Shown here: positions 1-64,000 of the stretch, piece after piece
Layout: each line of letters begins with the position of its first letter
Numbering within the stretch: the stretch's first letter is position 1
From: Candidatus Zixiibacteriota bacterium
GTDB taxonomy: Bacteria; Zixibacteria; MSB-5A5; GN15; PGXB01
NCBI GenBank assembly: GCA_016933955.1
Contig: JAFGTT010000015.1
Span: 62,001 to 126,000 of the forward strand
Direction: 5' to 3'
Length of the DNA: 64,000 nucleotides
Position numbers and translations under genes: made by a program
Notes under the pieces: generated by a model
Database searches by the model: none
Told to the model about the DNA's origin: nothing
The model's input: only the letters and a program-made list of their open reading frames with translations

Positions 1-82
1 CGCAACCGCCCGCGATCAATAGACCGATGATGGTCAAGACTGGAATAATTGTTATCATCTGTGACATTTTCCGAAGGTTCAT
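1..82 (-). CDS. Lipoprotein, N-terminal fragment (runs off the left edge)
   Basis: Only the first 27 codons lie in the window. They read as a lipoprotein signal peptide: a start with Arg and Lys (MNLRK), a hydrophobic stretch rich in Ile and Leu, and the lipobox-like end IAGGC whose Cys is residue 27. The ATG at 82 has GAGG eight bases upstream. The protein should be exported and lipid-anchored. It follows the zinc-ribbon gene on the same strand by about 38 bases and may close that operon. Its function cannot be told from this piece. Confidence 0.6.
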   Translation of the reverse strand, partial: MNLRKMSQMITIIPVLTIIGLLIAGGC

Positions 83-120
83 TCATGCATCCTCAATGCT
101 ATTAATGTTACTTACTATGT

Positions 121-498
121 TCAGTCTTTATCGGCAATCTTTTCCCAGCCGTCGCCGAGTATCATGGTCAGAATATTCTCCGCTTCCTCCCGGTGTTCCG
201 CGGGCACATGGACAACGTACTTGGCGGTTACCTTTCCGGTAAAGGAAGGCATGCTCAAACCCGCATTACCCAAGTATCCCGATCCGGAGAAAACAACACA
301 GGGAACATTGTACGACAGCAGCGTTTCACGGGCATAATCGGCCGAGGTTCGATCGGAAATCATCCCGATCGCCGGCCATTTATCTTCTTTCCCGGCTTCA
401 TGCCCGTTGAAATCATAATTGCACTTCGGGCACGAGGTCAAATCCCCCGGGAAATTCTCTTTGCAATTCGGGCAATATACCATGGTTTCAAATTTCAT
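121..498 (-). CDS. Zinc-ribbon plus DUF2007-like protein
   Basis: A protein of 125 residues. The N-terminus carries two knuckles, CPNC and CPKC, thirteen residues apart, a rubredoxin-type zinc ribbon. The C-terminal half (SDRTSADYARETLLSYNVP onward) looks like a DUF2007 domain, often annotated as a putative signal transducing protein. I start it at the ATG at 498, where MKFETMVYCPNC begins. That ATG lies inside the last codons of gcvPA (ATGAAATTTGA overlap), which indicates translational coupling. A longer upstream reading only shadows gcvPA. The exact role is unknown. Confidence 0.7.
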   Translation of the reverse strand: MKFETMVYCPNCKENFPGDLTSCPKCNYDFNGHEAGKEDKWPAIGMISDRTSADYARETLLSYNVPCVVFSGSGYLGNAGLSMPSFTGKVTAKYVVHVPAEHREEAENILTMILGDGWEKIADKD

Positions 499-1822
499 TA
501 AGGACCCTGGCAAGGGCATTAATTTCGTCATCAGTTCTTTTTTCCGTGAATGCCACCAGCAGGGCATCATCCATATCATGATAGAACCGTCCAAGATTGA
601 TACCCGGCAGAACGGAATTTTGTCTGATGGCCCGGTCTATCAGTTCTCTGGCTGGAACCGGGGTTTTGACCACGAATTCCCGGATAAAGGCACCCTTAAA
701 ATACGGACGATATTTATTGTTTGCGAAAATCATATCTGCCGCACGATGAGCTTTATCCATTGACAGCAACGCCACGCGCTTGAGACCTTGTTTACCCATC
801 AGCGAAAGATAAATCGTCGCCATCGTGGCACTTAAAGCCTGGTTGGTGCATATGTTGGAAGTTGCCTTTTCACGGCGGATATGCTGTTCCCGGGTTTGCA
901 ATGTTAGAACAAAACCGGTATTGCCCTTATCATCATCGGTCCGCGCCGCCAGACGACCCGGCAAAAGACGAATTAATTCTTTTTTCACAGCAAAGAATCC
1001 AAGGAGCGATCCGCCGAAATTGAGTGGAATACCTAGCGGTTGCCCCTCGCCTATCACGATATCGGCGCCGCATTCCGCCGGACTTTTAAGCACGGCGGCG
1101 GCAATCGGATCGATTGCCAGTATCAGATGAGCCCCTGAAGCATGAGCGATTTCACCGCCCCGCTCCACATCTTCGATCATACCGAAAAAATTGGGCTGGG
1201 CCAGAATGATTCCGGCGGTATCCCCGTCAATCCGCTTCTTCAGCAAATCAAAATCGGTTGTCCCTTCATGCTGGGACAGCTCAACAATCTCGATTTTCTG
1301 TCCCGACAGATAGGTTCTGATGACATTGCGAAACAGCGGGCTAACCGTGTCGGATATAAGAATTTTGGAGCGGCCCGTTTTTGCTGCTGATAACATGGCG
1401 GCTTCCGCCGCCGCCGAAGCACCGTCGTACATCGACGCATTGGCCACATCCATTCCTGTGAGGCGGCAGATATGGCTTTGAAATTCATAAATAACTTGAA
1501 GGGTTCCCTGGGATACTTCGGCCTGATACGGCGTATAGGCCGTCACGAATTCAGGACGACTTGAGATTACCTCGACCGCCGTGGGGATAAAATGATCATA
1601 GGTTCCTCCCCCGGCAAAGATGGTCAGATTGCCCCGGTTGCGGGCGGCGATCCCCTCGATTTCCCGCATCAACTCCATTTCAGACAGAGACTTCGGGAGG
1701 TTCAACGGATTCTTCAGTCTTAAATTTTCAGGGATGGCACAGAATAGATCATCTATCTTATCGGCACCGATTTTTTCCAGCATCCGATGCCGATCATCAT
1801 CGGTATTGGGTATGTATGACAT
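488..1822 (-). CDS. gcvPA: Glycine dehydrogenase (decarboxylating) subunit 1
   Basis: N-terminal half of the split P-protein of the glycine cleavage system, which decarboxylates glycine and passes the aminomethyl group to lipoyl-GcvH. The start MSYIPNTDDDRHRMLEKIG is typical of the family, as are the segments FAGGGTYDHFIPTAV and EVSQGTLQVIYEFQ. About 444 residues, normal length. I prefer the ATG at 1822; a TTG at 1846 would overlap gcvH by 8 bases. The PLP-binding partner subunit GcvPB and the T-protein GcvT are not in this window, so they must be encoded elsewhere. It is co-directional with gcvH. Confidence 0.95.
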   Translation of the reverse strand: MSYIPNTDDDRHRMLEKIGADKIDDLFCAIPENLRLKNPLNLPKSLSEMELMREIEGIAARNRGNLTIFAGGGTYDHFIPTAVEVISSRPEFVTAYTPYQAEVSQGTLQVIYEFQSHICRLTGMDVANASMYDGASAAAEAAMLSAAKTGRSKILISDTVSPLFRNVIRTYLSGQKIEIVELSQHEGTTDFDLLKKRIDGDTAGIILAQPNFFGMIEDVERGGEIAHASGAHLILAIDPIAAAVLKSPAECGADIVIGEGQPLGIPLNFGGSLLGFFAVKKELIRLLPGRLAARTDDDKGNTGFVLTLQTREQHIRREKATSNICTNQALSATMATIYLSLMGKQGLKRVALLSMDKAHRAADMIFANNKYRPYFKGAFIREFVVKTPVPARELIDRAIRQNSVLPGINLGRFYHDMDDALLVAFTEKRTDDEINALARVLNEI

Positions 1823-1838
1823 GGTATGATAATGAGTC

Positions 1839-2216
1839 CTATCCAATCAAATTCTTGTAGTCTTCTGGGGAAAGGAGATTATTTAATTCAGAGTCATTGG
1901 CCATCTCGGCTTTTATCATCCACCCCTCTCCATAAGGATCTCGATTGATAACCATGGGATCATCTTCAAGAGCGGTATTGGCTTCAAGGACCTTACCTGT
2001 CACAGGCGAGAATATATCCGAAACGGCCTTGACTGCCTCAATGGTTCCGAATGCGCCGCCGACTTTCAACTCGGCCCCCGGTTTGGGCAGTTCCACAAAA
2101 ACGATATCACCCAATTCACCCTGGGCATAATCGGTAATTCCGACGGTAACGGTTTTGCCGTCAACCTTTACCCACTCATGTTCTCTGGTATATTTCAATC
2201 CGGCAGGAATATTCAC
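1839..2216 (-). CDS. gcvH: Glycine cleavage system H protein
   Basis: Lipoyl carrier protein of 125 residues that shuttles the aminomethyl intermediate between the P, T and L proteins. The start MNIPAGLKYTREHEWVKVDG and the lipoylation site GTIEAVKAVSDI, with the Lys that receives lipoate, are canonical. The C-terminus ends in SPEDYKNLIG. It lies 36 bases downstream of accC and directly before gcvPA, so the biotin carboxylase and glycine cleavage genes are probably read together. Length is standard. Confidence 0.97.
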   Translation of the reverse strand: MNIPAGLKYTREHEWVKVDGKTVTVGITDYAQGELGDIVFVELPKPGAELKVGGAFGTIEAVKAVSDIFSPVTGKVLEANTALEDDPMVINRDPYGEGWMIKAEMANDSELNNLLSPEDYKNLIG

Positions 2217-2252
2217 AAAACACCTCCACTACTGATTATTCTGATTGGTCGA

Positions 2253-3623
2253 TTAGGTAACATCGGCCGCTTTTTCTCCCTTTTCCGCATTCATTTTCGG
2301 GATAAATCCGGTATCGAAATGGCCTGCGGCAAAATCGGGATGACTTAAAATTCTTTTATGAAAATCGATTGTGGTGGGAACGCCCTCCACGATAAATTCT
2401 TCCAACGCAAATTTCATTTTTTCTATAGCCTTCAGGCGGGTTTCTTCCCGGACAATCAGCTTGGCTATCATGGAATCATAATATGGCGGAATCACGTAAC
2501 GGGCATAAGCCGCAGTATCCACCCGGATACCCCGGCCGCCGGGAACATGAAAAGAGGTGATTTCACCCGGAGTGGGACGGAAATCTTTTTCGACATCTTC
2601 GGCATTGATCCGGCATTCGATAGCGTGCCACTTCATAACCACATCCTCCTGCCGGTATTGTAACTTTTCACCCGCCCCCACCAGTATTTGTTCTTTCAGC
2701 AAATCTATATCGGTAGCTTCCTCGGTAATGGGGTGTTCCACCTGAATCCGTGTATTCATTTCCATAAAATAGAAATTAAGATCGTTATCGACCAGGAATT
2801 CCATCGTCCCGGCCCCGAGATAATTGATGGTTGATGCCCCGCGGACAGCTGTCCGACCCATCAGGTTCCTGAGCTCTGGTGTCAGAAGCGGCGAGGGACA
2901 TTCCTCAATCAATTTCTGGTGTCGTCTCTGGATACTGCAATCGCGTTCACCGAAATGGATGATATTCCCGAACGAATCGCCCATCAACTGGATTTCTACG
3001 TGATGGGGATTTAAAATCACTTTCTCAATATAGACATCGGGATTGCCGAACGCCACCTCGGCTTCGGCCCGGGCCATCTGGAAACCGTTAACCAGCTCCT
3101 TATCATCCCGGCACATCCTCATACCGCGCCCGCCCCCGCCAGCTACCGCCTTGATTAACACCGGGTAATCGATTTCGGCCGCCACCAATCTGGCCTCATC
3201 AATACTATTAACCACCCCTTCCGAACCGGGTATCACCGGCAAGCCGGCTTTCTTCATCAGTTTTTTGGCCATACCCTTATCGCCCATATTCCGGATCATG
3301 TCCGGTTCGGGACCGATAAAAGTTATATCGCATGATTCGCAGATTTCCGCGAAATCGGCATTCTCGGCCAGAAAACCGTACCCCGGATGTATGGCATCGG
3401 CATTGGTTACCTCGGCCGCGGCGATTATACGCTTGGCATCAAGATAGCTTGCAGAGGCCGGAGCTGGGCCAATACAAACATCCTCATCGGCGAAACGGAC
3501 ATGAAGCGAATCACGGTCCGCCTCGCTGTAAACCGCCACCGTCTTGATCCCCAATTCCCGACAGGCCCGAATTACCCGAAGGGCGATTTCACCCCGATTG
3601 GCAATAAGAATTTTATTAAACAA
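2253..3623 (-). CDS. accC: Acetyl-CoA carboxylase, biotin carboxylase subunit
   Basis: ATP-grasp enzyme of 456 residues that carboxylates biotin on AccB for malonyl-CoA synthesis. The start [20 protein letters not shown], the glycine-rich ATP loop GGGGRGMRM, and the catalytic segment [14 protein letters not shown] are all present. The start codon is TTG at 3623, supported by AGGA about eight bases upstream; the ATG-free N-terminus aligns with the family there. Unusually, accC is separated from accB by a pilT-like gene, with about 29 bases between pilT stop and accC start. Confidence 0.96.
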
Positions 3624-3652
3624 TGATATAATCCTAACCTTTTGTCAGAGTG

Positions 3653-4780
3653 CTATATTTTATGCAAGTCACTCTGTTCTTCACCTGATTTGGAGGCCGT
3701 CCAGCGGTCGGCCGCCCCGGTAATGCCCTTGACACGCAGATCGAAATCGTCCGGATTGGTGCACTGGGTCATGGCTTCCTCGAAGGAAATCATGCCGGTT
3801 CGATAAAGCCTCATTATGGATTGATCAAAAGACATCATCCCGTATTGCTCGCCCTGCTCGATCAAATCGATTATGGCCGCCGTTTTTTCTTGACTCAGTA
3901 GACAATCCCTTATGGCGGCTGTTGAGACCAGAATCTCCAGGGCCGGAACCCGGCCCGGCATATCCGAACGCGTCAACAGCCTCTGACAGACGACCGCCTT
4001 CAACGTTCCGGCCAGAAGCAGGCGAATCTGCTGGTGCTGGTGAGGAGGGAAAAATGATATTATCCGTGAAAGCGTCTCCACGGCATTCAAAGTATGCAGT
4101 GTCGTCAGCACAAGGTGCCCGGTATCGGCCGCTGTCAAGGCAATCGACATTGTCTCGACATCACGTATTTCACCAATCAGAATCACATCGGGATCCTGAC
4201 GAAGGGAATAACGAAGAGCCGTGGCAAATGATTCCGTATCGGCACCCACCTCGCGTTGACTGATGATACATTTCTTGTCCCGATAAATATATTCGATTGG
4301 ATCCTCAACTGTCAATACATTGTCAATCCGGCTGGCGTTCATTTGCTCGATCATGGCCGCCAGGGTGGTGGATTTTCCCGAACCGGTCGTCCCGGTGATA
4401 ACAATCATGCCCCGCTTTTCCATGGATAAGGTCCTGAGAGTATCAGGAAGATTCAATTCGTCGAATTGAGGAATCTGGGTGTTGACGGCACGGATAGCAA
4501 TTCCGGTCGTCCCTCTCTGGCGGAAAAGGTTGATACGGAACCGCCCCAGTTTGGCGACCGAAAGAGCCAGATCCATCTCATTTTTCCGCCGAAACCGATC
4601 CAGCTGTGTTTCATTAAGAATCTGGGTAACCACATTCTCCATTTCATCAATTGTCAAAGGATCGGTCTGAATGGGCTCAAGAAGCCCGTTGACCCTCAGA
4701 TGAGGACGAATCCCCACTCGTAAATGAAGGTCGGATGCCTTGAATTTCAGCATCTCCACAAGCATTTGTTTGAGCTTCAT
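3653..4780 (-). CDS. pilT: PilT/PilU-like type IV pilus retraction ATPase
   Basis: Hexameric secretion ATPase of 375 residues that would power pilus retraction at the inner membrane. Walker A is GTTGSGKSTT, the Asp box is EDPIEYI, Walker B is DPDVILIGEIRD, and the His box is HLVLTTLHT. The N-terminal domain (ASDLHLRVGIRPHLRVNG) is typical of PilT. The C-terminus (MMSFDQSIMRLYRTGMIS) looks more like PilU than classical PilT. It sits between accB (18 bases upstream) and accC (29 bases downstream), an unexpected place. No other pilus gene is in the window. Confidence 0.92.
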   Translation of the reverse strand: MKLKQMLVEMLKFKASDLHLRVGIRPHLRVNGLLEPIQTDPLTIDEMENVVTQILNETQLDRFRRKNEMDLALSVAKLGRFRINLFRQRGTTGIAIRAVNTQIPQFDELNLPDTLRTLSMEKRGMIVITGTTGSGKSTTLAAMIEQMNASRIDNVLTVEDPIEYIYRDKKCIISQREVGADTESFATALRYSLRQDPDVILIGEIRDVETMSIALTAADTGHLVLTTLHTLNAVETLSRIISFFPPHQHQQIRLLLAGTLKAVVCQRLLTRSDMPGRVPALEILVSTAAIRDCLLSQEKTAAIIDLIEQGEQYGMMSFDQSIMRLYRTGMISFEEAMTQCTNPDDFDLRVKGITGAADRWTASKSGEEQSDLHKI

Positions 4781-4798
4781 GATTTATTGCCCCTTTGG

Positions 4799-5293
4799 TT
4801 ATCCTTTGGGATCTATCAGGAATAGAACTTTGCCGAATTCCACCGGCTGGGCATTTTCGGCCATGACCCTGGCCACACGTCCGGCGACTTCCGATTCAAT
4901 TTCATTCATCAGCTTCATAGCTTCCACAATACATACCACCTGACCCACCTCAATCTTTTGCCCCTGTTTGATATAAGGAGGAGCATCGGGAGCCGGAGCG
5001 GCATAAAAAGTGCCGACCATGGGCGACTTGATCGGAATCAAATTCTGATCGGCATCCTCCGATGGAGAAGTTTCAACCACTGCCACAGTCGGAGATGGTT
5101 TTGAAATCGGGGCCAATGAGGAAGAAACTGGATTCGTAACCGTTTGAACCAGAGCCGATGTTTCGGAATGGCCGTTATTGCTGGGCAATCGCCTGGTTAT
5201 CCGTACTTTCCTGCCCCAGCTATTGACCTCAAGCTGATCGATATTGGATTCCTCGACCAGTTTTATCAATTTTCTAATCATCTTCTCATTCAT
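4799..5293 (-). CDS. accB: Biotin carboxyl carrier protein of acetyl-CoA carboxylase
   Basis: Carrier of 164 residues. The N-terminal helix region (MNEKMIRKLIKLVEESNIDQLEVNS) is the usual AccB start, followed by a Pro/Ser/Thr-rich linker and a C-terminal biotinyl domain with the site EAMKLMNEI, Lys being biotinylated. I use the ATG at 5293; a TTG at 5320 would add nine residues that do not resemble the family. It is preceded by the M24 peptidase gene, a pairing also known from other bacteria where efp is in between; efp is absent here. Confidence 0.94.
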   Translation of the reverse strand: MNEKMIRKLIKLVEESNIDQLEVNSWGRKVRITRRLPSNNGHSETSALVQTVTNPVSSSLAPISKPSPTVAVVETSPSEDADQNLIPIKSPMVGTFYAAPAPDAPPYIKQGQKIEVGQVVCIVEAMKLMNEIESEVAGRVARVMAENAQPVEFGKVLFLIDPKG

Positions 5294-5346
5294 ATCAAAT
5301 TCAACCTTTCCAGGCTTCAAAGACGCGAAAAGATAACAAATAAAAA

Positions 5347-6420
5347 CTACAGCTCCAACAGTTTTTTTGGCGCCTGGTTCATAACTTTTCCGCCTCTGCC
5401 GGTGACCAGAACATCATCCTCAATCCTCACTCCACCCCACTCCGGAATATATACTCCCGGTTCCACCGTGATAATCATCCCCTTTTTAAGAGTATCGGTG
5501 CTTCGCGGACCGACATTTGGTTTCACATGGACGTAAATCCCGATCCCGTGCCCGGTTCCATGCCCGAAATTTTTCTTAAATCCCGCTCGATCAATGACTT
5601 TACGGGCTGCAGTATCGACCGCCCGGCATTCCACACCCGGTTTCACTTTCTTAATTCCGGCCCGCTGGGCTCGCAATACCAGGTTATAAATCTTCTTCTG
5701 CCGGGCCGTAGCTTTACCCATTATAACCGTGCGGGTCATATCGGAGACATAACCCTTATACTCAGCCCCAAAGTCAAAAGTTACAAAATCCCCTTTCCGG
5801 ATTTTTTTATCCGATGCCACGCCATGAGGCATCGCCGAACGAAAACCGGAAGCTACGATAGTATCGAAAGCCGGTTTATTGGAACCCATCATTTTCATCT
5901 GGTATTCCAACTCCGCGGCCACTTCCAATTCCCGCTGGCCGGGTTTCAGATAACCCAAAATTCGATCAAAAGCAGTATCGGCAATATCTACTGCTGCCTG
6001 AATTAATTCTATCTCGCCCTTGTCCTTTATAATAGAGAGAAATTCAACCGAATCGGTCATCGGCACCAACAGAGCCGCAGGCAAATTTTCCTGCAAAGTC
6101 TTTAATTGACTGCAACTTAAATAATCAGATTCATAGCCGAAACGATAATTTTTGATTTGGAATCGATCCATGTCCTTTAACTCGTTAAGCGGCAGGCTCT
6201 TAGTTAAATAAACCCGGGCGCCCTTGACTTCCTTTCGGGCCATTGTGTAAAAGCGGCTGTCGCACAAAAGGAAAGCCTGACCGGTTAATATTACCAGCAA
6301 TCCGGTATCACCGGAAAATCCGCATAAATACCTGATATTGACCATCCGGTTGATCACGAAACCATCCAGATTTTCTTTTTTCATAAACTGCTGAAATTTC
6401 TTAATTCTCCTGGAATACAT
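5347..6420 (-). CDS. Xaa-Pro aminopeptidase (M24B family)
   Basis: Cytosolic metallopeptidase of 357 residues that removes N-terminal residues preceding proline. The creatinase-like N-terminal domain covers about residues 1-125. The pita-bread catalytic domain holds the expected two-metal ligands in FDFGAEYKGYVSDMTR, GHGTGHGIG, TVEPGVYIPEWGG and GVRIEDDVLVT. The ATG at 6420 overlaps the end of the TPR gene by 20 bases, so the two are translationally coupled. It leads into accB, 54 bases downstream. Confidence 0.93.
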   Translation of the reverse strand: MYSRRIKKFQQFMKKENLDGFVINRMVNIRYLCGFSGDTGLLVILTGQAFLLCDSRFYTMARKEVKGARVYLTKSLPLNELKDMDRFQIKNYRFGYESDYLSCSQLKTLQENLPAALLVPMTDSVEFLSIIKDKGEIELIQAAVDIADTAFDRILGYLKPGQRELEVAAELEYQMKMMGSNKPAFDTIVASGFRSAMPHGVASDKKIRKGDFVTFDFGAEYKGYVSDMTRTVIMGKATARQKKIYNLVLRAQRAGIKKVKPGVECRAVDTAARKVIDRAGFKKNFGHGTGHGIGIYVHVKPNVGPRSTDTLKKGMIITVEPGVYIPEWGGVRIEDDVLVTGRGGKVMNQAPKKLLEL

Positions 6421-7030
6421 CCTTTTTTTCCTTATCCTTAAGGGCTTCTTCTGTTTTAGCTAATTTTTCTTTCAGTCTCACATCACCTGTCGCTTCAACC
6501 AATTCTCTTAAGACCTGGGCGGCCAGACGCTGATGACCCTGACTGATTAATAAATCGGCCAGGGTTTCCGTCCGAAACGGCAATTCCCTCAGATGAGTTC
6601 CCCTCTCGGTGATTTTTTCTTCCTTCTTTTTAAGAATAAGAATTCGCGTGGCCTCACCGGATTCTCTTTTAACGGGATAACTCAACACCCCGGGCCACGG
6701 TTCAAGAACCATAACGCGGGCATAGAAATTAAACGCGATTGACTCATCTCCCATCATGAATTTGATATCGCCCAGATATTTAAGAGCCATGGCATGATCC
6801 GGATCATAATTCAATATCGTGTAAAATTGATCCTCGGCGGCTTCATATTGCCCTGAATGATAAAGGGCCCGGGCCAAAACGATCCGCCCCGAAATCACCC
6901 CGGGAAATTCCTTGAGCCGCGATGTACACAATTCCACTGCCCGGGAATATTTTTTATCATTGAAATATTCGGCGGCCACCGCCGGCCAATAGCCTTTCGA
7001 GGCCAGTTCCGGGATCAAATCGTTATTCAT
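6401..7030 (-). CDS. TPR-repeat protein
   Basis: A protein of 209 residues with two or three tetratricopeptide repeats between about residues 15 and 110 (KYSRAVELCTSRLKEFPG, QYEAAEDQFYTILNYDP and the following ALKYLGDIKFMMGDESIAF). There is no signal peptide, so it is probably cytosolic and acts as a scaffold. The C-terminal part (LADLLISQGHQRLAAQVLREL) resembles a second short repeat set. It is the first gene of the minus-strand run that continues through accB, accC and gcvPA, and has a promoter-like site just upstream. The partner is unknown. Confidence 0.8.
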   Translation of the reverse strand: MNNDLIPELASKGYWPAVAAEYFNDKKYSRAVELCTSRLKEFPGVISGRIVLARALYHSGQYEAAEDQFYTILNYDPDHAMALKYLGDIKFMMGDESIAFNFYARVMVLEPWPGVLSYPVKRESGEATRILILKKKEEKITERGTHLRELPFRTETLADLLISQGHQRLAAQVLRELVEATGDVRLKEKLAKTEEALKDKEKKDVFQEN

Positions 7031-7056
7031 ATATACTACTAATGAGCTTATTTATA

Positions 7057-7085
7057 ATTATACCTGATGATGAAATAATTGCCGA
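7057..7085 (-). promoter_or_regulatory. Promoter for the TPR-pepP-accB-pilT-accC run
   Basis: On the minus strand a perfect TATAAT (7057-7062) lies 17 bases from TCGGCA (7080-7085), a four of six match to the -35 consensus. It would start transcription about 50 bases before the TPR gene and lies in the only gap after the upstream 777-residue gene. Confidence 0.55.
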
Positions 7086-7115
7086 AATATCATATCCCCT
7101 TTTGGCTAATAAATC

Positions 7116-9449
7116 TCACCACCAGTCAAACCAATCCCAGAATTCCGTCTTTATGGTTCTGAAAAACTTTCTGTAAATCAGATAACTGATATCCCTCTTA
7201 CCACAATAGATATTGGCTACCCCGGTCATCCCCGGTTTCAAAATATGATCGGGATTACTCACCCGGCAAAAGACATCAAACACTCGATCATCCTGATGAT
7301 TTACATAAACCTTCCGGCCTATTCTGAATACCGTTCCATAAAACGTCTTCGAGGGATACCCGCGAACCTTGAACTTGACTGGTAATCCGAGAGTGATATC
7401 CGCCAACTCCTTTTCCGAAAGAACAATGGTCGCCTCCAGCGTATCGAGTTTGGCGATTTCGCAAACAACCTCGCCCGTATCAAGGCTGATCACTACCCCG
7501 TTTATGGGCGATTTGATTTCATAGAAATCTTCCTGCGCCTGATGGAACTCTATCTGGCTTTTCAATTGACTGATTTCGGCTTCCTTGGCCCGGATTTCCT
7601 CAGGTCGCGCTCCGGCCAGAAGCAGATTCAATTTATTTCTCTCCGTTTTGACCTTCGCATCCCAAACCACCGAGTCGGTCCGGGCATCCTCCCATTCCTT
7701 TCTGGAAATCACTTTCTTTTCCATCATCTCGTTCATTCGCTCCAGATTCCGTATGGAAAGCGCCAGTTGGGCTTCAAGACCATTCAGATTACTCCTGACC
7801 TGGGCGATTTCTTCTGGACGGGCCCCCAGCTTCAGAATGGTCAGTTCCTCCTCGGACTTGGCCAGCTGGGCGCTGTAATCCTGAATAAAATGCTGGGTCT
7901 CGGAATTTAAAAGCCTGGCTATTGTCTGCCCTTTGGATACCCGGTCTTCCAGGTTTATCAAGGGAACCAAAGTGGTGGTGGTGTAATCGCCGCCGAAAAC
8001 CGAAACCTGCCGCTGATTATCGGACGATGATTGATCGGCGTTGTAATAAATCAACTGAGCATAGCCCGGACTGTTGTACTTCAGAGACAGCGATTGCACC
8101 GGGGCCAGTTCCAGTTCCCCCTTGACTCGCAATTCCCACCGACCGAAAATCGATATCAGGACCAGCACCACCAGAACCAGAAGACAGATGGTGAAAGTTT
8201 TTCGTCTTTTAAAATATCCGCTTCCGGATTTGAACAATGATGCTATGCCTCTGGCCATATCGACGATTATATTCCTGATCAACAACAGCATTATGGCGGC
8301 GAAAATTATAAAACCGGTGCCGCCGAGTTCCGCTACCAGATAATGCTCGACCTTTAACAAGAAATATCCAAGGACAAAAACTAAATAAACAAAGGACAAA
8401 ATGCCATAGTAAAAATAAATTCTTTTTTCGCGTCGATTAAAACGACCCGGCTCACCATATTCGCCGACAAACAGCTTTTTCAGAACCATCCCCCAGTACC
8501 TCCGGGCCCTGGTACGAAGATTGGGAATCTCGACATAATCGCTAAGAAGAAAATAGCCGTCGTACCGTAACAGGGGATTGAAATTGAACAGGGTATGTAT
8601 CCCCGAAAAGGTCATTACCGCCAGGGCAGTTTTATTTAATAATATATCCGTCTGCGTCACTCTCCAGACCAGCACCGCCAGCCCCCAGATAAACAATTGA
8701 AAAAAACCGCCCGAAAATGAAACCCACAGTCTCTTCCGCTTTTCCGGAAACAACCAGGCATCGGAAACATTGCAATAGAAAGCCGGCTGAAAATAAATAA
8801 TAAGGAAACCAATTTCATGCACCTTACCTCCGAAATGACGGCAGGTCAATCCATGGGCGAATTCATGAAGCATGCCGACAACCAGAATGGATAGATAAAC
8901 CAGGATGAGTCCTTCGAGATTAAATAACCGGGTGAGATCTCTGCCCAGTTCTTTAGCGTTATAGATGGCCAGTAAAAAAGAAAAAACAATCGTCATAAAG
9001 GCGATTATTACAAATCCCCGGGTGAAGAAAAACCTCAGGGGCCCTGCCGTTTGGTCGAATAATCGGCCCGGATTAAAGGCCTTAATCTTGACAAACATCA
9101 GTTTCCCGAACAGCGTTCGGGGCTTTTCGGCACTTGAGTCCTTCTGTTTCTTGAGAAGATCCGCCCGGGTCAGATCATTATCCAGAAAACAAAGCACCTG
9201 CAGTTGCCCGGAAAAACCATCGATCTCGGCCGGATCGAGATCAATCTGGAATCTTTCCTTAAAGGCCGCCGCGATTTCATCAGTGGATTTTTGCCCGTCG
9301 AAATTCCTGATGATGAATCGTTCCGGTTCGCCGACTTTGAAATAGGCACCGGTCAGGGGATCTTTGATGACATAATGAAGAGAACCGTCCTTTCCTTTTA
9401 TCTCCTGAATAATCAGATCATCACGTATTTTGGGCGGTTTCTCATCCAT
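7116..9449 (-). CDS. PqqD-like / M50 metalloprotease / HlyD adaptor fusion membrane protein
   Basis: A protein of 777 residues in three parts. Residues 1-100 form a PqqD-like domain (peptide-binding chaperone fold). Residues 135-450 hold several membrane helices with an M50-type zinc motif HEFAH at 195-199 and a later NPLLRYDGYF segment carrying the third ligand Asp. Residues 450-777 are a HlyD/RND adaptor: a coiled coil (about 540-630) between two lipoyl-like halves, with PINGVVISLDTGEVV and PGMTGVANI. Inference: it processes or handles a peptide at the membrane and couples to export. No ABC transporter or maturase adjoins it. Confidence 0.85.
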   Translation of the reverse strand: MDEKPPKIRDDLIIQEIKGKDGSLHYVIKDPLTGAYFKVGEPERFIIRNFDGQKSTDEIAAAFKERFQIDLDPAEIDGFSGQLQVLCFLDNDLTRADLLKKQKDSSAEKPRTLFGKLMFVKIKAFNPGRLFDQTAGPLRFFFTRGFVIIAFMTIVFSFLLAIYNAKELGRDLTRLFNLEGLILVYLSILVVGMLHEFAHGLTCRHFGGKVHEIGFLIIYFQPAFYCNVSDAWLFPEKRKRLWVSFSGGFFQLFIWGLAVLVWRVTQTDILLNKTALAVMTFSGIHTLFNFNPLLRYDGYFLLSDYVEIPNLRTRARRYWGMVLKKLFVGEYGEPGRFNRREKRIYFYYGILSFVYLVFVLGYFLLKVEHYLVAELGGTGFIIFAAIMLLLIRNIIVDMARGIASLFKSGSGYFKRRKTFTICLLVLVVLVLISIFGRWELRVKGELELAPVQSLSLKYNSPGYAQLIYYNADQSSSDNQRQVSVFGGDYTTTTLVPLINLEDRVSKGQTIARLLNSETQHFIQDYSAQLAKSEEELTILKLGARPEEIAQVRSNLNGLEAQLALSIRNLERMNEMMEKKVISRKEWEDARTDSVVWDAKVKTERNKLNLLLAGARPEEIRAKEAEISQLKSQIEFHQAQEDFYEIKSPINGVVISLDTGEVVCEIAKLDTLEATIVLSEKELADITLGLPVKFKVRGYPSKTFYGTVFRIGRKVYVNHQDDRVFDVFCRVSNPDHILKPGMTGVANIYCGKRDISYLIYRKFFRTIKTEFWDWFDWW

Positions 9450-9481
9450 ATTTTTGCGCTTCGCCGAAAAGATTAATAACT

Positions 9482-9511
9482 AATATAGTTAATACCAGCA
9501 AAGATAGTCAA
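9482..9511 (-). promoter_or_regulatory. Promoter for the PqqD-M50-HlyD gene
   Basis: On the minus strand TTGACT (9506-9511) and TATATT (9482-9487) are separated by 18 bases, about 30 bases before the ATG at 9449. Good sigma-70 match. Confidence 0.6.
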
Positions 9512-9561
9512 AGGGAAAGCCAATTATAATCAGAGATATGAAGAATAACGAATATTATGAA

Positions 9562-9774
9562 TCACGAGAATATCTTATTCCATAAATATATCATAAGAAG
9601 CATAAAACCGATGCCAGAATATACTCCGAGCATATAAGCCGTGCGCCAGAATGGAACCTTCTTCTTGGGTTTGGGGAATTTCAACGGTGTCCCGCAATGT
9701 TTACAGAGTAATGCCCCCGGAGTAATCTGTTCCTTGCAATAAGGGCATATCGATGTCTTGCTGGAAACACCCAT
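9562..9774 (-). CDS. Small zinc-ribbon membrane protein
   Basis: A protein of 70 residues. It has a zinc ribbon, CPYC followed by CKHCG (residues 9-30), a Lys/Pro linker (KFPKPKKKVP), and one C-terminal membrane helix (AYMLGVYSGIGFMLLMIYLW). I start it at the ATG at 9774; a TTG at 9810 would add twelve residues and is possible. Such proteins are common in this type of genome and their role is unknown. It lies downstream of the terminator of the GH57 gene and is probably a separate unit. Confidence 0.6.
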   Translation of the reverse strand: MGVSSKTSICPYCKEQITPGALLCKHCGTPLKFPKPKKKVPFWRTAYMLGVYSGIGFMLLMIYLWNKIFS

Positions 9775-9827
9775 ACCCCCAAGATGCCGCAAATCCTCTC
9801 TTTTTGGCAATAAAAAACTGACATAAA

Positions 9828-9852
9828 AAAGGCGGGGAACAGGCCCGCCTTT
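9828..9852 (-). terminator. Rho-independent terminator of the GH57 gene
   Basis: A nine-pair stem (AAAGGCGGG with CCCGCCTTT) and a seven-base loop, followed on the minus strand by a run of Ts. It begins 20 bases after the GH57 stop codon. Confidence 0.85.
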
Positions 9853-9872
9853 ATATCATACCTGCATTATTG

Positions 9873-11609
9873 TCAAATCGGATATTCAACCCGGGCGAAC
9901 CATTCCAGTTCGATCTCGGGAAAGAGCGCATCGCGCCGTGAACAATCCCCGAGAAATTCCCAGTCGCCGGTGGACGGTTCCTCGCCCCGGATTTTCTTTT
10001 CAGCGATCTCAGCCAACTTTTTAAAATCGGCATAATGTTCCGAAATCCGTAATTCAGCATAGTCGCGAGCCGACCAGGTCGAAATCAAAAATTGCCAGTC
10101 CGAGGCCGACATCAGCATCAATTCCCGCGCCGCCTGTTTGAGAATATCCACCATTTCATTTTCAATATCACTCTTATGATCGATATAGTAACGAGCCAGT
10201 TCGGTCATTTTCTTTTCCGCTTCGTAAATTCGTTTCCAGGTCCATTCATTCTCGCTGTTGAGCCAGATATAATGATGGCCTCCCTCACCCCAGCTGCCTT
10301 CGGGAATTGAGATTATCTCGGTTGGCTGGACACGGTCATAATGCTCGCTTAAGAAAGTCAATTCGATCTGCGGGTCTTTCGCTATAGTTGTAATAACGGC
10401 CTTCAGAAATTCCGGCCCCTCAAACCACCAGTGCCCGAACAACTCGGCATCGAACGGAGCCGTTAAAATTCCGGTTCGCCCGGTCTGATCATAATACCCC
10501 GCCAGAATATCATGGACTTTTCCGGCAAAATGTCCCGAATTCTCGGGAATCCGCCGCATGGCTCCATCCCGGAAATATTCGATTTTATCGGCCAGATCCG
10601 ATTTGGCCGAGGTAACCGCCCAATAACGATGACCGCCCGGGAATCGTTTCTTGTGAAAATCAAGATAATGACCGTCGCCGGGATACCCATGTTCTCCCGA
10701 CCAGACCAATAGCCCGGTTTCAGGGTCGCGGGTGAAGATAGCCGTCGGTTTTTTCCCTTCGGCGGCGGAACTTACCAGGTACACCTCCCGCGGGGTTTTA
10801 TCCTTATCCTCCTTGCGCGGTTTGTACTCCGCTTCAAATTGCCCCCAGAGACGTTTCAGCGCTTCGAATCGGTCGATGTAAACCCCGATCGATTTGCCTC
10901 CTTTAAGAAGCGCGCTGTCAACGATAAAAAAGTCGATCCCGTTTTCTGAGAGAAATTCATCGACCCCTTTGCGATTGTAGGCATCCATGGAACCGTCAAT
11001 GGGCACCGGCGGGGCCCATTTATAACGCGGCCGATAGGCGCACTCGGGAAGCCAGATGCCTCTTGGAACCCGCCCGAAATGCTTGCGATAATTCTTGACA
11101 GCCATTTTTGTCTGCGCCTGAAGCGATTCATCCCGTGACAACAGCGGGTAATATCCATGCGTGGCGCCGCAGGTCATGATTTCAAGATAGCCGGCTTCCT
11201 GAAACCTGCGGAACTCGCCGATAATGTCACCCTTGATAGCATTATAATGGCTGAGAGTTTCGCCATAAAGGCGTTCCCACATCTGGGCATTGGCCAGCAT
11301 ATTGTCCTGGCTGTACTTATAGAATTCCTCGGCATCATGCTGCGCGGCCCGGACTTTTTGTGTCAGATAATTGCGGAATTCTTCCTTAAATGATTCATCG
11401 GCCAGCTGTTCGCACAAGACCGGGGAAATATCGAAGGTGATTTTCGGTTTGATCCCCTCGGCAATCATTTCATTGAGAACCCGGATAAGCGGGATATAGG
11501 TTTCGGCGGCCGCTTCGGATAACCAGTCCATTCCATGCGGCCAGCGTCCGTGGGCGAGGACGTACGGCAGATGATTATGTAATACAAATGCAAAATAGCC
11601 TTTTGTCAT
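9873..11609 (-). CDS. GH57 family 1,4-alpha-glucan branching enzyme
   Basis: Glycoside hydrolase family 57 protein of 578 residues; the family member it most resembles makes alpha-1,6 branches in glycogen. The conserved regions are HNHLPYV near the N-terminus, GATHGYYP, WLPECAYRP with the likely nucleophile Glu, and FDAELFGHWWFEGP with the likely acid/base Asp, then ASDWQFLIST in the C-terminal helical domain. DUF1957-type length. The start overlaps the DUF3467 gene by four bases (ATGA), so both are translated from one message. No glycogen synthase is nearby. Confidence 0.88.
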   Translation of the reverse strand: MTKGYFAFVLHNHLPYVLAHGRWPHGMDWLSEAAAETYIPLIRVLNEMIAEGIKPKITFDISPVLCEQLADESFKEEFRNYLTQKVRAAQHDAEEFYKYSQDNMLANAQMWERLYGETLSHYNAIKGDIIGEFRRFQEAGYLEIMTCGATHGYYPLLSRDESLQAQTKMAVKNYRKHFGRVPRGIWLPECAYRPRYKWAPPVPIDGSMDAYNRKGVDEFLSENGIDFFIVDSALLKGGKSIGVYIDRFEALKRLWGQFEAEYKPRKEDKDKTPREVYLVSSAAEGKKPTAIFTRDPETGLLVWSGEHGYPGDGHYLDFHKKRFPGGHRYWAVTSAKSDLADKIEYFRDGAMRRIPENSGHFAGKVHDILAGYYDQTGRTGILTAPFDAELFGHWWFEGPEFLKAVITTIAKDPQIELTFLSEHYDRVQPTEIISIPEGSWGEGGHHYIWLNSENEWTWKRIYEAEKKMTELARYYIDHKSDIENEMVDILKQAARELMLMSASDWQFLISTWSARDYAELRISEHYADFKKLAEIAEKKIRGEEPSTGDWEFLGDCSRRDALFPEIELEWFARVEYPI

Positions 11610-11941
11610 TCCTTTTCTTCTCCGGTAGATGAGGTTGAGGATTCAAAACCGATATTCTTGGACATCATAGCCTCAGGGTTACCATGAATCTTGATTTCCC
11701 CGAATTGTTTTTCGTATTTCTTCAGATTCTCTTCCAGTGTCCTCTGAAGCATTTTGGCATGAGCCGGTGTCATAATAATCCGCGATTGAACCCGGGCCTT
11801 CGGGGAACCCGGCATAACCCTTATGAAATCAAGTATCATTTCGGTCGGCGAATGGCCCAGCATAACCATATTGGCATAGATTCCCTCGGCTTCCTTTTCG
11901 CCCAGCTCGATATTTATCCGCGGCGTCTGTTTCATATCCAT
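11606..11941 (-). CDS. DUF3467 domain protein
   Basis: A protein of 111 residues with the family pattern YANMVMLGHSPTEMILDF, then a segment ending in MTPAHAKMLQRTLEENLKKYE. It has no signal or membrane helix. The biochemical role of DUF3467 is not known. The ATG at 11941 follows AGGGAGAAAGA. It is the first gene of a two-gene unit with the GH57 enzyme, joined by a four-base overlap. Confidence 0.8.
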   Translation of the reverse strand: MDMKQTPRINIELGEKEAEGIYANMVMLGHSPTEMILDFIRVMPGSPKARVQSRIIMTPAHAKMLQRTLEENLKKYEKQFGEIKIHGNPEAMMSKNIGFESSTSSTGEEKE

Positions 11942-11960
11942 TCTTTCTCCCTCTTTATTC

Positions 11961-11989
11961 TTGTATGGCAGGCGAACTTTTTATATATT
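11961..11989 (+). promoter_or_regulatory. Promoter for rfaE1
   Basis: TTGTAT (11961-11966), 17 bases, TATATT (11984-11989), placed 37 bases before the ATG at 12026. It overlaps the divergent promoter of the DUF3467-GH57 unit, so the two may compete. Confidence 0.5.
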
Positions 11990-12007
11990 GGCCATTAATT
12001 TAACCAA
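11980..12007 (-). promoter_or_regulatory. Promoter for DUF3467-GH57
   Basis: On the minus strand TTGGTT (12002-12007), 16 bases, TATAAA (11980-11985). It overlaps the rfaE1 promoter on the other strand. Confidence 0.4.
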
Positions 12008-12025
12008 TGCCAAAGAGTCTCGACC

Positions 12026-13027
12026 ATGCCGATAAAAATAGATCGAATTAATAAGATAACCGCAAATATGGGAAAAGCAAGAATATTAATTCTGGGCGAC
12101 ATTATGCTCGATGAGTATCTCTATGGATCGGTCAACCGAATATCGCCCGAGGCCCCGGTTCCGGTGGTGGAAATATTCGATGAGCAATTGCGGCTGGGTG
12201 GGGCGGCCAATGTCGCCAATAATATCGCCGCCCTCGGCAATATTCCTTGCCTGATCGGACCGGTTGGTATCGATGATGCGGCCATCAAACTATCCCAGAT
12301 ACTCAAAGACAAAAATATATCCCGGGATTACCTTGTCGACGACAACAGCCGCCGAACAACCATCAAAACCCGAATCATTGCTTCTTCCCAGCAGGTCGTT
12401 CGGGCGGATCGCGAGGACATATCCGAAATTTCAACCGAAATCGAACAGCGGATAATCAAACGGACCCAGGCCGTGATCGACACCATCAACGGGGTCGTGA
12501 TATCAGATTACGGTAAAGGAGTCATTACCGCTTCTCTGCTGGAGAAAGTCATCCCTATGTGCCGTGAGAAAGGTCTCTTTATCGGGGTTGATCCCAAGGA
12601 AAGCCACTTTTTCAATTACAAAAAAGTCTCGGTCGTAACACCCAATCATCATGAAGCCGGTTTTGTCGCCGGAAGACGGATTAAAACCGATAAAGATTTA
12701 AACGAAGTTGGCCGCTATTTACTGGAAAAACTGGAATCAGATTCGATTTTGATTACCCGGGGTGAAAAGGGTATGGCCCTGTTTTGCCCGGGTGGTGAGG
12801 TTGACTATTTTCCAACCGTGGCCCGCAATGTATATGATGTCACCGGCGCCGGCGATACAGTCGTGGCCTTGTTCGTTTCGGCCATGGCGGCGGGGGCCAC
12901 CCTCAGGGAGGCGACCGTTATCTCCAACTGCGCCGCCGGTGTGGTAGTCGGTGAGATCGGCACAGCCACAATTTCTTTGCCGATCCTGACAGAAGAACTG
13001 AAAAGAAATTTTGCCAATGGAAGTTAA
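12026..13027 (+). CDS. rfaE1: D-glycero-beta-D-manno-heptose-7-phosphate kinase (RfaE domain I)
   Basis: PfkB/ribokinase-fold kinase of 333 residues that phosphorylates heptose-7-phosphate at C1 for ADP-heptose and lipopolysaccharide core. It shows the start motif DIMLDEYLYGSVNRISPEAP, the substrate loop GGAANVANNIAALG and the anion hole with catalytic Asp in DVTGAGDTV. This is the kinase half only; the nucleotidyltransferase half is the separate gene at 13599. Between them lies a CoA-binding protein gene, whose start is 8 bases after this stop. Confidence 0.93.
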   Translation: MPIKIDRINKITANMGKARILILGDIMLDEYLYGSVNRISPEAPVPVVEIFDEQLRLGGAANVANNIAALGNIPCLIGPVGIDDAAIKLSQILKDKNISRDYLVDDNSRRTTIKTRIIASSQQVVRADREDISEISTEIEQRIIKRTQAVIDTINGVVISDYGKGVITASLLEKVIPMCREKGLFIGVDPKESHFFNYKKVSVVTPNHHEAGFVAGRRIKTDKDLNEVGRYLLEKLESDSILITRGEKGMALFCPGGEVDYFPTVARNVYDVTGAGDTVVALFVSAMAAGATLREATVISNCAAGVVVGEIGTATISLPILTEELKRNFANGS

Positions 13028-13035
13028 AAGTCATT

Positions 13036-13476
13036 ATGGATCAAACTATTCAAAATTTCATATCGGCAAAAAATCTGGCGGTTATCGGAATTTCGCTGAA
13101 AAGCAAAAAATTCGGCAACGCCGTCTATGAAACGCTGAAACAAAAGCCGTATAATGTCTTTCCGATTCATCATCGGGCAGACGCTATCGGGGGCAACCGG
13201 ACTTATCGGGATATTCATTCCCTGCCGCCGGAAGTTGATTCTGTCGTGGTCTGTCTCCGGCCGGACAAAGCCGCCCCGGCCCTGGCTAATATCGAGAAAT
13301 CCGGCATCAAGCGGGTCTGGCTTCAACAGGGTGCGAATTTCAGCGAAATCGAAAAGGAATTGCGTAAAAAAGGCATTGAAACAGTTTCGCGTAAATGCAT
13401 TTTGATGTACGCGGCCCCGGTTGAAGGCCTGCATGCCTTTCATCGTTTTATCTGGAAACTACTGGGGAAGCTGTAA
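13036..13476 (+). CDS. CoA-binding domain protein (YccU-like)
   Basis: A Rossmann-type protein of 146 residues. The nucleotide loop AVIGISLKSKKFGNAVYETL and the later KRVWLQQGANFSEIEKEL match the CoA_binding_2 family, which includes E. coli YccU. The C-terminal LMYAAPVEGLHAFHRF carries a family-type hydrophobic end. The usual Cys before the end is present in SRKCILM. Its in-vivo role is uncertain. It sits between rfaE1 and rfaE2 on one strand. Confidence 0.85.
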   Translation: MDQTIQNFISAKNLAVIGISLKSKKFGNAVYETLKQKPYNVFPIHHRADAIGGNRTYRDIHSLPPEVDSVVVCLRPDKAAPALANIEKSGIKRVWLQQGANFSEIEKELRKKGIETVSRKCILMYAAPVEGLHAFHRFIWKLLGKL

Positions 13477-13598
13477 CCGGATCGGCATTGACTTCGGCGG
13501 AGTTGTTCAATAATGGAGCAGAATAGACTATAATTGGTTCCGTTTCACCCGGCATGGTATTATTTATGAACATTAACAAATCATCTTTTTGAACTACC

Positions 13599-14081
13599 AT
13601 GAAAACACCCGACAATATATACATGACCTTCACCGAAAATCAAATCGTCCTCCTGGTCACGGGATTACGCCGGAAAGGCAAAAAAATCGTTTTCACCAAC
13701 GGCGTGTTCGATATCTTGCACTATGGACATATCGACTACCTGACTCGAGCCCGCCGTTTGGGTGATGTTCTCATCGTCGGTTTGAACCGCGACAGTTCCG
13801 TTAAAAAATTCAAACCCAGTCGTCCGATTCAAGATGAAAAAGATCGGGCCCGTATCCTGGCGGCTCTCAAAACCGTCGATTATGTCGTTTTGTTTTCGGA
13901 AGCGACCCCGGAACGCTTGATCAGACTTATTCGCCCGGATATCTTGGTCAAGGGTGCCGATTACAAAATTTCGGAAATTGTCGGGGCCGATTTCGTTAAG
14001 TCGTATGGCGGTGTTGTCAAACGTATCCGTTATCTCAAAGGCCGTTCCACGACCGCCATTATCGAAAGATTGAGATCATAA
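13599..14081 (+). CDS. rfaE2: D-glycero-beta-D-manno-heptose 1-phosphate adenylyltransferase (RfaE domain II)
   Basis: Cytidylyltransferase-fold enzyme of 160 residues that makes ADP-heptose. The signature is FTNGVFDILHYGHIDYL with the HxGH-type catalytic motif, followed by LIVGLNRDSSVKKFKPSRP and VKGADYKISEIVGADFV. I use the ATG at 13599; an ATG eight codons later is possible. A gap of 122 bases separates it from the CoA-binding gene. That gap contains TATAAT and TTGACT elements with poor spacing, so separate initiation is possible but not shown. Confidence 0.93.
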   Translation: MKTPDNIYMTFTENQIVLLVTGLRRKGKKIVFTNGVFDILHYGHIDYLTRARRLGDVLIVGLNRDSSVKKFKPSRPIQDEKDRARILAALKTVDYVVLFSEATPERLIRLIRPDILVKGADYKISEIVGADFVKSYGGVVKRIRYLKGRSTTAIIERLRS

Positions 14082-14124
14082 GATGTTCATTTAAACAGCG
14101 GCTTTTTTCTTTTCTTCGTATATC

Positions 14125-14154
14125 TTGACAATAGTCAGAACCCAAAGGTATATT
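14125..14154 (+). promoter_or_regulatory. Promoter placed directly before the DUF1858 gene
   Basis: Perfect TTGACA (14125-14130), 18 bases, TATATT (14149-14154). Transcription from it should begin at about 14161-14162, at the ATG itself, which suggests a leaderless message. Confidence 0.6.
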
Positions 14155-14161
14155 TTAGATC

Positions 14162-14359
14162 ATGATTAAAGCAAACGAATATGTTGAGGATTTGATCAAA
14201 AGGATTCCGGAACTGGACGCCTATCTCATGAAACGCGGCATCCGATGCGTTATCTGCGGCGAACCGGTCTGGGGAACGATCGGGGAACTGATCGAAAGCA
14301 AAGATATGAATGTCGGTCAGGTTCTGGCCGAAATCAACTCCGAATTCGTGAACAAATAA
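14162..14359 (+). CDS. DUF1858 domain protein
   Basis: A protein of 65 residues with the DUF1858 pattern: a short helical start ending in ELDAYLMKRGI, then RCVICGEPVWGTIGEL with two Cys. The two Cys could bind metal or form a disulfide; this is inference. There is no Shine-Dalgarno sequence, and a promoter ends eight bases before the ATG. No catalytic function is assigned to the family. It lies between rfaE2 and the convergent pyrE. Confidence 0.8.
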   Translation: MIKANEYVEDLIKRIPELDAYLMKRGIRCVICGEPVWGTIGELIESKDMNVGQVLAEINSEFVNK

Positions 14360-14425
14360 GATCCGAACCGTTGTTTTCGGACAACGCAACCCTCGCTAAT
14401 TTCCTCATCGAGACCGATTGAAAAT

Positions 14426-15019
14426 TCAACCCTGACTTTTTTGAAACTTCCGGCTCCCCCGCTGAGTCAGTGGTATACCCTTTTGGCACAGCGGGCATTC
14501 ATCCGGTTCCCAGGCATCGGCGGTAACTGATGCTAAAGGCTTAAAAGGATAATCGAATTTTACTCTGCCCCCGGAACGATCAAGAAATTCCCCAATTCCA
14601 ACTATTTCGGCATCATACTGCCTGACTAAATCAATAACTTCGAAAATCGAGGTGCCGGTGGTTAGAATGTCATCGACGATCAAAACCCGGGTCCCCGATT
14701 CGATATGGAATCCGCGTTTGAACACCCGTCCCTTCCCCCCATCGGCCGCCTCGGCATAAATGGCATTAACCCCGAGTCCCTTGGCCACTTCATAGGCAAT
14801 AATAATACCGCCGGTGGTCGGTCCCACTACCAATTCTACCCGGTCATTTTTGAATCGGGTAGCCATCTCCCGGCAGACCTGTTCACATAGGTGCGGTTGT
14901 TTGAGAATGTTGAACTTTTCGTAATAGATATCGCTGTGTTTTCCCGAAGTCAGCTTGAAATGTCCCTCCAGAAGCGCATCGGCCTTACGAAATATATCCA
15001 GAATGTCATCGTCTTTCAT
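14426..15019 (-). CDS. pyrE: Orotate phosphoribosyltransferase
   Basis: Enzyme of 197 residues that joins orotate to PRPP in pyrimidine synthesis. The PRPP loop VLIVDDILTTGTSIFEVIDL is canonical, with GPTTGGIIIAYEVAKGLG and GKHSDIYYEKF upstream. The C-terminus adds a two-Cys segment (ECPLCQKGIPLTQRGSRK) found in one OPRTase subgroup. The start at 15019 lies one base past the acpS stop, so the two genes are read together. Confidence 0.93.
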   Translation of the reverse strand: MKDDDILDIFRKADALLEGHFKLTSGKHSDIYYEKFNILKQPHLCEQVCREMATRFKNDRVELVVGPTTGGIIIAYEVAKGLGVNAIYAEAADGGKGRVFKRGFHIESGTRVLIVDDILTTGTSIFEVIDLVRQYDAEIVGIGEFLDRSGGRVKFDYPFKPLASVTADAWEPDECPLCQKGIPLTQRGSRKFQKSQG

Positions 15020-15020
15020 A

Positions 15021-15392
15021 TCAGTCCCCGGTCAGGATAGCCACCGCGGCGGCCATGGTGCGTTCATGAGTTATGGAGATTTTGACCTCTTTGTCGAATA
15101 TTTTTTCCCGGATGACATCGTCGAAATGGACATACGGTTTGCCGTACAGGTCGGTTAAAATCTGAATACAGCGCGGCGTCATTCCGGAATCCAGCAGGGT
15201 CCCCAGCGCTTTGATGACCGCTTCCTTTGAGGCGAAACGCCCCGCCAGGAATTGAACCTTATTTCGCTTTTCCCGATAGAGATTACGTTCTTCTTCGCCC
15301 AGGACACGGCGGACGAACCTGTCTCCAAAGCGGTCCAGCGCCTTCCGAATACGCTCCATATCGATTAAATCAATTCCCACCGAATAGATCAT
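15021..15392 (-). CDS. acpS: Holo-[acyl-carrier-protein] synthase
   Basis: 4-prime-phosphopantetheinyl transferase of 123 residues that activates acyl carrier protein. The magnesium and catalytic motifs are GIDLIDMERI at the start and FLAGRFASKEAVIKALGT in the middle, with KISITHERTMAAAVAIL at the end. Length is standard. It is followed by pyrE after one base. The region upstream also holds the divergent structured RNA, about 130 bases away. Confidence 0.95.
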   Translation of the reverse strand: MIYSVGIDLIDMERIRKALDRFGDRFVRRVLGEEERNLYREKRNKVQFLAGRFASKEAVIKALGTLLDSGMTPRCIQILTDLYGKPYVHFDDVIREKIFDKEVKISITHERTMAAAVAILTGD

Positions 15393-15479
15393 ACTTGATA
15401 TAACCTCACTTTTGCCGAATATGAATATAAGACAACATATGCATTAATACAATTTTTGGCAAGACTTTGAAAATATTGG

Positions 15480-15513
15480 TTGCCAGAATCTTTTTACCTG
15501 TATAAATTATAGT
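15480..15513 (+). promoter_or_regulatory. AT-rich promoter region of the structured RNA
   Basis: TTGCCA (15480-15485) is followed by several TATA-like hexamers (TATAAA 15501, TAAATT 15503, TATAGT 15508). TAAATT gives 17-base spacing, and TATAGT would start transcription at about 15520, at the foot of the RNA closing stem. Which one is used is unclear. Confidence 0.4.
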
Positions 15514-15520
15514 ATGTAAT

Positions 15521-15715
15521 GAGTCGGAGAAAGGGATATTTTGAAAAATCTCTAACAACTCATTAATGAAGGTTGTCTCCATGCAGGTTGCGCGTACGCC
15601 GTGACCCACTTATGTGGTAGCGAAAGCTAAACACCTCGGGCGGCTGTAAAAATCCTTTACCGTATGGCAATGAGGAGTTTTTTCAAATAATTTTTCCTTT
15701 CTCCGAGCTTTTTTT
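15521..15715 (+). ncRNA. Structured non-coding RNA, 6S-like architecture
   Basis: No plausible coding frame. The ends pair perfectly over ten bases (CGGAGAAAGG 15525-15534 with CCTTTCTCCG 15696-15705), and seven Ts (15709-15715) follow at once. Inside are an eight-pair helix (15541-15548 with 15679-15686), three more pairs, and CTCATT (15559-15564) with AATGAG (15669-15674). The apex has GCCG/CGGC (15598-15601, 15641-15644) enclosing CCAC-TTAT-GTGG and TAGC-GAAA-GCTA hairpins. A long bulged helix of about 190 nt recalls 6S RNA, but the branched apex is not typical. Family assignment is open. Confidence 0.6.
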
Positions 15716-15728
15716 ACCCCGAAGATTT

Positions 15729-16358
15729 TCACTCCTTCAATACCGACTGGATATCAATTTCTATGGTGTTTTCCCTGATAACCCGCCTGGTCAGCAGGAA
15801 ATAGCATTCATGACCGCCGGAGACGAAATACAGCCGATGAGGCTCTATTTCATAAACCCCGCTTTCCCGTTTCCCACCTGGCAACTGCCCGAATATCCCG
15901 ATTATTTCAAAAAGGCTTTTAAAAACAGAAGAAAATTGTCTTTGAAATTCCTCCGAGATGTCGGCGGTATTGAATTTGCCGTCATTGTCGATTCGAAAAA
16001 CCCTTTCGACACCGTTTATCGCGGCCAGTTTTTCCATCAATGTGACAGGTTTTTTCTCAGTAAAAGGTTCTGCCCTATCCACTTGCAGTTCCGGCGAATA
16101 ATCCTTACTCCTGATTATTTCAAGAACATCCATATGTTGCTTGCGAAGCAAACCCTCGACCTTGAATTTTTCTTCAATGGAAGCAATCGGTGCAACCAGG
16201 TCTTTTTGTATTTTTTGAATAACCTGACCATTGGAAATGATAGAAGTGGTCAGACGCGCATGGGGTCGGTAGGCATACTCGGTCTGTATTTGCAGTTCTT
16301 TATCGCCCTTAACGATACGCGAGGTTCTTCCCGCCGGTATAAAATCTGCTATTGCCAT
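15729..16358 (-). CDS. Uncharacterised protein, possible roadblock/LC7-like C-terminal region
   Basis: A protein of 209 residues that I do not recognise. The N-terminal half is hydrophilic, with beta-like segments (QIQTEYAYRPHARLTTSII). From about residue 105 the text MEKLAAINGVERVFRIDNDGKF resembles the start of a roadblock/LC7 fold, used in GTPase regulation and polarity systems; this is a weak sequence impression. No signal or membrane helix. A hairpin lies just upstream (16370-16396), between the nrdJ stop and this start. Confidence 0.55.
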   Translation of the reverse strand: MAIADFIPAGRTSRIVKGDKELQIQTEYAYRPHARLTTSIISNGQVIQKIQKDLVAPIASIEEKFKVEGLLRKQHMDVLEIIRSKDYSPELQVDRAEPFTEKKPVTLMEKLAAINGVERVFRIDNDGKFNTADISEEFQRQFSSVFKSLFEIIGIFGQLPGGKRESGVYEIEPHRLYFVSGGHECYFLLTRRVIRENTIEIDIQSVLKE

Positions 16359-16369
16359 AATATAACCCC

Positions 16370-16396
16370 GGGAAAAGGGGTATAAGCCCCTTTCCC
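16370..16396 (-). terminator. Hairpin between nrdJ and the next gene
   Basis: GGGAAAAGGGG (16370-16380) pairs with CCCCTTTCCC (16387-16396), one bulged base, six-base loop. On the minus strand it follows the nrdJ stop by about 21 bases and lies just before the ATG at 16358. There is no clear T-run, so it could equally be a leader hairpin or processing site. Confidence 0.45.
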
Positions 16397-16417
16397 ATCT
16401 AAGTTATATCGGCAGGT

Positions 16418-18688
16418 TCAGCATTTTGAATAACCGCATGAACGACATACGACACAGCCGGAGTCGTGCTCAATCCGCCCACCGCAGTCAGGACAGAATT
16501 CCTGGGAAATATCCAAGTCCTCTTTTATCTTCTGGCCGTTACCGAAATGACTATGCAAAATATGAGCTATGGCATCGGGAATCGAAGAAATCAGGGCTCC
16601 GTTTCCGAAAACCGGTGAGGCTCCGCCGATACCCTTGAGTTGCTTTATAACCTTATCAACCGGAACGCCCGAACGCAGGGCCAGCGAGATCAAACGGCAA
16701 ATGGCTTCGGTGTCGGCCATGGTCGAATAGCCCGATTTGCCGATCTGGGCGAAAACCTCGAACGGCTTGCCATCGATTACATTGACCGTAACATAGAGAT
16801 TACCATAACCGGTTTTTATTTTCTCGGTGATACCGTGGAGAAATTGCGGCCGGTCTTTGACCTCCCGGCTCTCGGGAAGCTGTTTTTTCTCCGGAGTGGT
16901 TTTGGTGTCGGTGGCCCCGGTGGATAAAACCTGTTCCGAACGGCTCCCATCACGATAAATGGTAATCCCCTTACAGTCCAGTTCATAAGCCAGCATATAG
17001 GCTTTTTCGACATCCTCCACCGAAGCCTCATTGGGCAGATTAATGGTCTTGGATACGGCGTTGTCGCAGTATTTCTGGAAAGCCGCCTGCATCCGCACAT
17101 GCCATTCCGGACTGACATCATGAGTGGTGACAAATATCCGGCGGACATCTTCTGGAATTTCCTCATGTTCCGCAATGGAATTCGTTTGAGAAATCTTCTC
17201 CATCAATTCCTTATTGTAGAAACCGCGGGCCCGGGCAATCCGTTCGAATAAAGGATTAACTTCGATCATCCGGGTTTTATCCATCACCGTCCGGACATAG
17301 GAAACCGCAAAAAGCGGTTCGATTCCCGAAGAACAACTGGCAATTATTGAGATCGTACCGGTCGGCGCAATTGTCGTCACTGTCGAATTACGCATCGGCC
17401 GCCCCTGACCTTCCTTGTAGAAGAATGATTTATCCCAGTTGGGAAAGACTCCCCGGCGTTCGGCCAGTTTCCGTGATTCATCGTGCCCGGTCTTTTGTAT
17501 CCGCGACATGATTTTCTCGGCCAGTTCCAGGGCTTCATTGGTATTATACGGAATCCCCAGAATCACCAGCAAATCGGCCCAGCCCATCACACCCAGGCCT
17601 ATTTTCCTGTTTTGCTTGGTATGAAGGTCGATTTCCGGAAGCGGATACTTGTTGGCCTCGATAACATTATCCAGAAAATGAACACAACTCCGGACCGTTC
17701 GATCAAGCTTGTCCCAATCGATTTCATAACGCGACAATTCCCGCGGTGAATCCAGATCAACCACTGCCCGAACCATCTTGCTCAGATTCAGGGAACCCAG
17801 ATTACAGCTTTCGTAGGGTAAAAGCGGCTGTTCGCCGCACGGATTGGTCGATTCATATAATCCGACCTTCTTAACCGGATTGCCGTCGTTCATGCGATCC
17901 AGAAACATAAGTCCCGGTTCACCGGTATTATGGGCATGCGCGATAATTTTATCGAACACCGTCCGGGCCTGAAGCATGACCGGTTGCCCATCTTTGATAT
18001 ATACCGATCCGGTTTGGGGATCAATCAATTCATAACGCCCGTTTTCCTTAACGGCATTCATGAAAGCGTCGGTGATAGCCACGGATATATTAAAATTGGT
18101 CAACTCCGAAAGGTCATCCTTGCAGGAGATGAAATCCAGAATATCGGGATGGTCAACCCGTAAAATACCCATATTGGCACCGCGCCGGGTTCCTCCCTGC
18201 TTGACCGCTTCGGTGGCGGAATTGATCACCCTCATAAATGAAATCGGCCCCGAGGCCACCCCCGATGTCGAGGCGACAACCGCATTCCGGGGACGAAGCC
18301 GCGAAAAAGAAAAACCGGTCCCGCCTCCGGATTTATGAATCAGGGCGGTATGTTTGACGGCATCGAAAATCGATTCCATGGAATCGGCTACCGGTAAAAC
18401 AAAACAGGCCGACAGTTGCCCCAGTGGCCGCCCGGCATTCATCAGGGTAGGCGAATTGGGCATAAATTCGAGATTATACATCATATCATAAAAGGAATCC
18501 TCGATCGCGTGAGTTTCTTCGGTCGAAGCCCCGAACTTTTTTTCCGGTTCAGCTATGGCCCGGGCCACCCGGTGAAACAATTCCTCAGGAGTTTCCACTA
18601 CCTGCCCGTTATCATCCTTCTTGAGATAGCGGCGCTCCAGCACTTTCAGCGAATTCTCGGATAACTGAAATTCATTTTTATCTTCCAT
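16418..18688 (-). CDS. nrdJ: Adenosylcobalamin-dependent ribonucleotide reductase (class II)
   Basis: Enzyme of 756 residues that reduces ribonucleotides using a B12-generated thiyl radical. The substrate-site Cys is in LSACFVLPV, and the radical-site block is STNPCGEQPLLPYESCNLGS. TPTGTISIIA-like text (APTGTISIIASCSSGIEP) and FQKYCDNAVSKTINLP follow. The C-terminal tail has a zinc ribbon, CPDCGG to CRSCGYSKC, ending in Cys, which can carry reducing equivalents. The ATG at 18688 has AGGAG seven bases upstream, nine bases after the thyX stop. Enzyme activity does not need oxygen. Confidence 0.96.
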   Translation of the reverse strand: MEDKNEFQLSENSLKVLERRYLKKDDNGQVVETPEELFHRVARAIAEPEKKFGASTEETHAIEDSFYDMMYNLEFMPNSPTLMNAGRPLGQLSACFVLPVADSMESIFDAVKHTALIHKSGGGTGFSFSRLRPRNAVVASTSGVASGPISFMRVINSATEAVKQGGTRRGANMGILRVDHPDILDFISCKDDLSELTNFNISVAITDAFMNAVKENGRYELIDPQTGSVYIKDGQPVMLQARTVFDKIIAHAHNTGEPGLMFLDRMNDGNPVKKVGLYESTNPCGEQPLLPYESCNLGSLNLSKMVRAVVDLDSPRELSRYEIDWDKLDRTVRSCVHFLDNVIEANKYPLPEIDLHTKQNRKIGLGVMGWADLLVILGIPYNTNEALELAEKIMSRIQKTGHDESRKLAERRGVFPNWDKSFFYKEGQGRPMRNSTVTTIAPTGTISIIASCSSGIEPLFAVSYVRTVMDKTRMIEVNPLFERIARARGFYNKELMEKISQTNSIAEHEEIPEDVRRIFVTTHDVSPEWHVRMQAAFQKYCDNAVSKTINLPNEASVEDVEKAYMLAYELDCKGITIYRDGSRSEQVLSTGATDTKTTPEKKQLPESREVKDRPQFLHGITEKIKTGYGNLYVTVNVIDGKPFEVFAQIGKSGYSTMADTEAICRLISLALRSGVPVDKVIKQLKGIGGASPVFGNGALISSIPDAIAHILHSHFGNGQKIKEDLDISQEFCPDCGGRIEHDSGCVVCRSCGYSKC

Positions 18689-18697
18689 GACACGCTC

Positions 18698-19387
18698 CTA
18701 AGATTCAATTAATCGGGCCGATTTCGTTTCCCAGTCGATCTCGAAATCATCGAAAACAATTGGGGCTTCGCTCTTCATAATTTTCAACATATCCAGACAA
18801 ATACCCCTGATTTCCCAGTGAGCCCGCGGGTTGCACCGCACCTCGAAAATATGGCGGAATTCCCTGAAGTTGGCGGATATAACGATTTCCGAGGTCGTTC
18901 CTCCCGGCAGTATATATCGCGCATCCTCTTTCGGTATATCGGCTCCGATCATTTCATTATATAGTTCCTCGCATTTAATGGCCATATCCAGATATCTCTC
19001 CCGGAAATCCGTGGCCTCAATGGTTGGCGGCAGAACAACATCGAAATTACGTGTCTTGCCATATTCGACATACCGCTGCGACTCCTGTGATGGCGACATC
19101 AATCGGTGGCGGACCAACTCATGGGTAAAGGTACGTGAACCGCCCTTGATACGAAAAGTGGCCATGGCGTGCTCCAGCACCGAGTGATGCTTCTTTCTGA
19201 TAACTTTCTTGATAAGTTCTTCGGTCGAATCTGGCGGATTGTATCTGTGAAATGACAGATAACAGGTCCGGCAGGCCAGTTCAATTACCCGCTCGGCGTC
19301 CGGCGTTATGGCCATCAACTCCACCGATGGCCGGGCCACAACTTCCCTCATTTTCTCTCCCCGGATATTTGTGATTGTGCTGTCCAT
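18698..19387 (-). CDS. thyX: Flavin-dependent thymidylate synthase
   Basis: Enzyme of 229 residues that makes dTMP using FAD and methylenetetrahydrofolate. The ThyX motif RHRLMSPSQESQRYVEY (RHRxxSxxxxSxR) is intact, with SVLEHAMATFRI before it and RHIFEVRCNPRAHWEIR after it. I use the ATG at 19387; an ATG twelve codons on (MREVVARP) could also serve. It is the first gene of a thyX-nrdJ pair that supplies dTTP and the other dNTPs. It has a 5' leader of about 165 bases with its own promoter. Confidence 0.95.
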   Translation of the reverse strand: MDSTITNIRGEKMREVVARPSVELMAITPDAERVIELACRTCYLSFHRYNPPDSTEELIKKVIRKKHHSVLEHAMATFRIKGGSRTFTHELVRHRLMSPSQESQRYVEYGKTRNFDVVLPPTIEATDFRERYLDMAIKCEELYNEMIGADIPKEDARYILPGGTTSEIVISANFREFRHIFEVRCNPRAHWEIRGICLDMLKIMKSEAPIVFDDFEIDWETKSARLIES

Positions 19388-19439
19388 GTCAATATAACCT
19401 CTTTATTCCCTTTAAAGTGTCACTTTCCTGCGGTTTTTT

Positions 19440-19549
19440 CTATGAGGGTAAAAACACCCCCCCAGTTTCAGCCCCCATAACAACATAAGTCTCAGCCTCT
19501 TAATAGCTTACAAAGCAGTAATGCCTGTTGGCCTCTCCACCCCTCATAG
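19440..19549 (-). promoter_or_regulatory. Folded 5' leader RNA of thyX-nrdJ
   Basis: On the minus strand CTATGAGGG (19541-19549) pairs perfectly with CCCTCATAG (19440-19448), closing a 110-base domain. Inside is a hairpin with TTAC/GTAA plus a GC foot, and two G-runs of five and seven (C-runs at 19472-19476 and 19457-19463 on plus). The closing stem begins a few bases after the predicted transcription start and ends 52 bases before the ATG. It does not match my memory of cobalamin, TPP or THF riboswitches. Confidence 0.55.
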
Positions 19550-19559
19550 CGCGGGTAGC

Positions 19560-19588
19560 AGACTAAAAAAAACTCGCCGCCAAGTCAA
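19560..19588 (-). promoter_or_regulatory. Promoter of thyX-nrdJ
   Basis: On the minus strand TTGACT (19583-19588), exactly 17 bases, TAGTCT (19560-19565). It would start transcription at about 19553, immediately before the leader stem. Confidence 0.65.
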
Positions 19589-19616
19589 TAAAAAAATGTC
19601 GATATTTCAAAAAAAA

Positions 19617-19647
19617 TCACAATATATTGTGTCTCAATATTTTGAGA
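19617..19647. promoter_or_regulatory. nrdR box: NrdR-box-like tandem palindromes
   Basis: CACAATATATTGTG (19618-19631) is a perfect palindrome, and with flanks matches the NrdR consensus acaCwATATaTwGwgt at nearly every position. A second, imperfect copy (TCTCAATATTTTGAGA, 19632-19647) follows directly. Known NrdR boxes are usually about 31 bases centre to centre; these are 15 apart. They sit about 30 bases upstream of the -35 of the thyX-nrdJ promoter. Confidence 0.6.
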
Positions 19648-19832
19648 TGTATTCATATTGTATATTACCAACCCTTTTCCCAAAATGGTAATTTAGCTCC
19701 ATAAGTCTTAATTGGATAACCGGCTCCGACCCGCTCATAGAGGCAATAATTACCCATAGGTATCCCGACCGTGACCATAAATCCCAGTTTCCATCTGGTT
19801 CCAAGACAATGATCTCAATGGCGAAAAAGACC
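19648..19832. other. Intergenic stretch with no supported feature
   Basis: AT-rich at the left (19648-19700), then mixed sequence. I see no convincing ORF, hairpin or promoter here apart from weak elements. Further right, TTGACA (19833-19838) has only GATTTT at 17 bases, and TATAAC (19869-19874) has TTTATA at 17 bases; one of these may drive the STAS gene. Confidence 0.4.
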
Positions 19833-19963
19833 TTGACATAACTCGTTTATATTTAGATTTTTGCATTGTATAACGAGGGCGAGACGAATAAATTTTAACA
19901 TGGCAACAAGACAATAAAAGCTGCGTAGGTATAAAAAGACAAACCGGAGGTTCCAAAAACCAG

Positions 19964-20299
19964 ATGAGGCTCAACGATTATGAACAGGATGGGGTGTGGG
20001 TACTCGAGCCTAAGGGCAAAATCATGGGGGGACCGGATGCCACCATCCTTCATGAAAAATTGCATGAGTTAATTGAACAGGGCAAGAAGAAAGTAATTAT
20101 AAACCTCTCCAGGGTTGAATGGATGAATTCAACCGGATTAGGAATACTGATCTCCGGACTGACTACCCTGCGCAACAATCATGGTGATTTGAAACTGGCC
20201 AATGTGACCGACAAGATTCAATCGCTTCTGACCATTACCAAGCTGGTAACGGTTTTCGAGGCTTTCGATTCGGTCGAGGATGCCATCAAATCGTTCTAA
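19964..20299 (+). CDS. STAS-domain anti-sigma factor antagonist
   Basis: SpoIIAA/RsbV-like protein of 111 residues. The central VEWMNSTGLGILISGLTTL carries the Ser that a partner kinase would phosphorylate. In partner switching the unphosphorylated form binds the anti-sigma kinase and frees the sigma factor. GGAGG lies 13 bases before the ATG. It is followed by a strong terminator and then by the kinase gene, while a SpoIIE phosphatase follows at 20824, so the three form a full module. Confidence 0.9.
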   Translation: MRLNDYEQDGVWVLEPKGKIMGGPDATILHEKLHELIEQGKKKVIINLSRVEWMNSTGLGILISGLTTLRNNHGDLKLANVTDKIQSLLTITKLVTVFEAFDSVEDAIKSF

Positions 20300-20327
20300 C
20301 CATTTGGAGATAGATAATTATAATGTG

Positions 20328-20356
20328 GGCAGGTTATGTCGGACCTGCCTTTTTTA
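20328..20356 (+). terminator. Terminator between the STAS and anti-sigma genes
   Basis: GGCAGGT (20328-20334) pairs with ACCTGCC (20343-20349), eight-base loop, followed by six or seven Ts. It would end most STAS transcripts before the anti-sigma gene. The first ATG of the longer kinase frame (20336) lies in its loop, arguing for a later start. Confidence 0.85.
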
Positions 20357-20377
20357 TTTAAGATGGAACCCTATAAC

Positions 20378-20800
20378 ATGAAAAGACCAATTATCACTGA
20401 AAATCAGATTAAAATTCCTTCATCCCAGGAATATCTGCCCGATGTCGACATTTTTGTCGAAGGGAGGTTGGCTGAATTCGGCGTCAATGAATCGGCCATC
20501 GCCGATATCGCCATATCCGTTACCGAACTGGTCAATAACGCCATTACTCATGGCAACAAATCCGTTTTTGAAAAAACGGTTATCGTCGATATCGGCAAAA
20601 GTAATTCAACGGTGGAAATTTCCGTCACCGATGAAGGGAACGGATTCAATCCCGACGAAGTTGAAAATCCCATCGATGATAAAAACCTCCTCAAAGAGGT
20701 CGGACGGGGGATTTTTATCACGCGATCGCTCATGGATAAGGTTGAATTCAATTCCCGACCCGGTCGCGGAACCAAAGTCACCATAAAAAAACATATTTGA
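20378..20800 (+). CDS. Anti-sigma factor serine kinase (RsbW/SpoIIAB-like)
   Basis: GHKL-fold kinase of 140 residues. N box ELVNNAITHGN, G1 box DEGNGFNP, G2 box GRGIFITRSLMD and a closing SRPGRGTKVTI are all present. It should phosphorylate the STAS antagonist and bind a sigma factor or other target. I start at the ATG at 20378 (MKRPIITENQ) because the earlier ATG at 20336 is inside the terminator; the ATG at 20363 is also possible. The next gene begins 23 bases after its stop. No sigma factor gene is in the window. Confidence 0.88.
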   Translation: MKRPIITENQIKIPSSQEYLPDVDIFVEGRLAEFGVNESAIADIAISVTELVNNAITHGNKSVFEKTVIVDIGKSNSTVEISVTDEGNGFNPDEVENPIDDKNLLKEVGRGIFITRSLMDKVEFNSRPGRGTKVTIKKHI

Positions 20801-20823
20801 GGAATTTTCGGTCTAATTAAGTA

Positions 20824-23070
20824 ATGGAGTTCATTCAACCCATAACGACCGCGATCTATTTTATTTTCGGCGGTATTTTTCTGTTTTTGGCCTACAGCAT
20901 CCTGCGGGATGACTTCGCGGGACGGCTTAACCGTGTCACCGGTTTGATGCTCTTTTTCGCCGCCTTGGGACCGATCTTTCTTGCCCTTGGATCTATTGTG
21001 GAACCCACCGTCTCGTCGGGAGCACCATTCAAGGAATCGGTTGTATATAACTTACTTTATACCTGGGAGCTTTTTTTCCCGGCCTTTCTCTTATTTTCCT
21101 GGGTTTTTCCGGTTGATCGACTCTCCAGTCTGCGACACCCCCGACTGCGCCTGTTTATCTTCTTCCCTCACCTTTTCCACCTGCTTCTGGCTATTGTATT
21201 TAACAATCCGGAAAAAATACTTGGTCTTCTCGATATCGAATCAGGCGAGGGTTTTATCTCGCTCATCCTGGAACCCCTGACCTTTCTGCTCAAGTGGATC
21301 GTACTCGGTTTCACTCTCCTTCTGAGTTCGGAGAAGACCCTCTTTGCCGTGATCAATGTCATTTACGTCATTCTTGCTCTCTATTTTATAATCCGCGGGC
21401 GGGCGCAGATTTCCAGCGAACCGATACGAAACCGCTCCACTGTAATCATTTATGGTATTTCCATTGCCATGGGTATTTACACTTTCGGATTTCTGCTTCC
21501 GGATATCTTTACTGTTGACCTGTCATCCACCCTGAAAACAATTCTGATAATATTCACCCTATTTATCGGGGGCGGTTCTATCATCTGGTCGATAGTGACC
21601 CATCAGTTTCTCGACATTACTGTCCTGGTCAGGCAATCATTGGTGTATACCATTTCATCGGCGATCCTGGTGGGGATGTACATACTATTGGTCGGACAAA
21701 CCAATATTATGCTGGCATCGATCTTCGGCGAAAAAACCACCATCGCCAATATTGCCTTTATTGTCCTGGCCCTGATACTTTTTCAGCCGATTAACTCCCG
21801 TCTGGATAACATCATCAACCGTTTTTTCATTAAACGCCATACCGATTATCGAAATGTGATGGAGGAACTCTCGCGGAGATTGACCTCGGTTCTGGATCTC
21901 AATCAGGTTCGTGGAACCATTGAGAGGACTCTCCAGTCAAGCATTCTGATAGGGCGCATATATTTTGTCCTTTTTGACGACAAGATCAACGATTATGTCC
22001 TGCTTTCATCGGAAGATTTCCCGGAGATGGTCGCCATTGACCGCAACGATATTTTCCTCGGCGGAGTCGGTCAACTCGATTTTCCGACCACGATCGATCG
22101 CCTATCTCTGTATTCCCAGAACAGCCGCCTCTACGAAGAAATTCACCGCCGCAGAATCCAGTTGATACTGCCGCTCAAAGACGCCAACCATATGCTGGGT
22201 TTCCTGGCCCTGACAGCAAAAATTTCCGGTTTCCGATATAATGCCGAAGATATCAGCATGCTGGGCGTTATTGCCAATCAACTGGTCACTGTCTTGACCA
22301 ATGTTCGTCTTTATCTCGATTCTCTGGAAAAACAACGCCTGCATGATGAAATGACCATGGCTCGACAAATTCAGCTCGACCTGTTACCCAAATATCCTCC
22401 CCGATCCGATTCCTATGAAATATGCGCCTGTTCCTTTCCCTCGCGAACCATCGGAGGCGATTTCTATGATTTTATCGGTAAAAACGATGGGCGTTTTGGG
22501 CTGGTGATTGCCGATGCTTCGGGCAAAGGTTTGCCGGCCGCTCTCATGGTAACCCAGATCCAGGCCATGCTGCGTTCCGAAATCGGCAACGAGAACAGTA
22601 TTTCGCGAATACTTGGAAATGTCAACCGCTATGTTACCCAGATGACCTCTTCGGAAAGGTTTGCCACCCTCTTTTACGGCGAATTTGATCCCGTCTCCAA
22701 CAGATTCTACTACGCCAACGCCGGACATAACTACCCTATTCTGGTCCGCGCCGATGGTTCTTATGAATTTCTCTCAAGGGGAGGTATGTTGATCGGGGCC
22801 TTCAGTAACGCCATGTACGAGGACTCCATGATTCAACTGAACAAGGATGACCTGATTTTCTTCTATACCGATGGGTTATCCGAGGCCATGAACGATAATG
22901 AAGAGGAATACGGGGAGGAACGAATTATCAATCAGGTTGTAGAAAAAAGAACCTTAACCACGGAGGAACTGGCCCGGGCTATTCTGAAGGACAAGGAAAG
23001 CTTTGATCCAGCGGATCCGCCCCGGGATGACACCACTCTGGTAATCCTGAAAATCCTTAAAGGAGTCTGA
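20824..23070 (+). CDS. Membrane SpoIIE/RsbU-type protein phosphatase with GAF domain
   Basis: A protein of 748 residues. About eight hydrophobic segments fill residues 1-330, a 7TM-like sensor region. A GAF-like domain spans about 345-495, ending in MLGVIANQLVTVLTNVRLYL. The PP2C/SpoIIE domain follows a linker with ARQIQLDLLPK; metal-binding and catalytic text is RTIGGDFYDFI, VIADASGKGLPAALM, FYANAGHNYP and FFYTDGLSEAM. It should dephosphorylate the STAS antagonist in response to a membrane or ligand signal. It overlaps nothing; the Nudix gene starts one base after its stop. Confidence 0.92.
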   Translation: MEFIQPITTAIYFIFGGIFLFLAYSILRDDFAGRLNRVTGLMLFFAALGPIFLALGSIVEPTVSSGAPFKESVVYNLLYTWELFFPAFLLFSWVFPVDRLSSLRHPRLRLFIFFPHLFHLLLAIVFNNPEKILGLLDIESGEGFISLILEPLTFLLKWIVLGFTLLLSSEKTLFAVINVIYVILALYFIIRGRAQISSEPIRNRSTVIIYGISIAMGIYTFGFLLPDIFTVDLSSTLKTILIIFTLFIGGGSIIWSIVTHQFLDITVLVRQSLVYTISSAILVGMYILLVGQTNIMLASIFGEKTTIANIAFIVLALILFQPINSRLDNIINRFFIKRHTDYRNVMEELSRRLTSVLDLNQVRGTIERTLQSSILIGRIYFVLFDDKINDYVLLSSEDFPEMVAIDRNDIFLGGVGQLDFPTTIDRLSLYSQNSRLYEEIHRRRIQLILPLKDANHMLGFLALTAKISGFRYNAEDISMLGVIANQLVTVLTNVRLYLDSLEKQRLHDEMTMARQIQLDLLPKYPPRSDSYEICACSFPSRTIGGDFYDFIGKNDGRFGLVIADASGKGLPAALMVTQIQAMLRSEIGNENSISRILGNVNRYVTQMTSSERFATLFYGEFDPVSNRFYYANAGHNYPILVRADGSYEFLSRGGMLIGAFSNAMYEDSMIQLNKDDLIFFYTDGLSEAMNDNEEEYGEERIINQVVEKRTLTTEELARAILKDKESFDPADPPRDDTTLVILKILKGV

Positions 23071-23071
23071 C

Positions 23072-23638
23072 GTGACGGATATGTCCCATGATGAAAAATT
23101 CCTTTTTGAACGAAAAAGCAATTTTCTCGGTTATAAATACTGTCCCCGGTGCGGAAGTAAACTCGCAAAACAGATCATTGACAATAGCCCACGCCTGAAA
23201 TGTACCTCGAACTCATGTGATTTCATCTACTATCATAATCCCATCCCGGCGGCCGGAGCAATGGTCATTGATAATGGCAAAATACTTCTGGTACAACGGG
23301 CCGTTATACCCAAAATCGGCTGGTGGTGCATCCCCGCCGGATTCATGGAATGGCAGGAGCACCCGTCTGATACTGCCATTCGGGAATTGCGCGAAGAAAC
23401 CGGCCTGGATATAAAGATCGATTCATTCTTTGAGGTCTATTCCGGTCAGGACGACCCCCGCCTTAACGCTGTTCTGATTCTTTATCTGGCCACACCTGAA
23501 GGGGGTCGTTTGCGGGCCGATGATGATGCTCTCGATGCCCGTTTTTTTGGATTTGATGAGTTGCCGGAAAAAATCGCTTTCATCTCCCACCGTCAGGCGC
23601 TGGCCGATTACCGGGAAAGATTTATTAAAGGCAAATAA
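23072..23638 (+). CDS. Nudix hydrolase with N-terminal zinc ribbon
   Basis: A protein of 188 residues. The N-terminus carries a zinc ribbon (CPRCGSKL, then C and C in KCTSNSCDF), as in NudC-type and ADP-ribose pyrophosphatases. The Nudix box is complete: GFMEWQEHPSDTAIRELREE followed by TGL. The start is GTG at 23072 with AGGAG seven bases upstream. The substrate, likely a nucleoside diphosphate derivative such as NADH or ADP-ribose, is inferred. One base separates it from the phosphatase gene, so both share a message. Confidence 0.9.
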   Translation: MTDMSHDEKFLFERKSNFLGYKYCPRCGSKLAKQIIDNSPRLKCTSNSCDFIYYHNPIPAAGAMVIDNGKILLVQRAVIPKIGWWCIPAGFMEWQEHPSDTAIRELREETGLDIKIDSFFEVYSGQDDPRLNAVLILYLATPEGGRLRADDDALDARFFGFDELPEKIAFISHRQALADYRERFIKGK

Positions 23639-23708
23639 TATCTTGCCGTTATGTTCCAATATGGTTTATTTTTTAATCCGAATGGATGCTTGAAAAAGGA
23701 ATGATGGA

Positions 23709-25454
23709 ATGCCCCGAAAAATTAGTCTTGAAATCGCACTAACCCTGCTGATATTGGGCCAGAATGTTTTGGCTATTGACAACTATAAAAAATATGACCG
23801 TTCGCCCGAAATGGAAGATTATATCACTATTTCATTCAATGATGACCTGATAACGCTGACCATTTACGGTGATGATACGACCGCTGTTACAACCTTCAGT
23901 CGCGGAGATATCAATCGATCGGAATCAGGGATATCTATCAAGGGGCAATCCCTTTTGACAGCTGATGGGTTCATAATTGGCAATCACGTCTACAGCCCGG
24001 ATCAAATCGACGATGTCAGTATATCGACTGAGGAAAATAAAACGGATATATATTTTCGTAAAAGAAGCGAATCTTCATCAAATCAATTTCGAAACCGCAG
24101 AAAAAATCTAATAACTTCCTTTGAACAAGCCATTGTCTCGGATAGCGATTTTATCCGCGGCGCCGTGGTCGGACTCGGGGCGGATATTAAAATTGACGGC
24201 GAAGTGAATGAAGATGTCATTTCCCTTTTCGGGAATATTGAGATCGACGAAAAAGCTGTTATCAGGGGCGATATTATTGCTCTTGACGGCCAGGTGAAAG
24301 CCGATCGGGGAGCCACCATTTATGGTGGAATAATAGCCTCGGGGAATAAGGGCCGGATACGATTAGGCCGGCATCAATTCTGGCATGATGGTGACAAGGA
24401 ATTTTATCCGATCTTTAAGTTCGATTATAACCGTGTTGACGGAGCGACGCCGCATCTCGGGATAGGTTTTGCGTCGGAAGACTCCTCCCTGCCCCGAATT
24501 GAAATATACGCCGGCTATGGCTTTTCCTCCGAAAGCTGGCGTTATGTTGTGGACCTGGAGCAGTCCTTTTTTATTCCCCAACCCCTAACCATCGGAGGAA
24601 CTATATATAAACGTTTGGCCTCCGATGATGACTGGATTATATCCGATCTGCATAATACCATCTTTGCCCTTCTGGCGACGGAAGATTATAAGGATTTTTA
24701 TGAAACCGAAGGCGGTTACGGTTTCATCCGGTCTGTTCCCGTTAATAATTTGCAGGTGGAATTGGGAATTCGGATCGAGAAATATCACTGGCTGGATGCG
24801 CACGGTGATTTGTGGTCGATGTTCGGCGGCAGTAAGCGTTTCCCGGAAAACTATGCCTCCATCTCGGGACCTGATCGATCTCAAATGATCAATCAACTCG
24901 ATCGGGCAGAGGTTTCCGCCCTGATTGGCAGGTTTGACTATGACAACAGCCGCGATCAGGATAAGTATGAAACTTCGTTCTGGAAGGGATATGGAGAGGT
25001 CGAATGGTTACCCGGTGAATGGAACGATGATTTTGTATATACGCGATACCGGATCCGGCTCGGCCATTACCAGGTGGTTAGCCGTCAGACCGGTCTGTAC
25101 CTCGGTGCCGTGTATGGTCATGCCAACGGTAATTTACCAATCAATAAAATATTCTATATCGGCGGCATAAATACTCTTCTGGGCTACCGGCACAAGGAAT
25201 TCTACGGGAACGAATTCTGGCTCGGGGATATTGAATATGCCATAAGATTCCCCAATACCGATCTGACGGGATGGCTGTTTTACAATATCGGACAGATGGC
25301 CAAAGAAACAGGAAAACTGGGTGATGCTGAAGTAAAAAATTCGCTCGGGATAGGTCTTTCGCTGGGAGACAATATCCGTCTGGATCTCGCCAAACGTCTC
25401 GACCGATCCGACTCGACTTTTAAAATCCATGTCCGTCTTGGACTTAACTTTTAA
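23709..25454 (+). CDS. Surface beta-barrel protein with bactofilin-like passenger
   Basis: A protein of 581 residues. The signal peptide ends near residue 22 (LLILGQNVLA). Residues 140-215 have short hydrophobic repeats, GAVVGLGADIKIDGEVNEDV and EIDEKAVIRGDIIALDGQV, like bactofilin or polymer-forming beta-helices. From about 240 to the terminal aromatic (LGLNF) it reads as a barrel of alternating residues. FYIGGINTLLGYRHKEFYGN resembles the conserved late strand of Omp85-type barrels. It should sit in the outer membrane. No POTRA domain is visible. It starts 70 bases after the Nudix gene. Confidence 0.7.
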   Translation: MPRKISLEIALTLLILGQNVLAIDNYKKYDRSPEMEDYITISFNDDLITLTIYGDDTTAVTTFSRGDINRSESGISIKGQSLLTADGFIIGNHVYSPDQIDDVSISTEENKTDIYFRKRSESSSNQFRNRRKNLITSFEQAIVSDSDFIRGAVVGLGADIKIDGEVNEDVISLFGNIEIDEKAVIRGDIIALDGQVKADRGATIYGGIIASGNKGRIRLGRHQFWHDGDKEFYPIFKFDYNRVDGATPHLGIGFASEDSSLPRIEIYAGYGFSSESWRYVVDLEQSFFIPQPLTIGGTIYKRLASDDDWIISDLHNTIFALLATEDYKDFYETEGGYGFIRSVPVNNLQVELGIRIEKYHWLDAHGDLWSMFGGSKRFPENYASISGPDRSQMINQLDRAEVSALIGRFDYDNSRDQDKYETSFWKGYGEVEWLPGEWNDDFVYTRYRIRLGHYQVVSRQTGLYLGAVYGHANGNLPINKIFYIGGINTLLGYRHKEFYGNEFWLGDIEYAIRFPNTDLTGWLFYNIGQMAKETGKLGDAEVKNSLGIGLSLGDNIRLDLAKRLDRSDSTFKIHVRLGLNF

Positions 25455-25524
25455 TCGCGGAGTCAGATAACCGCGCCGCTCATAGATTTTCCGACTTCAG
25501 GAAGAATACCTAATCTGCAACCGG

Positions 25525-25548
25525 GTCTCAAAAAAGGCCCGTTATTAT
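25525..25548 (+). terminator. Possible weak terminator
   Basis: CGGG and CCCG flank an A-rich loop, followed by TTATTAT, about 65 bases after the barrel-protein stop. The stem is short, so the call is tentative. Confidence 0.3.
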
Positions 25549-25628
25549 CTATCCCTCGCAATTCATAAAGTCAACCATATATCTGCCGATAAGATAATGA
25601 GATAACAACATCTAAGCGGTTGAGCGAT

Positions 25629-27452
25629 ATGGAAAAAAAAGACGAAAATACCCTGGATTATTCCTCCAACCTTTTTCTTGATTCTTATCATGAGGAATTC
25701 GAAGCGGATACCGAAAAAATTAAAGTCCCCGACACCAGCGACGTTCTGGCCGAAATGGAAGCGGCTTTGAATGAAATCGCGGAAGATAATCCCCGAATTG
25801 AGGCCGACTCCATTACCGGGAATAAAGCCTCCAATGATCTTAAAGCCGTTCTGCAGGTCTCTCTGGCTATAAACTCCTCGCTGGTTCTGGAGGATCTTCT
25901 CCAAATCGTTATGAAAAAAGCCATCGAATTGCTGGCTGCCGAGCGCGGTTTTATCATGCTTCTCGATGAGACCGACGAATTGCAGTTTAAAACCGCCTAT
26001 AATCTCTGCAAAGAAACCATGGCCGATGAGGATTTCCGGATATCCAATTCAATCGCCGACGAGGTGGCCGCAACCGGGAAATCCGTTTATACCTCCGATG
26101 CTCTTTCGGATGAACGCTTCGCCAAACAGCAGTCGGTGGTAGAACTGCATTTACGATCGATCATGTGCGTCCCCCTGAAAATAAAAAGCAGGGTCATAGG
26201 TATCATATATCTGGATAATTCATCTCAGGCCAAGCTGTTTCTAAAATCCGACCTGTATCTTTTTGAAATGTTGGCCCAGCAGGCCGCTCATGCCATTCAC
26301 AATGCCATGCTGTACTACCAGCTTCTTGATTTGAAAAAATTCAATGAAAAAGTCATCAACAACTCCCCGGTCGGTGTCTTTGTTATCGATTACAGGTACA
26401 ACCTCGTATCCATCAACGACGCTGCCCTGGCCGTCCTCGACAAGAATCGGGATGGCATCGAGTTGTTAAATGTCGGTAAAACCGCTTCGAACTTCTTCGA
26501 TCTGGTCCCGGATAAGGAAATCTATAAGTGGCAAAAAATGATCGACACGGCCATGGAAACTCACGAACCGTTCGAGGAAGCCAGATACTTTCACAATACC
26601 GGTTACGGAGAAAAAGTCCTGTCCGTCAAAATCTCTCCGATCAATAAAATCCCTCATGGCGGCGACGGACTTATCCTGGTGATCGAAGATATCACTGAAA
26701 AAGTCATCATGGAAAAATATGTTATTCTTTCTGAAAAACTGGTGGCCCGGGGCGAAATGGCGGCTTCAATCGGACATGAACTCAACAATTACCTGGCCAT
26801 TATTGCCAATAATGCCGAACTGCTCTCCTATAATCTCGAAAAAGAACGCGATGACAAAGCCCGATTCAATTCGCAGCAAATTGTCGAAAATATTTCCAAG
26901 ATGAAGCGTTTTACCGATGGCCTGATGGATTTCTCCAAGCTTGAAACGGAAATTATCGTTTATGATATCAGGCGCCTGATCGAGGAATTACTTTTCTCCC
27001 TGAAAGCTCAATCGCGCTTCAGGCAGGTCGAGTTCTCGCTCGATTTCGACAGTAAAATTCCCGAAATCGAAATCGATGTCGGCCAGGTTCAGCAAGTCCT
27101 CCTAAATCTTCTTAATAACGCGGCCGACGCCATCAGCGAACGCGAAAAACTGGAAATCCAGAACGGCAACCATGATTTCACGAAAAGGATTTCGCTAAAG
27201 GTAAAAAACGATCCGGCCGATTCCAGCGTCAAAATCATGATAACCGATAATGGAATCGGTATCAGTGAGAAAAATCTGTCAAAAATCTTCCAGCTTCATT
27301 TCACCACCAAGAAAACCGGTCATGGCCTCGGCCTGGCCAATTGCAAAACGATTATTAAAAACCATCAGGGTGATATCACTTTGACATCAAAAGAGGGCGA
27401 AGGAACGACTTTTACGATTTTGTTGCCGGAAAAACAACTTCAAGCTCTTTGA
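25629..27452 (+). CDS. GAF-PAS sensor histidine kinase
   Basis: Cytosolic kinase of 607 residues. A GAF domain spans about residues 60-235 (QVSLAINSSLVLEDLLQIVM onward), then a PAS domain (FNEKVINNSPVGVFVIDYRY) to about 365. The HisKA-like helix has the phospho-acceptor His in ASIGHELNNYLAII. The GHKL domain has N box QVLLNLLNNAADAI, G1 DNGIGISE and G2 GHGLGLANC. I prefer the ATG at 25629; a TTG nine bases earlier is possible. There is no receiver domain and no adjacent response regulator. The Ser/Thr kinase gene starts three bases after the stop. Confidence 0.92.
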   Translation: MEKKDENTLDYSSNLFLDSYHEEFEADTEKIKVPDTSDVLAEMEAALNEIAEDNPRIEADSITGNKASNDLKAVLQVSLAINSSLVLEDLLQIVMKKAIELLAAERGFIMLLDETDELQFKTAYNLCKETMADEDFRISNSIADEVAATGKSVYTSDALSDERFAKQQSVVELHLRSIMCVPLKIKSRVIGIIYLDNSSQAKLFLKSDLYLFEMLAQQAAHAIHNAMLYYQLLDLKKFNEKVINNSPVGVFVIDYRYNLVSINDAALAVLDKNRDGIELLNVGKTASNFFDLVPDKEIYKWQKMIDTAMETHEPFEEARYFHNTGYGEKVLSVKISPINKIPHGGDGLILVIEDITEKVIMEKYVILSEKLVARGEMAASIGHELNNYLAIIANNAELLSYNLEKERDDKARFNSQQIVENISKMKRFTDGLMDFSKLETEIIVYDIRRLIEELLFSLKAQSRFRQVEFSLDFDSKIPEIEIDVGQVQQVLLNLLNNAADAISEREKLEIQNGNHDFTKRISLKVKNDPADSSVKIMITDNGIGISEKNLSKIFQLHFTTKKTGHGLGLANCKTIIKNHQGDITLTSKEGEGTTFTILLPEKQLQAL

Positions 27453-27455
27453 TTT

Positions 27456-30400
27456 ATGACTGCTGAAGGTTTGACACCGGGTAATTATATTATTGATCGG
27501 ATCCTGGGATCGGGAGGAACTGCCAGGGTACACCTTGCCCGTAAAAAGAATAACAACCGCCCCCTCGCTTTTAAGACCATCCTGAATAATATTCCCGAAG
27601 ATATCAATCAGTTTATCGCTCTCATTAATCGCGAAAACAGCCTGATCGGCGGCCTGTCCTACCCCGGTCTGGTCAGAATCATGGAAATAAACACCGAAAA
27701 TTCAAGCACTCCTTATATTATATTGGAATATTGCCCCGGATTGACTCTTGATGTTATCCCGATCATCGACGACCATCATATATTTCTGAATGTCCTTTCC
27801 GCTCTTTCAATCAACCTGTACTATCTCAGGCTGGCGGGGATTTACCACGGCGACATCAAACCGCAGAACATTTTCCTGACCGGCCGGATCGACGATTATG
27901 CCGGTTCCACTTTGCGATATACGAAAATCTCCGATTTCTCTCTGGCACGGCGGGACACCGAGAATAAGGATTCCCGCCTGGGAATCGGCACCGTCGGCTA
28001 TATGGCCCCGGAGACAATCGATTCCGGAATTCTTGACCATCGATCCGACCTTTTTGCCTGCGGGGTGGTGGCCTATCAACTGGCAACCGGACAACATCCC
28101 TTCCTGAATCATGAAACCGACCCGGTTCGCATCAATGCCGCGGTCAAAGAACAGGAGCCTCCCGAACCAAACCGTATTCGGCCGAACCTGGATAAAGCCA
28201 TTTCGAATACCATCATGACCCTGCTTCATAAATCTCCGAAATTCCGGCCAACCGATGGTTATTCGCTGTGTGAGTACTTAGAAAAACTCGGGGCGACCTT
28301 TCCGTTCCGAAAATGCATACGTCCCAAACACATCCTGGAAATTATGGCCGGGAAGACAACCAACGAGATTCTCGCGTCCGCCCCCCTGACAATGGATGCA
28401 CCCATTCGAGAAACCCTTTTGGAATACTGTGGAAATCAGCAATCCCGTCTGAGAAATATTCTGGAAATTAATTTTCAAATGGGTCGGCTGCAATGGTCGA
28501 ACGGAAAGCTGGGATTTTCCTGTCCGCCTGCGGGAATAATATTCCCTAACCGACTTCGCAAACTTGACCGCATCCGGTTCCATTCCCTTCCCTATTCCAG
28601 GAAAAAGAAAATCGTCCTGACTGCTCTAACCGGGGATATTCCCCGGGCCATGTCGATCGGCATCATCAGCGAAAAAGACGTGACGGAATTCGTAACTCGC
28701 CCTCTTCTTAATTATGCCCGCCACGGTTTATCGGATACCACCGTCAGACGATTCGCCGGTAAACTGGCCGATTACGCCCTGGAAACGTACCTGGATGATA
28801 TTCTCGCCGCCGGCTTATTCATCAAAGCCGGCAATATCGAGCGGGGATTTTCCGTCACCATCGACGCCGCCAACAAATTGATCAATGACAATAAAAACGA
28901 CCAGGCGCTGGAGCTATTGCAATCAATGGCCGACCTTTGCCGCCTCGAGAACGACCGGGAGCATCTGGCTCGTATCCTGATGGAAATCGGGGACATCGAA
29001 AAAATGATCGGTGATACCGATCGGGCCGGCAAAACCTATTATGAAATAATCAATCTCTATAAGAACCTTCCGCCCGACCGGCTACTGGCCGAAACCTATA
29101 AAGATCTCGGCGATCTCTATAAATTAAAAAGAGACTATGCCCGAGGTATCGAAGCTCTTTTGGAAGCAAAGAAAATTTATGGGACTCTGGATGATCAACT
29201 GGAACTATCGCATACTCTGAATAACATGGGTAATATCTATACTATCAGTAGCCAATTTCGAAAAGCCCTGAAAAGCTATTTTGCGGCTCTGAAAATCCAG
29301 CGTCGGCTCGATGCCAAGGCGGATATGGCCAGCACTCTTAATAATATCGGCAGCGTATGCTACTTCCAGGGAAGGCTCAAACGGAGTTCACGACTATTGG
29401 AACAGACTCTGGAATTATTGCGGAGAATCGGCAATGCCATCGAGATCGCCCGGACTCTTAATAATCTCGGTTATGTTCTTTATGAACTGGGTGAATGTGA
29501 TCGTGCTCTGGAGTACCTGAACGAATCATCGCAATTAAATCGCAAGATCGGCAGTAAAAAAGAACTTCTTTTTAACCTGGAAAATTTGACTCTGGTCATG
29601 CTGGGCGCCGGTCAGCTGAAGGAATCAATCGCTTATATAAAGGAAGCCCTGTCCTTGGCCGACGATTTAAACGACGAACAGATGACGGCTGTTTTTCTGA
29701 CCTCAATGGCTGTTGCTCAAATGAAAATGGGATTTTACGGACGGGCCTATCAGAACTTTCAGAAAGCCGTCGGGATATATGAAAAAATCGACGACAGCAA
29801 TTCCTACATCACCTGTCTGGTTGAATTAGCCGGATTGTTTTTCAAACTGAATCAACGGGAACAGGCATCCCAATTCGCCTATAAAGGCAAGAATCTGGCT
29901 GAAAAATCGGGGAATAAAAAAGGTGTTATCCAAACCAACCTTATTCTCGGAGAAATAGCGGGAGATATCGAAATCTTGAAAGAATCACTGAATCTGGCCG
30001 TTCCCCTGCATTCTCCGATTACCACCAATCAAATAATGCTCCGTCTGGCCGCCTCGTATCTGCAAAAGGGCGAAATAGAAAACGCCCGGAATACACTGGA
30101 GCAATTATCCGAGTATTTTGGTGATGGGCATTCCAATCTTGATAATGCCAATTATTATAATATGTGGGGAAAAATCAGCGGATCATTGAATAACGGAACC
30201 GAGGCCCGGCGCTATTTTGAAAAGGCTATCCGCCTGGCGTCCGATTCGCACCTTATTCTGGAAAAAATTGATGCCCTATCCGCATTAGGCAAATTATGTT
30301 TTGAAAACCGGGATTTCGAAGAATCTTATCGCTTCTATAAAGAGGCGGTGGGTTCAATCAGAACAATAGCGGCGGATATTAAGGAAGAACGTTACCGCAG

Positions 30401-30494
30401 GACTTTTCTGGAAAACGAATGCATCATTTATGTTTCGACGGCAGTCAAAAAGCTGGGAGAAATCCTCTCACAAAAAAAGAAGGCAGACCAATAA
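27456..30494 (+). CDS. Ser/Thr protein kinase with long TPR region
   Basis: A protein of 1012 residues. The Hanks kinase domain covers about 1-280: loop ILGSGGTARVHLA, the ATP Lys in LAFKTI, catalytic loop HGDIKPQN (HGD in place of HRD), DFS in place of DFG, and APE in YMAPETI. From about residue 450 to 980 there are many TPR units (such as LSHTLNNMGNIYTISSQF and ARTLNNLGYVLYELGECD). There is no membrane helix. It is in one operon with the histidine kinase, three bases away, suggesting joint signalling. It ends at a bidirectional terminator. Confidence 0.92.
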   Translation: MTAEGLTPGNYIIDRILGSGGTARVHLARKKNNNRPLAFKTILNNIPEDINQFIALINRENSLIGGLSYPGLVRIMEINTENSSTPYIILEYCPGLTLDVIPIIDDHHIFLNVLSALSINLYYLRLAGIYHGDIKPQNIFLTGRIDDYAGSTLRYTKISDFSLARRDTENKDSRLGIGTVGYMAPETIDSGILDHRSDLFACGVVAYQLATGQHPFLNHETDPVRINAAVKEQEPPEPNRIRPNLDKAISNTIMTLLHKSPKFRPTDGYSLCEYLEKLGATFPFRKCIRPKHILEIMAGKTTNEILASAPLTMDAPIRETLLEYCGNQQSRLRNILEINFQMGRLQWSNGKLGFSCPPAGIIFPNRLRKLDRIRFHSLPYSRKKKIVLTALTGDIPRAMSIGIISEKDVTEFVTRPLLNYARHGLSDTTVRRFAGKLADYALETYLDDILAAGLFIKAGNIERGFSVTIDAANKLINDNKNDQALELLQSMADLCRLENDREHLARILMEIGDIEKMIGDTDRAGKTYYEIINLYKNLPPDRLLAETYKDLGDLYKLKRDYARGIEALLEAKKIYGTLDDQLELSHTLNNMGNIYTISSQFRKALKSYFAALKIQRRLDAKADMASTLNNIGSVCYFQGRLKRSSRLLEQTLELLRRIGNAIEIARTLNNLGYVLYELGECDRALEYLNESSQLNRKIGSKKELLFNLENLTLVMLGAGQLKESIAYIKEALSLADDLNDEQMTAVFLTSMAVAQMKMGFYGRAYQNFQKAVGIYEKIDDSNSYITCLVELAGLFFKLNQREQASQFAYKGKNLAEKSGNKKGVIQTNLILGEIAGDIEILKESLNLAVPLHSPITTNQIMLRLAASYLQKGEIENARNTLEQLSEYFGDGHSNLDNANYYNMWGKISGSLNNGTEARRYFEKAIRLASDSHLILEKIDALSALGKLCFENRDFEESYRFYKEAVGSIRTIAADIKEERYRRTFLENECIIYVSTAVKKLGEILSQKKKADQ

Positions 30495-30511
30495 AATGGC
30501 CGGCCTTCTTT
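30472..30511. terminator. Bidirectional terminator
   Basis: AAAGAAGGC (30476-30484) pairs with GCCTTCTTT (30503-30511). The plus side ends with a short T-run and serves the Ser/Thr kinase gene. The minus side has seven Ts (30472-30478) and would end the 22-residue peptide gene. Confidence 0.7.
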
Positions 30512-30527
30512 TCAACTTCCAAAGGAG

Positions 30528-30596
30528 TTATTGCCCGCCAAGACTGATTCCAGCAGGGGCGATTTTCTCCTCCAGTTTTTCGATGGTCAATTTCAT
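30528..30596 (-). CDS. 22-residue peptide gene
   Basis: A short ORF with unusually strong signals. ATG at 30596 follows a near-perfect AAAGGAGG (30605-30612 region), with seven bases of spacing, and the stop is followed by a terminator with seven Ts. The peptide starts MKLTIEKLEEK, has IAPAGIS in the middle and ends LGGQ, with a charged helix-like first half and a small Gly-rich tail. The L-E-E-K-I-A-P string resembles a motif I recall at the start of exported or short proteins in planctomycete-like genomes; this is memory only. Role unknown: leader peptide, signal or precursor are all possible. Confidence 0.55.
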   Translation of the reverse strand: MKLTIEKLEEKIAPAGISLGGQ

Positions 30597-30635
30597 TCAC
30601 CCACCTCCTTTGAAGCTGTTGATTAATAAAGAAAT

Positions 30636-30656
30636 CCCGGCTTTCCGGGCTTTTTT
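30636..30656 (+). terminator. Short hairpin with T-run upstream of the peptide gene
   Basis: CCCGG (30636-30640), loop CTTT, CCGGG (30645-30649), then C and six Ts. It is oriented as a plus-strand terminator, possibly a backup for the kinase operon. On the minus strand it would lie in the leader of the peptide gene. Confidence 0.5.
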
Positions 30657-30727
30657 GTTGTCATTCCAGATGTCAGTCGATTTTTCAGGGTCAATCCATT
30701 GACCGTAATTCTCCTTTACTTATTATC

Positions 30728-30756
30728 CAATAAAAGAAATAAACTGGATAAGTCAA
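30728..30756 (-). promoter_or_regulatory. Possible promoter of the peptide gene
   Basis: On the minus strand TTGACT (30751-30756), 17 bases, TTATTG (30728-30733); GATAAT also occurs with poor spacing. The same TTGACT-17-TTATTG pattern precedes the lipoprotein at 38482. GTCAATGGATTGAC, a perfect 6-base inverted repeat, lies in the leader. Confidence 0.35.
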
Positions 30757-30984
30757 GCAGAATTTGCTCATAAGCAAGGCGGCCGGATTCTCCGGAAAAA
30801 CATAATAATCAATATGTGGGGAACAATGACATCAACGAACACAATATGATGTAACGGGTGTTGGAATTTTTGCGATTATTTATTGTATCAAAAATAAATG
30901 ATTCCAAAATCCGTTGGGATTTTTATTTATCTTAACCGTAGCAGAATCGAACCGAAAAAATAACGGTATGTTTTGAAATTATTT
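30757..30984. other. Intergenic stretch with only weak features
   Basis: AT-rich. Apart from a short inverted repeat AAATCC/GGATTT near 30910-30925 followed by Ts on plus, which may help terminate the ClC gene on minus, I see no gene or RNA. Confidence 0.4.
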
Positions 30985-32733
30985 TTATGATTTGTCAAAA
31001 GTCTCGAGTAATTTCTTATTATAATAATGGAATAAATCCTCGCGCCGTAAAACACCAAGGATAATTGTCGGATCGTTCCGATTAACCACTGGCAGCAATT
31101 TATAATCTTTGACCGACATTTTTCTCAAAGCGGTATCAAGATCTTCATCCGGGAAAACGGTCAAATAGTCGGTCGTGGCGACATCCTTGGCAATGACCAG
31201 GTAATCGAGTGTATGTTCCGATAGAATCCCCAGGACATCCTGAAAAGAAAGAATCCCGACAAACCGCCCGGTGCTATCCGTTACCATATGAGTCGTTCCT
31301 CGCGAACCGGCGATGCGATCAAGAATATGGGCCATCGGAGTATCGGCGGGAATGGTATCAAACTTTTCATCCATAATTTCTGCCACCCGGGAACCTTTTA
31401 GAACTGCAGTATCACGCCCGCCCTTAAGAATGATCCCGCGCCGGATAAGTTTCATGGTATATATCGAGGGTTCGTAGATATGCCGCGCCACCAGAGTCGA
31501 AAACACCACCGCCACCATCAGCGGCAAAATAATCCGATAATCACTGGTCATTTCGAAGATAATCAGGATAGCCGTTATCGGGGCGTGGGTAGTGCCTGCC
31601 ACCAGGGCGGCCATACCCACCAGGGCATAGGCGCCTTCGGTAGCCGTTACCATTGGGAATAGGCTATGAGCGAAGAAACCGAACGTGCCTCCCGCTACGG
31701 CGCCGATAAATAAGGATGGGGCGAAAATACCTCCTGAATTTCCCGATCCGAGCGTCAAACTGGTAGCGATAATCTTGAGGAATATTAAAAGCAGGGTGAG
31801 CCATACAATCATATTGCCATAGAGCGTCAGTTTGATTGTCTCATAGCCATCGGCGAAAATTTGCGGGTAATATACCCCGATAATACCAAGCAATAAACCG
31901 CCGATAGCCGGTTTGAGCATGCCGTTGACTTTTATTTTCTCGAATAAATCCTCGGCTTTACCCAAAGAAACCGTAAAGAGAACCGCCACGACGCCACAAA
32001 CCCCGCCCAGAATCATATAAAGGGGCATTTCCCACGCCGAAACCAGGCTGTAGCTGGGAACATCAAAGGCCGGATGATCTCCCAAAAACGTCCTGGTCAG
32101 AACTGAAGCCAGAACCGAGGACAGTAAAACCGGTGAAAAAGTTTTTATTGCAAAATCGCCCATGATGATTTCAAGAGAAAAAATAACTCCCGCGATCGGC
32201 GCATTGAAAACCGCCGAGATACCGGCCGCAGCGCCGCATCCGACCAAAATTTTCACTCTTGACTGGGACATTTTGAACAACTGCCCGATGGTCGATCCGA
32301 TTGCTGAACCGATCTGGACAATCGGTCCCTCGCGACCGGCCGATCCGCCCGAACCGATACATATGGCCGAGGCGATCGCCTTGGCCACTGCGACCCGGGC
32401 CCGGATAACGCCTCCTTTACGAGCCACCGCCAGCATTACTTCAGGAACCCCATGTCCTCTGGCCTCGGCCGCGAATTTATAAACGATCGGACCCACCAGG
32501 ATTCCTCCCGCCATCGGTATCAGTGCTATCCAGTAATCAAAATGGCCGATCAGGTTGGTCAGAGTCGCTTCCGAGGTTTCGAAAAATAATTGCTTGCAGA
32601 ATTCAATCAGTTTAATAAAAGCAATAGCACCCAGCCCGGTTCCCAGACCGACGATGATGGACATGGTGATAAGTATCTGCGTTTCCGAGGGATGATAACG
32701 CAAATGCAGTTTTGACAGGGCATCCTTCAGCAT
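30985..32733 (-). CDS. ClC-family chloride channel or antiporter with CBS domains
   Basis: Integral membrane protein of 582 residues. The selectivity-filter motifs are GSGGSAGREGPIVQIGSA, which keeps the gating Glu (GREGP), and GNSGGIFAPSLFIGA. About ten to twelve hydrophobic helices fill residues 15-425. Two CBS domains follow (about 440-575), such as TIPADTPMAHILDRI and TVFPDEDLDTALRKM, which often bind adenine nucleotides. Whether it is a channel or proton-coupled exchanger cannot be decided here. The gene stands alone and is divergent from the FAD oxidoreductase. Confidence 0.93.
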   Translation of the reverse strand: MLKDALSKLHLRYHPSETQILITMSIIVGLGTGLGAIAFIKLIEFCKQLFFETSEATLTNLIGHFDYWIALIPMAGGILVGPIVYKFAAEARGHGVPEVMLAVARKGGVIRARVAVAKAIASAICIGSGGSAGREGPIVQIGSAIGSTIGQLFKMSQSRVKILVGCGAAAGISAVFNAPIAGVIFSLEIIMGDFAIKTFSPVLLSSVLASVLTRTFLGDHPAFDVPSYSLVSAWEMPLYMILGGVCGVVAVLFTVSLGKAEDLFEKIKVNGMLKPAIGGLLLGIIGVYYPQIFADGYETIKLTLYGNMIVWLTLLLIFLKIIATSLTLGSGNSGGIFAPSLFIGAVAGGTFGFFAHSLFPMVTATEGAYALVGMAALVAGTTHAPITAILIIFEMTSDYRIILPLMVAVVFSTLVARHIYEPSIYTMKLIRRGIILKGGRDTAVLKGSRVAEIMDEKFDTIPADTPMAHILDRIAGSRGTTHMVTDSTGRFVGILSFQDVLGILSEHTLDYLVIAKDVATTDYLTVFPDEDLDTALRKMSVKDYKLLPVVNRNDPTIILGVLRREDLFHYYNKKLLETFDKS

Positions 32734-32899
32734 GGTTCAAAAATTTATTACAAAAAACATATATATCAAGATATTTTTGATATTCAATAATTTATGCCCC
32801 AAATATTATAAAAATACAGACTAAAAGAAGATTAGGAATAATCTTATTCCCGACCATCGGAAGACAGTTCCTTCCCTATGATAAACCCTTCCTTTTTGC

Positions 32900-32953
32900 T
32901 TGACTTATCAGGCAAAGAGGATAAATTGAACATCAGAAAGTGAAAAGTTTCAC
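32900..32953 (+). promoter_or_regulatory. Promoter and operator-like palindrome before the FAD oxidoreductase
   Basis: TTGACT (32900-32905), 16 bases, TAAATT (32922-32927). Six bases past the expected start lies GTGAAAAGTTTCAC (32940-32953), a 6-base inverted repeat placed where a repressor would block elongation. Confidence 0.45.
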
Positions 32954-32992
32954 TATGTTTTTTATGAACTTCAGATACCCGGAGTTGGGAAA

Positions 32993-34141
32993 ATGAGCAA
33001 AACAGCTGATATAATTGTGGTCGGAGGCGGCATTATTGGCGTTTCAGTGGCTTACCAGCTGGCCCGCCATAATTGCGGCAAAGTCATTTTACTGGAAAAG
33101 GAAATGTTCCTCGGTACCGGAGCCACGGCGAAATGCGCCGGCGGTGTCCGCGCCCAATTTTCGACCAGGATAAATATTGAAATGTCGATGAAATCGGAAG
33201 AAATGCTGGTCCATTTTGAAGAAGAAACCGGCTATCCCATAGTCTTTGATCAAAACGGATATATGTTCTTGCTCTCCGATGAGGATGAGCTGTCCCGCTT
33301 CATGAAGGCCGTTGAATTGCAGAGGTCACTGGGCCTTAAAGTCGATCTTCTGGAACCGGCTGAAATCAATAGGCTGGCCCCCCCGGTACGAACCGATGAT
33401 ATAATCAAAGCCACTTTCTGCAATGATGATGGCATCGCCGATCCCAGCGATATGATTAACGCCTATGCTTCGGCCGCCCGCAAGTTCGGAGTCACAATTG
33501 AAATCGAAACCGAGGTTACCGGTATTAAGACCGAAGGCGGGGCGATTATGGGCGTCATTACCAACAAAGGCGATATCGACACTCCTCTGATCGTAAACGC
33601 CGCCGGCCCTTACGGTAAAATTATCGGTCGGATGGCCGGAGATGAAGTCCCGGTGGAACCGATCCGCCGTCAAATCGTCACTACCGGTCCGCTGGATTAT
33701 ATCGAACCGACTTTCCCAATGGTGGTCGATGTTAAATCCGGGCTATATTTCCATAAGGAATCGCCCGGCCTTTTACTTGGATGGGCCGATCCGTCAGTGG
33801 AACCGGCTTTCGATGAGTCGGTCGATCCCGATTATTCGGATGAAATTATTATGAAAGCTCTGGATCGGGTACCGCGGCTTGAAACCGCCGAAATGGCCAA
33901 AAGCTGGGCCGGTTTATATGAAACGACACCCGATCATCATGCCATTATCGGATATTCCGACAGGGTTAAAGGGTTGTTCCTGGTTAATGGTTTCTCGGGA
34001 CATGGATTGATGCATGCTCCGGCGGCCGGACTCGTGGCGGCCGAAATGATCAGCGGGAAAGGACCCTGCATCGACATTTCACCTCTGGACCCGAGCCGGT
34101 TCTCCAGAGGTGAAGCGGTGGTGGAAACCAATGTGATCTGA
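32993..34141 (+). CDS. FAD-dependent oxidoreductase (DAO family)
   Basis: A protein of 382 residues in the sarcosine oxidase beta / glycine oxidase group. The dinucleotide-binding start IIVVGGGIIGVSVAYQLAR is canonical, followed by GTGATAKCAGGVRAQFSTR. The C-terminus has the family motif GLFLVNGFSGHGLMHAPAAG, which touches the flavin. The likely reaction is oxidation of an N-methyl or D-amino acid; the substrate is not visible. It lies 180 bases before the MutL-like gene on the same strand, together suggesting amino acid catabolism. Confidence 0.9.
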   Translation: MSKTADIIVVGGGIIGVSVAYQLARHNCGKVILLEKEMFLGTGATAKCAGGVRAQFSTRINIEMSMKSEEMLVHFEEETGYPIVFDQNGYMFLLSDEDELSRFMKAVELQRSLGLKVDLLEPAEINRLAPPVRTDDIIKATFCNDDGIADPSDMINAYASAARKFGVTIEIETEVTGIKTEGGAIMGVITNKGDIDTPLIVNAAGPYGKIIGRMAGDEVPVEPIRRQIVTTGPLDYIEPTFPMVVDVKSGLYFHKESPGLLLGWADPSVEPAFDESVDPDYSDEIIMKALDRVPRLETAEMAKSWAGLYETTPDHHAIIGYSDRVKGLFLVNGFSGHGLMHAPAAGLVAAEMISGKGPCIDISPLDPSRFSRGEAVVETNVI

Positions 34142-34321
34142 GACCCGGATATATTCCAGGGCAAAAGCTTTCCGAAAAAATCAGTTTACATTATGGGTGC
34201 TTTTTATTATTTATATAGTTCTTGAATGCCCGCTTCGGGGGCTTTAAAATGGAGTCTGGAATCCGCAAGAAGCGGCCGCAGACTGAAAGATGAAAACATC
34301 AGACTTTGGCAGGAATACAAT

Positions 34322-36190
34322 ATGGCAAAAATGAAACCTGAAGATATCAAGGTGATTCTGGCAACCGACTGCGGTTCGACAACCACCAAGGCGATCCTGA
34401 TCGAAAAACGCGGTGATGAATACCGTCTGATCGTCCGAGGTGAGGCGCCAACCACCGTTGAGGCCCCATTTGAGGATGTAACCATGGGAGTTTTAAATGC
34501 CATCGCCGAGGTAGAAGAGCTCTCCGGACGTAAACTTCTCAATGATGAGGGTCGGGTGATTTCACCTGTGCAGGGAGAAAATACCGGCACTGATGTTTAT
34601 ATTTCCACTTCCTCGGCCGGAGGCGGTTTGCAGATGATGGTGGCCGGTGTGGTTCGTTCCATGACCGCCGAATCGGCCGAGCGCGCCGCCCTGGGCGCCG
34701 GGGCCATTGTTATGGATGTTATCGCCTCCAATGATAAACGTTTGCCCCATCAGCAAATAGAGAGGATTCGGCATTTGCGCCCCGACATGATTCTCCTGTC
34801 AGGCGGTATAGACGGTGGAACAACTACCCATGTGGTCGAAATCGCCGAATTGATTTCCGCCGCCGATCCCAAACCCCGTCTGGGTTCCGGTTATCAGTTA
34901 CCGATTATTTATGCCGGAAATAAAGATGCCCGGGAGGCTGTCAGCGAAACTCTGGCTGATAAGGTCGATCTGAAAATGGTCGAAAATCTTCGACCGGTAC
35001 TGGAACGCGAGAATCTCGGCCCGGCCCGGGAAGAAATCCATAATCTGTTCATGGAGCATGTCATGGCCCAGGCGCCCGGCTATCGCAAATTGATGACCTG
35101 GACCGATGCTCCGATTATGCCGACTCCCGGTGCCGTCGGGCTGATTATTAAAACCATCGCCGATATGGAAAATATCGAAGTTGTCGGAGTTGATATCGGA
35201 GGAGCCACCACTGACGTTTTTTCGGTTTTTCGTCCGGAGACAGAGGCGGGTACAAGAGAGGGTGTTTTCAACCGCACCGTCTCCGCCAATCTGGGTATGA
35301 GCTATTCGGTTTCGAATGTTTTTGCGGAAGCCACCCTGCCGAATGTCATGCGTTGGGTCCCCTTCTCCATGGATGAGCGCGACCTGCGTAATCGCGTCAA
35401 AAATAAAATGATCCGCCCGACCACTATACCACAGTCTATGGAGGAGTTGATTTTTGAACAGGCTATCGCCAAAGAGGCTTTGCGCTTGGCATTTATACAG
35501 CACAAAAACTTTGCGACCGTATTGAAAGGTGTTCAGCAACAGCGGACCATCGCCGATGCTTTCGAACAGAAAGGTTCAGGAGAAACTCTGGTCAATATGA
35601 TGACCCTGGATATTCTGGTTGGTTCCGGGGGAGTATTATCGCATGCTCCGAAACGGAATCAGGCCGCCCTGATGTTGATTGATGCTTTTCTGCCGGAAGG
35701 GGTCACTCGTTTAGCTGTCGATTCGATTTTCATGATGCCGCAACTTGGTGTCCTGACCACGGTTCAGCCCCAGGCGGCGACCGAAGTCTTTAAGAAAGAT
35801 TGTCTTATTCATCTTGGGTCATGTGTCGCTCCGGTCGGTGATATGAAAAAGGCCGGACCCATGATGGATTATCGGATCACTCTCCCCGATGGCAAGGTGG
35901 AATCAGGCACATTGCAGTTTGGCGAGATGAAACTTATTAAACTGGGCGTGGCCGAAAACGGTCTTCCGGAAAAAGCTAAGGCCGAATTGGAACCGGCCCG
36001 AGGTCTGGATCTCGGTAACGGCAAAGGCGACAAAGTCGTAACCGAACTGGCCGGAGGCGTGGTGGGAATCATTCTTGACGGCCGGGGACGTCCCTTCGAA
36101 CTACCCCAAGATGAAAAAACCCGGGTGGAAAACCTGAAAAAATGGATGATGGAACTGGACATTTACCCGGCCCAGGCGCTGGACAGATAA
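34322..36190 (+). CDS. MutL-like protein (glutamate mutase L family)
   Basis: ASKHA-type ATPase of 622 residues, related to MutL/GlmL, which is encoded beside B12-dependent glutamate mutase. The phosphate-1 loop is ATDCGSTTTKAILIEK, and the second is VGVDIGGATTDVFSVF. The block YISTSSAGGGLQMMVAG is family-specific. I start it at the ATG at 34322 with AGGA seven bases upstream; a longer frame from 34226 has no homology. The mutase subunits GlmS and GlmE are not in the window. It is followed at 16 bases by a membrane-anchored unknown. Confidence 0.9.
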   Translation: MAKMKPEDIKVILATDCGSTTTKAILIEKRGDEYRLIVRGEAPTTVEAPFEDVTMGVLNAIAEVEELSGRKLLNDEGRVISPVQGENTGTDVYISTSSAGGGLQMMVAGVVRSMTAESAERAALGAGAIVMDVIASNDKRLPHQQIERIRHLRPDMILLSGGIDGGTTTHVVEIAELISAADPKPRLGSGYQLPIIYAGNKDAREAVSETLADKVDLKMVENLRPVLERENLGPAREEIHNLFMEHVMAQAPGYRKLMTWTDAPIMPTPGAVGLIIKTIADMENIEVVGVDIGGATTDVFSVFRPETEAGTREGVFNRTVSANLGMSYSVSNVFAEATLPNVMRWVPFSMDERDLRNRVKNKMIRPTTIPQSMEELIFEQAIAKEALRLAFIQHKNFATVLKGVQQQRTIADAFEQKGSGETLVNMMTLDILVGSGGVLSHAPKRNQAALMLIDAFLPEGVTRLAVDSIFMMPQLGVLTTVQPQAATEVFKKDCLIHLGSCVAPVGDMKKAGPMMDYRITLPDGKVESGTLQFGEMKLIKLGVAENGLPEKAKAELEPARGLDLGNGKGDKVVTELAGGVVGIILDGRGRPFELPQDEKTRVENLKKWMMELDIYPAQALDR

Positions 36191-36206
36191 TAAAAAGGCG
36201 GCTATT

Positions 36207-36983
36207 ATGAAATTTTTCAGGATTGTAACTTTAATCTGCCTGATTTTGATGCCATCCTTTCTGACGGCAGAGGTCTTTATTGACTGGAAAGCCGGCTATT
36301 ACGTTGAATATCCCGATAGCTGGTACCATGTCTCCTACCGTACCGTTAATATATTCCTTCAAACCCAGGAAATCAATCCCGATGAATTCGACTATGACGC
36401 CGTTCTGGCTATGAAATCGGACAAACCGTTTTTTGAGATGCCGTATATATTTCTCTCTTTCGATCCGGCCGGGCAATTATCTGATCGTCAGATAGACTCG
36501 GTGGTCAACCAGTTATCCAAAGAATATGGGCGTGATTATATCGAAGGGTCTCTGACCGGCACCGATCGGAATTTTAATCTGGGGCAGCCGGTTTACGACA
36601 GGAAACTCAGGGCCATCGCGGTCAAGGGCCGTGTATCATCGGAATATATCGACAAAATCCTCCTGGAAATACGAAGGTTTTATGATAAGGGCGTGGCGAT
36701 TTTTCTGTGTTATGCTCCCAAGGAAATGTATGAAGATGTTCGTCCCGATTTTCTGAGTATTTTCAATTCCTTTTCGACCAGAGATCTCGACAAAGTCGCT
36801 CCCAAAGAAGAAGTCAAAATAGTTGATGTCTCCCAGCGTGAACTGGACGACTATGATGAAGAAGATTTTCCCGAACCCGGCACGAAAGACTTGAGTTCAT
36901 CGGGAATAATCCTCGTGTTGATTATTGTTCTGGCGATCATTCTGCTGGCGGCAATAATATTTTTCATATTTAAAAGGAAATAA
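36207..36983 (+). CDS. Exported, C-terminally anchored protein
   Basis: A protein of 258 residues I do not recognise. It has a signal peptide (residues 1-21, ending SFLTAEV), a soluble domain with WKAGYYVEYPDSWYHVSY, a pattern weakly like PsbP/MOG1, and a hydrophobic C-terminal helix (SSGIILVLIIVLAIILLAAI) followed by a short basic tail. This implies an extracytoplasmic domain held in the inner membrane. It lies between the MutL-like gene and the barrel-sandwich protein with close spacing (16 and 35 bases). Confidence 0.7.
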   Translation: MKFFRIVTLICLILMPSFLTAEVFIDWKAGYYVEYPDSWYHVSYRTVNIFLQTQEINPDEFDYDAVLAMKSDKPFFEMPYIFLSFDPAGQLSDRQIDSVVNQLSKEYGRDYIEGSLTGTDRNFNLGQPVYDRKLRAIAVKGRVSSEYIDKILLEIRRFYDKGVAIFLCYAPKEMYEDVRPDFLSIFNSFSTRDLDKVAPKEEVKIVDVSQRELDDYDEEDFPEPGTKDLSSSGIILVLIIVLAIILLAAIIFFIFKRK

Positions 36984-37018
36984 CCGGACTAAAAAGATTC
37001 CAATAAGAGGCGAATAAA

Positions 37019-38146
37019 ATGGGTCATGCATATACTCCAGGTTTGAAAGTAACGGAAAAGATTCTCATAAAAAAGAATCGTATCCTTCCCCTCAAGGGTG
37101 AGGTGGTGGTAAAAAAGGGCGACAAGGTTTCGCCTGATGATATTGTCGCCCGGACCGATTTGCCGGGTCCCGTGGAACCGATTAATGTCGCCAATATCCT
37201 CGGAATTCCACCTGAGGATATAAGGGATACAATGCTTAAAAAGCAGGGCGACAGGGTAAAAGAGGGTGAAGTGATTGCCCTTTCGAAATCTTTTTTCGGC
37301 CTGTTCAAATCGGAGTGCAAAGCCAAAATAAGCGGCACTATTGAATCGATCTCCCAGGTCACCGGCCAGGTTCTACTCCGCGGTGCCCCCATCCCGGTCA
37401 CCGTCAGGGCATATTTAACCGGTGAGGTTATCGATGTTTTCGAGCGTGAGGGTATTACCGTGGCCGCCTGGGGCTCGTTTGTACAGGGTATTTTCGGTAT
37501 CGGCGGCGAAACCCACGGAGAAATAAAAATGGCCGTCCCCGACAACATCACTATTCTGCGGGAAAGCCATATCACCGAGGAGTTTCGCGGGAAAGTGGTG
37601 GTTGGAGGTTCCCTGGTTACCGCCAACGCCATCAGGAAAGCGGTCAAGGTTGGAGCCGCCGGGATTATTGTGGGCGGTTTCGATGACAAAGATTTGCGGG
37701 ATTTCCTCGGTTATGATATCGGTGTAGCCATTACCGGAACCGAAGAAATTGGGGTGACCTTGATTGTTACCGAAGGTTTCGGGGAGATCAATATGGCCCA
37801 AAAGACATTCGATCTGCTTAAATCGAAAGAGGGCAAACTGGCCTGTATCAACGGAGCCACCCAGATCCGGGCCGGAGTCATTCGACCCGAGGTGATTATT
37901 CCCTTCGAGGGCGACGTCCATGCGGCCATCAAGGATGCCGATTACCGAGAGCAGGGCCTGAATATCGGGACACCAGTAAGGGTAATCCGCCACCCCTATT
38001 TTGGGATGCTGGGTAAAGTTGCCAACCTGCCGCCGGAATTGACCCGGCTCGAATCCGGTTCATCGGCCAGAGTTCTCGAAGTCGAATTCGATGACGGTAA
38101 AAAGGCCATTGTCCCTCGTGCTAATGTTGAGATGCTGGAATCTTGA
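37019..38146 (+). CDS. Uncharacterised barrel-sandwich / KOW-like protein
   Basis: A cytosolic protein of 375 residues with no clear name. The N-terminal half has barrel-sandwich (biotinyl/RnfC-like) text: LPLKGEVVVKKGDKVSPDDI, then GDRVKEGEVIALSKSFFG and KISGTIESISQVTGQVLLRG. The middle (KVVVGGSLVTANAIRKAVKV) is rich in Gly and Ala, and the last 70 residues, YFGMLGKVANLPPELTRLES onward, look KOW-like. SD AGAGG precedes the ATG. It follows the MutL-like gene and may serve the same unknown pathway. Confidence 0.7.
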   Translation: MGHAYTPGLKVTEKILIKKNRILPLKGEVVVKKGDKVSPDDIVARTDLPGPVEPINVANILGIPPEDIRDTMLKKQGDRVKEGEVIALSKSFFGLFKSECKAKISGTIESISQVTGQVLLRGAPIPVTVRAYLTGEVIDVFEREGITVAAWGSFVQGIFGIGGETHGEIKMAVPDNITILRESHITEEFRGKVVVGGSLVTANAIRKAVKVGAAGIIVGGFDDKDLRDFLGYDIGVAITGTEEIGVTLIVTEGFGEINMAQKTFDLLKSKEGKLACINGATQIRAGVIRPEVIIPFEGDVHAAIKDADYREQGLNIGTPVRVIRHPYFGMLGKVANLPPELTRLESGSSARVLEVEFDDGKKAIVPRANVEMLES

Positions 38147-38200
38147 AAAATAAAAATCGGCTCAGAGGATGAGTCGATCATGTCAAATAGGATTTATAAA

Positions 38201-38224
38201 AAAGGTCGCCTTCCGGCGACCTTT
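38201..38224. terminator. Bidirectional terminator
   Basis: A perfect ten-pair stem, AAAGGTCGCC (38201-38210), loop TTCC, GGCGACCTTT (38215-38224). The minus side has a T-run of six and serves the lipoprotein gene; the plus side follows the 37019 gene by 55 bases. Confidence 0.85.
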
Positions 38225-38275
38225 AAACTTTTAACTGAAATCATTAGGTCATTATCAGACCAGAGCCCCAAAATG

Positions 38276-38482
38276 CTATTTACCTTCCGTGGCACCCGCC
38301 GGTTTTTCCATCATGGTGGAATCCATCACCTGCGTCGTATCCATAATCTCAGTGGTATCGGTCATTACTTCGGTCGGTTCCTGAACCGCAGGTTCCGTTT
38401 TTGGCTCTTCCTTTTTGCCGCAACTGGTCATAAAGACGACCAATAACAGGCCGGCCATAATAATTACCATCAGTTTCTTCAT
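38276..38482 (-). CDS. Small lipoprotein
   Basis: A protein of 68 residues. Signal peptide MKKLMVIIMAGLLLVVFMTSC with a lipobox (FMTSC) and Cys 21, then a low-complexity tail rich in Glu, Thr and Pro, with repeats of TE(V/I)MD and Thr-Thr. It should be lipid-anchored. GGGAG lies nine bases before the ATG at 38482. It is transcribed away from tolQ from a promoter-like TTGACT (38546-38551) with TTATTG at 17 bases. Function unknown. Confidence 0.7.
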   Translation of the reverse strand: MKKLMVIIMAGLLLVVFMTSCGKKEEPKTEPAVQEPTEVMTDTTEIMDTTQVMDSTMMEKPAGATEGK

Positions 38483-38593
38483 AGTTGGTCTCCCAATGTT
38501 AGAGTTTAATTATGAACTCGCGCAATAAAAAGTATCAGGGCTAAAAGTCAACAAAAAGTTTAATAAATTTTGCCCTGTATTTTGCGCTTTTTG

Positions 38594-38622
38594 TTGACGC
38601 TATATACGCTCCTCTGTATAAT
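38594..38622 (+). promoter_or_regulatory. Promoter of the tol cluster
   Basis: TTGACG (38594-38599), exactly 17 bases, TATAAT (38617-38622), about 82 bases before the tolQ ATG. This is the best sigma-70 match in the window. Confidence 0.85.
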
Positions 38623-38704
38623 AATCAGACGAAAACGCTTAAGGCTGGATTGTCGGCCCTGATGCGGGACCGGTATAATTGCTTTTGTATAAAAAAGGAA
38701 AGGT

Positions 38705-39427
38705 ATGGAATATTCAATGATAATCGCGGCCGGTTTATTTTCCGGAGGCGTCTGGCAGATTATAGGACAATCAAGCCTCTTCGGCAGTATCATTCTGGCC
38801 ATTTTACTCTGTTTTTCCCTCTTTTCATGGGGGATCATGTTCAACAAGTGGCGTCTTTTTCGCCGGGTGGAGCGCGAAGATCACACTTTTCTGGCCGCCT
38901 TCAGAAAAACCAAAAAACTTTCCGGTATAATGAATCAGGCCAAAACGCTTGAGTTTACCCCCCTGGCCGGCATATTTATCAATGGTTATAATGAAATCAG
39001 TGAGTTTGTTTCATCCAAACAAACAACTTCCGAGGGATCGGACAAAGTGGACCCCCTGACCGATAAAGAGATAGAAATAATCGGGATGACGCTGGAACGC
39101 TCGGTGGCCGAAGAAATAGGCTTTCTGGAGCGGCGGGTGATTTTCCTGGCCACCACCGCTAATGCTTCGCCTTTCCTTGGTTTACTTGGTACGGTGGTCG
39201 GCGTCATGGATTCTTTCTGGTCCATTGGTGAACGCGGTTCGGCCTCGCTGGCCGTAGTCGCACCCGGAATAGCCGAGGCCCTGCTGGCCACGATCGTTGG
39301 TCTCGGGGCCGCCATTCCCGCGGTCGTTGCCTATAACTGGGCCAGCAATAAACTCAAATTCTATTACGACCGGTCCGAAAACTTTTCCCTCGAGTTTATG
39401 ACGCGCATCAAAAAGGATATGACCTGA
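38705..39427 (+). CDS. tolQ: TolQ (MotA/TolQ/ExbB proton channel)
   Basis: Inner-membrane protein of 240 residues, the proton-channel subunit of the Tol-Pal system. Three hydrophobic segments: about 22-45, 140-165 (FLATTANASPFLGLLGTVVG) and 180-205 (VAPGIAEALLATIVGLGAAI). The conserved Thr-Pro channel residues are in GTVVGVMDSF and GIAEALLATI. The stop TGA overlaps the tolR ATG by one base. It leads the tolQ-tolR-tolA-tolB run. Confidence 0.93.
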   Translation: MEYSMIIAAGLFSGGVWQIIGQSSLFGSIILAILLCFSLFSWGIMFNKWRLFRRVEREDHTFLAAFRKTKKLSGIMNQAKTLEFTPLAGIFINGYNEISEFVSSKQTTSEGSDKVDPLTDKEIEIIGMTLERSVAEEIGFLERRVIFLATTANASPFLGLLGTVVGVMDSFWSIGERGSASLAVVAPGIAEALLATIVGLGAAIPAVVAYNWASNKLKFYYDRSENFSLEFMTRIKKDMT

Positions 39428-39846
39428 TGAGAAAACGCGAATATCGGGCTATGGCCGAGATCAATGTCACCAACTTGGTTGATGTCGTGCTGGTTCTTTT
39501 AATTATCTTCATGATCTCGGCTCCTCTGCTTCAATCGGGGATTGAAGTGGAACTGCCCATGACCAAAACCGCAGCCCTCAGTGAACAGGCCGAAGGCGTC
39601 GTAATTACGGTCGATCGTAAGGGCGGCGTATTTATCAATGATGTCTGGTCGCAACTGGGCGATTTTGAAAAGAATCTCGATCGCGAATTACGTCGATTGG
39701 GAAAATCATCCGTATTTCTCAGGGCTGACTCGCTGGTTCCCTATGGAACGGTGGTGGATGTTATCGGTCGGCTAAAATTAATGGGTATCGAAGACCTGGG
39801 CTTGATTACCGCCAAGGAGGAAGATATCCCGAAACGGCGAAGATGA
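39427..39846 (+). CDS. tolR: TolR (ExbD/TolR family)
   Basis: Inner-membrane protein of 139 residues with a short cytosolic start, one helix (about residues 15-35) and a periplasmic domain. The helix carries the proton-accepting Asp in TNLVDVVLVLLIIFMIS. The periplasmic end VIGRLKLMGIEDLGLIT is typical. It couples proton flow to TolA. It overlaps tolQ by one base and the next gene by four (ATGA). Confidence 0.93.
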   Translation: MRKREYRAMAEINVTNLVDVVLVLLIIFMISAPLLQSGIEVELPMTKTAALSEQAEGVVITVDRKGGVFINDVWSQLGDFEKNLDRELRRLGKSSVFLRADSLVPYGTVVDVIGRLKLMGIEDLGLITAKEEDIPKRRR

Positions 39847-40550
39847 AGCAGGATATAATATTATCATTTCTTCTACACTTTACCATTATAATCGTCATGG
39901 TCATTATAACCCCGTTTAAGCCGCGAATTAATACTGACCTGGGCGAGGTTATCAATGTCCGCCTGGCATCCCTGCCGGCTCCGGCTCCAAAAGAGGAACC
40001 TGTTAAAATCGAGCCCCTGCCGATTCCTCAGGCGCTCGTGGCCGATAATGAGATTGCCTTCATTCCTAAAGCCAAATCGGTGACCGAGGCCAAACCGGTG
40101 AACAAACCGAAACCCAAGCCGAAGCCAAAAACTGAAGATAAACCGTATAATCCGGATGCCGCCAGAGGAACCGAAACCAAATCGGGAACCGCAGAGGGTC
40201 AGAAAGACGTCAGCCAGAATCTCGGGCCCGGATCGAAATTTGGTTCCGCCGCTATTGATAACTCATCTTTCGATTACCCCTACTGGTTTGTCCAGGCTTT
40301 CACCAAAATCGAGCGTAACTGGAGTAATCCGGTTTATGCCAATCGCCCGTTAAGCTGTATTATATATTTTCAGGTAATTCGCTCGGGGAAAATACTCAGA
40401 GTCGAAATCGAGCAGTCCTCGGGAATTGATGCCTTCGATCGCGCCTGCGAAAGAGCCGTCAATCTGGCTCAGCCTTTGCCCCCGCTGCCCAACGAATTTA
40501 CCGATGAAATTATCGGGATACATTTGGAATTTCCATATTCACCAGGATAG
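39843..40550 (+). CDS. tolA: TonB/TolA-like energy-transducing protein
   Basis: A protein of 235 residues: one N-terminal membrane helix (LLHFTIIIVMVIIT), a Pro/Lys-rich linker (KPVNKPKPKPKPKTED) spanning the periplasm, and a TonB-type C-terminal domain (WFVQAFTKIERNWSNPVYA; LRVEIEQSSGIDAFDRACER). Position suggests the TolA role, while the C-terminal domain is of the TonB family. It overlaps tolR by four bases and is followed by tolB after four. Confidence 0.85.
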   Translation: MKQDIILSFLLHFTIIIVMVIITPFKPRINTDLGEVINVRLASLPAPAPKEEPVKIEPLPIPQALVADNEIAFIPKAKSVTEAKPVNKPKPKPKPKTEDKPYNPDAARGTETKSGTAEGQKDVSQNLGPGSKFGSAAIDNSSFDYPYWFVQAFTKIERNWSNPVYANRPLSCIIYFQVIRSGKILRVEIEQSSGIDAFDRACERAVNLAQPLPPLPNEFTDEIIGIHLEFPYSPG

Positions 40551-40554
40551 GTAA

Positions 40555-41877
40555 ATGAAATCTTGCAGACGAATTTTATTGCTGTTTTTTGTATTGATAT
40601 TGCCTTTGACTGCCATGACTCAGGAAGGAATATCGGTTCGCGATGTCCGCGGCCGATTGACCGAAAAGGTCAGTTTCGAACCGACCCGCATTGCTGTTGA
40701 GGAAGCCCGATATATCGGTATCGAGTATATAACCGCCGCCGATTCGGTAATAATGAAAAATTGCGGAATTATTCTCCAGAATGATCTCGATTTTTCGCCG
40801 TTTTTCGAAAATGTTCCGCTGGACACCTTTTTCATGCGTCATATGGAAATCGAAACCATGACCATGCTGGCCTGGACCCGTCTCGGCGCATCTTATGTCG
40901 TCAAACTTGAAGTCGAATACCCACAGAATAAAATCCGCCTGGGATACCGCCTTTTCTCGACGGAATCCGGGAAAGAAATCAATAAAAACCGTATGGAAAC
41001 CGAGAAAAAATTTTATCGAACCCTGGTTCATCAAATCGCCAACGATATTTATAAATTCCTGACCGGCGATGAGGGAGTTTATCGGACCCGGATTGTCTAT
41101 TCCAAGGATCTGGATAATGGTGCTCAAGAGTTGTACATCGCCGATTATGACGGTCAGAATGAAAGGCAGCTGACCAATAATGGCTCGATTAATCTTCTAC
41201 CCCGTTTTACGCCCGACGGTGAGTATGTTTATTTTACCAGCTACATGGATGGCGAACCGCGGATATACATGCTGAATTTGAATGACAATCACATCGACAA
41301 AATAACTGATTATCCCGGACTCAACACCGCTGTGTCCGTTGCGCCCGATGGCAAGTCGTTCGCCTGTGTCCTAAGTAAGGATGGTAATTCGGAATTGTAT
41401 TTGCTCGACCGGAAAGGCAAAATCATCAAGCGGCTCAGTTACAGCTGGGCGATTGAAACGGCGCCGACCTGGTCTCCCGATGGCAAGGAACTGGCCTTTA
41501 CCTCAGATCGAACCGGATCACCCCAGATATATATCATGGATATTGAATTTTTCGATCTGAAACGTCTTACTTTCAGCGGCAATTACAATGACTCACCCTG
41601 CTGGTCACCGCGGGGAGACCGGATTGCTTTTGTTACCCGGGACAGGAACTTTAAAATATGCATAATTGATGTGACCGGAAGGAATTTCCGGATTTTGACC
41701 GAGATCGGTGACAATGAAAATCCCAGTTTTTCGCCCGACGGGAATCATATTGTCTTTTCCTCGAACCGGCTGGGATCGAAAGAGCTTTACACGATGGATC
41801 TTTTCGGTCACAATCAGCGCAAAATAACAATCGGCGGGGGCAATACCAATCCCGCCTGGTCGCCTTATAAAAATTAA
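40555..41877 (+). CDS. tolB: TolB periplasmic protein
   Basis: A protein of 440 residues with a signal peptide (residues 1-22, LLLFFVLILPLTAM), an N-terminal alpha/beta domain, and a six-bladed WD40-like propeller of PD40 units (RFTPDGEYVYFTSYMDGEPR; APTWSPDGKELAFTSDRT). It contacts Pal and is part of the Tol-Pal envelope system. The length fits the family. The gene starts four bases after tolA; pal follows after a new promoter. Confidence 0.93.
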   Translation: MKSCRRILLLFFVLILPLTAMTQEGISVRDVRGRLTEKVSFEPTRIAVEEARYIGIEYITAADSVIMKNCGIILQNDLDFSPFFENVPLDTFFMRHMEIETMTMLAWTRLGASYVVKLEVEYPQNKIRLGYRLFSTESGKEINKNRMETEKKFYRTLVHQIANDIYKFLTGDEGVYRTRIVYSKDLDNGAQELYIADYDGQNERQLTNNGSINLLPRFTPDGEYVYFTSYMDGEPRIYMLNLNDNHIDKITDYPGLNTAVSVAPDGKSFACVLSKDGNSELYLLDRKGKIIKRLSYSWAIETAPTWSPDGKELAFTSDRTGSPQIYIMDIEFFDLKRLTFSGNYNDSPCWSPRGDRIAFVTRDRNFKICIIDVTGRNFRILTEIGDNENPSFSPDGNHIVFSSNRLGSKELYTMDLFGHNQRKITIGGGNTNPAWSPYKN

Positions 41878-41920
41878 ATCTTTTAACAGGAGGGGTATGA
41901 GCGGATAGAGGGGATTTTAC

Positions 41921-41949
41921 TTGACCATATATATAAAATTTCATAAAAT
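41921..41949 (+). promoter_or_regulatory. Promoter of pal-cpoB
   Basis: TTGACC (41921-41926), exactly 17 bases, TAAAAT (41944-41949), 67 bases before the pal ATG. It would let pal be expressed apart from tolQRAB. Confidence 0.7.
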
Positions 41950-42016
41950 TCGATCGATTGGCGGATTTTACGGAAAATAATATTAAAAATGCTGTATAAA
42001 ATTCAAGGAGGAGACA

Positions 42017-42532
42017 ATGAAAAAGCTCGTATTATTCATGCTTGTTTTAATGTTGCCTTTGTATCTGATCAATTGCGGCGGCGGGCCAAAACCTGTCGAA
42101 GAGGTCGTCACTATCGAGCCCGAACCGGAACCGGAACCCGAAGTCAAACCGGAACCGATCCCGGAACCGGAACCCGAAATCGTCCCTGTCAAGGCGTCCG
42201 ATTTCGCAATCATATATTTTGATTTCGATAAGTACAATCTGGTTGACTCGGCCAAGAAGGCGCTCGAGGGCAATGCCCGGGTTCTGAAAGATAATCCCAC
42301 GGTCGTAATCAAGATTGAGGGCCATTGCGACGAACGCGGAACGGTTGAATACAACCTGTCTCTGGGTGAGAAGCGGGCCAATTCAGCCATGGATTACCTT
42401 AAGAGTTTGGGAATAGCCCCCAACCGGATGTCGATGATCAGTTATGGTAAATCGCGGCCGGCGGTTCAGGGTAGTAATGAATCGACTTGGGCCAAAAACC
42501 GTCGCTGTGAGTTTAAAATAGTCTCGCAGTAA
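42017..42532 (+). CDS. pal: Peptidoglycan-associated lipoprotein (Pal/OmpA family)
   Basis: Outer-membrane lipoprotein of 171 residues. Signal peptide with lipobox LINC (Cys at residue 20), a linker of Glu-Pro repeats about 40 residues long, and an OmpA-like domain with KIEGHCDERGTVEYNLSLGE and AKNRRCEFKI. This domain binds peptidoglycan. The Shine-Dalgarno sequence AAGGAGGAG is strong. The Glu-Pro linker is longer than in E. coli Pal. Confidence 0.94.
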   Translation: MKKLVLFMLVLMLPLYLINCGGGPKPVEEVVTIEPEPEPEPEVKPEPIPEPEPEIVPVKASDFAIIYFDFDKYNLVDSAKKALEGNARVLKDNPTVVIKIEGHCDERGTVEYNLSLGEKRANSAMDYLKSLGIAPNRMSMISYGKSRPAVQGSNESTWAKNRRCEFKIVSQ

Positions 42533-42545
42533 CCTTTGGAATATA

Positions 42546-43316
42546 ATGTTGATATTTGACAAAATACGTATCGGTCTGCTGGCTGTCATGGTGGCCGTTA
42601 TTTTCGCCGGATGCGCCATGAAGCGGGATGTAGCCATTGTCGATGAAAAGGTCAACCGGATGTGGACCGAACAAAGAGAAACCGCCCGGAAGATCAATCA
42701 TCTTGACTCGCTTCTGTCGGCCGATACCGATGAGTCCGTTTTATTACGCGCCGAGATAAGAACGTCTCTGTCGGAGTTGATGGAGCAGTTTCGGATAATG
42801 CAGGCGAATATGACCGATCTGCAGCAGAAATTAAACTACATGGCCGAGCGGGGAACGTCTCCGGGGGTAATAATACCGCCGACATCAACCGGTCCGGCCG
42901 GAGTTTCCGATTCCGCGGCAGCTCAGGCGGTAACACCTGGAATCAATTGCCAGGAGTTATATGATGAATCTTTTATCAATATTCGGCGCGGACAGTATGA
43001 CGAGGCTATTGGCGGATTCAACGATTACCTCAAGTATTGCTCCACACAGGAACTGGCTGACAATGCCCGCTTCTGGATAGCTGAATCATATTATTCCACC
43101 GAGCGTTTTAAAGAGGCTATCAGCGAATTCGACCTGTTATTGAAAGATTATCCCAATTCCGAAAAGAAACCGGCTACTCTTTATAAAATGGCTCGTTCTT
43201 ATGAAGAACTGGGACAGAAGACTGAGGCTCGGAAAACCTTTCAGAAACTGGTCGATGAGTATGCCGGTACGCTCGAGGCCGAACAGGCCAAGGAGAAACT
43301 GAAAGAACTCAAATAA
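42546..43316 (+). CDS. cpoB: Tol-Pal system protein CpoB (YbgF)
   Basis: A protein of 256 residues. The N-terminus (AVMVAVIFAGCAMKRDV) has a Cys in a lipobox-like context, so it may be a lipoprotein, unlike E. coli CpoB. A coiled coil (about 35-100) leads to a linker and then TPR repeats (RRGQYDEAIGGFNDYLKYC; ERFKEAISEFDLLLKDYPN; GQKTEARKTFQKLVDEY). It links Tol with peptidoglycan synthesis in known species. Close after pal, 13 bases. Confidence 0.9.
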   Translation: MLIFDKIRIGLLAVMVAVIFAGCAMKRDVAIVDEKVNRMWTEQRETARKINHLDSLLSADTDESVLLRAEIRTSLSELMEQFRIMQANMTDLQQKLNYMAERGTSPGVIIPPTSTGPAGVSDSAAAQAVTPGINCQELYDESFINIRRGQYDEAIGGFNDYLKYCSTQELADNARFWIAESYYSTERFKEAISEFDLLLKDYPNSEKKPATLYKMARSYEELGQKTEARKTFQKLVDEYAGTLEAEQAKEKLKELK

Positions 43317-43323
43317 TTGTATC

Positions 43324-43884
43324 ATGCTTCTTAAAAGCCTGAATGTTCGAGTCCATACCCCGACCGACTTTATCCCGCGCGGTCGGGGTTTTTATCAACT
43401 CGAGGAAGAGGCTCTGTACTTTCCGGTCGAATACCCCGGGGAAAGGCCGCGCTTCTTTTCCTTCCTCGACTCCGAATTCCTCTCTTTTCATATTAGCCGG
43501 GATGGGCGTCTTCTTTTTCTGGATCTGACTCTGCCCCGCCGACGCTGGAGGGTTACCCGAAATTTTATTGCCCCGGAAACCGCCCTCTTAGCCGACATTC
43601 GTTTTCTGGATTTTCGCCTTGGTATCAAAAATCCCATCACTTTCTGTGACCGCTCGCGCCAGCACCTGATGTTTCGTTTCAGCGAAGGGCCGGCCGAACA
43701 TAATTATTACCTGGCTGAAAACCTGATCGCTCAAATCGACACCGCTAACCATCTGGTGGCCATCTGGGCTCGGGATATTGTCGATGATCTGGCCGGCCAG
43801 GAAATCCTCTCCTGGCGCCGGACCGTCCGAGGGATGCTGGTTCCCGGACACCCGCCGATATCTGTACCGACTCCACGGATGTGA
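43324..43884 (+). CDS. Uncharacterised protein upstream of the polymerase pair
   Basis: A protein of 186 residues I do not recognise, without signal peptide or membrane helix. It is rich in Arg and Phe, with segments such as RFFSFLDSEFLSFHISRDGR and ITFCDRSRQHLMFRFSEG; a predicted beta-rich fold is likely. It starts eight bases after cpoB and lies 56 bases before the Y-family polymerase. In known ImuABC cassettes the first position holds ImuA, a RecA-like protein, but this protein shows no Walker motif. Confidence 0.65.
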   Translation: MLLKSLNVRVHTPTDFIPRGRGFYQLEEEALYFPVEYPGERPRFFSFLDSEFLSFHISRDGRLLFLDLTLPRRRWRVTRNFIAPETALLADIRFLDFRLGIKNPITFCDRSRQHLMFRFSEGPAEHNYYLAENLIAQIDTANHLVAIWARDIVDDLAGQEILSWRRTVRGMLVPGHPPISVPTPRM

Positions 43885-43940
43885 TTGAGATGTGATGCCA
43901 TTCCGGGCGCCTTCTTCCGTTATTAATGGCGGAGGATATA

Positions 43941-45155
43941 ATGCGTGTTTTTCTCTATATCGATGTTGATGCTTTCTTCGCCTCGGTGGAACAGGCCATC
44001 AATCCCAGCCTGCTCGGACGGCCGGTCATGGTTGGCGGTTTGAAACATGAACGGGGCGTGGTGGCCTGTCCCAGTTATGAGGCTCGAGCCCGGGGGGTCT
44101 ACACCGGGACTTCACTCCATAATGCCGCGCGGCTTATCCCTGACGGTGTTTTTCTCAAGGGTGATTTCAACCGCCATCAGGACTATTCTAAAAGATTCTA
44201 TGACATTCTCTATCGGTACAGCCCGGAGATTCAGGAGATATCGCAGGACGAAGCCTGCCTTGATATCACCGGAACCATCCGGCATTTCGCTGGAAATCAC
44301 GCTCTGGCCAGGGATATTCAAAAACAGGTATGGATAACGCTCTCTCTGCCAACCTCAATCGGAATCGGCCCCAGCCGCGTGGCCTCTAAAATCGCCTCGG
44401 AACATCGGAAACCGATGGGTCTTACAATTATTGAACCGGACCATATACAACAATTCTTCAGCCAATTACCTCTCTGTCGTATTCCCGGAATCGGCCATGT
44501 AACCGAAAAAATATTAAGCGAGATGGGGATTCGAACGGCCGGGCAACTGGCCGCCGTTCCGGAATCGTATCTTAAAACCCTTTTTGGCGTTAATGGGTTG
44601 AAAATCGCCGCCTACTGCCGCGGTGAGGATGGCCTGCCCTTGAAAGACCATCGGGTCATTCGCTCGGTCAGTCGTGAAACCGGGTTCGCCGAGGACATCA
44701 CCGATTGCGGACTTCTGCTGTCACACTTCTATTATCTAGTGGAGCGAGCGACCGCAAAACTCCGAGGACTATCCAAAAAAGCCGCAACGGCACGCATCAA
44801 ATTTCGTTATTCCGATTTCCAGACCATCGTTGTATCGGCCCGAATCACCCCGGTTTCCGATGATGAAATGGTCATCTTCCCGATTGTGGAAGCCATGTTT
44901 CGGCGAACCTTCATCCGGCGTTTGGGAATCCGTCTGGTGGGGGTAAGTCTTTCGGGTCTAAAAAATCATATTGACAATGAATCCTTTCTCGATGATCGGA
45001 TCGAAAAAAATCGCCGTTTATTGAAGGGCCTCGACTTCACCCGGGGTCGGGCCGGTTTTTTTGCCCTCATGACCGGCCGGACATTTGCCCTATCATCACG
45101 ATACCGACAGGGGGATAATGGTTTTGAACTTCGCACTCCCGGTTTGTCACAGTAG
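43941..45155 (+). CDS. dinB: Y-family DNA polymerase (DinB/ImuB group)
   Basis: Translesion polymerase of 404 residues. The catalytic acidic residues are in YIDVDAFFASVEQ and QEISQDEACLDI, both intact, so it should be active, unlike typical ImuB. The helix-hairpin-helix block RIPGIGHVTEKILSEMGI and the little-finger domain follow. I start at the ATG at 43941, with GGAGG six bases before it; the frame extends five codons further. Its last 38 bases overlap the dnaE2-like gene, an arrangement expected of partners. Confidence 0.9.
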   Translation: MRVFLYIDVDAFFASVEQAINPSLLGRPVMVGGLKHERGVVACPSYEARARGVYTGTSLHNAARLIPDGVFLKGDFNRHQDYSKRFYDILYRYSPEIQEISQDEACLDITGTIRHFAGNHALARDIQKQVWITLSLPTSIGIGPSRVASKIASEHRKPMGLTIIEPDHIQQFFSQLPLCRIPGIGHVTEKILSEMGIRTAGQLAAVPESYLKTLFGVNGLKIAAYCRGEDGLPLKDHRVIRSVSRETGFAEDITDCGLLLSHFYYLVERATAKLRGLSKKAATARIKFRYSDFQTIVVSARITPVSDDEMVIFPIVEAMFRRTFIRRLGIRLVGVSLSGLKNHIDNESFLDDRIEKNRRLLKGLDFTRGRAGFFALMTGRTFALSSRYRQGDNGFELRTPGLSQ

Positions 45156-48099
45156 TTTTTCGCTCCTTTATGGAACAGCCTCGCCGGATCAGTTAATCGA
45201 GACGGCCGCCTCACTGGGTTATCGGGCGATCGCCATGGCCGACACCAATAATCTCTATGGGGCCTATGACCTGTATTATAATTCCTTTGAATTGGGTCTT
45301 CAGGTGATCATCGGGGTCCGGCTCACCACCGCCCTTGGTATGGTTTGCCTGTTATGTAAAAATTATGATGGTTTTAAAAATCTCTCCCGCCTGGTAACCC
45401 ATTATCAGCTTCAACAGCCTCCAACCTGCGAAATTCTGCATGAGTATCGCGCCCATCTGGTTTGCCTGGCAGAAGCCGACTCACCCCTGCCGCAGTTGCG
45501 CGAAATCTTCGGGGATAATATGTATCTCGCTTTGACCTTCAATCAGCCTTCCAAAACCGCTCGACGGGCAAAGGAGACCGGTCTCTGCATGGTGGCCTGT
45601 CCCCCGGTCAGTTTTCTCAGGCCCGAGGATTTCGACTGCCATCGACTTCTTCGAGCCATTGCGGGCGGATTTCTGCTTGATAATCTCCCTGCCTCTCAAA
45701 CGGCCGGCCGTCTTGAGTTTTTTCATCCGCCTGAATGGTACAACCGTTTCTTTGAAACTTTCCCCGAGGCACTGATTGAGAGTGGGAATCTGGCCAACCG
45801 ATGTTATCTGGCTTTTCCGGAAAGAAAAAATATCCTGCCCGATATCGGCCTTTCCGGGGATCACTTTGAGATTCTCTATGAAACCGCCCTGGATGGTTTG
45901 CGGGAACGAATAATCCGGGCGAATGGCCGTTATCAGGCCCGACTGGAGTATGAGCTTTCAGTCATTAAAAAAACCGGCTTTGTGGATTATTTCCTGATCG
46001 TAAGGGAAATCATCAACTTCTGCAAAAGTAACCATATCGCCGTGGTGGGACGAGGTTCGGCGGCCGGATCTCTGGTTTCGTATTGCCTCGGGATTACCCA
46101 GGTGGACCCGGTTTGCGAGGGCCTGTATTTTGAACGTTTCTTAAACGAGGCCCGTTCGGATTGCCCCGATATCGACCTGGACATTGACTGGCGGCGGCGT
46201 GATGAAGTCATTGATTTCATATATCGCCGCTATGGTGCCGATCGGGTGGCAATGATGGCATCATATATTCATTTTCAACCGCGTCTGGCCATTCGTGAAA
46301 CGGCTAAGGCTTTTGGATTGGATCCTGAAGAAATCGACCGCCTTATTAAAAAGATTCCCCACCACCCGTTTGTAAATCGCCGGTTCCCCGAATCTCTCCC
46401 CGATCAACTGCCATCTGATCTGAATCGTTTCCGGCCGTTTCTTGAGGCGGCTCAATCCATTTATGGCCTGCCCCGCCATCTGAGTATTCATGCCGGGGGA
46501 GTTGTGATTACGCCTCAACCGCTAACCGATTATATCCCACTGGAACCGGCCGCCAAAGGTACTATCGTGACTCAGGGCGACATGTATCAGGCGGAAAAAA
46601 TCGGCCTGGTCAAGATAGATATTCTCGGACAGCGGGGACTGGCCGTGATTGCCGATTGCTATCAGGCGGTCAGGGAAATCAAAGGGATCAATTATAATAT
46701 TCCGGAGAATGACAAAAAAACCTACGACATGCTTCAAAAAGGTAAAACCATTGGGGTTTTCCAAATCGAGTCGCCCGGCCTTCGGGCCCTGTTGAAAGAC
46801 CTCAGGCCGAAGGTTTTAAACGATATCACCCTGGCCCTTGCTCTCATTCGTCCCGGCGCTTCCGAATCCGGTATGAAACGAATTTTTCTTGACCGCTTTC
46901 ATGGCCGTGAAAAGACCGTCTATCCCCACCCTAATCTGGCCGAAATCCTGAAAGAGACTCATGGCGTGTTTATCTATCAGGAACAGGTTATTCTGGCCGC
47001 CCGCCTGATTGCCGGATTTAACCTGGCCGCTTCTGATCTTTTGCGTCGGGCTATTACCAAATTACGTAAAAAGTCGGATGGCGACCGACTCACCCGCCGA
47101 TTTCTTGATGGGGCCGAGCGCAACGGTATTGATACGTCCACGGCGGATAATATCCTGGCCCAACTGCGCCAGTTTGCCTCCTTCGGATTTTGCAAAGCTC
47201 ATGCCGCCACATATGGCCATCTGGCCTATCAATCGGCCTATTTCAAGGCCCACCATCCGGCCCTTTTTATGACTGCAGTCCTGCGTAATGGAGGCGGTTA
47301 TTATCCCCCGGCGGTTTATGTCGCCGAAGCCCGACGGTTGGGAGTGACTGTCATGCCGCCCGATATTAACATCTCCGATATCGTGGATACTCTGTATGAC
47401 GGACGAATTTACCTCGGCCTGTCTCGTATTCGCGAATTGTCATCGGCGGTCATCAAGCAAATTAAATTAGCCCGGCCATTCAATTCTTTCGGTCAGTTTT
47501 TGTCACTCGTGGAAATTGGCGAACGAGATATGGAAAGTCTGATCCGGGTCGGTTTTTTCGATTCTCTCGAGACCTCCCGCCCCCGTCTTCTCTGGCAATT
47601 CCGCCTGAATGGAGGGAAAACAAATGCAAAAGGCGGTGGATTTTTTAATGGCCAGGCGTTATCAGCCAATCCCAAAAATCTCCCGCCCCTTGTTCCCTTC
47701 AGCCGGTATGATATTTTCCGCACCGAGCAATTTATCCTGGACCTGAACGCATCCTTTCATCCCCTGACTATGATTGAGGATTACCAGTCGCCGCCTCCCG
47801 GACAATGGCACCATCCGGTAGATGGAACCGCTATCAACATCTCCGGATGGCTGGCCGACCGGAAACGGATTAAAACCCGCGACGGCGAATCCATGGTGTT
47901 TTTAACCTTCGACACCCTGGAAGATACCTTCGAAGTGGTTCTGTTCCCGGATACCTATATGAAGTACGCTGAACTGATAAGGAAATACCGTTATCTCGCA
48001 ATCGAGGGGCAGATTAATGTCGATGATGGTAACACTGCCATTATTGCCCGGAAACTTACCCCCTGCCCCACCGGTTTGAAGGAAGCCCGGTATATTTAG
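45118..48099 (+). CDS. dnaE2: DNA polymerase III alpha subunit, error-prone DnaE2/ImuC-like
   Basis: C-family polymerase of 993 residues, shorter than replicative DnaE. The catalytic Asps are in CPDIDLDIDW and in IVTQGDMYQAEKIGLVKIDI, and the loop GRGSAAGSLVSYCLGIT is intact. The N-terminal PHP domain (PVCHSSFSLLYG; MADTNNLYG) lacks the usual His ligands, so it likely has no nuclease activity. A tandem helix-hairpin-helix and a C-terminal OB fold follow. It starts at the ATG at 45118 inside the Y-family gene. Confidence 0.88.
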   Translation: MVLNFALPVCHSSFSLLYGTASPDQLIETAASLGYRAIAMADTNNLYGAYDLYYNSFELGLQVIIGVRLTTALGMVCLLCKNYDGFKNLSRLVTHYQLQQPPTCEILHEYRAHLVCLAEADSPLPQLREIFGDNMYLALTFNQPSKTARRAKETGLCMVACPPVSFLRPEDFDCHRLLRAIAGGFLLDNLPASQTAGRLEFFHPPEWYNRFFETFPEALIESGNLANRCYLAFPERKNILPDIGLSGDHFEILYETALDGLRERIIRANGRYQARLEYELSVIKKTGFVDYFLIVREIINFCKSNHIAVVGRGSAAGSLVSYCLGITQVDPVCEGLYFERFLNEARSDCPDIDLDIDWRRRDEVIDFIYRRYGADRVAMMASYIHFQPRLAIRETAKAFGLDPEEIDRLIKKIPHHPFVNRRFPESLPDQLPSDLNRFRPFLEAAQSIYGLPRHLSIHAGGVVITPQPLTDYIPLEPAAKGTIVTQGDMYQAEKIGLVKIDILGQRGLAVIADCYQAVREIKGINYNIPENDKKTYDMLQKGKTIGVFQIESPGLRALLKDLRPKVLNDITLALALIRPGASESGMKRIFLDRFHGREKTVYPHPNLAEILKETHGVFIYQEQVILAARLIAGFNLAASDLLRRAITKLRKKSDGDRLTRRFLDGAERNGIDTSTADNILAQLRQFASFGFCKAHAATYGHLAYQSAYFKAHHPALFMTAVLRNGGGYYPPAVYVAEARRLGVTVMPPDINISDIVDTLYDGRIYLGLSRIRELSSAVIKQIKLARPFNSFGQFLSLVEIGERDMESLIRVGFFDSLETSRPRLLWQFRLNGGKTNAKGGGFFNGQALSANPKNLPPLVPFSRYDIFRTEQFILDLNASFHPLTMIEDYQSPPPGQWHHPVDGTAINISGWLADRKRIKTRDGESMVFLTFDTLEDTFEVVLFPDTYMKYAELIRKYRYLAIEGQINVDDGNTAIIARKLTPCPTGLKEARYI

Positions 48100-48110
48100 T
48101 TGACAGATAA

Positions 48111-50344
<2,234 letters not shown>

Positions 50345-50474
50345 TGACTCTCCCTCAATATAATCGGCATTATTTTTGGCTTTTATGACCACTCAGCCGA
50401 AAATAAATCGACTTTCCGGTCCATCGGATAAACTTAATATACATTATATATATTATTGTCAACAAAAAACTACG

Positions 50475-51875
50475 CTATTCATCCTTTTTTGTTTCATATT
50501 CTAGCAAAAAACAGCATCCGCCACCCGGTGAATCCAAGCTGGTCTGTAGGATCTTAACATTTTCGTAATTGAATTTTCTTTCACGGTATGAAAGATTATG
50601 CAACAATGAGTCCTTTTGAGTTATATCCGTTATGTCTGCCAACTCAATTTTGGCCAATGTATCATTACTATATTTATAATAGGGTTTGGCCAATATCCAA
50701 TCAAACAAGGTCTGGGTTCTCCTCAACTGATAAAGCGCCTGTTTTTCAAATACCGCTTCGGTATCATTTGGCCAGATGGTAATAATTTTGACCTCCCCCT
50801 CCAAGTTAGATATACAGCTTAAATCAAAAATAAAGAATTCCTTCTTGTTTGTCATTGATCCCGGTAAACTAAACCACCGGATAAAATGAAATTCCGGCGG
50901 CAAATTAATGGAACTATATATCGCCGCCCCACGATAGTTGTTAAGAGGGTATATTCGATTGGGACAAATTTCTTCACCGTCCGGGAGAGATAGGAAATAT
51001 AAATTGTCATTTAGGTAATCATTTCTTAATTCACCATGATTCAGGCAATTGAACCTTGTCCTTTTATCGGAATTTGACTCCCCCACATATTCATAAGCGA
51101 TTATTCCGGTGTCACCGATTGGTATGCCGTAGACAATAGCCCGCTGGTATGTATTTCCGGTATCCAATAATTCCGGAAAGTAGGGTATATTAAATGATCT
51201 TTTAAGGGCCTTATATACCGCCTCAGGCATATATGGGCTGTGGCACATCCGATAACGGTGTTCCATAATATTGTCTATTCGATATTGAAACAAATAATCC
51301 GAATCTGTTAAATATGATGCATATAGAGGAACCCGAATCATTAAGAGGAGACCAAATAATAACGTAATAATTATTGTTATATTTTTAATAATATTGTAAC
51401 TGGGGGTTTTTCGTTTATGGTATATCATATACATGGCCAGGTAAAGCGTTACCATATGAACTGAAGTAAAAAAAAGAAAATCCATTTTCATCGGACCTGA
51501 TCCCAAAGATTCAAAAATGAAATTATAAATAGCAATCAGGAAAAATATTGCCGGCCAAAGAAATAGAAGGTCACTCCAAAAGCCCAGTTTATTACCACGT
51601 AAAAAGCTGAATAAGAACGGAAATTGCCATTCTCTATCATCACCTCTATCTGAAAATGGCCGGCCCCGTGAATCAAGAATTTTGCCATCAGCCGATTTCT
51701 TTTTTCCGTCTTTTTTATCAATAATTAACTGCGTTACATAAAGCGCTATGATTGTCGCAATAATGAGGGACAGACCTACAATTATCCCGCTTCTCAAATC
51801 GCGGCAGATCGAAATAACCGCGACCAGTGTGGCGAATATCACCGATACCAGAATATTCCACAAAGTCACCTTCAT
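50475..51875 (-). CDS. Uncharacterised membrane protein
   Basis: A protein of 466 residues I do not recognise. The first half holds about five membrane helices (residues 7-25, 30-50, 105-125, 135-155, 165-190). The second half is a soluble domain of about 250 residues, rich in Tyr, Asn and Ile, for example YLNDNLYFLSLPDGEEICPN and YRGAAIYSSINLPPEFHFIR. It is more AT-rich than its neighbours, which may hint at a recent arrival. A strong promoter lies 112-140 bases upstream. Confidence 0.7.
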   Translation of the reverse strand: MKVTLWNILVSVIFATLVAVISICRDLRSGIIVGLSLIIATIIALYVTQLIIDKKDGKKKSADGKILDSRGRPFSDRGDDREWQFPFLFSFLRGNKLGFWSDLLFLWPAIFFLIAIYNFIFESLGSGPMKMDFLFFTSVHMVTLYLAMYMIYHKRKTPSYNIIKNITIIITLLFGLLLMIRVPLYASYLTDSDYLFQYRIDNIMEHRYRMCHSPYMPEAVYKALKRSFNIPYFPELLDTGNTYQRAIVYGIPIGDTGIIAYEYVGESNSDKRTRFNCLNHGELRNDYLNDNLYFLSLPDGEEICPNRIYPLNNYRGAAIYSSINLPPEFHFIRWFSLPGSMTNKKEFFIFDLSCISNLEGEVKIITIWPNDTEAVFEKQALYQLRRTQTLFDWILAKPYYKYSNDTLAKIELADITDITQKDSLLHNLSYRERKFNYENVKILQTSLDSPGGGCCFLLEYETKKDE

Positions 51876-51986
51876 AGTTAAACGCCCTTCACGCTATAAC
51901 CTAGATCATTCATCTTAATAAATCTACTACTGGAAATCAGGATGCCCGCCTATGTAAGTTGAATCAAATGAATTCCAATGGCCGAC

Positions 51987-52015
51987 AATATAGTTTTACT
52001 GATGCCTATTGTCAA
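51987..52015 (-). promoter_or_regulatory. Promoter of the 466-residue membrane protein gene
   Basis: On the minus strand a perfect TTGACA (52010-52015), exactly 17 bases, TATATT (51987-51992). Transcription would begin about 105 bases before the ATG. Confidence 0.75.
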
Positions 52016-52023
52016 GAAATCAA

Positions 52024-52173
52024 ACAGGCCGGGGCTGGGAGAAACCCCGGCCCTGTCGCCGCCGGGTGAGGTAACCCGGCCGCTCATGGTGAAGTTAGTC
52101 ACCCAGGGGGGACTGCTTATCCATGAGATTCTCTATCTCAGGACCGCCGAATCCAGCACTTTGAACCCGGCGG
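52024..52173. repeat. Cluster of four inverted repeats in 150 bases
   Basis: Stems: 52024-52034 with 52045-52056 (one bulge), 52061-52067 with 52074-52080 (GCCGGGT/ACCCGGC), 52083-52089 with 52121-52127 (CTCATGG/CCATGAG) and 52144-52149 with 52168-52173 (CCGCCG/CGGCGG). On the minus strand the first listed hairpin is followed by a T-rich tract and may terminate the neighbour gene. The rest of the cluster is unexplained: REP-like element, MITE remnant or structured RNA. A 67-codon frame through it (51978) looks like a by-product. Confidence 0.55.
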
Positions 52174-52201
52174 CGTTTTAACGCTCAGAAAATGAGGTCA
52201 G

Positions 52202-54484
52202 TTATTCCCACATACGTTTGTTTAATATTAATATATAGGCAACCAGGTACATACCGGCCCCGATCAATAGGGCCATATTAAATCCATAAGTGAAAACTAT
52301 TAATATTATCAATGTCGACCCGAATACCGAGGCGGCTCCATTGACCGCAAAACCCCAATCAACCAATGAACCGACCTTCAGAGTCGCCTTGGGAAACGGC
52401 ATCCCCATAAAAACACCGAGAGGAAGAATAAGAAACGATGTTATCAAGATTCTCGGCGACATGGTTAAATCGCCTAAACCATGAATGATATATTTAAAAA
52501 TCGTAACATCAAGAATAAGCCAGATTATAATTGCAGGAAAAGCAATATGATGACTGACCTTCCCGGCGAAATTGCTTCCGATACCGGAGGCGATCAACAG
52601 AGTTAACATAACCGCTATGATGCTGTATATGGAGGGCCCGATAAATAAGGCGTATTTCTGAATCAGGACAATCTCGACAATTATGAAGGCCATTCCGATA
52701 GCAAAATAATAAAGCCATGGTACCGTCCGAAGACGGTCCCCTTTAAAGAAATATGGAATCAGGTTTAGCGGAATTATCAATAACAGGACCACCACCAGAA
52801 TGATTACAATGATGACCTTGGCCAGAGGAAAACCGAAAAATTCATAAGGCAAAACCTTTTTCAGGTCTTTAATTGAGAAGTTCTTCCAGAGGCCCATCTG
52901 GGCGATAAACGGCCGGTTGTCGGCGGCCGGAGAAAGATCGATGGCCGCCGAGTCGGACACCTTTTCCCAGCCATCCCGGACAATTCTGCCAATCAGATTA
53001 TCGCCCGCCGAATCGGCCGCCGGGTATAGAAGATAATAATAGCCATAATCATCAGCCGCTCGATCACCGAACGCACGGGTTCTTATTTCATCGGTCAGCG
53101 GACGTTTTGACAGAAGCAGCATATTCCGCCGCATTTTGGGCAGGTTGTAAACTGCAAAATGATCACCGGGATCGGCCACCTGCAATCGTTTCAGGGCATC
53201 CATCACTTCAGTAACCAGGCGCGGCATATAAAACTGATGTTCCATCATTATAAACCCGCTGTCCGAGAGCGCCCGCCAGTAGTCCTCAAAGGCTTCGGTG
53301 GTAAAGAGATAATTTTCGGCAAGTGCGAATGCTCCTGAGGCCAGGGCCGCCCAGGAATTGGAACTCAGAGAATAAATGACATCAAATTTATTCTTAAACC
53401 GTTTAACATAGGCTCGACCATCTTCGGATGCAACGATCACCCGTGGATCATGATAGATACGCCCCGTATATTCCGGAAGAGTGATAATCTCCGTTAACGA
53501 ATCACTCAATATATACCCCGATTAATCGCCATAGAGCATCATATGGTTGATATGACCGTTGATCTCGACCGCATGGATTTCAGTTGCCCCGTATTGCAGG
53601 GCCTGAAGAACATCGACTCCTCCCCCCGCTCCAAGGGATAAAAACGTGCAGGAATCGAATTGGTCAATCAGATATTTAACATCGATACCATATTGGAAAA
53701 GTTCCGAATCCGGTTTATTCCAGTCACCATCGAAAGGATAAACCGGCGAATTGGCGATATTATCGATATTCAAACCCCGATAAACCCCATCGAAATCGTA
53801 CAGTTTTATTTTCGACATGGCATCCCAGTGCGTGTAAATCACCCGCCCGTGTTCCTGCCTCTCAAGTGCCAGAAGTCCCGGCGCCATCCAGCTTAACCAG
53901 AAAACCGCCGCCGTTAAAATAACCGGGAGGCTTTTTAACCAGCCCCGGCTGGCAATAAAAGCCGCGGCCAGAAGCGGTGCAGTTACCACAAAGGTCGTCA
54001 CCGGTGTCCCCAACCGGTTCATCAGCAGAATTGCGACAACCACTCCGAGACCGGCCCCGAGAAGGTCAGCCATATACAATTTTGTTATTTTGTGACTGTT
54101 CTCCTTGAAAATCCGGGATAAGGCCATACCTCCAAAGAAGAAAGGCAAACTTAGAATCAAGATTGTCAGCCCCACCTTTCCTACCATCAGCCAGCCATTC
54201 AGTAATTCCGAAAAATTTAATTCTAAGGAAAATACAAACGGAGGACTGATAATGGCCGCCAGACCCGCCAGTGAAAGAATCGGACCGACTTTATTACCTC
54301 GGTTAAGAAAAGGAAATAATCTCAGGGCCAGGCCTCCCAATCCGAGACCAAGAATCGCCAGTGATAATATTAAAAATGCGAAGGTATAAAAAAATTCCGC
54401 GGAAAATATCCTGGTCCAGACCAGTTCCAGCGAAATCAGGGAGATTGATAATAGTGAAATAATCAACATCTTATGATTTTGCAT
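52202..54484 (-). pseudogene. Spermidine-synthase-like membrane protein, split by one in-frame TAA
   Basis: Two readings in the same frame (53522-54484, then 52202-53509) together make one protein of about 759 residues. The N-terminal part has about seven membrane helices and ends in the SAM-binding start FLSLGAGGGVDVLQALQYGA and VEINGHINHMMLYGD. A TAA (53522-53524) follows. The second part continues SGYILSDSLTEIITLPEYTG, then FDVIYSLSSNSWAALASG of the methyltransferase fold, and six or seven more helices. The downstream part has only a TTG start with no ribosome site. Nonsense mutation, sequencing error or readthrough are all possible. Confidence 0.8.
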
Positions 54485-54532
54485 TCTTGCCTCGAAATAA
54501 GCAGGTATGTTACATGTCCAAACACGTCCGAC

Positions 54533-54595
54533 CCGGTCTGAGGTGGGAAGACCGGCCCCTTATCAATCGAATACGCATAAACCTTAAAAAGGTTT
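54533..54595. repeat. Two inverted repeats in the divergent promoter region
   Basis: CCGGTCT (54533-54539) with AGACCGG (54549-54555), and AAACCTT (54579-54585) with AAGGTTT (54589-54595), both perfect seven-base arms. They lie between the spermidine-synthase-like gene and the YggN-like gene and could be operators. Confidence 0.45.
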
Positions 54596-54677
54596 CAGCC
54601 ACCCGGAAATTGAAAACGACATGAATCATTTTTTATACGGCCAAAACAAATGAAACCTGCAACCAGGCATTTTCGTC

Positions 54678-54683
54678 TATAAT
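54678..54683 (+). promoter_or_regulatory. -10 element before the YggN-like gene
   Basis: TATAAT stands 36 bases before the ATG at 54719; the -35 (near 54655) is weak. Confidence 0.4.
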
Positions 54684-54718
54684 GGTAAAGAATTCATCGG
54701 AAATCGGGAGGATATCAT

Positions 54719-55300
54719 ATGAAAAAGTCAATTATCGCAATTGTTGGCCTAATGCTTTTATTTTCAATCAGCCGGGCCGCTGAAACCAGCAGTCGTTTTC
54801 ATGCGGTGGATATTAAGCATAATTGCCATCTGGATGATATCAATATCGATGTGGATGACAATGATGTTGTCATTACCAATAGAGGTAATGGATTCTGCCG
54901 CGTAATAATTACCGAAGATTATGAACTTTATATTGATGGTAATCTCATTAAAACCACTCCCGAACAGAAAAAATTGCTGGCCGAATATTATGATAAGACC
55001 ATGGAACTGGTGATCTACGCCGAGGATCTCGGTTATGAGGGCGCGAAAATTGGTGTGGCGGGAGCCAAAGTCGGCCTGAAGGCGATGGGCGGGGTGCTAA
55101 AATTACTGTTTACCGATTATGACGAAGATGATCTCGAAAGAGAACTTGAGGCCGAATCCGCGCGGATTGAGGCCCGGGCGGCAAAACTCGAGGATAAGGC
55201 CGATGAACTGGAGACTCTGGCTGACCAGCTTGAATTACTGACCGAGGAACTTTCTGACGAAATTCCCGAATTAGAGCAACTGGAATGGTTCTCGAATTAG
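54719..55300 (+). CDS. YggN-like protein (DUF2884 family)
   Basis: An exported protein of 193 residues. The signal peptide ends at about residue 20 (FSISRAAE). The middle segment YELYIDGNLIKTTPEQKKLL matches the DUF2884 pattern of E. coli YggN. The C-terminal third is a charged coiled coil (ELEAESARIEARAAKLEDKA). GGGAGG lies just upstream of the ATG. Function of the family is unknown. A terminator follows its stop by about 30 bases. Confidence 0.8.
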   Translation: MKKSIIAIVGLMLLFSISRAAETSSRFHAVDIKHNCHLDDINIDVDDNDVVITNRGNGFCRVIITEDYELYIDGNLIKTTPEQKKLLAEYYDKTMELVIYAEDLGYEGAKIGVAGAKVGLKAMGGVLKLLFTDYDEDDLERELEAESARIEARAAKLEDKADELETLADQLELLTEELSDEIPELEQLEWFSN

Positions 55301-55331
55301 TCGAATGATTGAAACATAGCCGCGATAAATC

Positions 55332-55362
55332 AAAGGCGCCGGAGAAATGAATCGGCGCCTTT
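55332..55362. terminator. Terminator between the YggN-like and chemoreceptor genes
   Basis: AAAGGCGCC (55332-55340) with GGCGCCTTT (55354-55362), 13-base loop, T-rich on both sides. It serves the convergent genes. Confidence 0.75.
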
Positions 55363-55399
55363 CTTGGTTTGAGAAGGTTATGACCTTATTCAAATGAAT

Positions 55400-57544
55400 T
55401 TAATCATCCGAAACGGCACTGAAGATTTCCTCTCGTTGAGGTTTTGTGGACGCTGCCTTTATGCCGGATTGCGTTTTGGTGTATTGGATTGTCTTCGCAA
55501 TAGAAGTCCGCTTTTCGGCTTTTCTGATAACCGTCCGGCCTTCAACCACTCCGGCGATATCATCGACTATTTCGGAAAGCCGTTCGGCCTGGGCGGCCAG
55601 TTCTTCCGCGGCAGACGATGACTCCTCGGCATTGGCCGCCACCTGCTGAACAACCTGTTCCATCTGGCTGACAGCCGCATTTATCTGCTGAATACCGACC
55701 GATTGATCTTCCGAAGATTGCTGGACTTCCCCTGATATTCTGGTGACTGATTCGATCTGTTTCTCTATCTCAGTAAGAGCCCGAGCCGCCCTATTGACCA
55801 CTTCCACTCCGGCATTGGCCTTTTGGGTGCTTCCAAGGATTAAGTCCGAGGTGTCGCGGGCCGCCGTGGCCGCCCGCTGGGCCAGATTACGAACCTCTTC
55901 CGCTACGACCGCAAAACCTTTGCCGTGCTCTCCGGCACGAGCCGCTTCGACAGCCGCATTCAAAGCCAGGAGATTGGTCTGAAAGGCAATCTCTTCGATG
56001 GTTTTAATGATTCCCGAGATTTGATCGGAGGAGGATTTGATATCGCTCATGACACTGACCGTCTGTTGCATCGCCTCTCCGGCCTGGCTGGCGGATTCAC
56101 GGGCCTCACCGGCATTGGCCGCCGCCTGTTGTGTCTTCGCGGCACCGTCTTTGGCGTGGCTTTCCAGCGACTTGAGCGAGGCCGAGGTCTCCTCAATTCC
56201 CGCCGACTGCTCCGAAGCTCCTTCCGCCAGAATTTCACTGGATTGAGATATTTGCTGGGAGGCTGAGGTTACTTCGCTGGCCCCGGAGGTCAAATTGCTG
56301 ATGGCCTGATTTAGCGGACCGGCCATTTTGTGCCCGAAATAAAACGATAAAAGACCAAAAATAATCACCAGCACCATCGCTACAATTGCCGCCAGAATAA
56401 CCATGCCGTTGATAGCCGCCGTAATTTTCCCGTTCGACTGCCGCACCAGTTCCTGGACATCCTTATAATCGTCTTCATATGTCCCGGCCCCGATTACCCA
56501 GTCCCAGGGCTTGAAGTATGTCACTGCCGCAATTTTATTACGCGCCTTGTCATCACCGGTATTTTTCCAGGGATAAGTGACATAAGCCACCGATCCGTTT
56601 TCCGTCTGGAGACCTTTGCTGACAATGTCCTGAATGAAATAACGTCCGTCGCTATCCTTTGCTTCCCAGATATTCTCACCGTCACGCTGGCCGCCTTTGG
56701 AAATTATATAATGACCTTTAATATCCCCACTACCGCCCAGAACATAAACATAACCGCTCTTACCAACATTTATGGCCATTATACCATTTCGGAGGCTTTC
56801 CACATTTTCCTGTTTAATGCCGACATAAAGAACTCCGACCACCCGGCCGTTATCGTCCTTTATCGGCTCGTACGAAGTTATATACCAGGCATTAACGACG
56901 AATGCCCGCCCCGTAAAGGTGTTCCCCCTCATCACCGCGGAGATAACCGGATTGGCCGTCCCATCCGGATTGACCGCCGGGATATATGTCCCGATTGCCC
57001 TGGTTCCGTCAAGTTTTTCGACATTCGTGCAAACCCGGAGCATATCCCCGTTATCATTCATCCGCTGGAATATGGTGCAGGTTCCGCCCACCAGGTTTTT
57101 AACCTCATCAACCACGGGCGATGATCTGGAAACTTCGGTATTCTGTCCCAGCCAGGTTTTCCCGGCATACATTTTGGGCAGTTTTACCCTTGAGGAGGCT
57201 TTGGAATACTGGTTGATGGCTTCCCATTCAACTGATTCCTCTGCAAAAGAAGTTTCTCCCGTTTCATTTAATACTTTACGGGCAACATTGAGGTCCGATT
57301 CGACTTTTTTCTCGAGCATCTGTTGCATCACTACGCACATTTGATAAACATCTTTGGTGATTTTACCGGCCTCACCTTTGGCGATATCGATGACGACGGT
57401 TTCCATGTCGTTTTGAACGGTTTCGACTTCACCTTGGACAGTCTCTTTCTTGATGAACGTCACGCCTATGATGATCAACGATGTGAAAACCACACCTGCC
57501 AAACAAAGCATGATAATTTTGGATTGCATTGAACGCAGATTCAT
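55400..57544 (-). CDS. Methyl-accepting chemotaxis protein with Cache domain
   Basis: Chemoreceptor of 714 residues. First membrane helix at about 10-30, a large periplasmic Cache-type sensor (about 35-375; [36 protein letters not shown]), second helix at about 378-405, then the cytosolic signalling hairpin. The tip is [20 protein letters not shown] and [16 protein letters not shown]. It ends in a tail with no clear CheR-binding pentapeptide. No che gene is close, so it acts through an unlinked array. Confidence 0.93.
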
Positions 57545-57769
57545 AGTTGTACCATCCGTTGTTTATGAATTATATTAAAATGTGTTATATATGTTGGCTT
57601 GTTATAAATGGCCTCCAGGTGGCCGGACGTCCGGATAATTTCCTGAATCAACATATAAAATGTGAGGCCTGAAGTCCCTCCTGTTGTCATTTCCCTAAAG
57701 GACATATCGGCATTATTAATTATAATATTGCGTCTTGTCCATTATTTGCACAGACTGATAGAAAAAAAA

Positions 57770-57794
57770 CCGCCGGAGGGTAATCCCCCGGCGG
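57770..57794 (-). terminator. Terminator of the dehydrogenase operon
   Basis: CCGCCGG plus GGG (57770-57780) pairs with CCC plus CCGGCGG (57785-57794), one bulged A, followed on minus by eight Ts. It lies about 30 bases after the dehydrogenase stop. Confidence 0.85.
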
Positions 57795-57824
57795 CCTTTA
57801 AGTTCTTATGTAACTTAAGGTATA

Positions 57825-58943
57825 CTACAATTTGGCGGCTACGGCCCGGGCCATATCAAGGGTTCCGGAACTTCCCCCCATATCATAAGTGCGGACCTTG
57901 CCTTCCTTGATAACTTCGGCTATGGCGCCTTCCAGATTTTCGGCCTTATCGGTTTCTTCCAGCCAATCAAGCATCATCTTGACCGTCAGCAACATCGCCA
58001 TCGGATTGACTTTGTATTTCCCGGCATATTTCGGGGCTGATCCGTGAGTCGGTTCAAAGACGGCATAATTGTCCCCGATATTACCGGATGATGCGAATCC
58101 CAGTCCGCCGACCAGTTGGGCGCAAAGATCGGAAATAATATCACCGAACATATTCGATGTTACCAGAACCGAATAATCTCGTGGATTCTTGATCAGCCAC
58201 ATGCACATGGCGTCGATATTGGTTTCCCAGAGATCGATCACGGGATAGCTTTTGGCCACCTCGCGGGCTGTTCGAATCATCAAACCCGAAGTCTCCCGGA
58301 TTACATTCGGTTTTTCGACCACCGTGACCGTCTTTCGACCCGTTTTTTGGGCATATTCGAAGGCATCCGTAACAATATTTCGGCAACCGGTTTTGGTGTT
58401 GATTCGAAGCGATATCGCCACTTCATTTCCCGGGTGTTTGTCGAATTTTTTCATTTTGGGATTGTGCTTTTTAATGGCCTCGCGAAGCTCATCTGGAAGC
58501 GGGAAAAACTCCACCCCCGAATAGAGATCCTCGGTATTTTCCCGGAAAACAACAATATCAATGCCTTCCTGATAATTAAGAGGATTTCCCATATAGGCCT
58601 TGCAAGGCCTGAGATTGGTACGGAGATTGAATTCCTGCCGCAGACGAACGATCGGAGAAGAATAAATCAGGCCTTTACCGCGTAATGCGGGAATCAATTC
58701 CGCTTCGGCCTCCTCTTTTGGCTTTGAAGTAATGGCGCCAAACAGTGCACAATCGGTATTTTTCAGAATGTTAATGGTTCGATCGGGTAACGGATTCGAT
58801 TCCCGACACCAGAATTCCCAGCCAATATCAGCATGAACATATTCGGCGTCTAAAGCCAGTTTATCCAGAACGATTCTGGCCGCATCCATTACATCGATAC
58901 CGACACCGTCTCCGGGCATCCAGGCAATTTTATACTTCGCCAT
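57825..58943 (-). CDS. Isocitrate/isopropylmalate dehydrogenase family protein
   Basis: A protein of 372 residues in the beta-decarboxylating dehydrogenase family. The nucleotide and metal signatures are IAWMPGDGVGIDVMDAARI, VVFRENTEDLYSGVEF, TSNMFGDIISDLCAQLVGGLG and FEPTHGSAPKYAGKYKVNP. The segment RENTEDLYSG favours isocitrate over isopropylmalate, but the substrate is not settled by sequence alone. It is the last gene of a run that begins with a secreted propeller and two PorV-like proteins, an unexpected context, with 21 bases between. Confidence 0.88.
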   Translation of the reverse strand: MAKYKIAWMPGDGVGIDVMDAARIVLDKLALDAEYVHADIGWEFWCRESNPLPDRTINILKNTDCALFGAITSKPKEEAEAELIPALRGKGLIYSSPIVRLRQEFNLRTNLRPCKAYMGNPLNYQEGIDIVVFRENTEDLYSGVEFFPLPDELREAIKKHNPKMKKFDKHPGNEVAISLRINTKTGCRNIVTDAFEYAQKTGRKTVTVVEKPNVIRETSGLMIRTAREVAKSYPVIDLWETNIDAMCMWLIKNPRDYSVLVTSNMFGDIISDLCAQLVGGLGFASSGNIGDNYAVFEPTHGSAPKYAGKYKVNPMAMLLTVKMMLDWLEETDKAENLEGAIAEVIKEGKVRTYDMGGSSGTLDMARAVAAKL

Positions 58944-58964
58944 CTAAACGTACTGCTCCTTTCT

Positions 58965-59843
58965 CTATATCTGAAAAGTCAGGTTGAACAAATGCGCATC
59001 AGAAAGTCCCTCTTTGTATGGCAAGAAGGCATAATCAATTCGAAGATTACGCCGGGCAAAGCCGAATCCGCCCGAGAAATTCTTCGTGTCATACCCGGTC
59101 CGATACCCGGCCCGGATATAAAAATTATTCGCGAAATTGTATTCCCCCCCCAGGTGAAGGTGGGTATCGTCATCAACATTGACAATATCCACCGCCCCGG
59201 TCAATCCGCGAAATAAATACGAAATTCCCGCCCGATAAGTGGTCGGAAGATCAAAGGCCTCATCGCGCAGCTGCATGGTTGATCCAAAGTTCAGAACCGC
59301 CAGTCCGATATTCAATCCCTCCTCCGGCTGCATCAACAACCCGAGATCGAAATTAAAAGCGGCATCATCATCGGTATCGATTTCTTCATACATCATTCCC
59401 AGCGAAAACCCGAAGATATAATTCTTTTCCAACTCGAAGGCGGCGCCCAGCTTGAACATGACATCGTGAGCATCGAAGGTAATAAAATCCGAGGTCGGAC
59501 CCAGACGCCCTTCAAGATTGTCAACCGCGGCAAAATGGATTCCTGCCGAAATAGCCACGGCTCTCTTTTCAAAACTGATATATCCCGTTTCCATCCGGGT
59601 GTTTTCCCAGTATGAGTCATAGCCGAAGGAACCGGCCAGACCCTTGACTCCCCAGCGCGCGGCCGGATTGAAGGCGGCCGAATAGGGATCACCGGGAATC
59701 GAGGAAAAAGCCCCGCCCATTCCTACCGGCCGGGCCCCCGGTTCCACCGTCAGCATTTTAAGGCCGGCCGCGGCGTCCGAGTTTTGACCGAAAAACAAAA
59801 TTATGAGCAGGCACAACAGAGAATAAAAAAATATCTTCATCAT
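58965..59843 (-). CDS. PorV/PorQ-like outer-membrane protein
   Basis: A protein of 292 residues. The signal peptide ends around residue 24. The mature start GLKMLTVEPGARPVGMGGAF is the pattern of the PorV/UPF0164 family, followed by AFNPAARWGVKGL. The rest alternates in beta strands, ending in a phenylalanine near the C-terminus (HLFNLTFQI). In other FCB organisms this family works with type IX secretion or as barrels of the FadL type. It lies seven bases after a second paralogue. Confidence 0.85.
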   Translation of the reverse strand: MMKIFFYSLLCLLIILFFGQNSDAAAGLKMLTVEPGARPVGMGGAFSSIPGDPYSAAFNPAARWGVKGLAGSFGYDSYWENTRMETGYISFEKRAVAISAGIHFAAVDNLEGRLGPTSDFITFDAHDVMFKLGAAFELEKNYIFGFSLGMMYEEIDTDDDAAFNFDLGLLMQPEEGLNIGLAVLNFGSTMQLRDEAFDLPTTYRAGISYLFRGLTGAVDIVNVDDDTHLHLGGEYNFANNFYIRAGYRTGYDTKNFSGGFGFARRNLRIDYAFLPYKEGLSDAHLFNLTFQI

Positions 59844-59850
59844 CCAAACC

Positions 59851-60873
59851 TCAGAATATCAAACCAAAACTGAATATGTGATCATCGCCCTCGCCCACCC
59901 GGTCATTGGAAAAAGCGTAATTTATCGAAAGAAAGGTTTTTTCAAAAGCAAAATTAAATCCGGCGCCGGCTGTAAAGGTCCCGTCATCGAGACCGGTCCG
60001 GAGAGTTAATTTGTCATTTAATTCATATTCCCCGCCGAATTGAAAAACCGCTTCCGAAACCGTTTCTCTATCAGTTGTCTGGGTTTCTCCATCATCCACC
60101 GGATAATCCATCCGTTTCAGAAGAATATCCATATCGGCCGCCAGAAGCAGTTTCCCTTGTAAAATCCGCCCGGCCAGACCCAGACCGATATCGATCGGAA
60201 AATCATCCGTCTTGGTGGCCCCCAGGCCTTCCGTATTGGAATCCCATTTATACCGCCCAGCCAGATTGCTTATAACCAGGCCCAGTGTCAGATCGGATAA
60301 ATATTTCGTATAACCGGCCTCATAACCGGACAGAGAATCCACATATAAAATCGCCCCCAGATTGAATCCGACCGAATTGGCTTTGATATCACCAATGCTC
60401 TTATGCAGATAACTGAGTTTTGTTCCCAACCCCAGCCAGGGAATAAAACGTTTGGCAAAGGTCAAACCGAAAACATGTTCCTCTGATGAAATCGTCGAGC
60501 CCGTCAGAAAACCGCTGTTGTCGCGTCGTTCCACCTCGCCGTAACCGGTATAAAGCCAGCTGAACGCCAGCGCTGATTCCAGGCGGGTCGGGAAACCGAT
60601 CGAGAGATAGCCGAGTTTGCGGCCCAACTTCATGGCCCGATATGAACTGGCGAAATTATTGGCCGTGATGGTTTGAAGCCCGGCCGGATTATGAAGCTGA
60701 CTGTAACCATCATTTGATACCGCTATATGAGCCCCGCCCATACCGGTGGCCCGGGCATCAACCGGAACCTTTAAAAAGACTCCGTTGTAGCCACCCTCGG
60801 CGGCCAGAACCGGCAGGTAACCCAGTATCAGCAGTATGAAAATTGTTGAATTTTTTAGTTTTTTCATATTCAT
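59851..60873 (-). CDS. PorV/PorQ-like outer-membrane protein (second copy)
   Basis: A protein of 340 residues with a signal peptide (about 1-24, ending LPVLAAEG) and the family start VFLKVPVDARATGMGGAHIA plus LHNPAGLQTIT. The C-terminal beta strands end in SFGLIF. It is only loosely similar to its neighbour at 58965, so they look like old paralogues. It starts four bases after the propeller gene. Both may help bring the propeller protein to the surface; this is inference. Confidence 0.85.
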   Translation of the reverse strand: MNMKKLKNSTIFILLILGYLPVLAAEGGYNGVFLKVPVDARATGMGGAHIAVSNDGYSQLHNPAGLQTITANNFASSYRAMKLGRKLGYLSIGFPTRLESALAFSWLYTGYGEVERRDNSGFLTGSTISSEEHVFGLTFAKRFIPWLGLGTKLSYLHKSIGDIKANSVGFNLGAILYVDSLSGYEAGYTKYLSDLTLGLVISNLAGRYKWDSNTEGLGATKTDDFPIDIGLGLAGRILQGKLLLAADMDILLKRMDYPVDDGETQTTDRETVSEAVFQFGGEYELNDKLTLRTGLDDGTFTAGAGFNFAFEKTFLSINYAFSNDRVGEGDDHIFSFGLIF

Positions 60874-60877
60874 AATC

Positions 60878-63376
60878 CTATGGTATTATGGCCAGTTTTC
60901 CCCATCGTTCTTCACCGGATGGGAGTGTTATCTTGAAATAGTAAATTCCTGTCGCGACATAATGCCCATCCTCATTAACGCCATTCCAGACATCCTCATT
61001 CTCTTTTATTCCGGCCGTTTTGTATTCATTGTCGGTAACTCTCTTCACCAGGTTCATGGCAAAATCATAGACCTCAACCGTAACATTCCCGGCCGAAGGG
61101 ACATTGTAATGGAATTTTATCTGCGTCTGGCGCGAATCGGCATAGGAATAAGGAACCGGGAATGCATAAACCACACTTGAACTGTCATACACCCGGTATA
61201 TTTCCCAGTTATTGGTGCCGAATTGATCCAGAGCGATTCGCGCCGCTCCTTCGGCTGTTCCGACCCAGAGGGTATCCCCGATCACGCGCGCCGCCAGGAC
61301 TTCCGCGGCCGGATCAATTGTGTATGCAATCGTATTATCCCCGGTAACCAAATCTCCGCTGATCATGATCTCCTGCCAGGTCACCCCGGTATCGGCCGAA
61401 TAAAGCAGACCCTGCGAGGTAGCCGCGAAAACTTCCGGTCCATTGAAATCAAAATTCCAGCAATTAACATCGGCAATCGGAATATGCCATTCCAATCCGT
61501 CAAGCGTCCCATAACATATGGCATTATATCCCGAATCGGTCGGATGGGTCGATGCCCAGACGCGGCTTTTACCGTCGGCAAGCGGCTGAACCGCCAAAAC
61601 ATTGACGAAATTGCCGCTTATGTTGTCACTCGGATAAGTATAATAGGTTACCTTGTCAAAGCGCGTCGGGTCATTATTCGGTTTTATCAGATGCCAGCGA
61701 AGAACGGCCGAACCGGGATATGATACGCCATAACCGGAATCGGCCCCGATGTATATGGTATCGTTCCAGATCAGTAAACTCCGGAAATCCTGATTATCAA
61801 AATTTATGGTTTGAGTGGTACTGTCCTTGATATTGTTGCCGTCCATCGAATACCAGAAGGCCCGGTTGGGCGATTGCGTGAATCTGTCCCGGCCAACGAT
61901 AAAAATTACGGCATTGTCGAATCCGATATCATACTGCGGCGACCCCGTCGGGAACCCGGATAGATTCTGCGGCGTCCCCCACCCCGATCCATCATCAACC
62001 GCATAGTGCACCGAATTGATTCCTTCCACCGGATCCAGCGGATGATTCAATGTCCAGACAACCTTGGAATCCACCTCTCCCAGCGAATCCAGAATTGTCT
62101 GCACGGCGATTCGATATACCTGACCACCGCTGCTGTCACTGTCCACAAAAGTATGATTTTCCCGCGAGACGACCTCGCCCAGATCGTCGAATTCTATGCG
62201 CACCACTCCGGAATCCGTTCCGACCCAAAGGGTGGCCGAATCGGCGGCCACAGAATTGACCGTGTTACGCCCATTGGCGGCCGTCGTGTCAGCCGGATCG
62301 GTATAAATTTTTTGCCAGGTTTCACCGGTATCGGCCGACATATACAAACCGGCTTCCCGGGCGGCCATGAAGAGGAATGAACGGGCGGAGGAAAACTCCG
62401 CCGGGTATTTGTTTTCGCCGATAACATCATCAAGACCGGTAAAACCAGTCAGGAAATCTTCACCGTCATTATCCGAAACCGCCAGTCCGGTTCCGACTCC
62501 GCCCGCCGAATCAAGCGTTCCCGCAAATACACGGCCCCCGAAAACATGGACCGAAGCTACCGCGGCCCCCGGTAAACCATCATCGATAAATGAGGTTCGT
62601 GAAACCCGGTTGGTCAGACTTCCTTCGTCCTCGAAAAACTTAATCCGGGTAATTCCGGAATCACCGGCGATATAGATAAAGCTATCGGCCGCGGCGATAT
62701 CATAAATTCGATGTGATGTCAGTTTCTCGCGCGCGGGCGCGAATATAAATCTTTTAATTCCGGCGGCCGTTCCCGTCCAAAGCAGAAGCGAATCTCCATG
62801 CAAACTGTCAATCGCCGCCGCGAAATGAAGATTACTATACTGGGTCGGATAAACCGAATCCAGCAGCGTGGCATAAATATTCCTCCAGTTGGACCCTCCG
62901 TCAAAACTGGCAATCAATCCTCCGGCCCATGAAGCACAGAACATCAGGCTGTCGATCCCGACAATGTCCCAGAGAGTACATTGGTACCCGTAGGTGTTGG
63001 GTACCATCATCGTATCCCAGGTCAGGCCCTCATCGGATGAATAGGCCATCCCATCGGCAAAAGCGTAAAGGTAATCGGCCTCATAATGATTAAGAGCCAG
63101 CCAGATAACATTACCCGAGGAATACATGGCGGAAATATCCTGGCTAACCAAACCATTGGAGGTATCATAGCGATTCCATCCGGATTCATCGAAATAAGAA
63201 AACGATACACCCCGGCCGGTGGCCAGCCAGACAGCGTTCTTGTGGGTAATAATATCGCCGACCCAGTTATCCGACAGACCCCTCCCGAAATGAGGTTCAT
63301 CCAGGGTGTTCAGCATAAGGGCCGAGAGTGTCCCGGGAATAAACAATAAAAGGCCAATTAGGATAATTTTTTTCAC
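60878..63376 (-). CDS. Secreted beta-propeller protein with FlgD-like C-terminal domain
   Basis: A protein of 832 residues. The signal peptide covers about 1-19. Repeats of ligand-sensor type propellers follow (VWLATGRGVSFSYFD; GTAAGIKRF; LWVGTDSGVVRIEFDDLG; LWVGTAEGAARIALDQFG), giving possibly two propellers with a BNR-like part between. The last 90 residues (IKFHYNVPSAGNVTVEVYDF to ATGIYYFKITLPSG) are a FlgD Ig-like or sorting-type domain. The start is GTG at 63376 with AGGAG six bases upstream. Ends with KLAIIP. Confidence 0.85.
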   Translation of the reverse strand: MKKIILIGLLLFIPGTLSALMLNTLDEPHFGRGLSDNWVGDIITHKNAVWLATGRGVSFSYFDESGWNRYDTSNGLVSQDISAMYSSGNVIWLALNHYEADYLYAFADGMAYSSDEGLTWDTMMVPNTYGYQCTLWDIVGIDSLMFCASWAGGLIASFDGGSNWRNIYATLLDSVYPTQYSNLHFAAAIDSLHGDSLLLWTGTAAGIKRFIFAPAREKLTSHRIYDIAAADSFIYIAGDSGITRIKFFEDEGSLTNRVSRTSFIDDGLPGAAVASVHVFGGRVFAGTLDSAGGVGTGLAVSDNDGEDFLTGFTGLDDVIGENKYPAEFSSARSFLFMAAREAGLYMSADTGETWQKIYTDPADTTAANGRNTVNSVAADSATLWVGTDSGVVRIEFDDLGEVVSRENHTFVDSDSSGGQVYRIAVQTILDSLGEVDSKVVWTLNHPLDPVEGINSVHYAVDDGSGWGTPQNLSGFPTGSPQYDIGFDNAVIFIVGRDRFTQSPNRAFWYSMDGNNIKDSTTQTINFDNQDFRSLLIWNDTIYIGADSGYGVSYPGSAVLRWHLIKPNNDPTRFDKVTYYTYPSDNISGNFVNVLAVQPLADGKSRVWASTHPTDSGYNAICYGTLDGLEWHIPIADVNCWNFDFNGPEVFAATSQGLLYSADTGVTWQEIMISGDLVTGDNTIAYTIDPAAEVLAARVIGDTLWVGTAEGAARIALDQFGTNNWEIYRVYDSSSVVYAFPVPYSYADSRQTQIKFHYNVPSAGNVTVEVYDFAMNLVKRVTDNEYKTAGIKENEDVWNGVNEDGHYVATGIYYFKITLPSGEERWGKLAIIP

Positions 63377-63387
63377 GCGTCTCTCCT

Positions 63388-63427
63388 AAAAAAAATAGCC
63401 CGGAGCCTAAGAATAAGCACGGCTATT
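63388..63427 (-). terminator. Hairpin with T-run just before the propeller gene
   Basis: On the minus strand AATAGCC (63421-63427) pairs with GGCTATT (63394-63400), 20-base loop, followed by eight Ts, only 12 bases before the GTG start. It looks like an attenuator in the leader of the propeller operon. Confidence 0.5.
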
Positions 63428-63511
63428 AGTTGGGCTTAAAATCATGCAATCTTATATAAATGGTTTGCTCAGTCGTTATCAATAATCTCTAAGCGTCACC
63501 TCCAAAATTGA

Positions 63512-63539
63512 AAAATACTCTTTTCGACCGTGAAGTCAA
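63512..63539 (-). promoter_or_regulatory. Promoter of the propeller operon
   Basis: On the minus strand TTGACT (63534-63539), 16 bases, TATTTT (63512-63517). The leader to the GTG is about 130 bases and holds the hairpin with T-run. Confidence 0.45.
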
Positions 63540-63674
63540 GCATAATTGATAAACTTATTGTTTCAATATGTTAAACATTTCAATCCCTTTTCGGTTCCCG
63601 TTTTTGGCTCTTAAGATTAATAAAATCAGCCACTTATCTGAATTTAAAAACGCCGATGTTTTTCCGGTGTCATC

Positions 63675-63696
63675 CCCGTCGAAAATGTCCGACGGG
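63675..63696. repeat. Perfect seven-base inverted repeat
   Basis: CCCGTCG (63675-63681) with CGACGGG (63690-63696), eight-base loop, 98 bases before the cytochrome-like gene. No T-run follows. A TTGACA (63726-63731) lies between, without a convincing -10. The rest of the 63428-63793 gap is AT-rich and shows nothing else I can support. Confidence 0.4.
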
Positions 63697-63793
63697 TCAA
63701 ATACGCCATCCTTTCAGGAATTTGTTTGACAAATCGTGCCAGCAGGCGTTTCTTGTAATAACCGTAATTAAATCTTGCACTTGAGGTCAGGGC

Positions 63794-64000
63794 ATGAAAA
63801 GAATACTTCCGCTGTTGATATTAACTGTTTTTGCCGGAATCGCCATAATTGGCATTATTCCGGGTTGCGATGAACTGATAACCAATGAATACTACGACAC
63901 CATCGCCGACACTGTCACCCTGATGGACAGCAGTTGTGTTAAAATGTGTCACTCTGACTTTAACACTGATATGGAAGCGGCTCTGCGCCAGTGGCATAAT
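63794..64000 (+). CDS. Cytochrome-like lipoprotein, N-terminal fragment (runs off the right edge)
   Basis: The first 69 codons are visible. Residues 1-23 form a signal peptide with a lipobox-like PGC (IIPGCDEL). A heme-type motif CVKMCH follows, with three residues between the Cys instead of the usual two, then SDFNTDMEAALRQWHN, a pattern common around multiheme c-type cytochromes. GAGG lies about seven bases before the ATG. It is divergent from the propeller operon. The heme count and role depend on the missing part. Confidence 0.65.
   Translation, partial: MKRILPLLILTVFAGIAIIGIIPGCDELITNEYYDTIADTVTLMDSSCVKMCHSDFNTDMEAALRQWHN

Follow-up and report, generated by a model that had tools for sequence, protein, structure and literature searches.

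A 22-residue peptide gene conserved across Zixibacteria as a probable leader and core precursor for a PqqD-M50-HlyD protein

A 22-codon open reading frame (ORF) on the minus strand of the window, i.e. the whole stretch of 64,000 nucleotides analysed here, is a real protein gene and not a chance frame, since it is conserved across relatives in both tblastn and HMM searches and its leader region has a pN/pS of 0.22. We propose, with a probability of roughly 0.7, that the product is a minimal precursor consisting of a leader and a core, that it is processed and exported by a PqqD-M50-HlyD protein (hereafter, the partner), and that its most likely role is that of a self-produced signal.

Base-level inspection bore out all of the elements described in the initial annotation: a near-perfect Shine-Dalgarno (SD) sequence, a seven-base spacing, an ATG, 22 codons, a stop codon and a stem followed by seven Ts (Table 1). 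On the minus strand, the ATG at 30596, located 7 nt after AAAGGAGG, is followed by 22 codons and a TAA at 30530-30528. When both strands of the 64 kb were searched for starts preceded at the right spacing by at least seven contiguous bases of AAAGGAGGTG, only four ATGs were found; among these four, the peptide ATG alone has the full 10 bases and is the only intergenic start with an ORF of more than two codons. The terminator hairpin (30512-30475, minus strand) has a folding energy of –21.2 kcal/mol (z = –5.2; 0 of 200 shuffled sequences folded equally well) and precedes seven T. The window peptide has no match in Pfam, NCBIfam or Rfam. Because a gene of this size is too short for standard annotation, it has probably been overlooked in most of these genomes.

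Table 1. Positions of the peptide gene, its signals and the associated genes in the window
Feature	Position	Strand	Remark
Omp85-superfamily outer-membrane protein	23709..25454	plus	neighbour in 30/38 loci
GAF-PAS histidine kinase	25620..27452	plus	neighbour in 36/38 loci
Ser/Thr kinase with TPR repeats, 1012 aa	27456..30494	plus	convergent, tail-to-tail with the peptide gene in 38/38 loci
Intrinsic terminator of the peptide transcript	30473..30512	minus	extends into the convergent kinase gene at its 3' end
Inverted repeat, downstream arm	30512..30527	minus	immediately 3' of the peptide stop codon
Peptide gene, ATG to TAA	30528..30596	minus	product MKLTIEKLEEKIAPAGISLGGQ; predicted leader MKLTIEKLEEKIAP, predicted core AGISLGGQ
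Shine-Dalgarno sequence AAAGGAGGTG	30602..30611	minus	base-level inspection; near-perfect
Inverted repeat, upstream arm	30605..30622	minus	covers the SD, pairs with 30527-30512
Terminator-like hairpin of the kinase operon	30636..30656	plus	weak fold; beyond the peptide gene
PqqD-M50-HlyD protein, 777 aa	7116..9449	minus	HEFAH at residue 195, LRYDG near 293

With the 22-mer as the tblastn query, 83 of 117 relatives had a match, which was single in almost every genome. An HMM built from 37 members detected the peptide in 105 of the 132 genomes from the phylum Zixibacteria (65 of the 78 good genomes), nearly always as one copy. The frame and the SD are retained among relatives, with a near-consensus SD 5' of the start codon in nearly all of them. 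In alignment A1, L8, E9, A13 and P14 are invariant, L3 and E6 are at least 90% conserved, and the consensus is xxYxLxIExLEEKIAPxGxSxGGQ. Over 11 leader codons, pN/pS was 0.225 (769 pairwise comparisons, the pairs being non-independent), and 4220 of 6820 leader differences (62%) fell at third positions. Equal frequencies of synonymous and non-synonymous changes had been named beforehand as evidence against the gene; the frequencies found indicate purifying selection.

In the window's family, the ORF is enclosed by an inverted repeat that would hide the SD, as might suit a reading in which the transcript is untranslated and acts as a regulatory RNA or attenuator, the ORF inside its hairpin being due to chance. 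We regard that reading as hardly credible, because the codon-level selection contradicts it, because the frame and SD are kept across the phylum while the hairpin is absent in most relatives, and because there is neither a same-strand downstream gene to attenuate nor an Rfam match. The attenuator-type leader allowed for in the initial annotation is unlikely as well, since the next downstream gene lies on the opposite strand. Besides the window's family, two class relatives (L009, L014) have a well-formed repeat, and most other loci lack it; in 67 loci, matched arms paired hardly better than mismatched arms (–27.4 versus –26.0 kcal/mol), and a structured-RNA reading was rejected given this result and the confinement of the repeat to some families. 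The peptide terminator lies inside the kinase gene, and the hairpin of the kinase operon lies past the peptide gene (window 30494-30656, plus strand). With the terminator positions crossed in this manner, the convergent transcripts would overlap across the whole peptide gene; the kinase mRNA would run antisense through all of it, and the antisense relationship is possibly mutual.

The gene has the conserved leader and variable core that are generally expected of a precursor of ribosomally made peptides (RiPPs): E, LE and AP are kept, and the tails differ between the copies of an array and between phyla. In genus g32, arrays adjoin the partner, with seven peptide genes in genome G044 and four in G055 in a row after the partner gene (array loci L083/L115 and L084/L113, respectively), and a third genome of the genus, G041, has five peptide genes split over contigs. 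The array leaders are alike over the first 14-17 residues (MxYELKxExLEARIAP) and the tails differ (SRYGAE, SKYGSSR, SRWGAD, SKYGIG, SRFGVDD and SRFGVDDIDSPCG, among others). By inspection, each copy in G044 whose sequence was read has its own terminator. A promoter-like element, TGTAAG-N15-CAAATA, possibly a site for a dedicated sigma factor, occurs 59-108 nt upstream of array copies in G044 and G055; it was rejected as a general promoter, being restricted to this one genus. At two other loci (L059 in G101 and L060 in G087), a tandem pair of peptide genes was observed beside the kinase, the partner gene being elsewhere in the genome; the two cores differ but are both Gly-rich (GGGGSGGL and GLGSGGLQ). 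In most of the phylum, there is a single copy with an almost fixed GxSxGGQ core, which may belong to a longer recognised unit. A release-factor-like role of GGQ was rejected, as the C-terminal end varies (GGE, GGG, GGL, GAE).

We compared the gene neighbourhoods in 38 loci and found that in 20 of them, the partner gene (product of ~770 aa) is located directly upstream of the peptide gene on the same strand, with 235-505 nt between the end of the partner gene and the LE motif of the peptide. In the window's family, the partner gene is 21-26 kb from the peptide, which is why the initial annotation saw no link, and in some class relatives it is elsewhere in the genome. The statement that nothing links the two directly no longer holds, given these 20 related loci and the presence of one copy of each in the window's own genome. 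Over 117 genomes, 78 contained both, 5 the peptide only, 9 the partner only and 25 neither (Fisher test, P = 2e-13, uncorrected for phylogeny or incomplete genomes). In five of the nine partner-only genomes, divergent peptides that the first search had missed adjoin the partner; the peptide HMM was silent in three genomes that contain the partner (G112, G116 and the fragmentary G008). Adjacency and co-occurrence provide the link that is generally looked for in RiPP precursors, namely to a protein whose RRE/PqqD domain binds leaders; the PqqD scores are weak. Together with the conserved leader and the array-variable tails, these results give good support to the term precursor, which the initial annotation had offered as one of its readings.

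The most constant neighbour of the peptide overall is the Ser/Thr kinase with TPR repeats, not the partner. The kinase gene is convergent with the peptide gene in every one of the 38 loci, irrespective of whether the partner has moved away, and the product might thus act inside the cell as an uncleaved small protein that controls this kinase, its association with the partner being secondary. We consider this improbable, because three genomes (G044, G055 and G094) retain the peptide and the partner together with no kinase nearby, and because other phyla keep both amid mostly different neighbours. Judging from gene order, the peptide and the partner are best read as the tighter functional pair, since they stay together where the kinase is missing, and the kinase operon as a frequent but separable neighbour; the kinase-TPR protein is a possible responder to the peptide. 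The window also contains a regulatory island near the peptide (19964-23070), with STAS, anti-sigma-like HATPase and SpoIIE phosphatase genes and sensor kinases. A similar island was observed at L103 and L104, where the Ser/Thr kinase-TPR gene has been lost.

The N-terminus of the partner matched the Pfam PqqD model in 11 of 17 relatives' domains (best E = 1.6e-4), the window copy reaching E = 2.1e-4 in isolation, which is below the Pfam cut-off. The best NCBIfam match of the middle part was the daptide intramembrane metalloprotease (NF041824), with 216 bits, short of the cut-off of 300 bits; H195, E196, H199 and D297 were invariant in 28 homologues. The C-terminal half is an adaptor of the HlyD/MacA/EmrA type by Pfam, PDB sequence and fold. 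An AlphaFold2 model had a mean pLDDT of 80.6 and a pTM of 0.42, with the packing of the domains uncertain. Leader removal by MpaP, the daptide member, is RRE-dependent (PMC10036551), and the maturation of epipeptides and pearlins likewise involves M50 proteases (PMC10885120). PqqD-M50-HlyD, a common orphan kind of protein, thereby gains a testable substrate.

These features suggest that the peptide probably serves as substrate for a membrane protein by which its tail is trimmed and exported. The leader, residues 1-14 (MKLTIEKLEEKIAP), would dock on the PqqD-like (RRE) N-terminal domain of the partner; the M50 domain, with its HEFAH and LRYDG motifs, would cut at or just after IAP; and the HlyD adaptor would pass the remaining Gly/Ser core of ~8 residues, AGISLGGQ, outward. 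The core may leave the cell unmodified, since no modifying enzyme is a constant neighbour among the 38 loci, but an enzyme encoded elsewhere could also act on it. Given that the core hardly varies within the phylum and that a sensor-kinase operon adjoins the gene, a self-produced signal appears to be its most likely role. If so, it would be a peptide autoinducer common to a whole phylum; to our knowledge, almost nothing is known about communication in these bacteria. The same processing and export could alternatively yield a bacteriocin-like antimicrobial aimed at competitors, which we find unlikely. Toxins usually diversify, whereas most of the phylum has a single copy with an almost fixed core, and an immunity gene was not found as a constant neighbour among the 38 loci. 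It is the tandem arrays with diversified cores, combined with export by HlyD, that resemble epipeptide and bacteriocin systems, and in the case of EpeP, the epipeptide that this M50 protease matures is antimicrobial (PMC10885120).

The pairing of peptide and partner extends to homologous PqqD-M50(-HlyD) genes in six other phyla. We scanned with a partner profile, using one genome per species, and obtained 80 loci, 64 of them outside Zixibacteria; in 12 of these 64, a small ORF has an SD and encodes the motif E-x-LE-x-x-[IV]-AP, compared with 0 in the same scan of 20 Markov-shuffled sets. The phyla concerned are Acidobacteria, Rokubacteria, Verrucomicrobia, Gemmatimonadetes, Planctomycetes (Gemmataceae, Phycisphaera) and Aminicenantes. 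Most of the ORFs are located 300-700 nt upstream of the partner, some in two to four copies, and those of the Gemmatimonadetes loci are 3-4 kb from it; whole-genome searches of these records gave one to five members each. Peptide and partner are kept and the neighbours are mostly different, and in a single Gemmatimonadetes locus a Ser/Thr kinase adjoins the M50 gene. In many of these ORFs, the tail is longer and has a high content of Gly, Asn, Pro, Ser, Thr or Lys-His repeats, with lengths of up to ~100 residues or more (L114, L134), and the tail ATGNPGNNNPPLNNTNNPGNEGTGGQVSTGN is nearly unchanged in one verrucomicrobial and one gemmataceal locus.

Several further patterns were observed in these loci. 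At L122, L130 and L138, from Gemmataceae, Acidobacteria and Verrucomicrobia, the leader is followed by a near-identical tail (GNPGNNNPPLNNTNNPGNEGTGGQVSTGN, NPGNEVSNGxKPQP), for which recent transfer and a conserved core function are both possible explanations. At L114 (4718-5119), L121 and L134, it is followed by long low-complexity tails; Chthoniobacterales have a leader-bearing Gly/Thr-rich protein of 133 aa, and Rokubacteria have tails of Lys/His-Gly-Ser repeats, which raises the question of whether such tails are structural or metal-binding secreted peptides. In the gemmataceal genome of L122, a weak leader match (G135:C186:22566-22610, E = 0.007) lies within an open frame of 1614 aa, and the leader type might serve large proteins too. 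A broader reading, held tentatively and at somewhat less than even odds, is that of an unnamed trans-phylum group of leader-directed exported peptides with the motif E-x-LE-x-[KR]-[IV]-AP, in which one PqqD-M50-HlyD protein would recognise, cleave and export the peptide, and which in Zixibacteria would comprise a nearly invariant signal of 8 residues read by the kinase operon. In at least seven phyla, many of which have not been cultured, the leader motif offers a means of detecting peptide genes that have escaped notice.

We compared the peptide and its partner with known systems. No name for the peptide family was found in Pfam, NCBIfam or the literature searched, where text matches to the motif were unrelated, and the family looks unnamed because every Pfam and NCBIfam score falls short of the cut-off of the model concerned. 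The closest protease is that of the daptides, MpaP (NF041824), an RRE-dependent intramembrane metalloprotease that removes the leader. However, the partner attains 216 of the 300 bits required and is fused to HlyD, none of the cores compared here ends in Thr as daptides do by rule (PMC10036551), and none of the daptide enzymes (oxidative decarboxylase, aminotransferase, methyltransferase) is a constant neighbour of the peptide. In the epipeptide system (EpeX with EpeP/YydH/LiaK, NF058609), a small ribosomal precursor likewise adjoins an M50 protease with presumed roles in its cleavage and export (PMC10885120). The partner differs in scoring 48.6 bits against a cut-off of 225 and in its fusion to HlyD; a radical SAM epimerase is not a constant neighbour, and the precursor is far shorter with an unrelated leader. 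Double-glycine leader peptides with C39 transporters are also short exported peptides, one or several per locus, and export would be the shared feature. A double-glycine cut site was rejected here, as the GG stands at the extreme C-terminus before the final Q and the stop codon, with no C39-ABC neighbour.

Two systems in which the peptide acts as a scaffold were also considered. PqqA of PQQ biosynthesis is likewise a peptide of ~22 residues bound by a PqqD domain, as would be the case here, and ammosamide and lymphostin are built on pearlin scaffolds (NF033737) whose leader ends in a segment containing IAP; the ammosamide precursor AmmA yields the tryptic fragment IAPLALA-W (PMC11117183). The Amm_Lyn_leader model weakly matches some family members (E = 0.008-0.011; the best shown has 15.8 bits at E about 0.01, with a cut-off of 30 bits) and does not match the window peptide. 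The M50 proteases TglG and TmoG release pearlins (PMC10885120), and the peptide, like PqqA, has one copy per genome. The peptide could accordingly serve repeatedly as the scaffold on which a small molecule or cofactor is built, with the M50 protein freeing a modified C-terminal residue, but we think this quite doubtful: a modifying enzyme, including a PqqE-like one, is never a constant neighbour, PF04738 (PEARL/LanB) matched 0 of 60 genomes of the phylum (the control set being equally silent), and the tails, unlike those of a scaffold, vary among the copies of an array and are, in other phyla, in part more than 100 residues long. In contrast to PQQ biosynthesis, PqqD is here fused to a protease-exporter, and the core has no conserved Glu/Tyr pair. 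As an exported precursor, the peptide, by analogy, appears to work with its partner like a RiPP-like leader/core system with an RRE-guided intramembrane protease, outside the curated daptide, epipeptide and Amm/Lyn cut-offs, and the IAP segment of AmmA points to a possibly wider use of leaders of this type.
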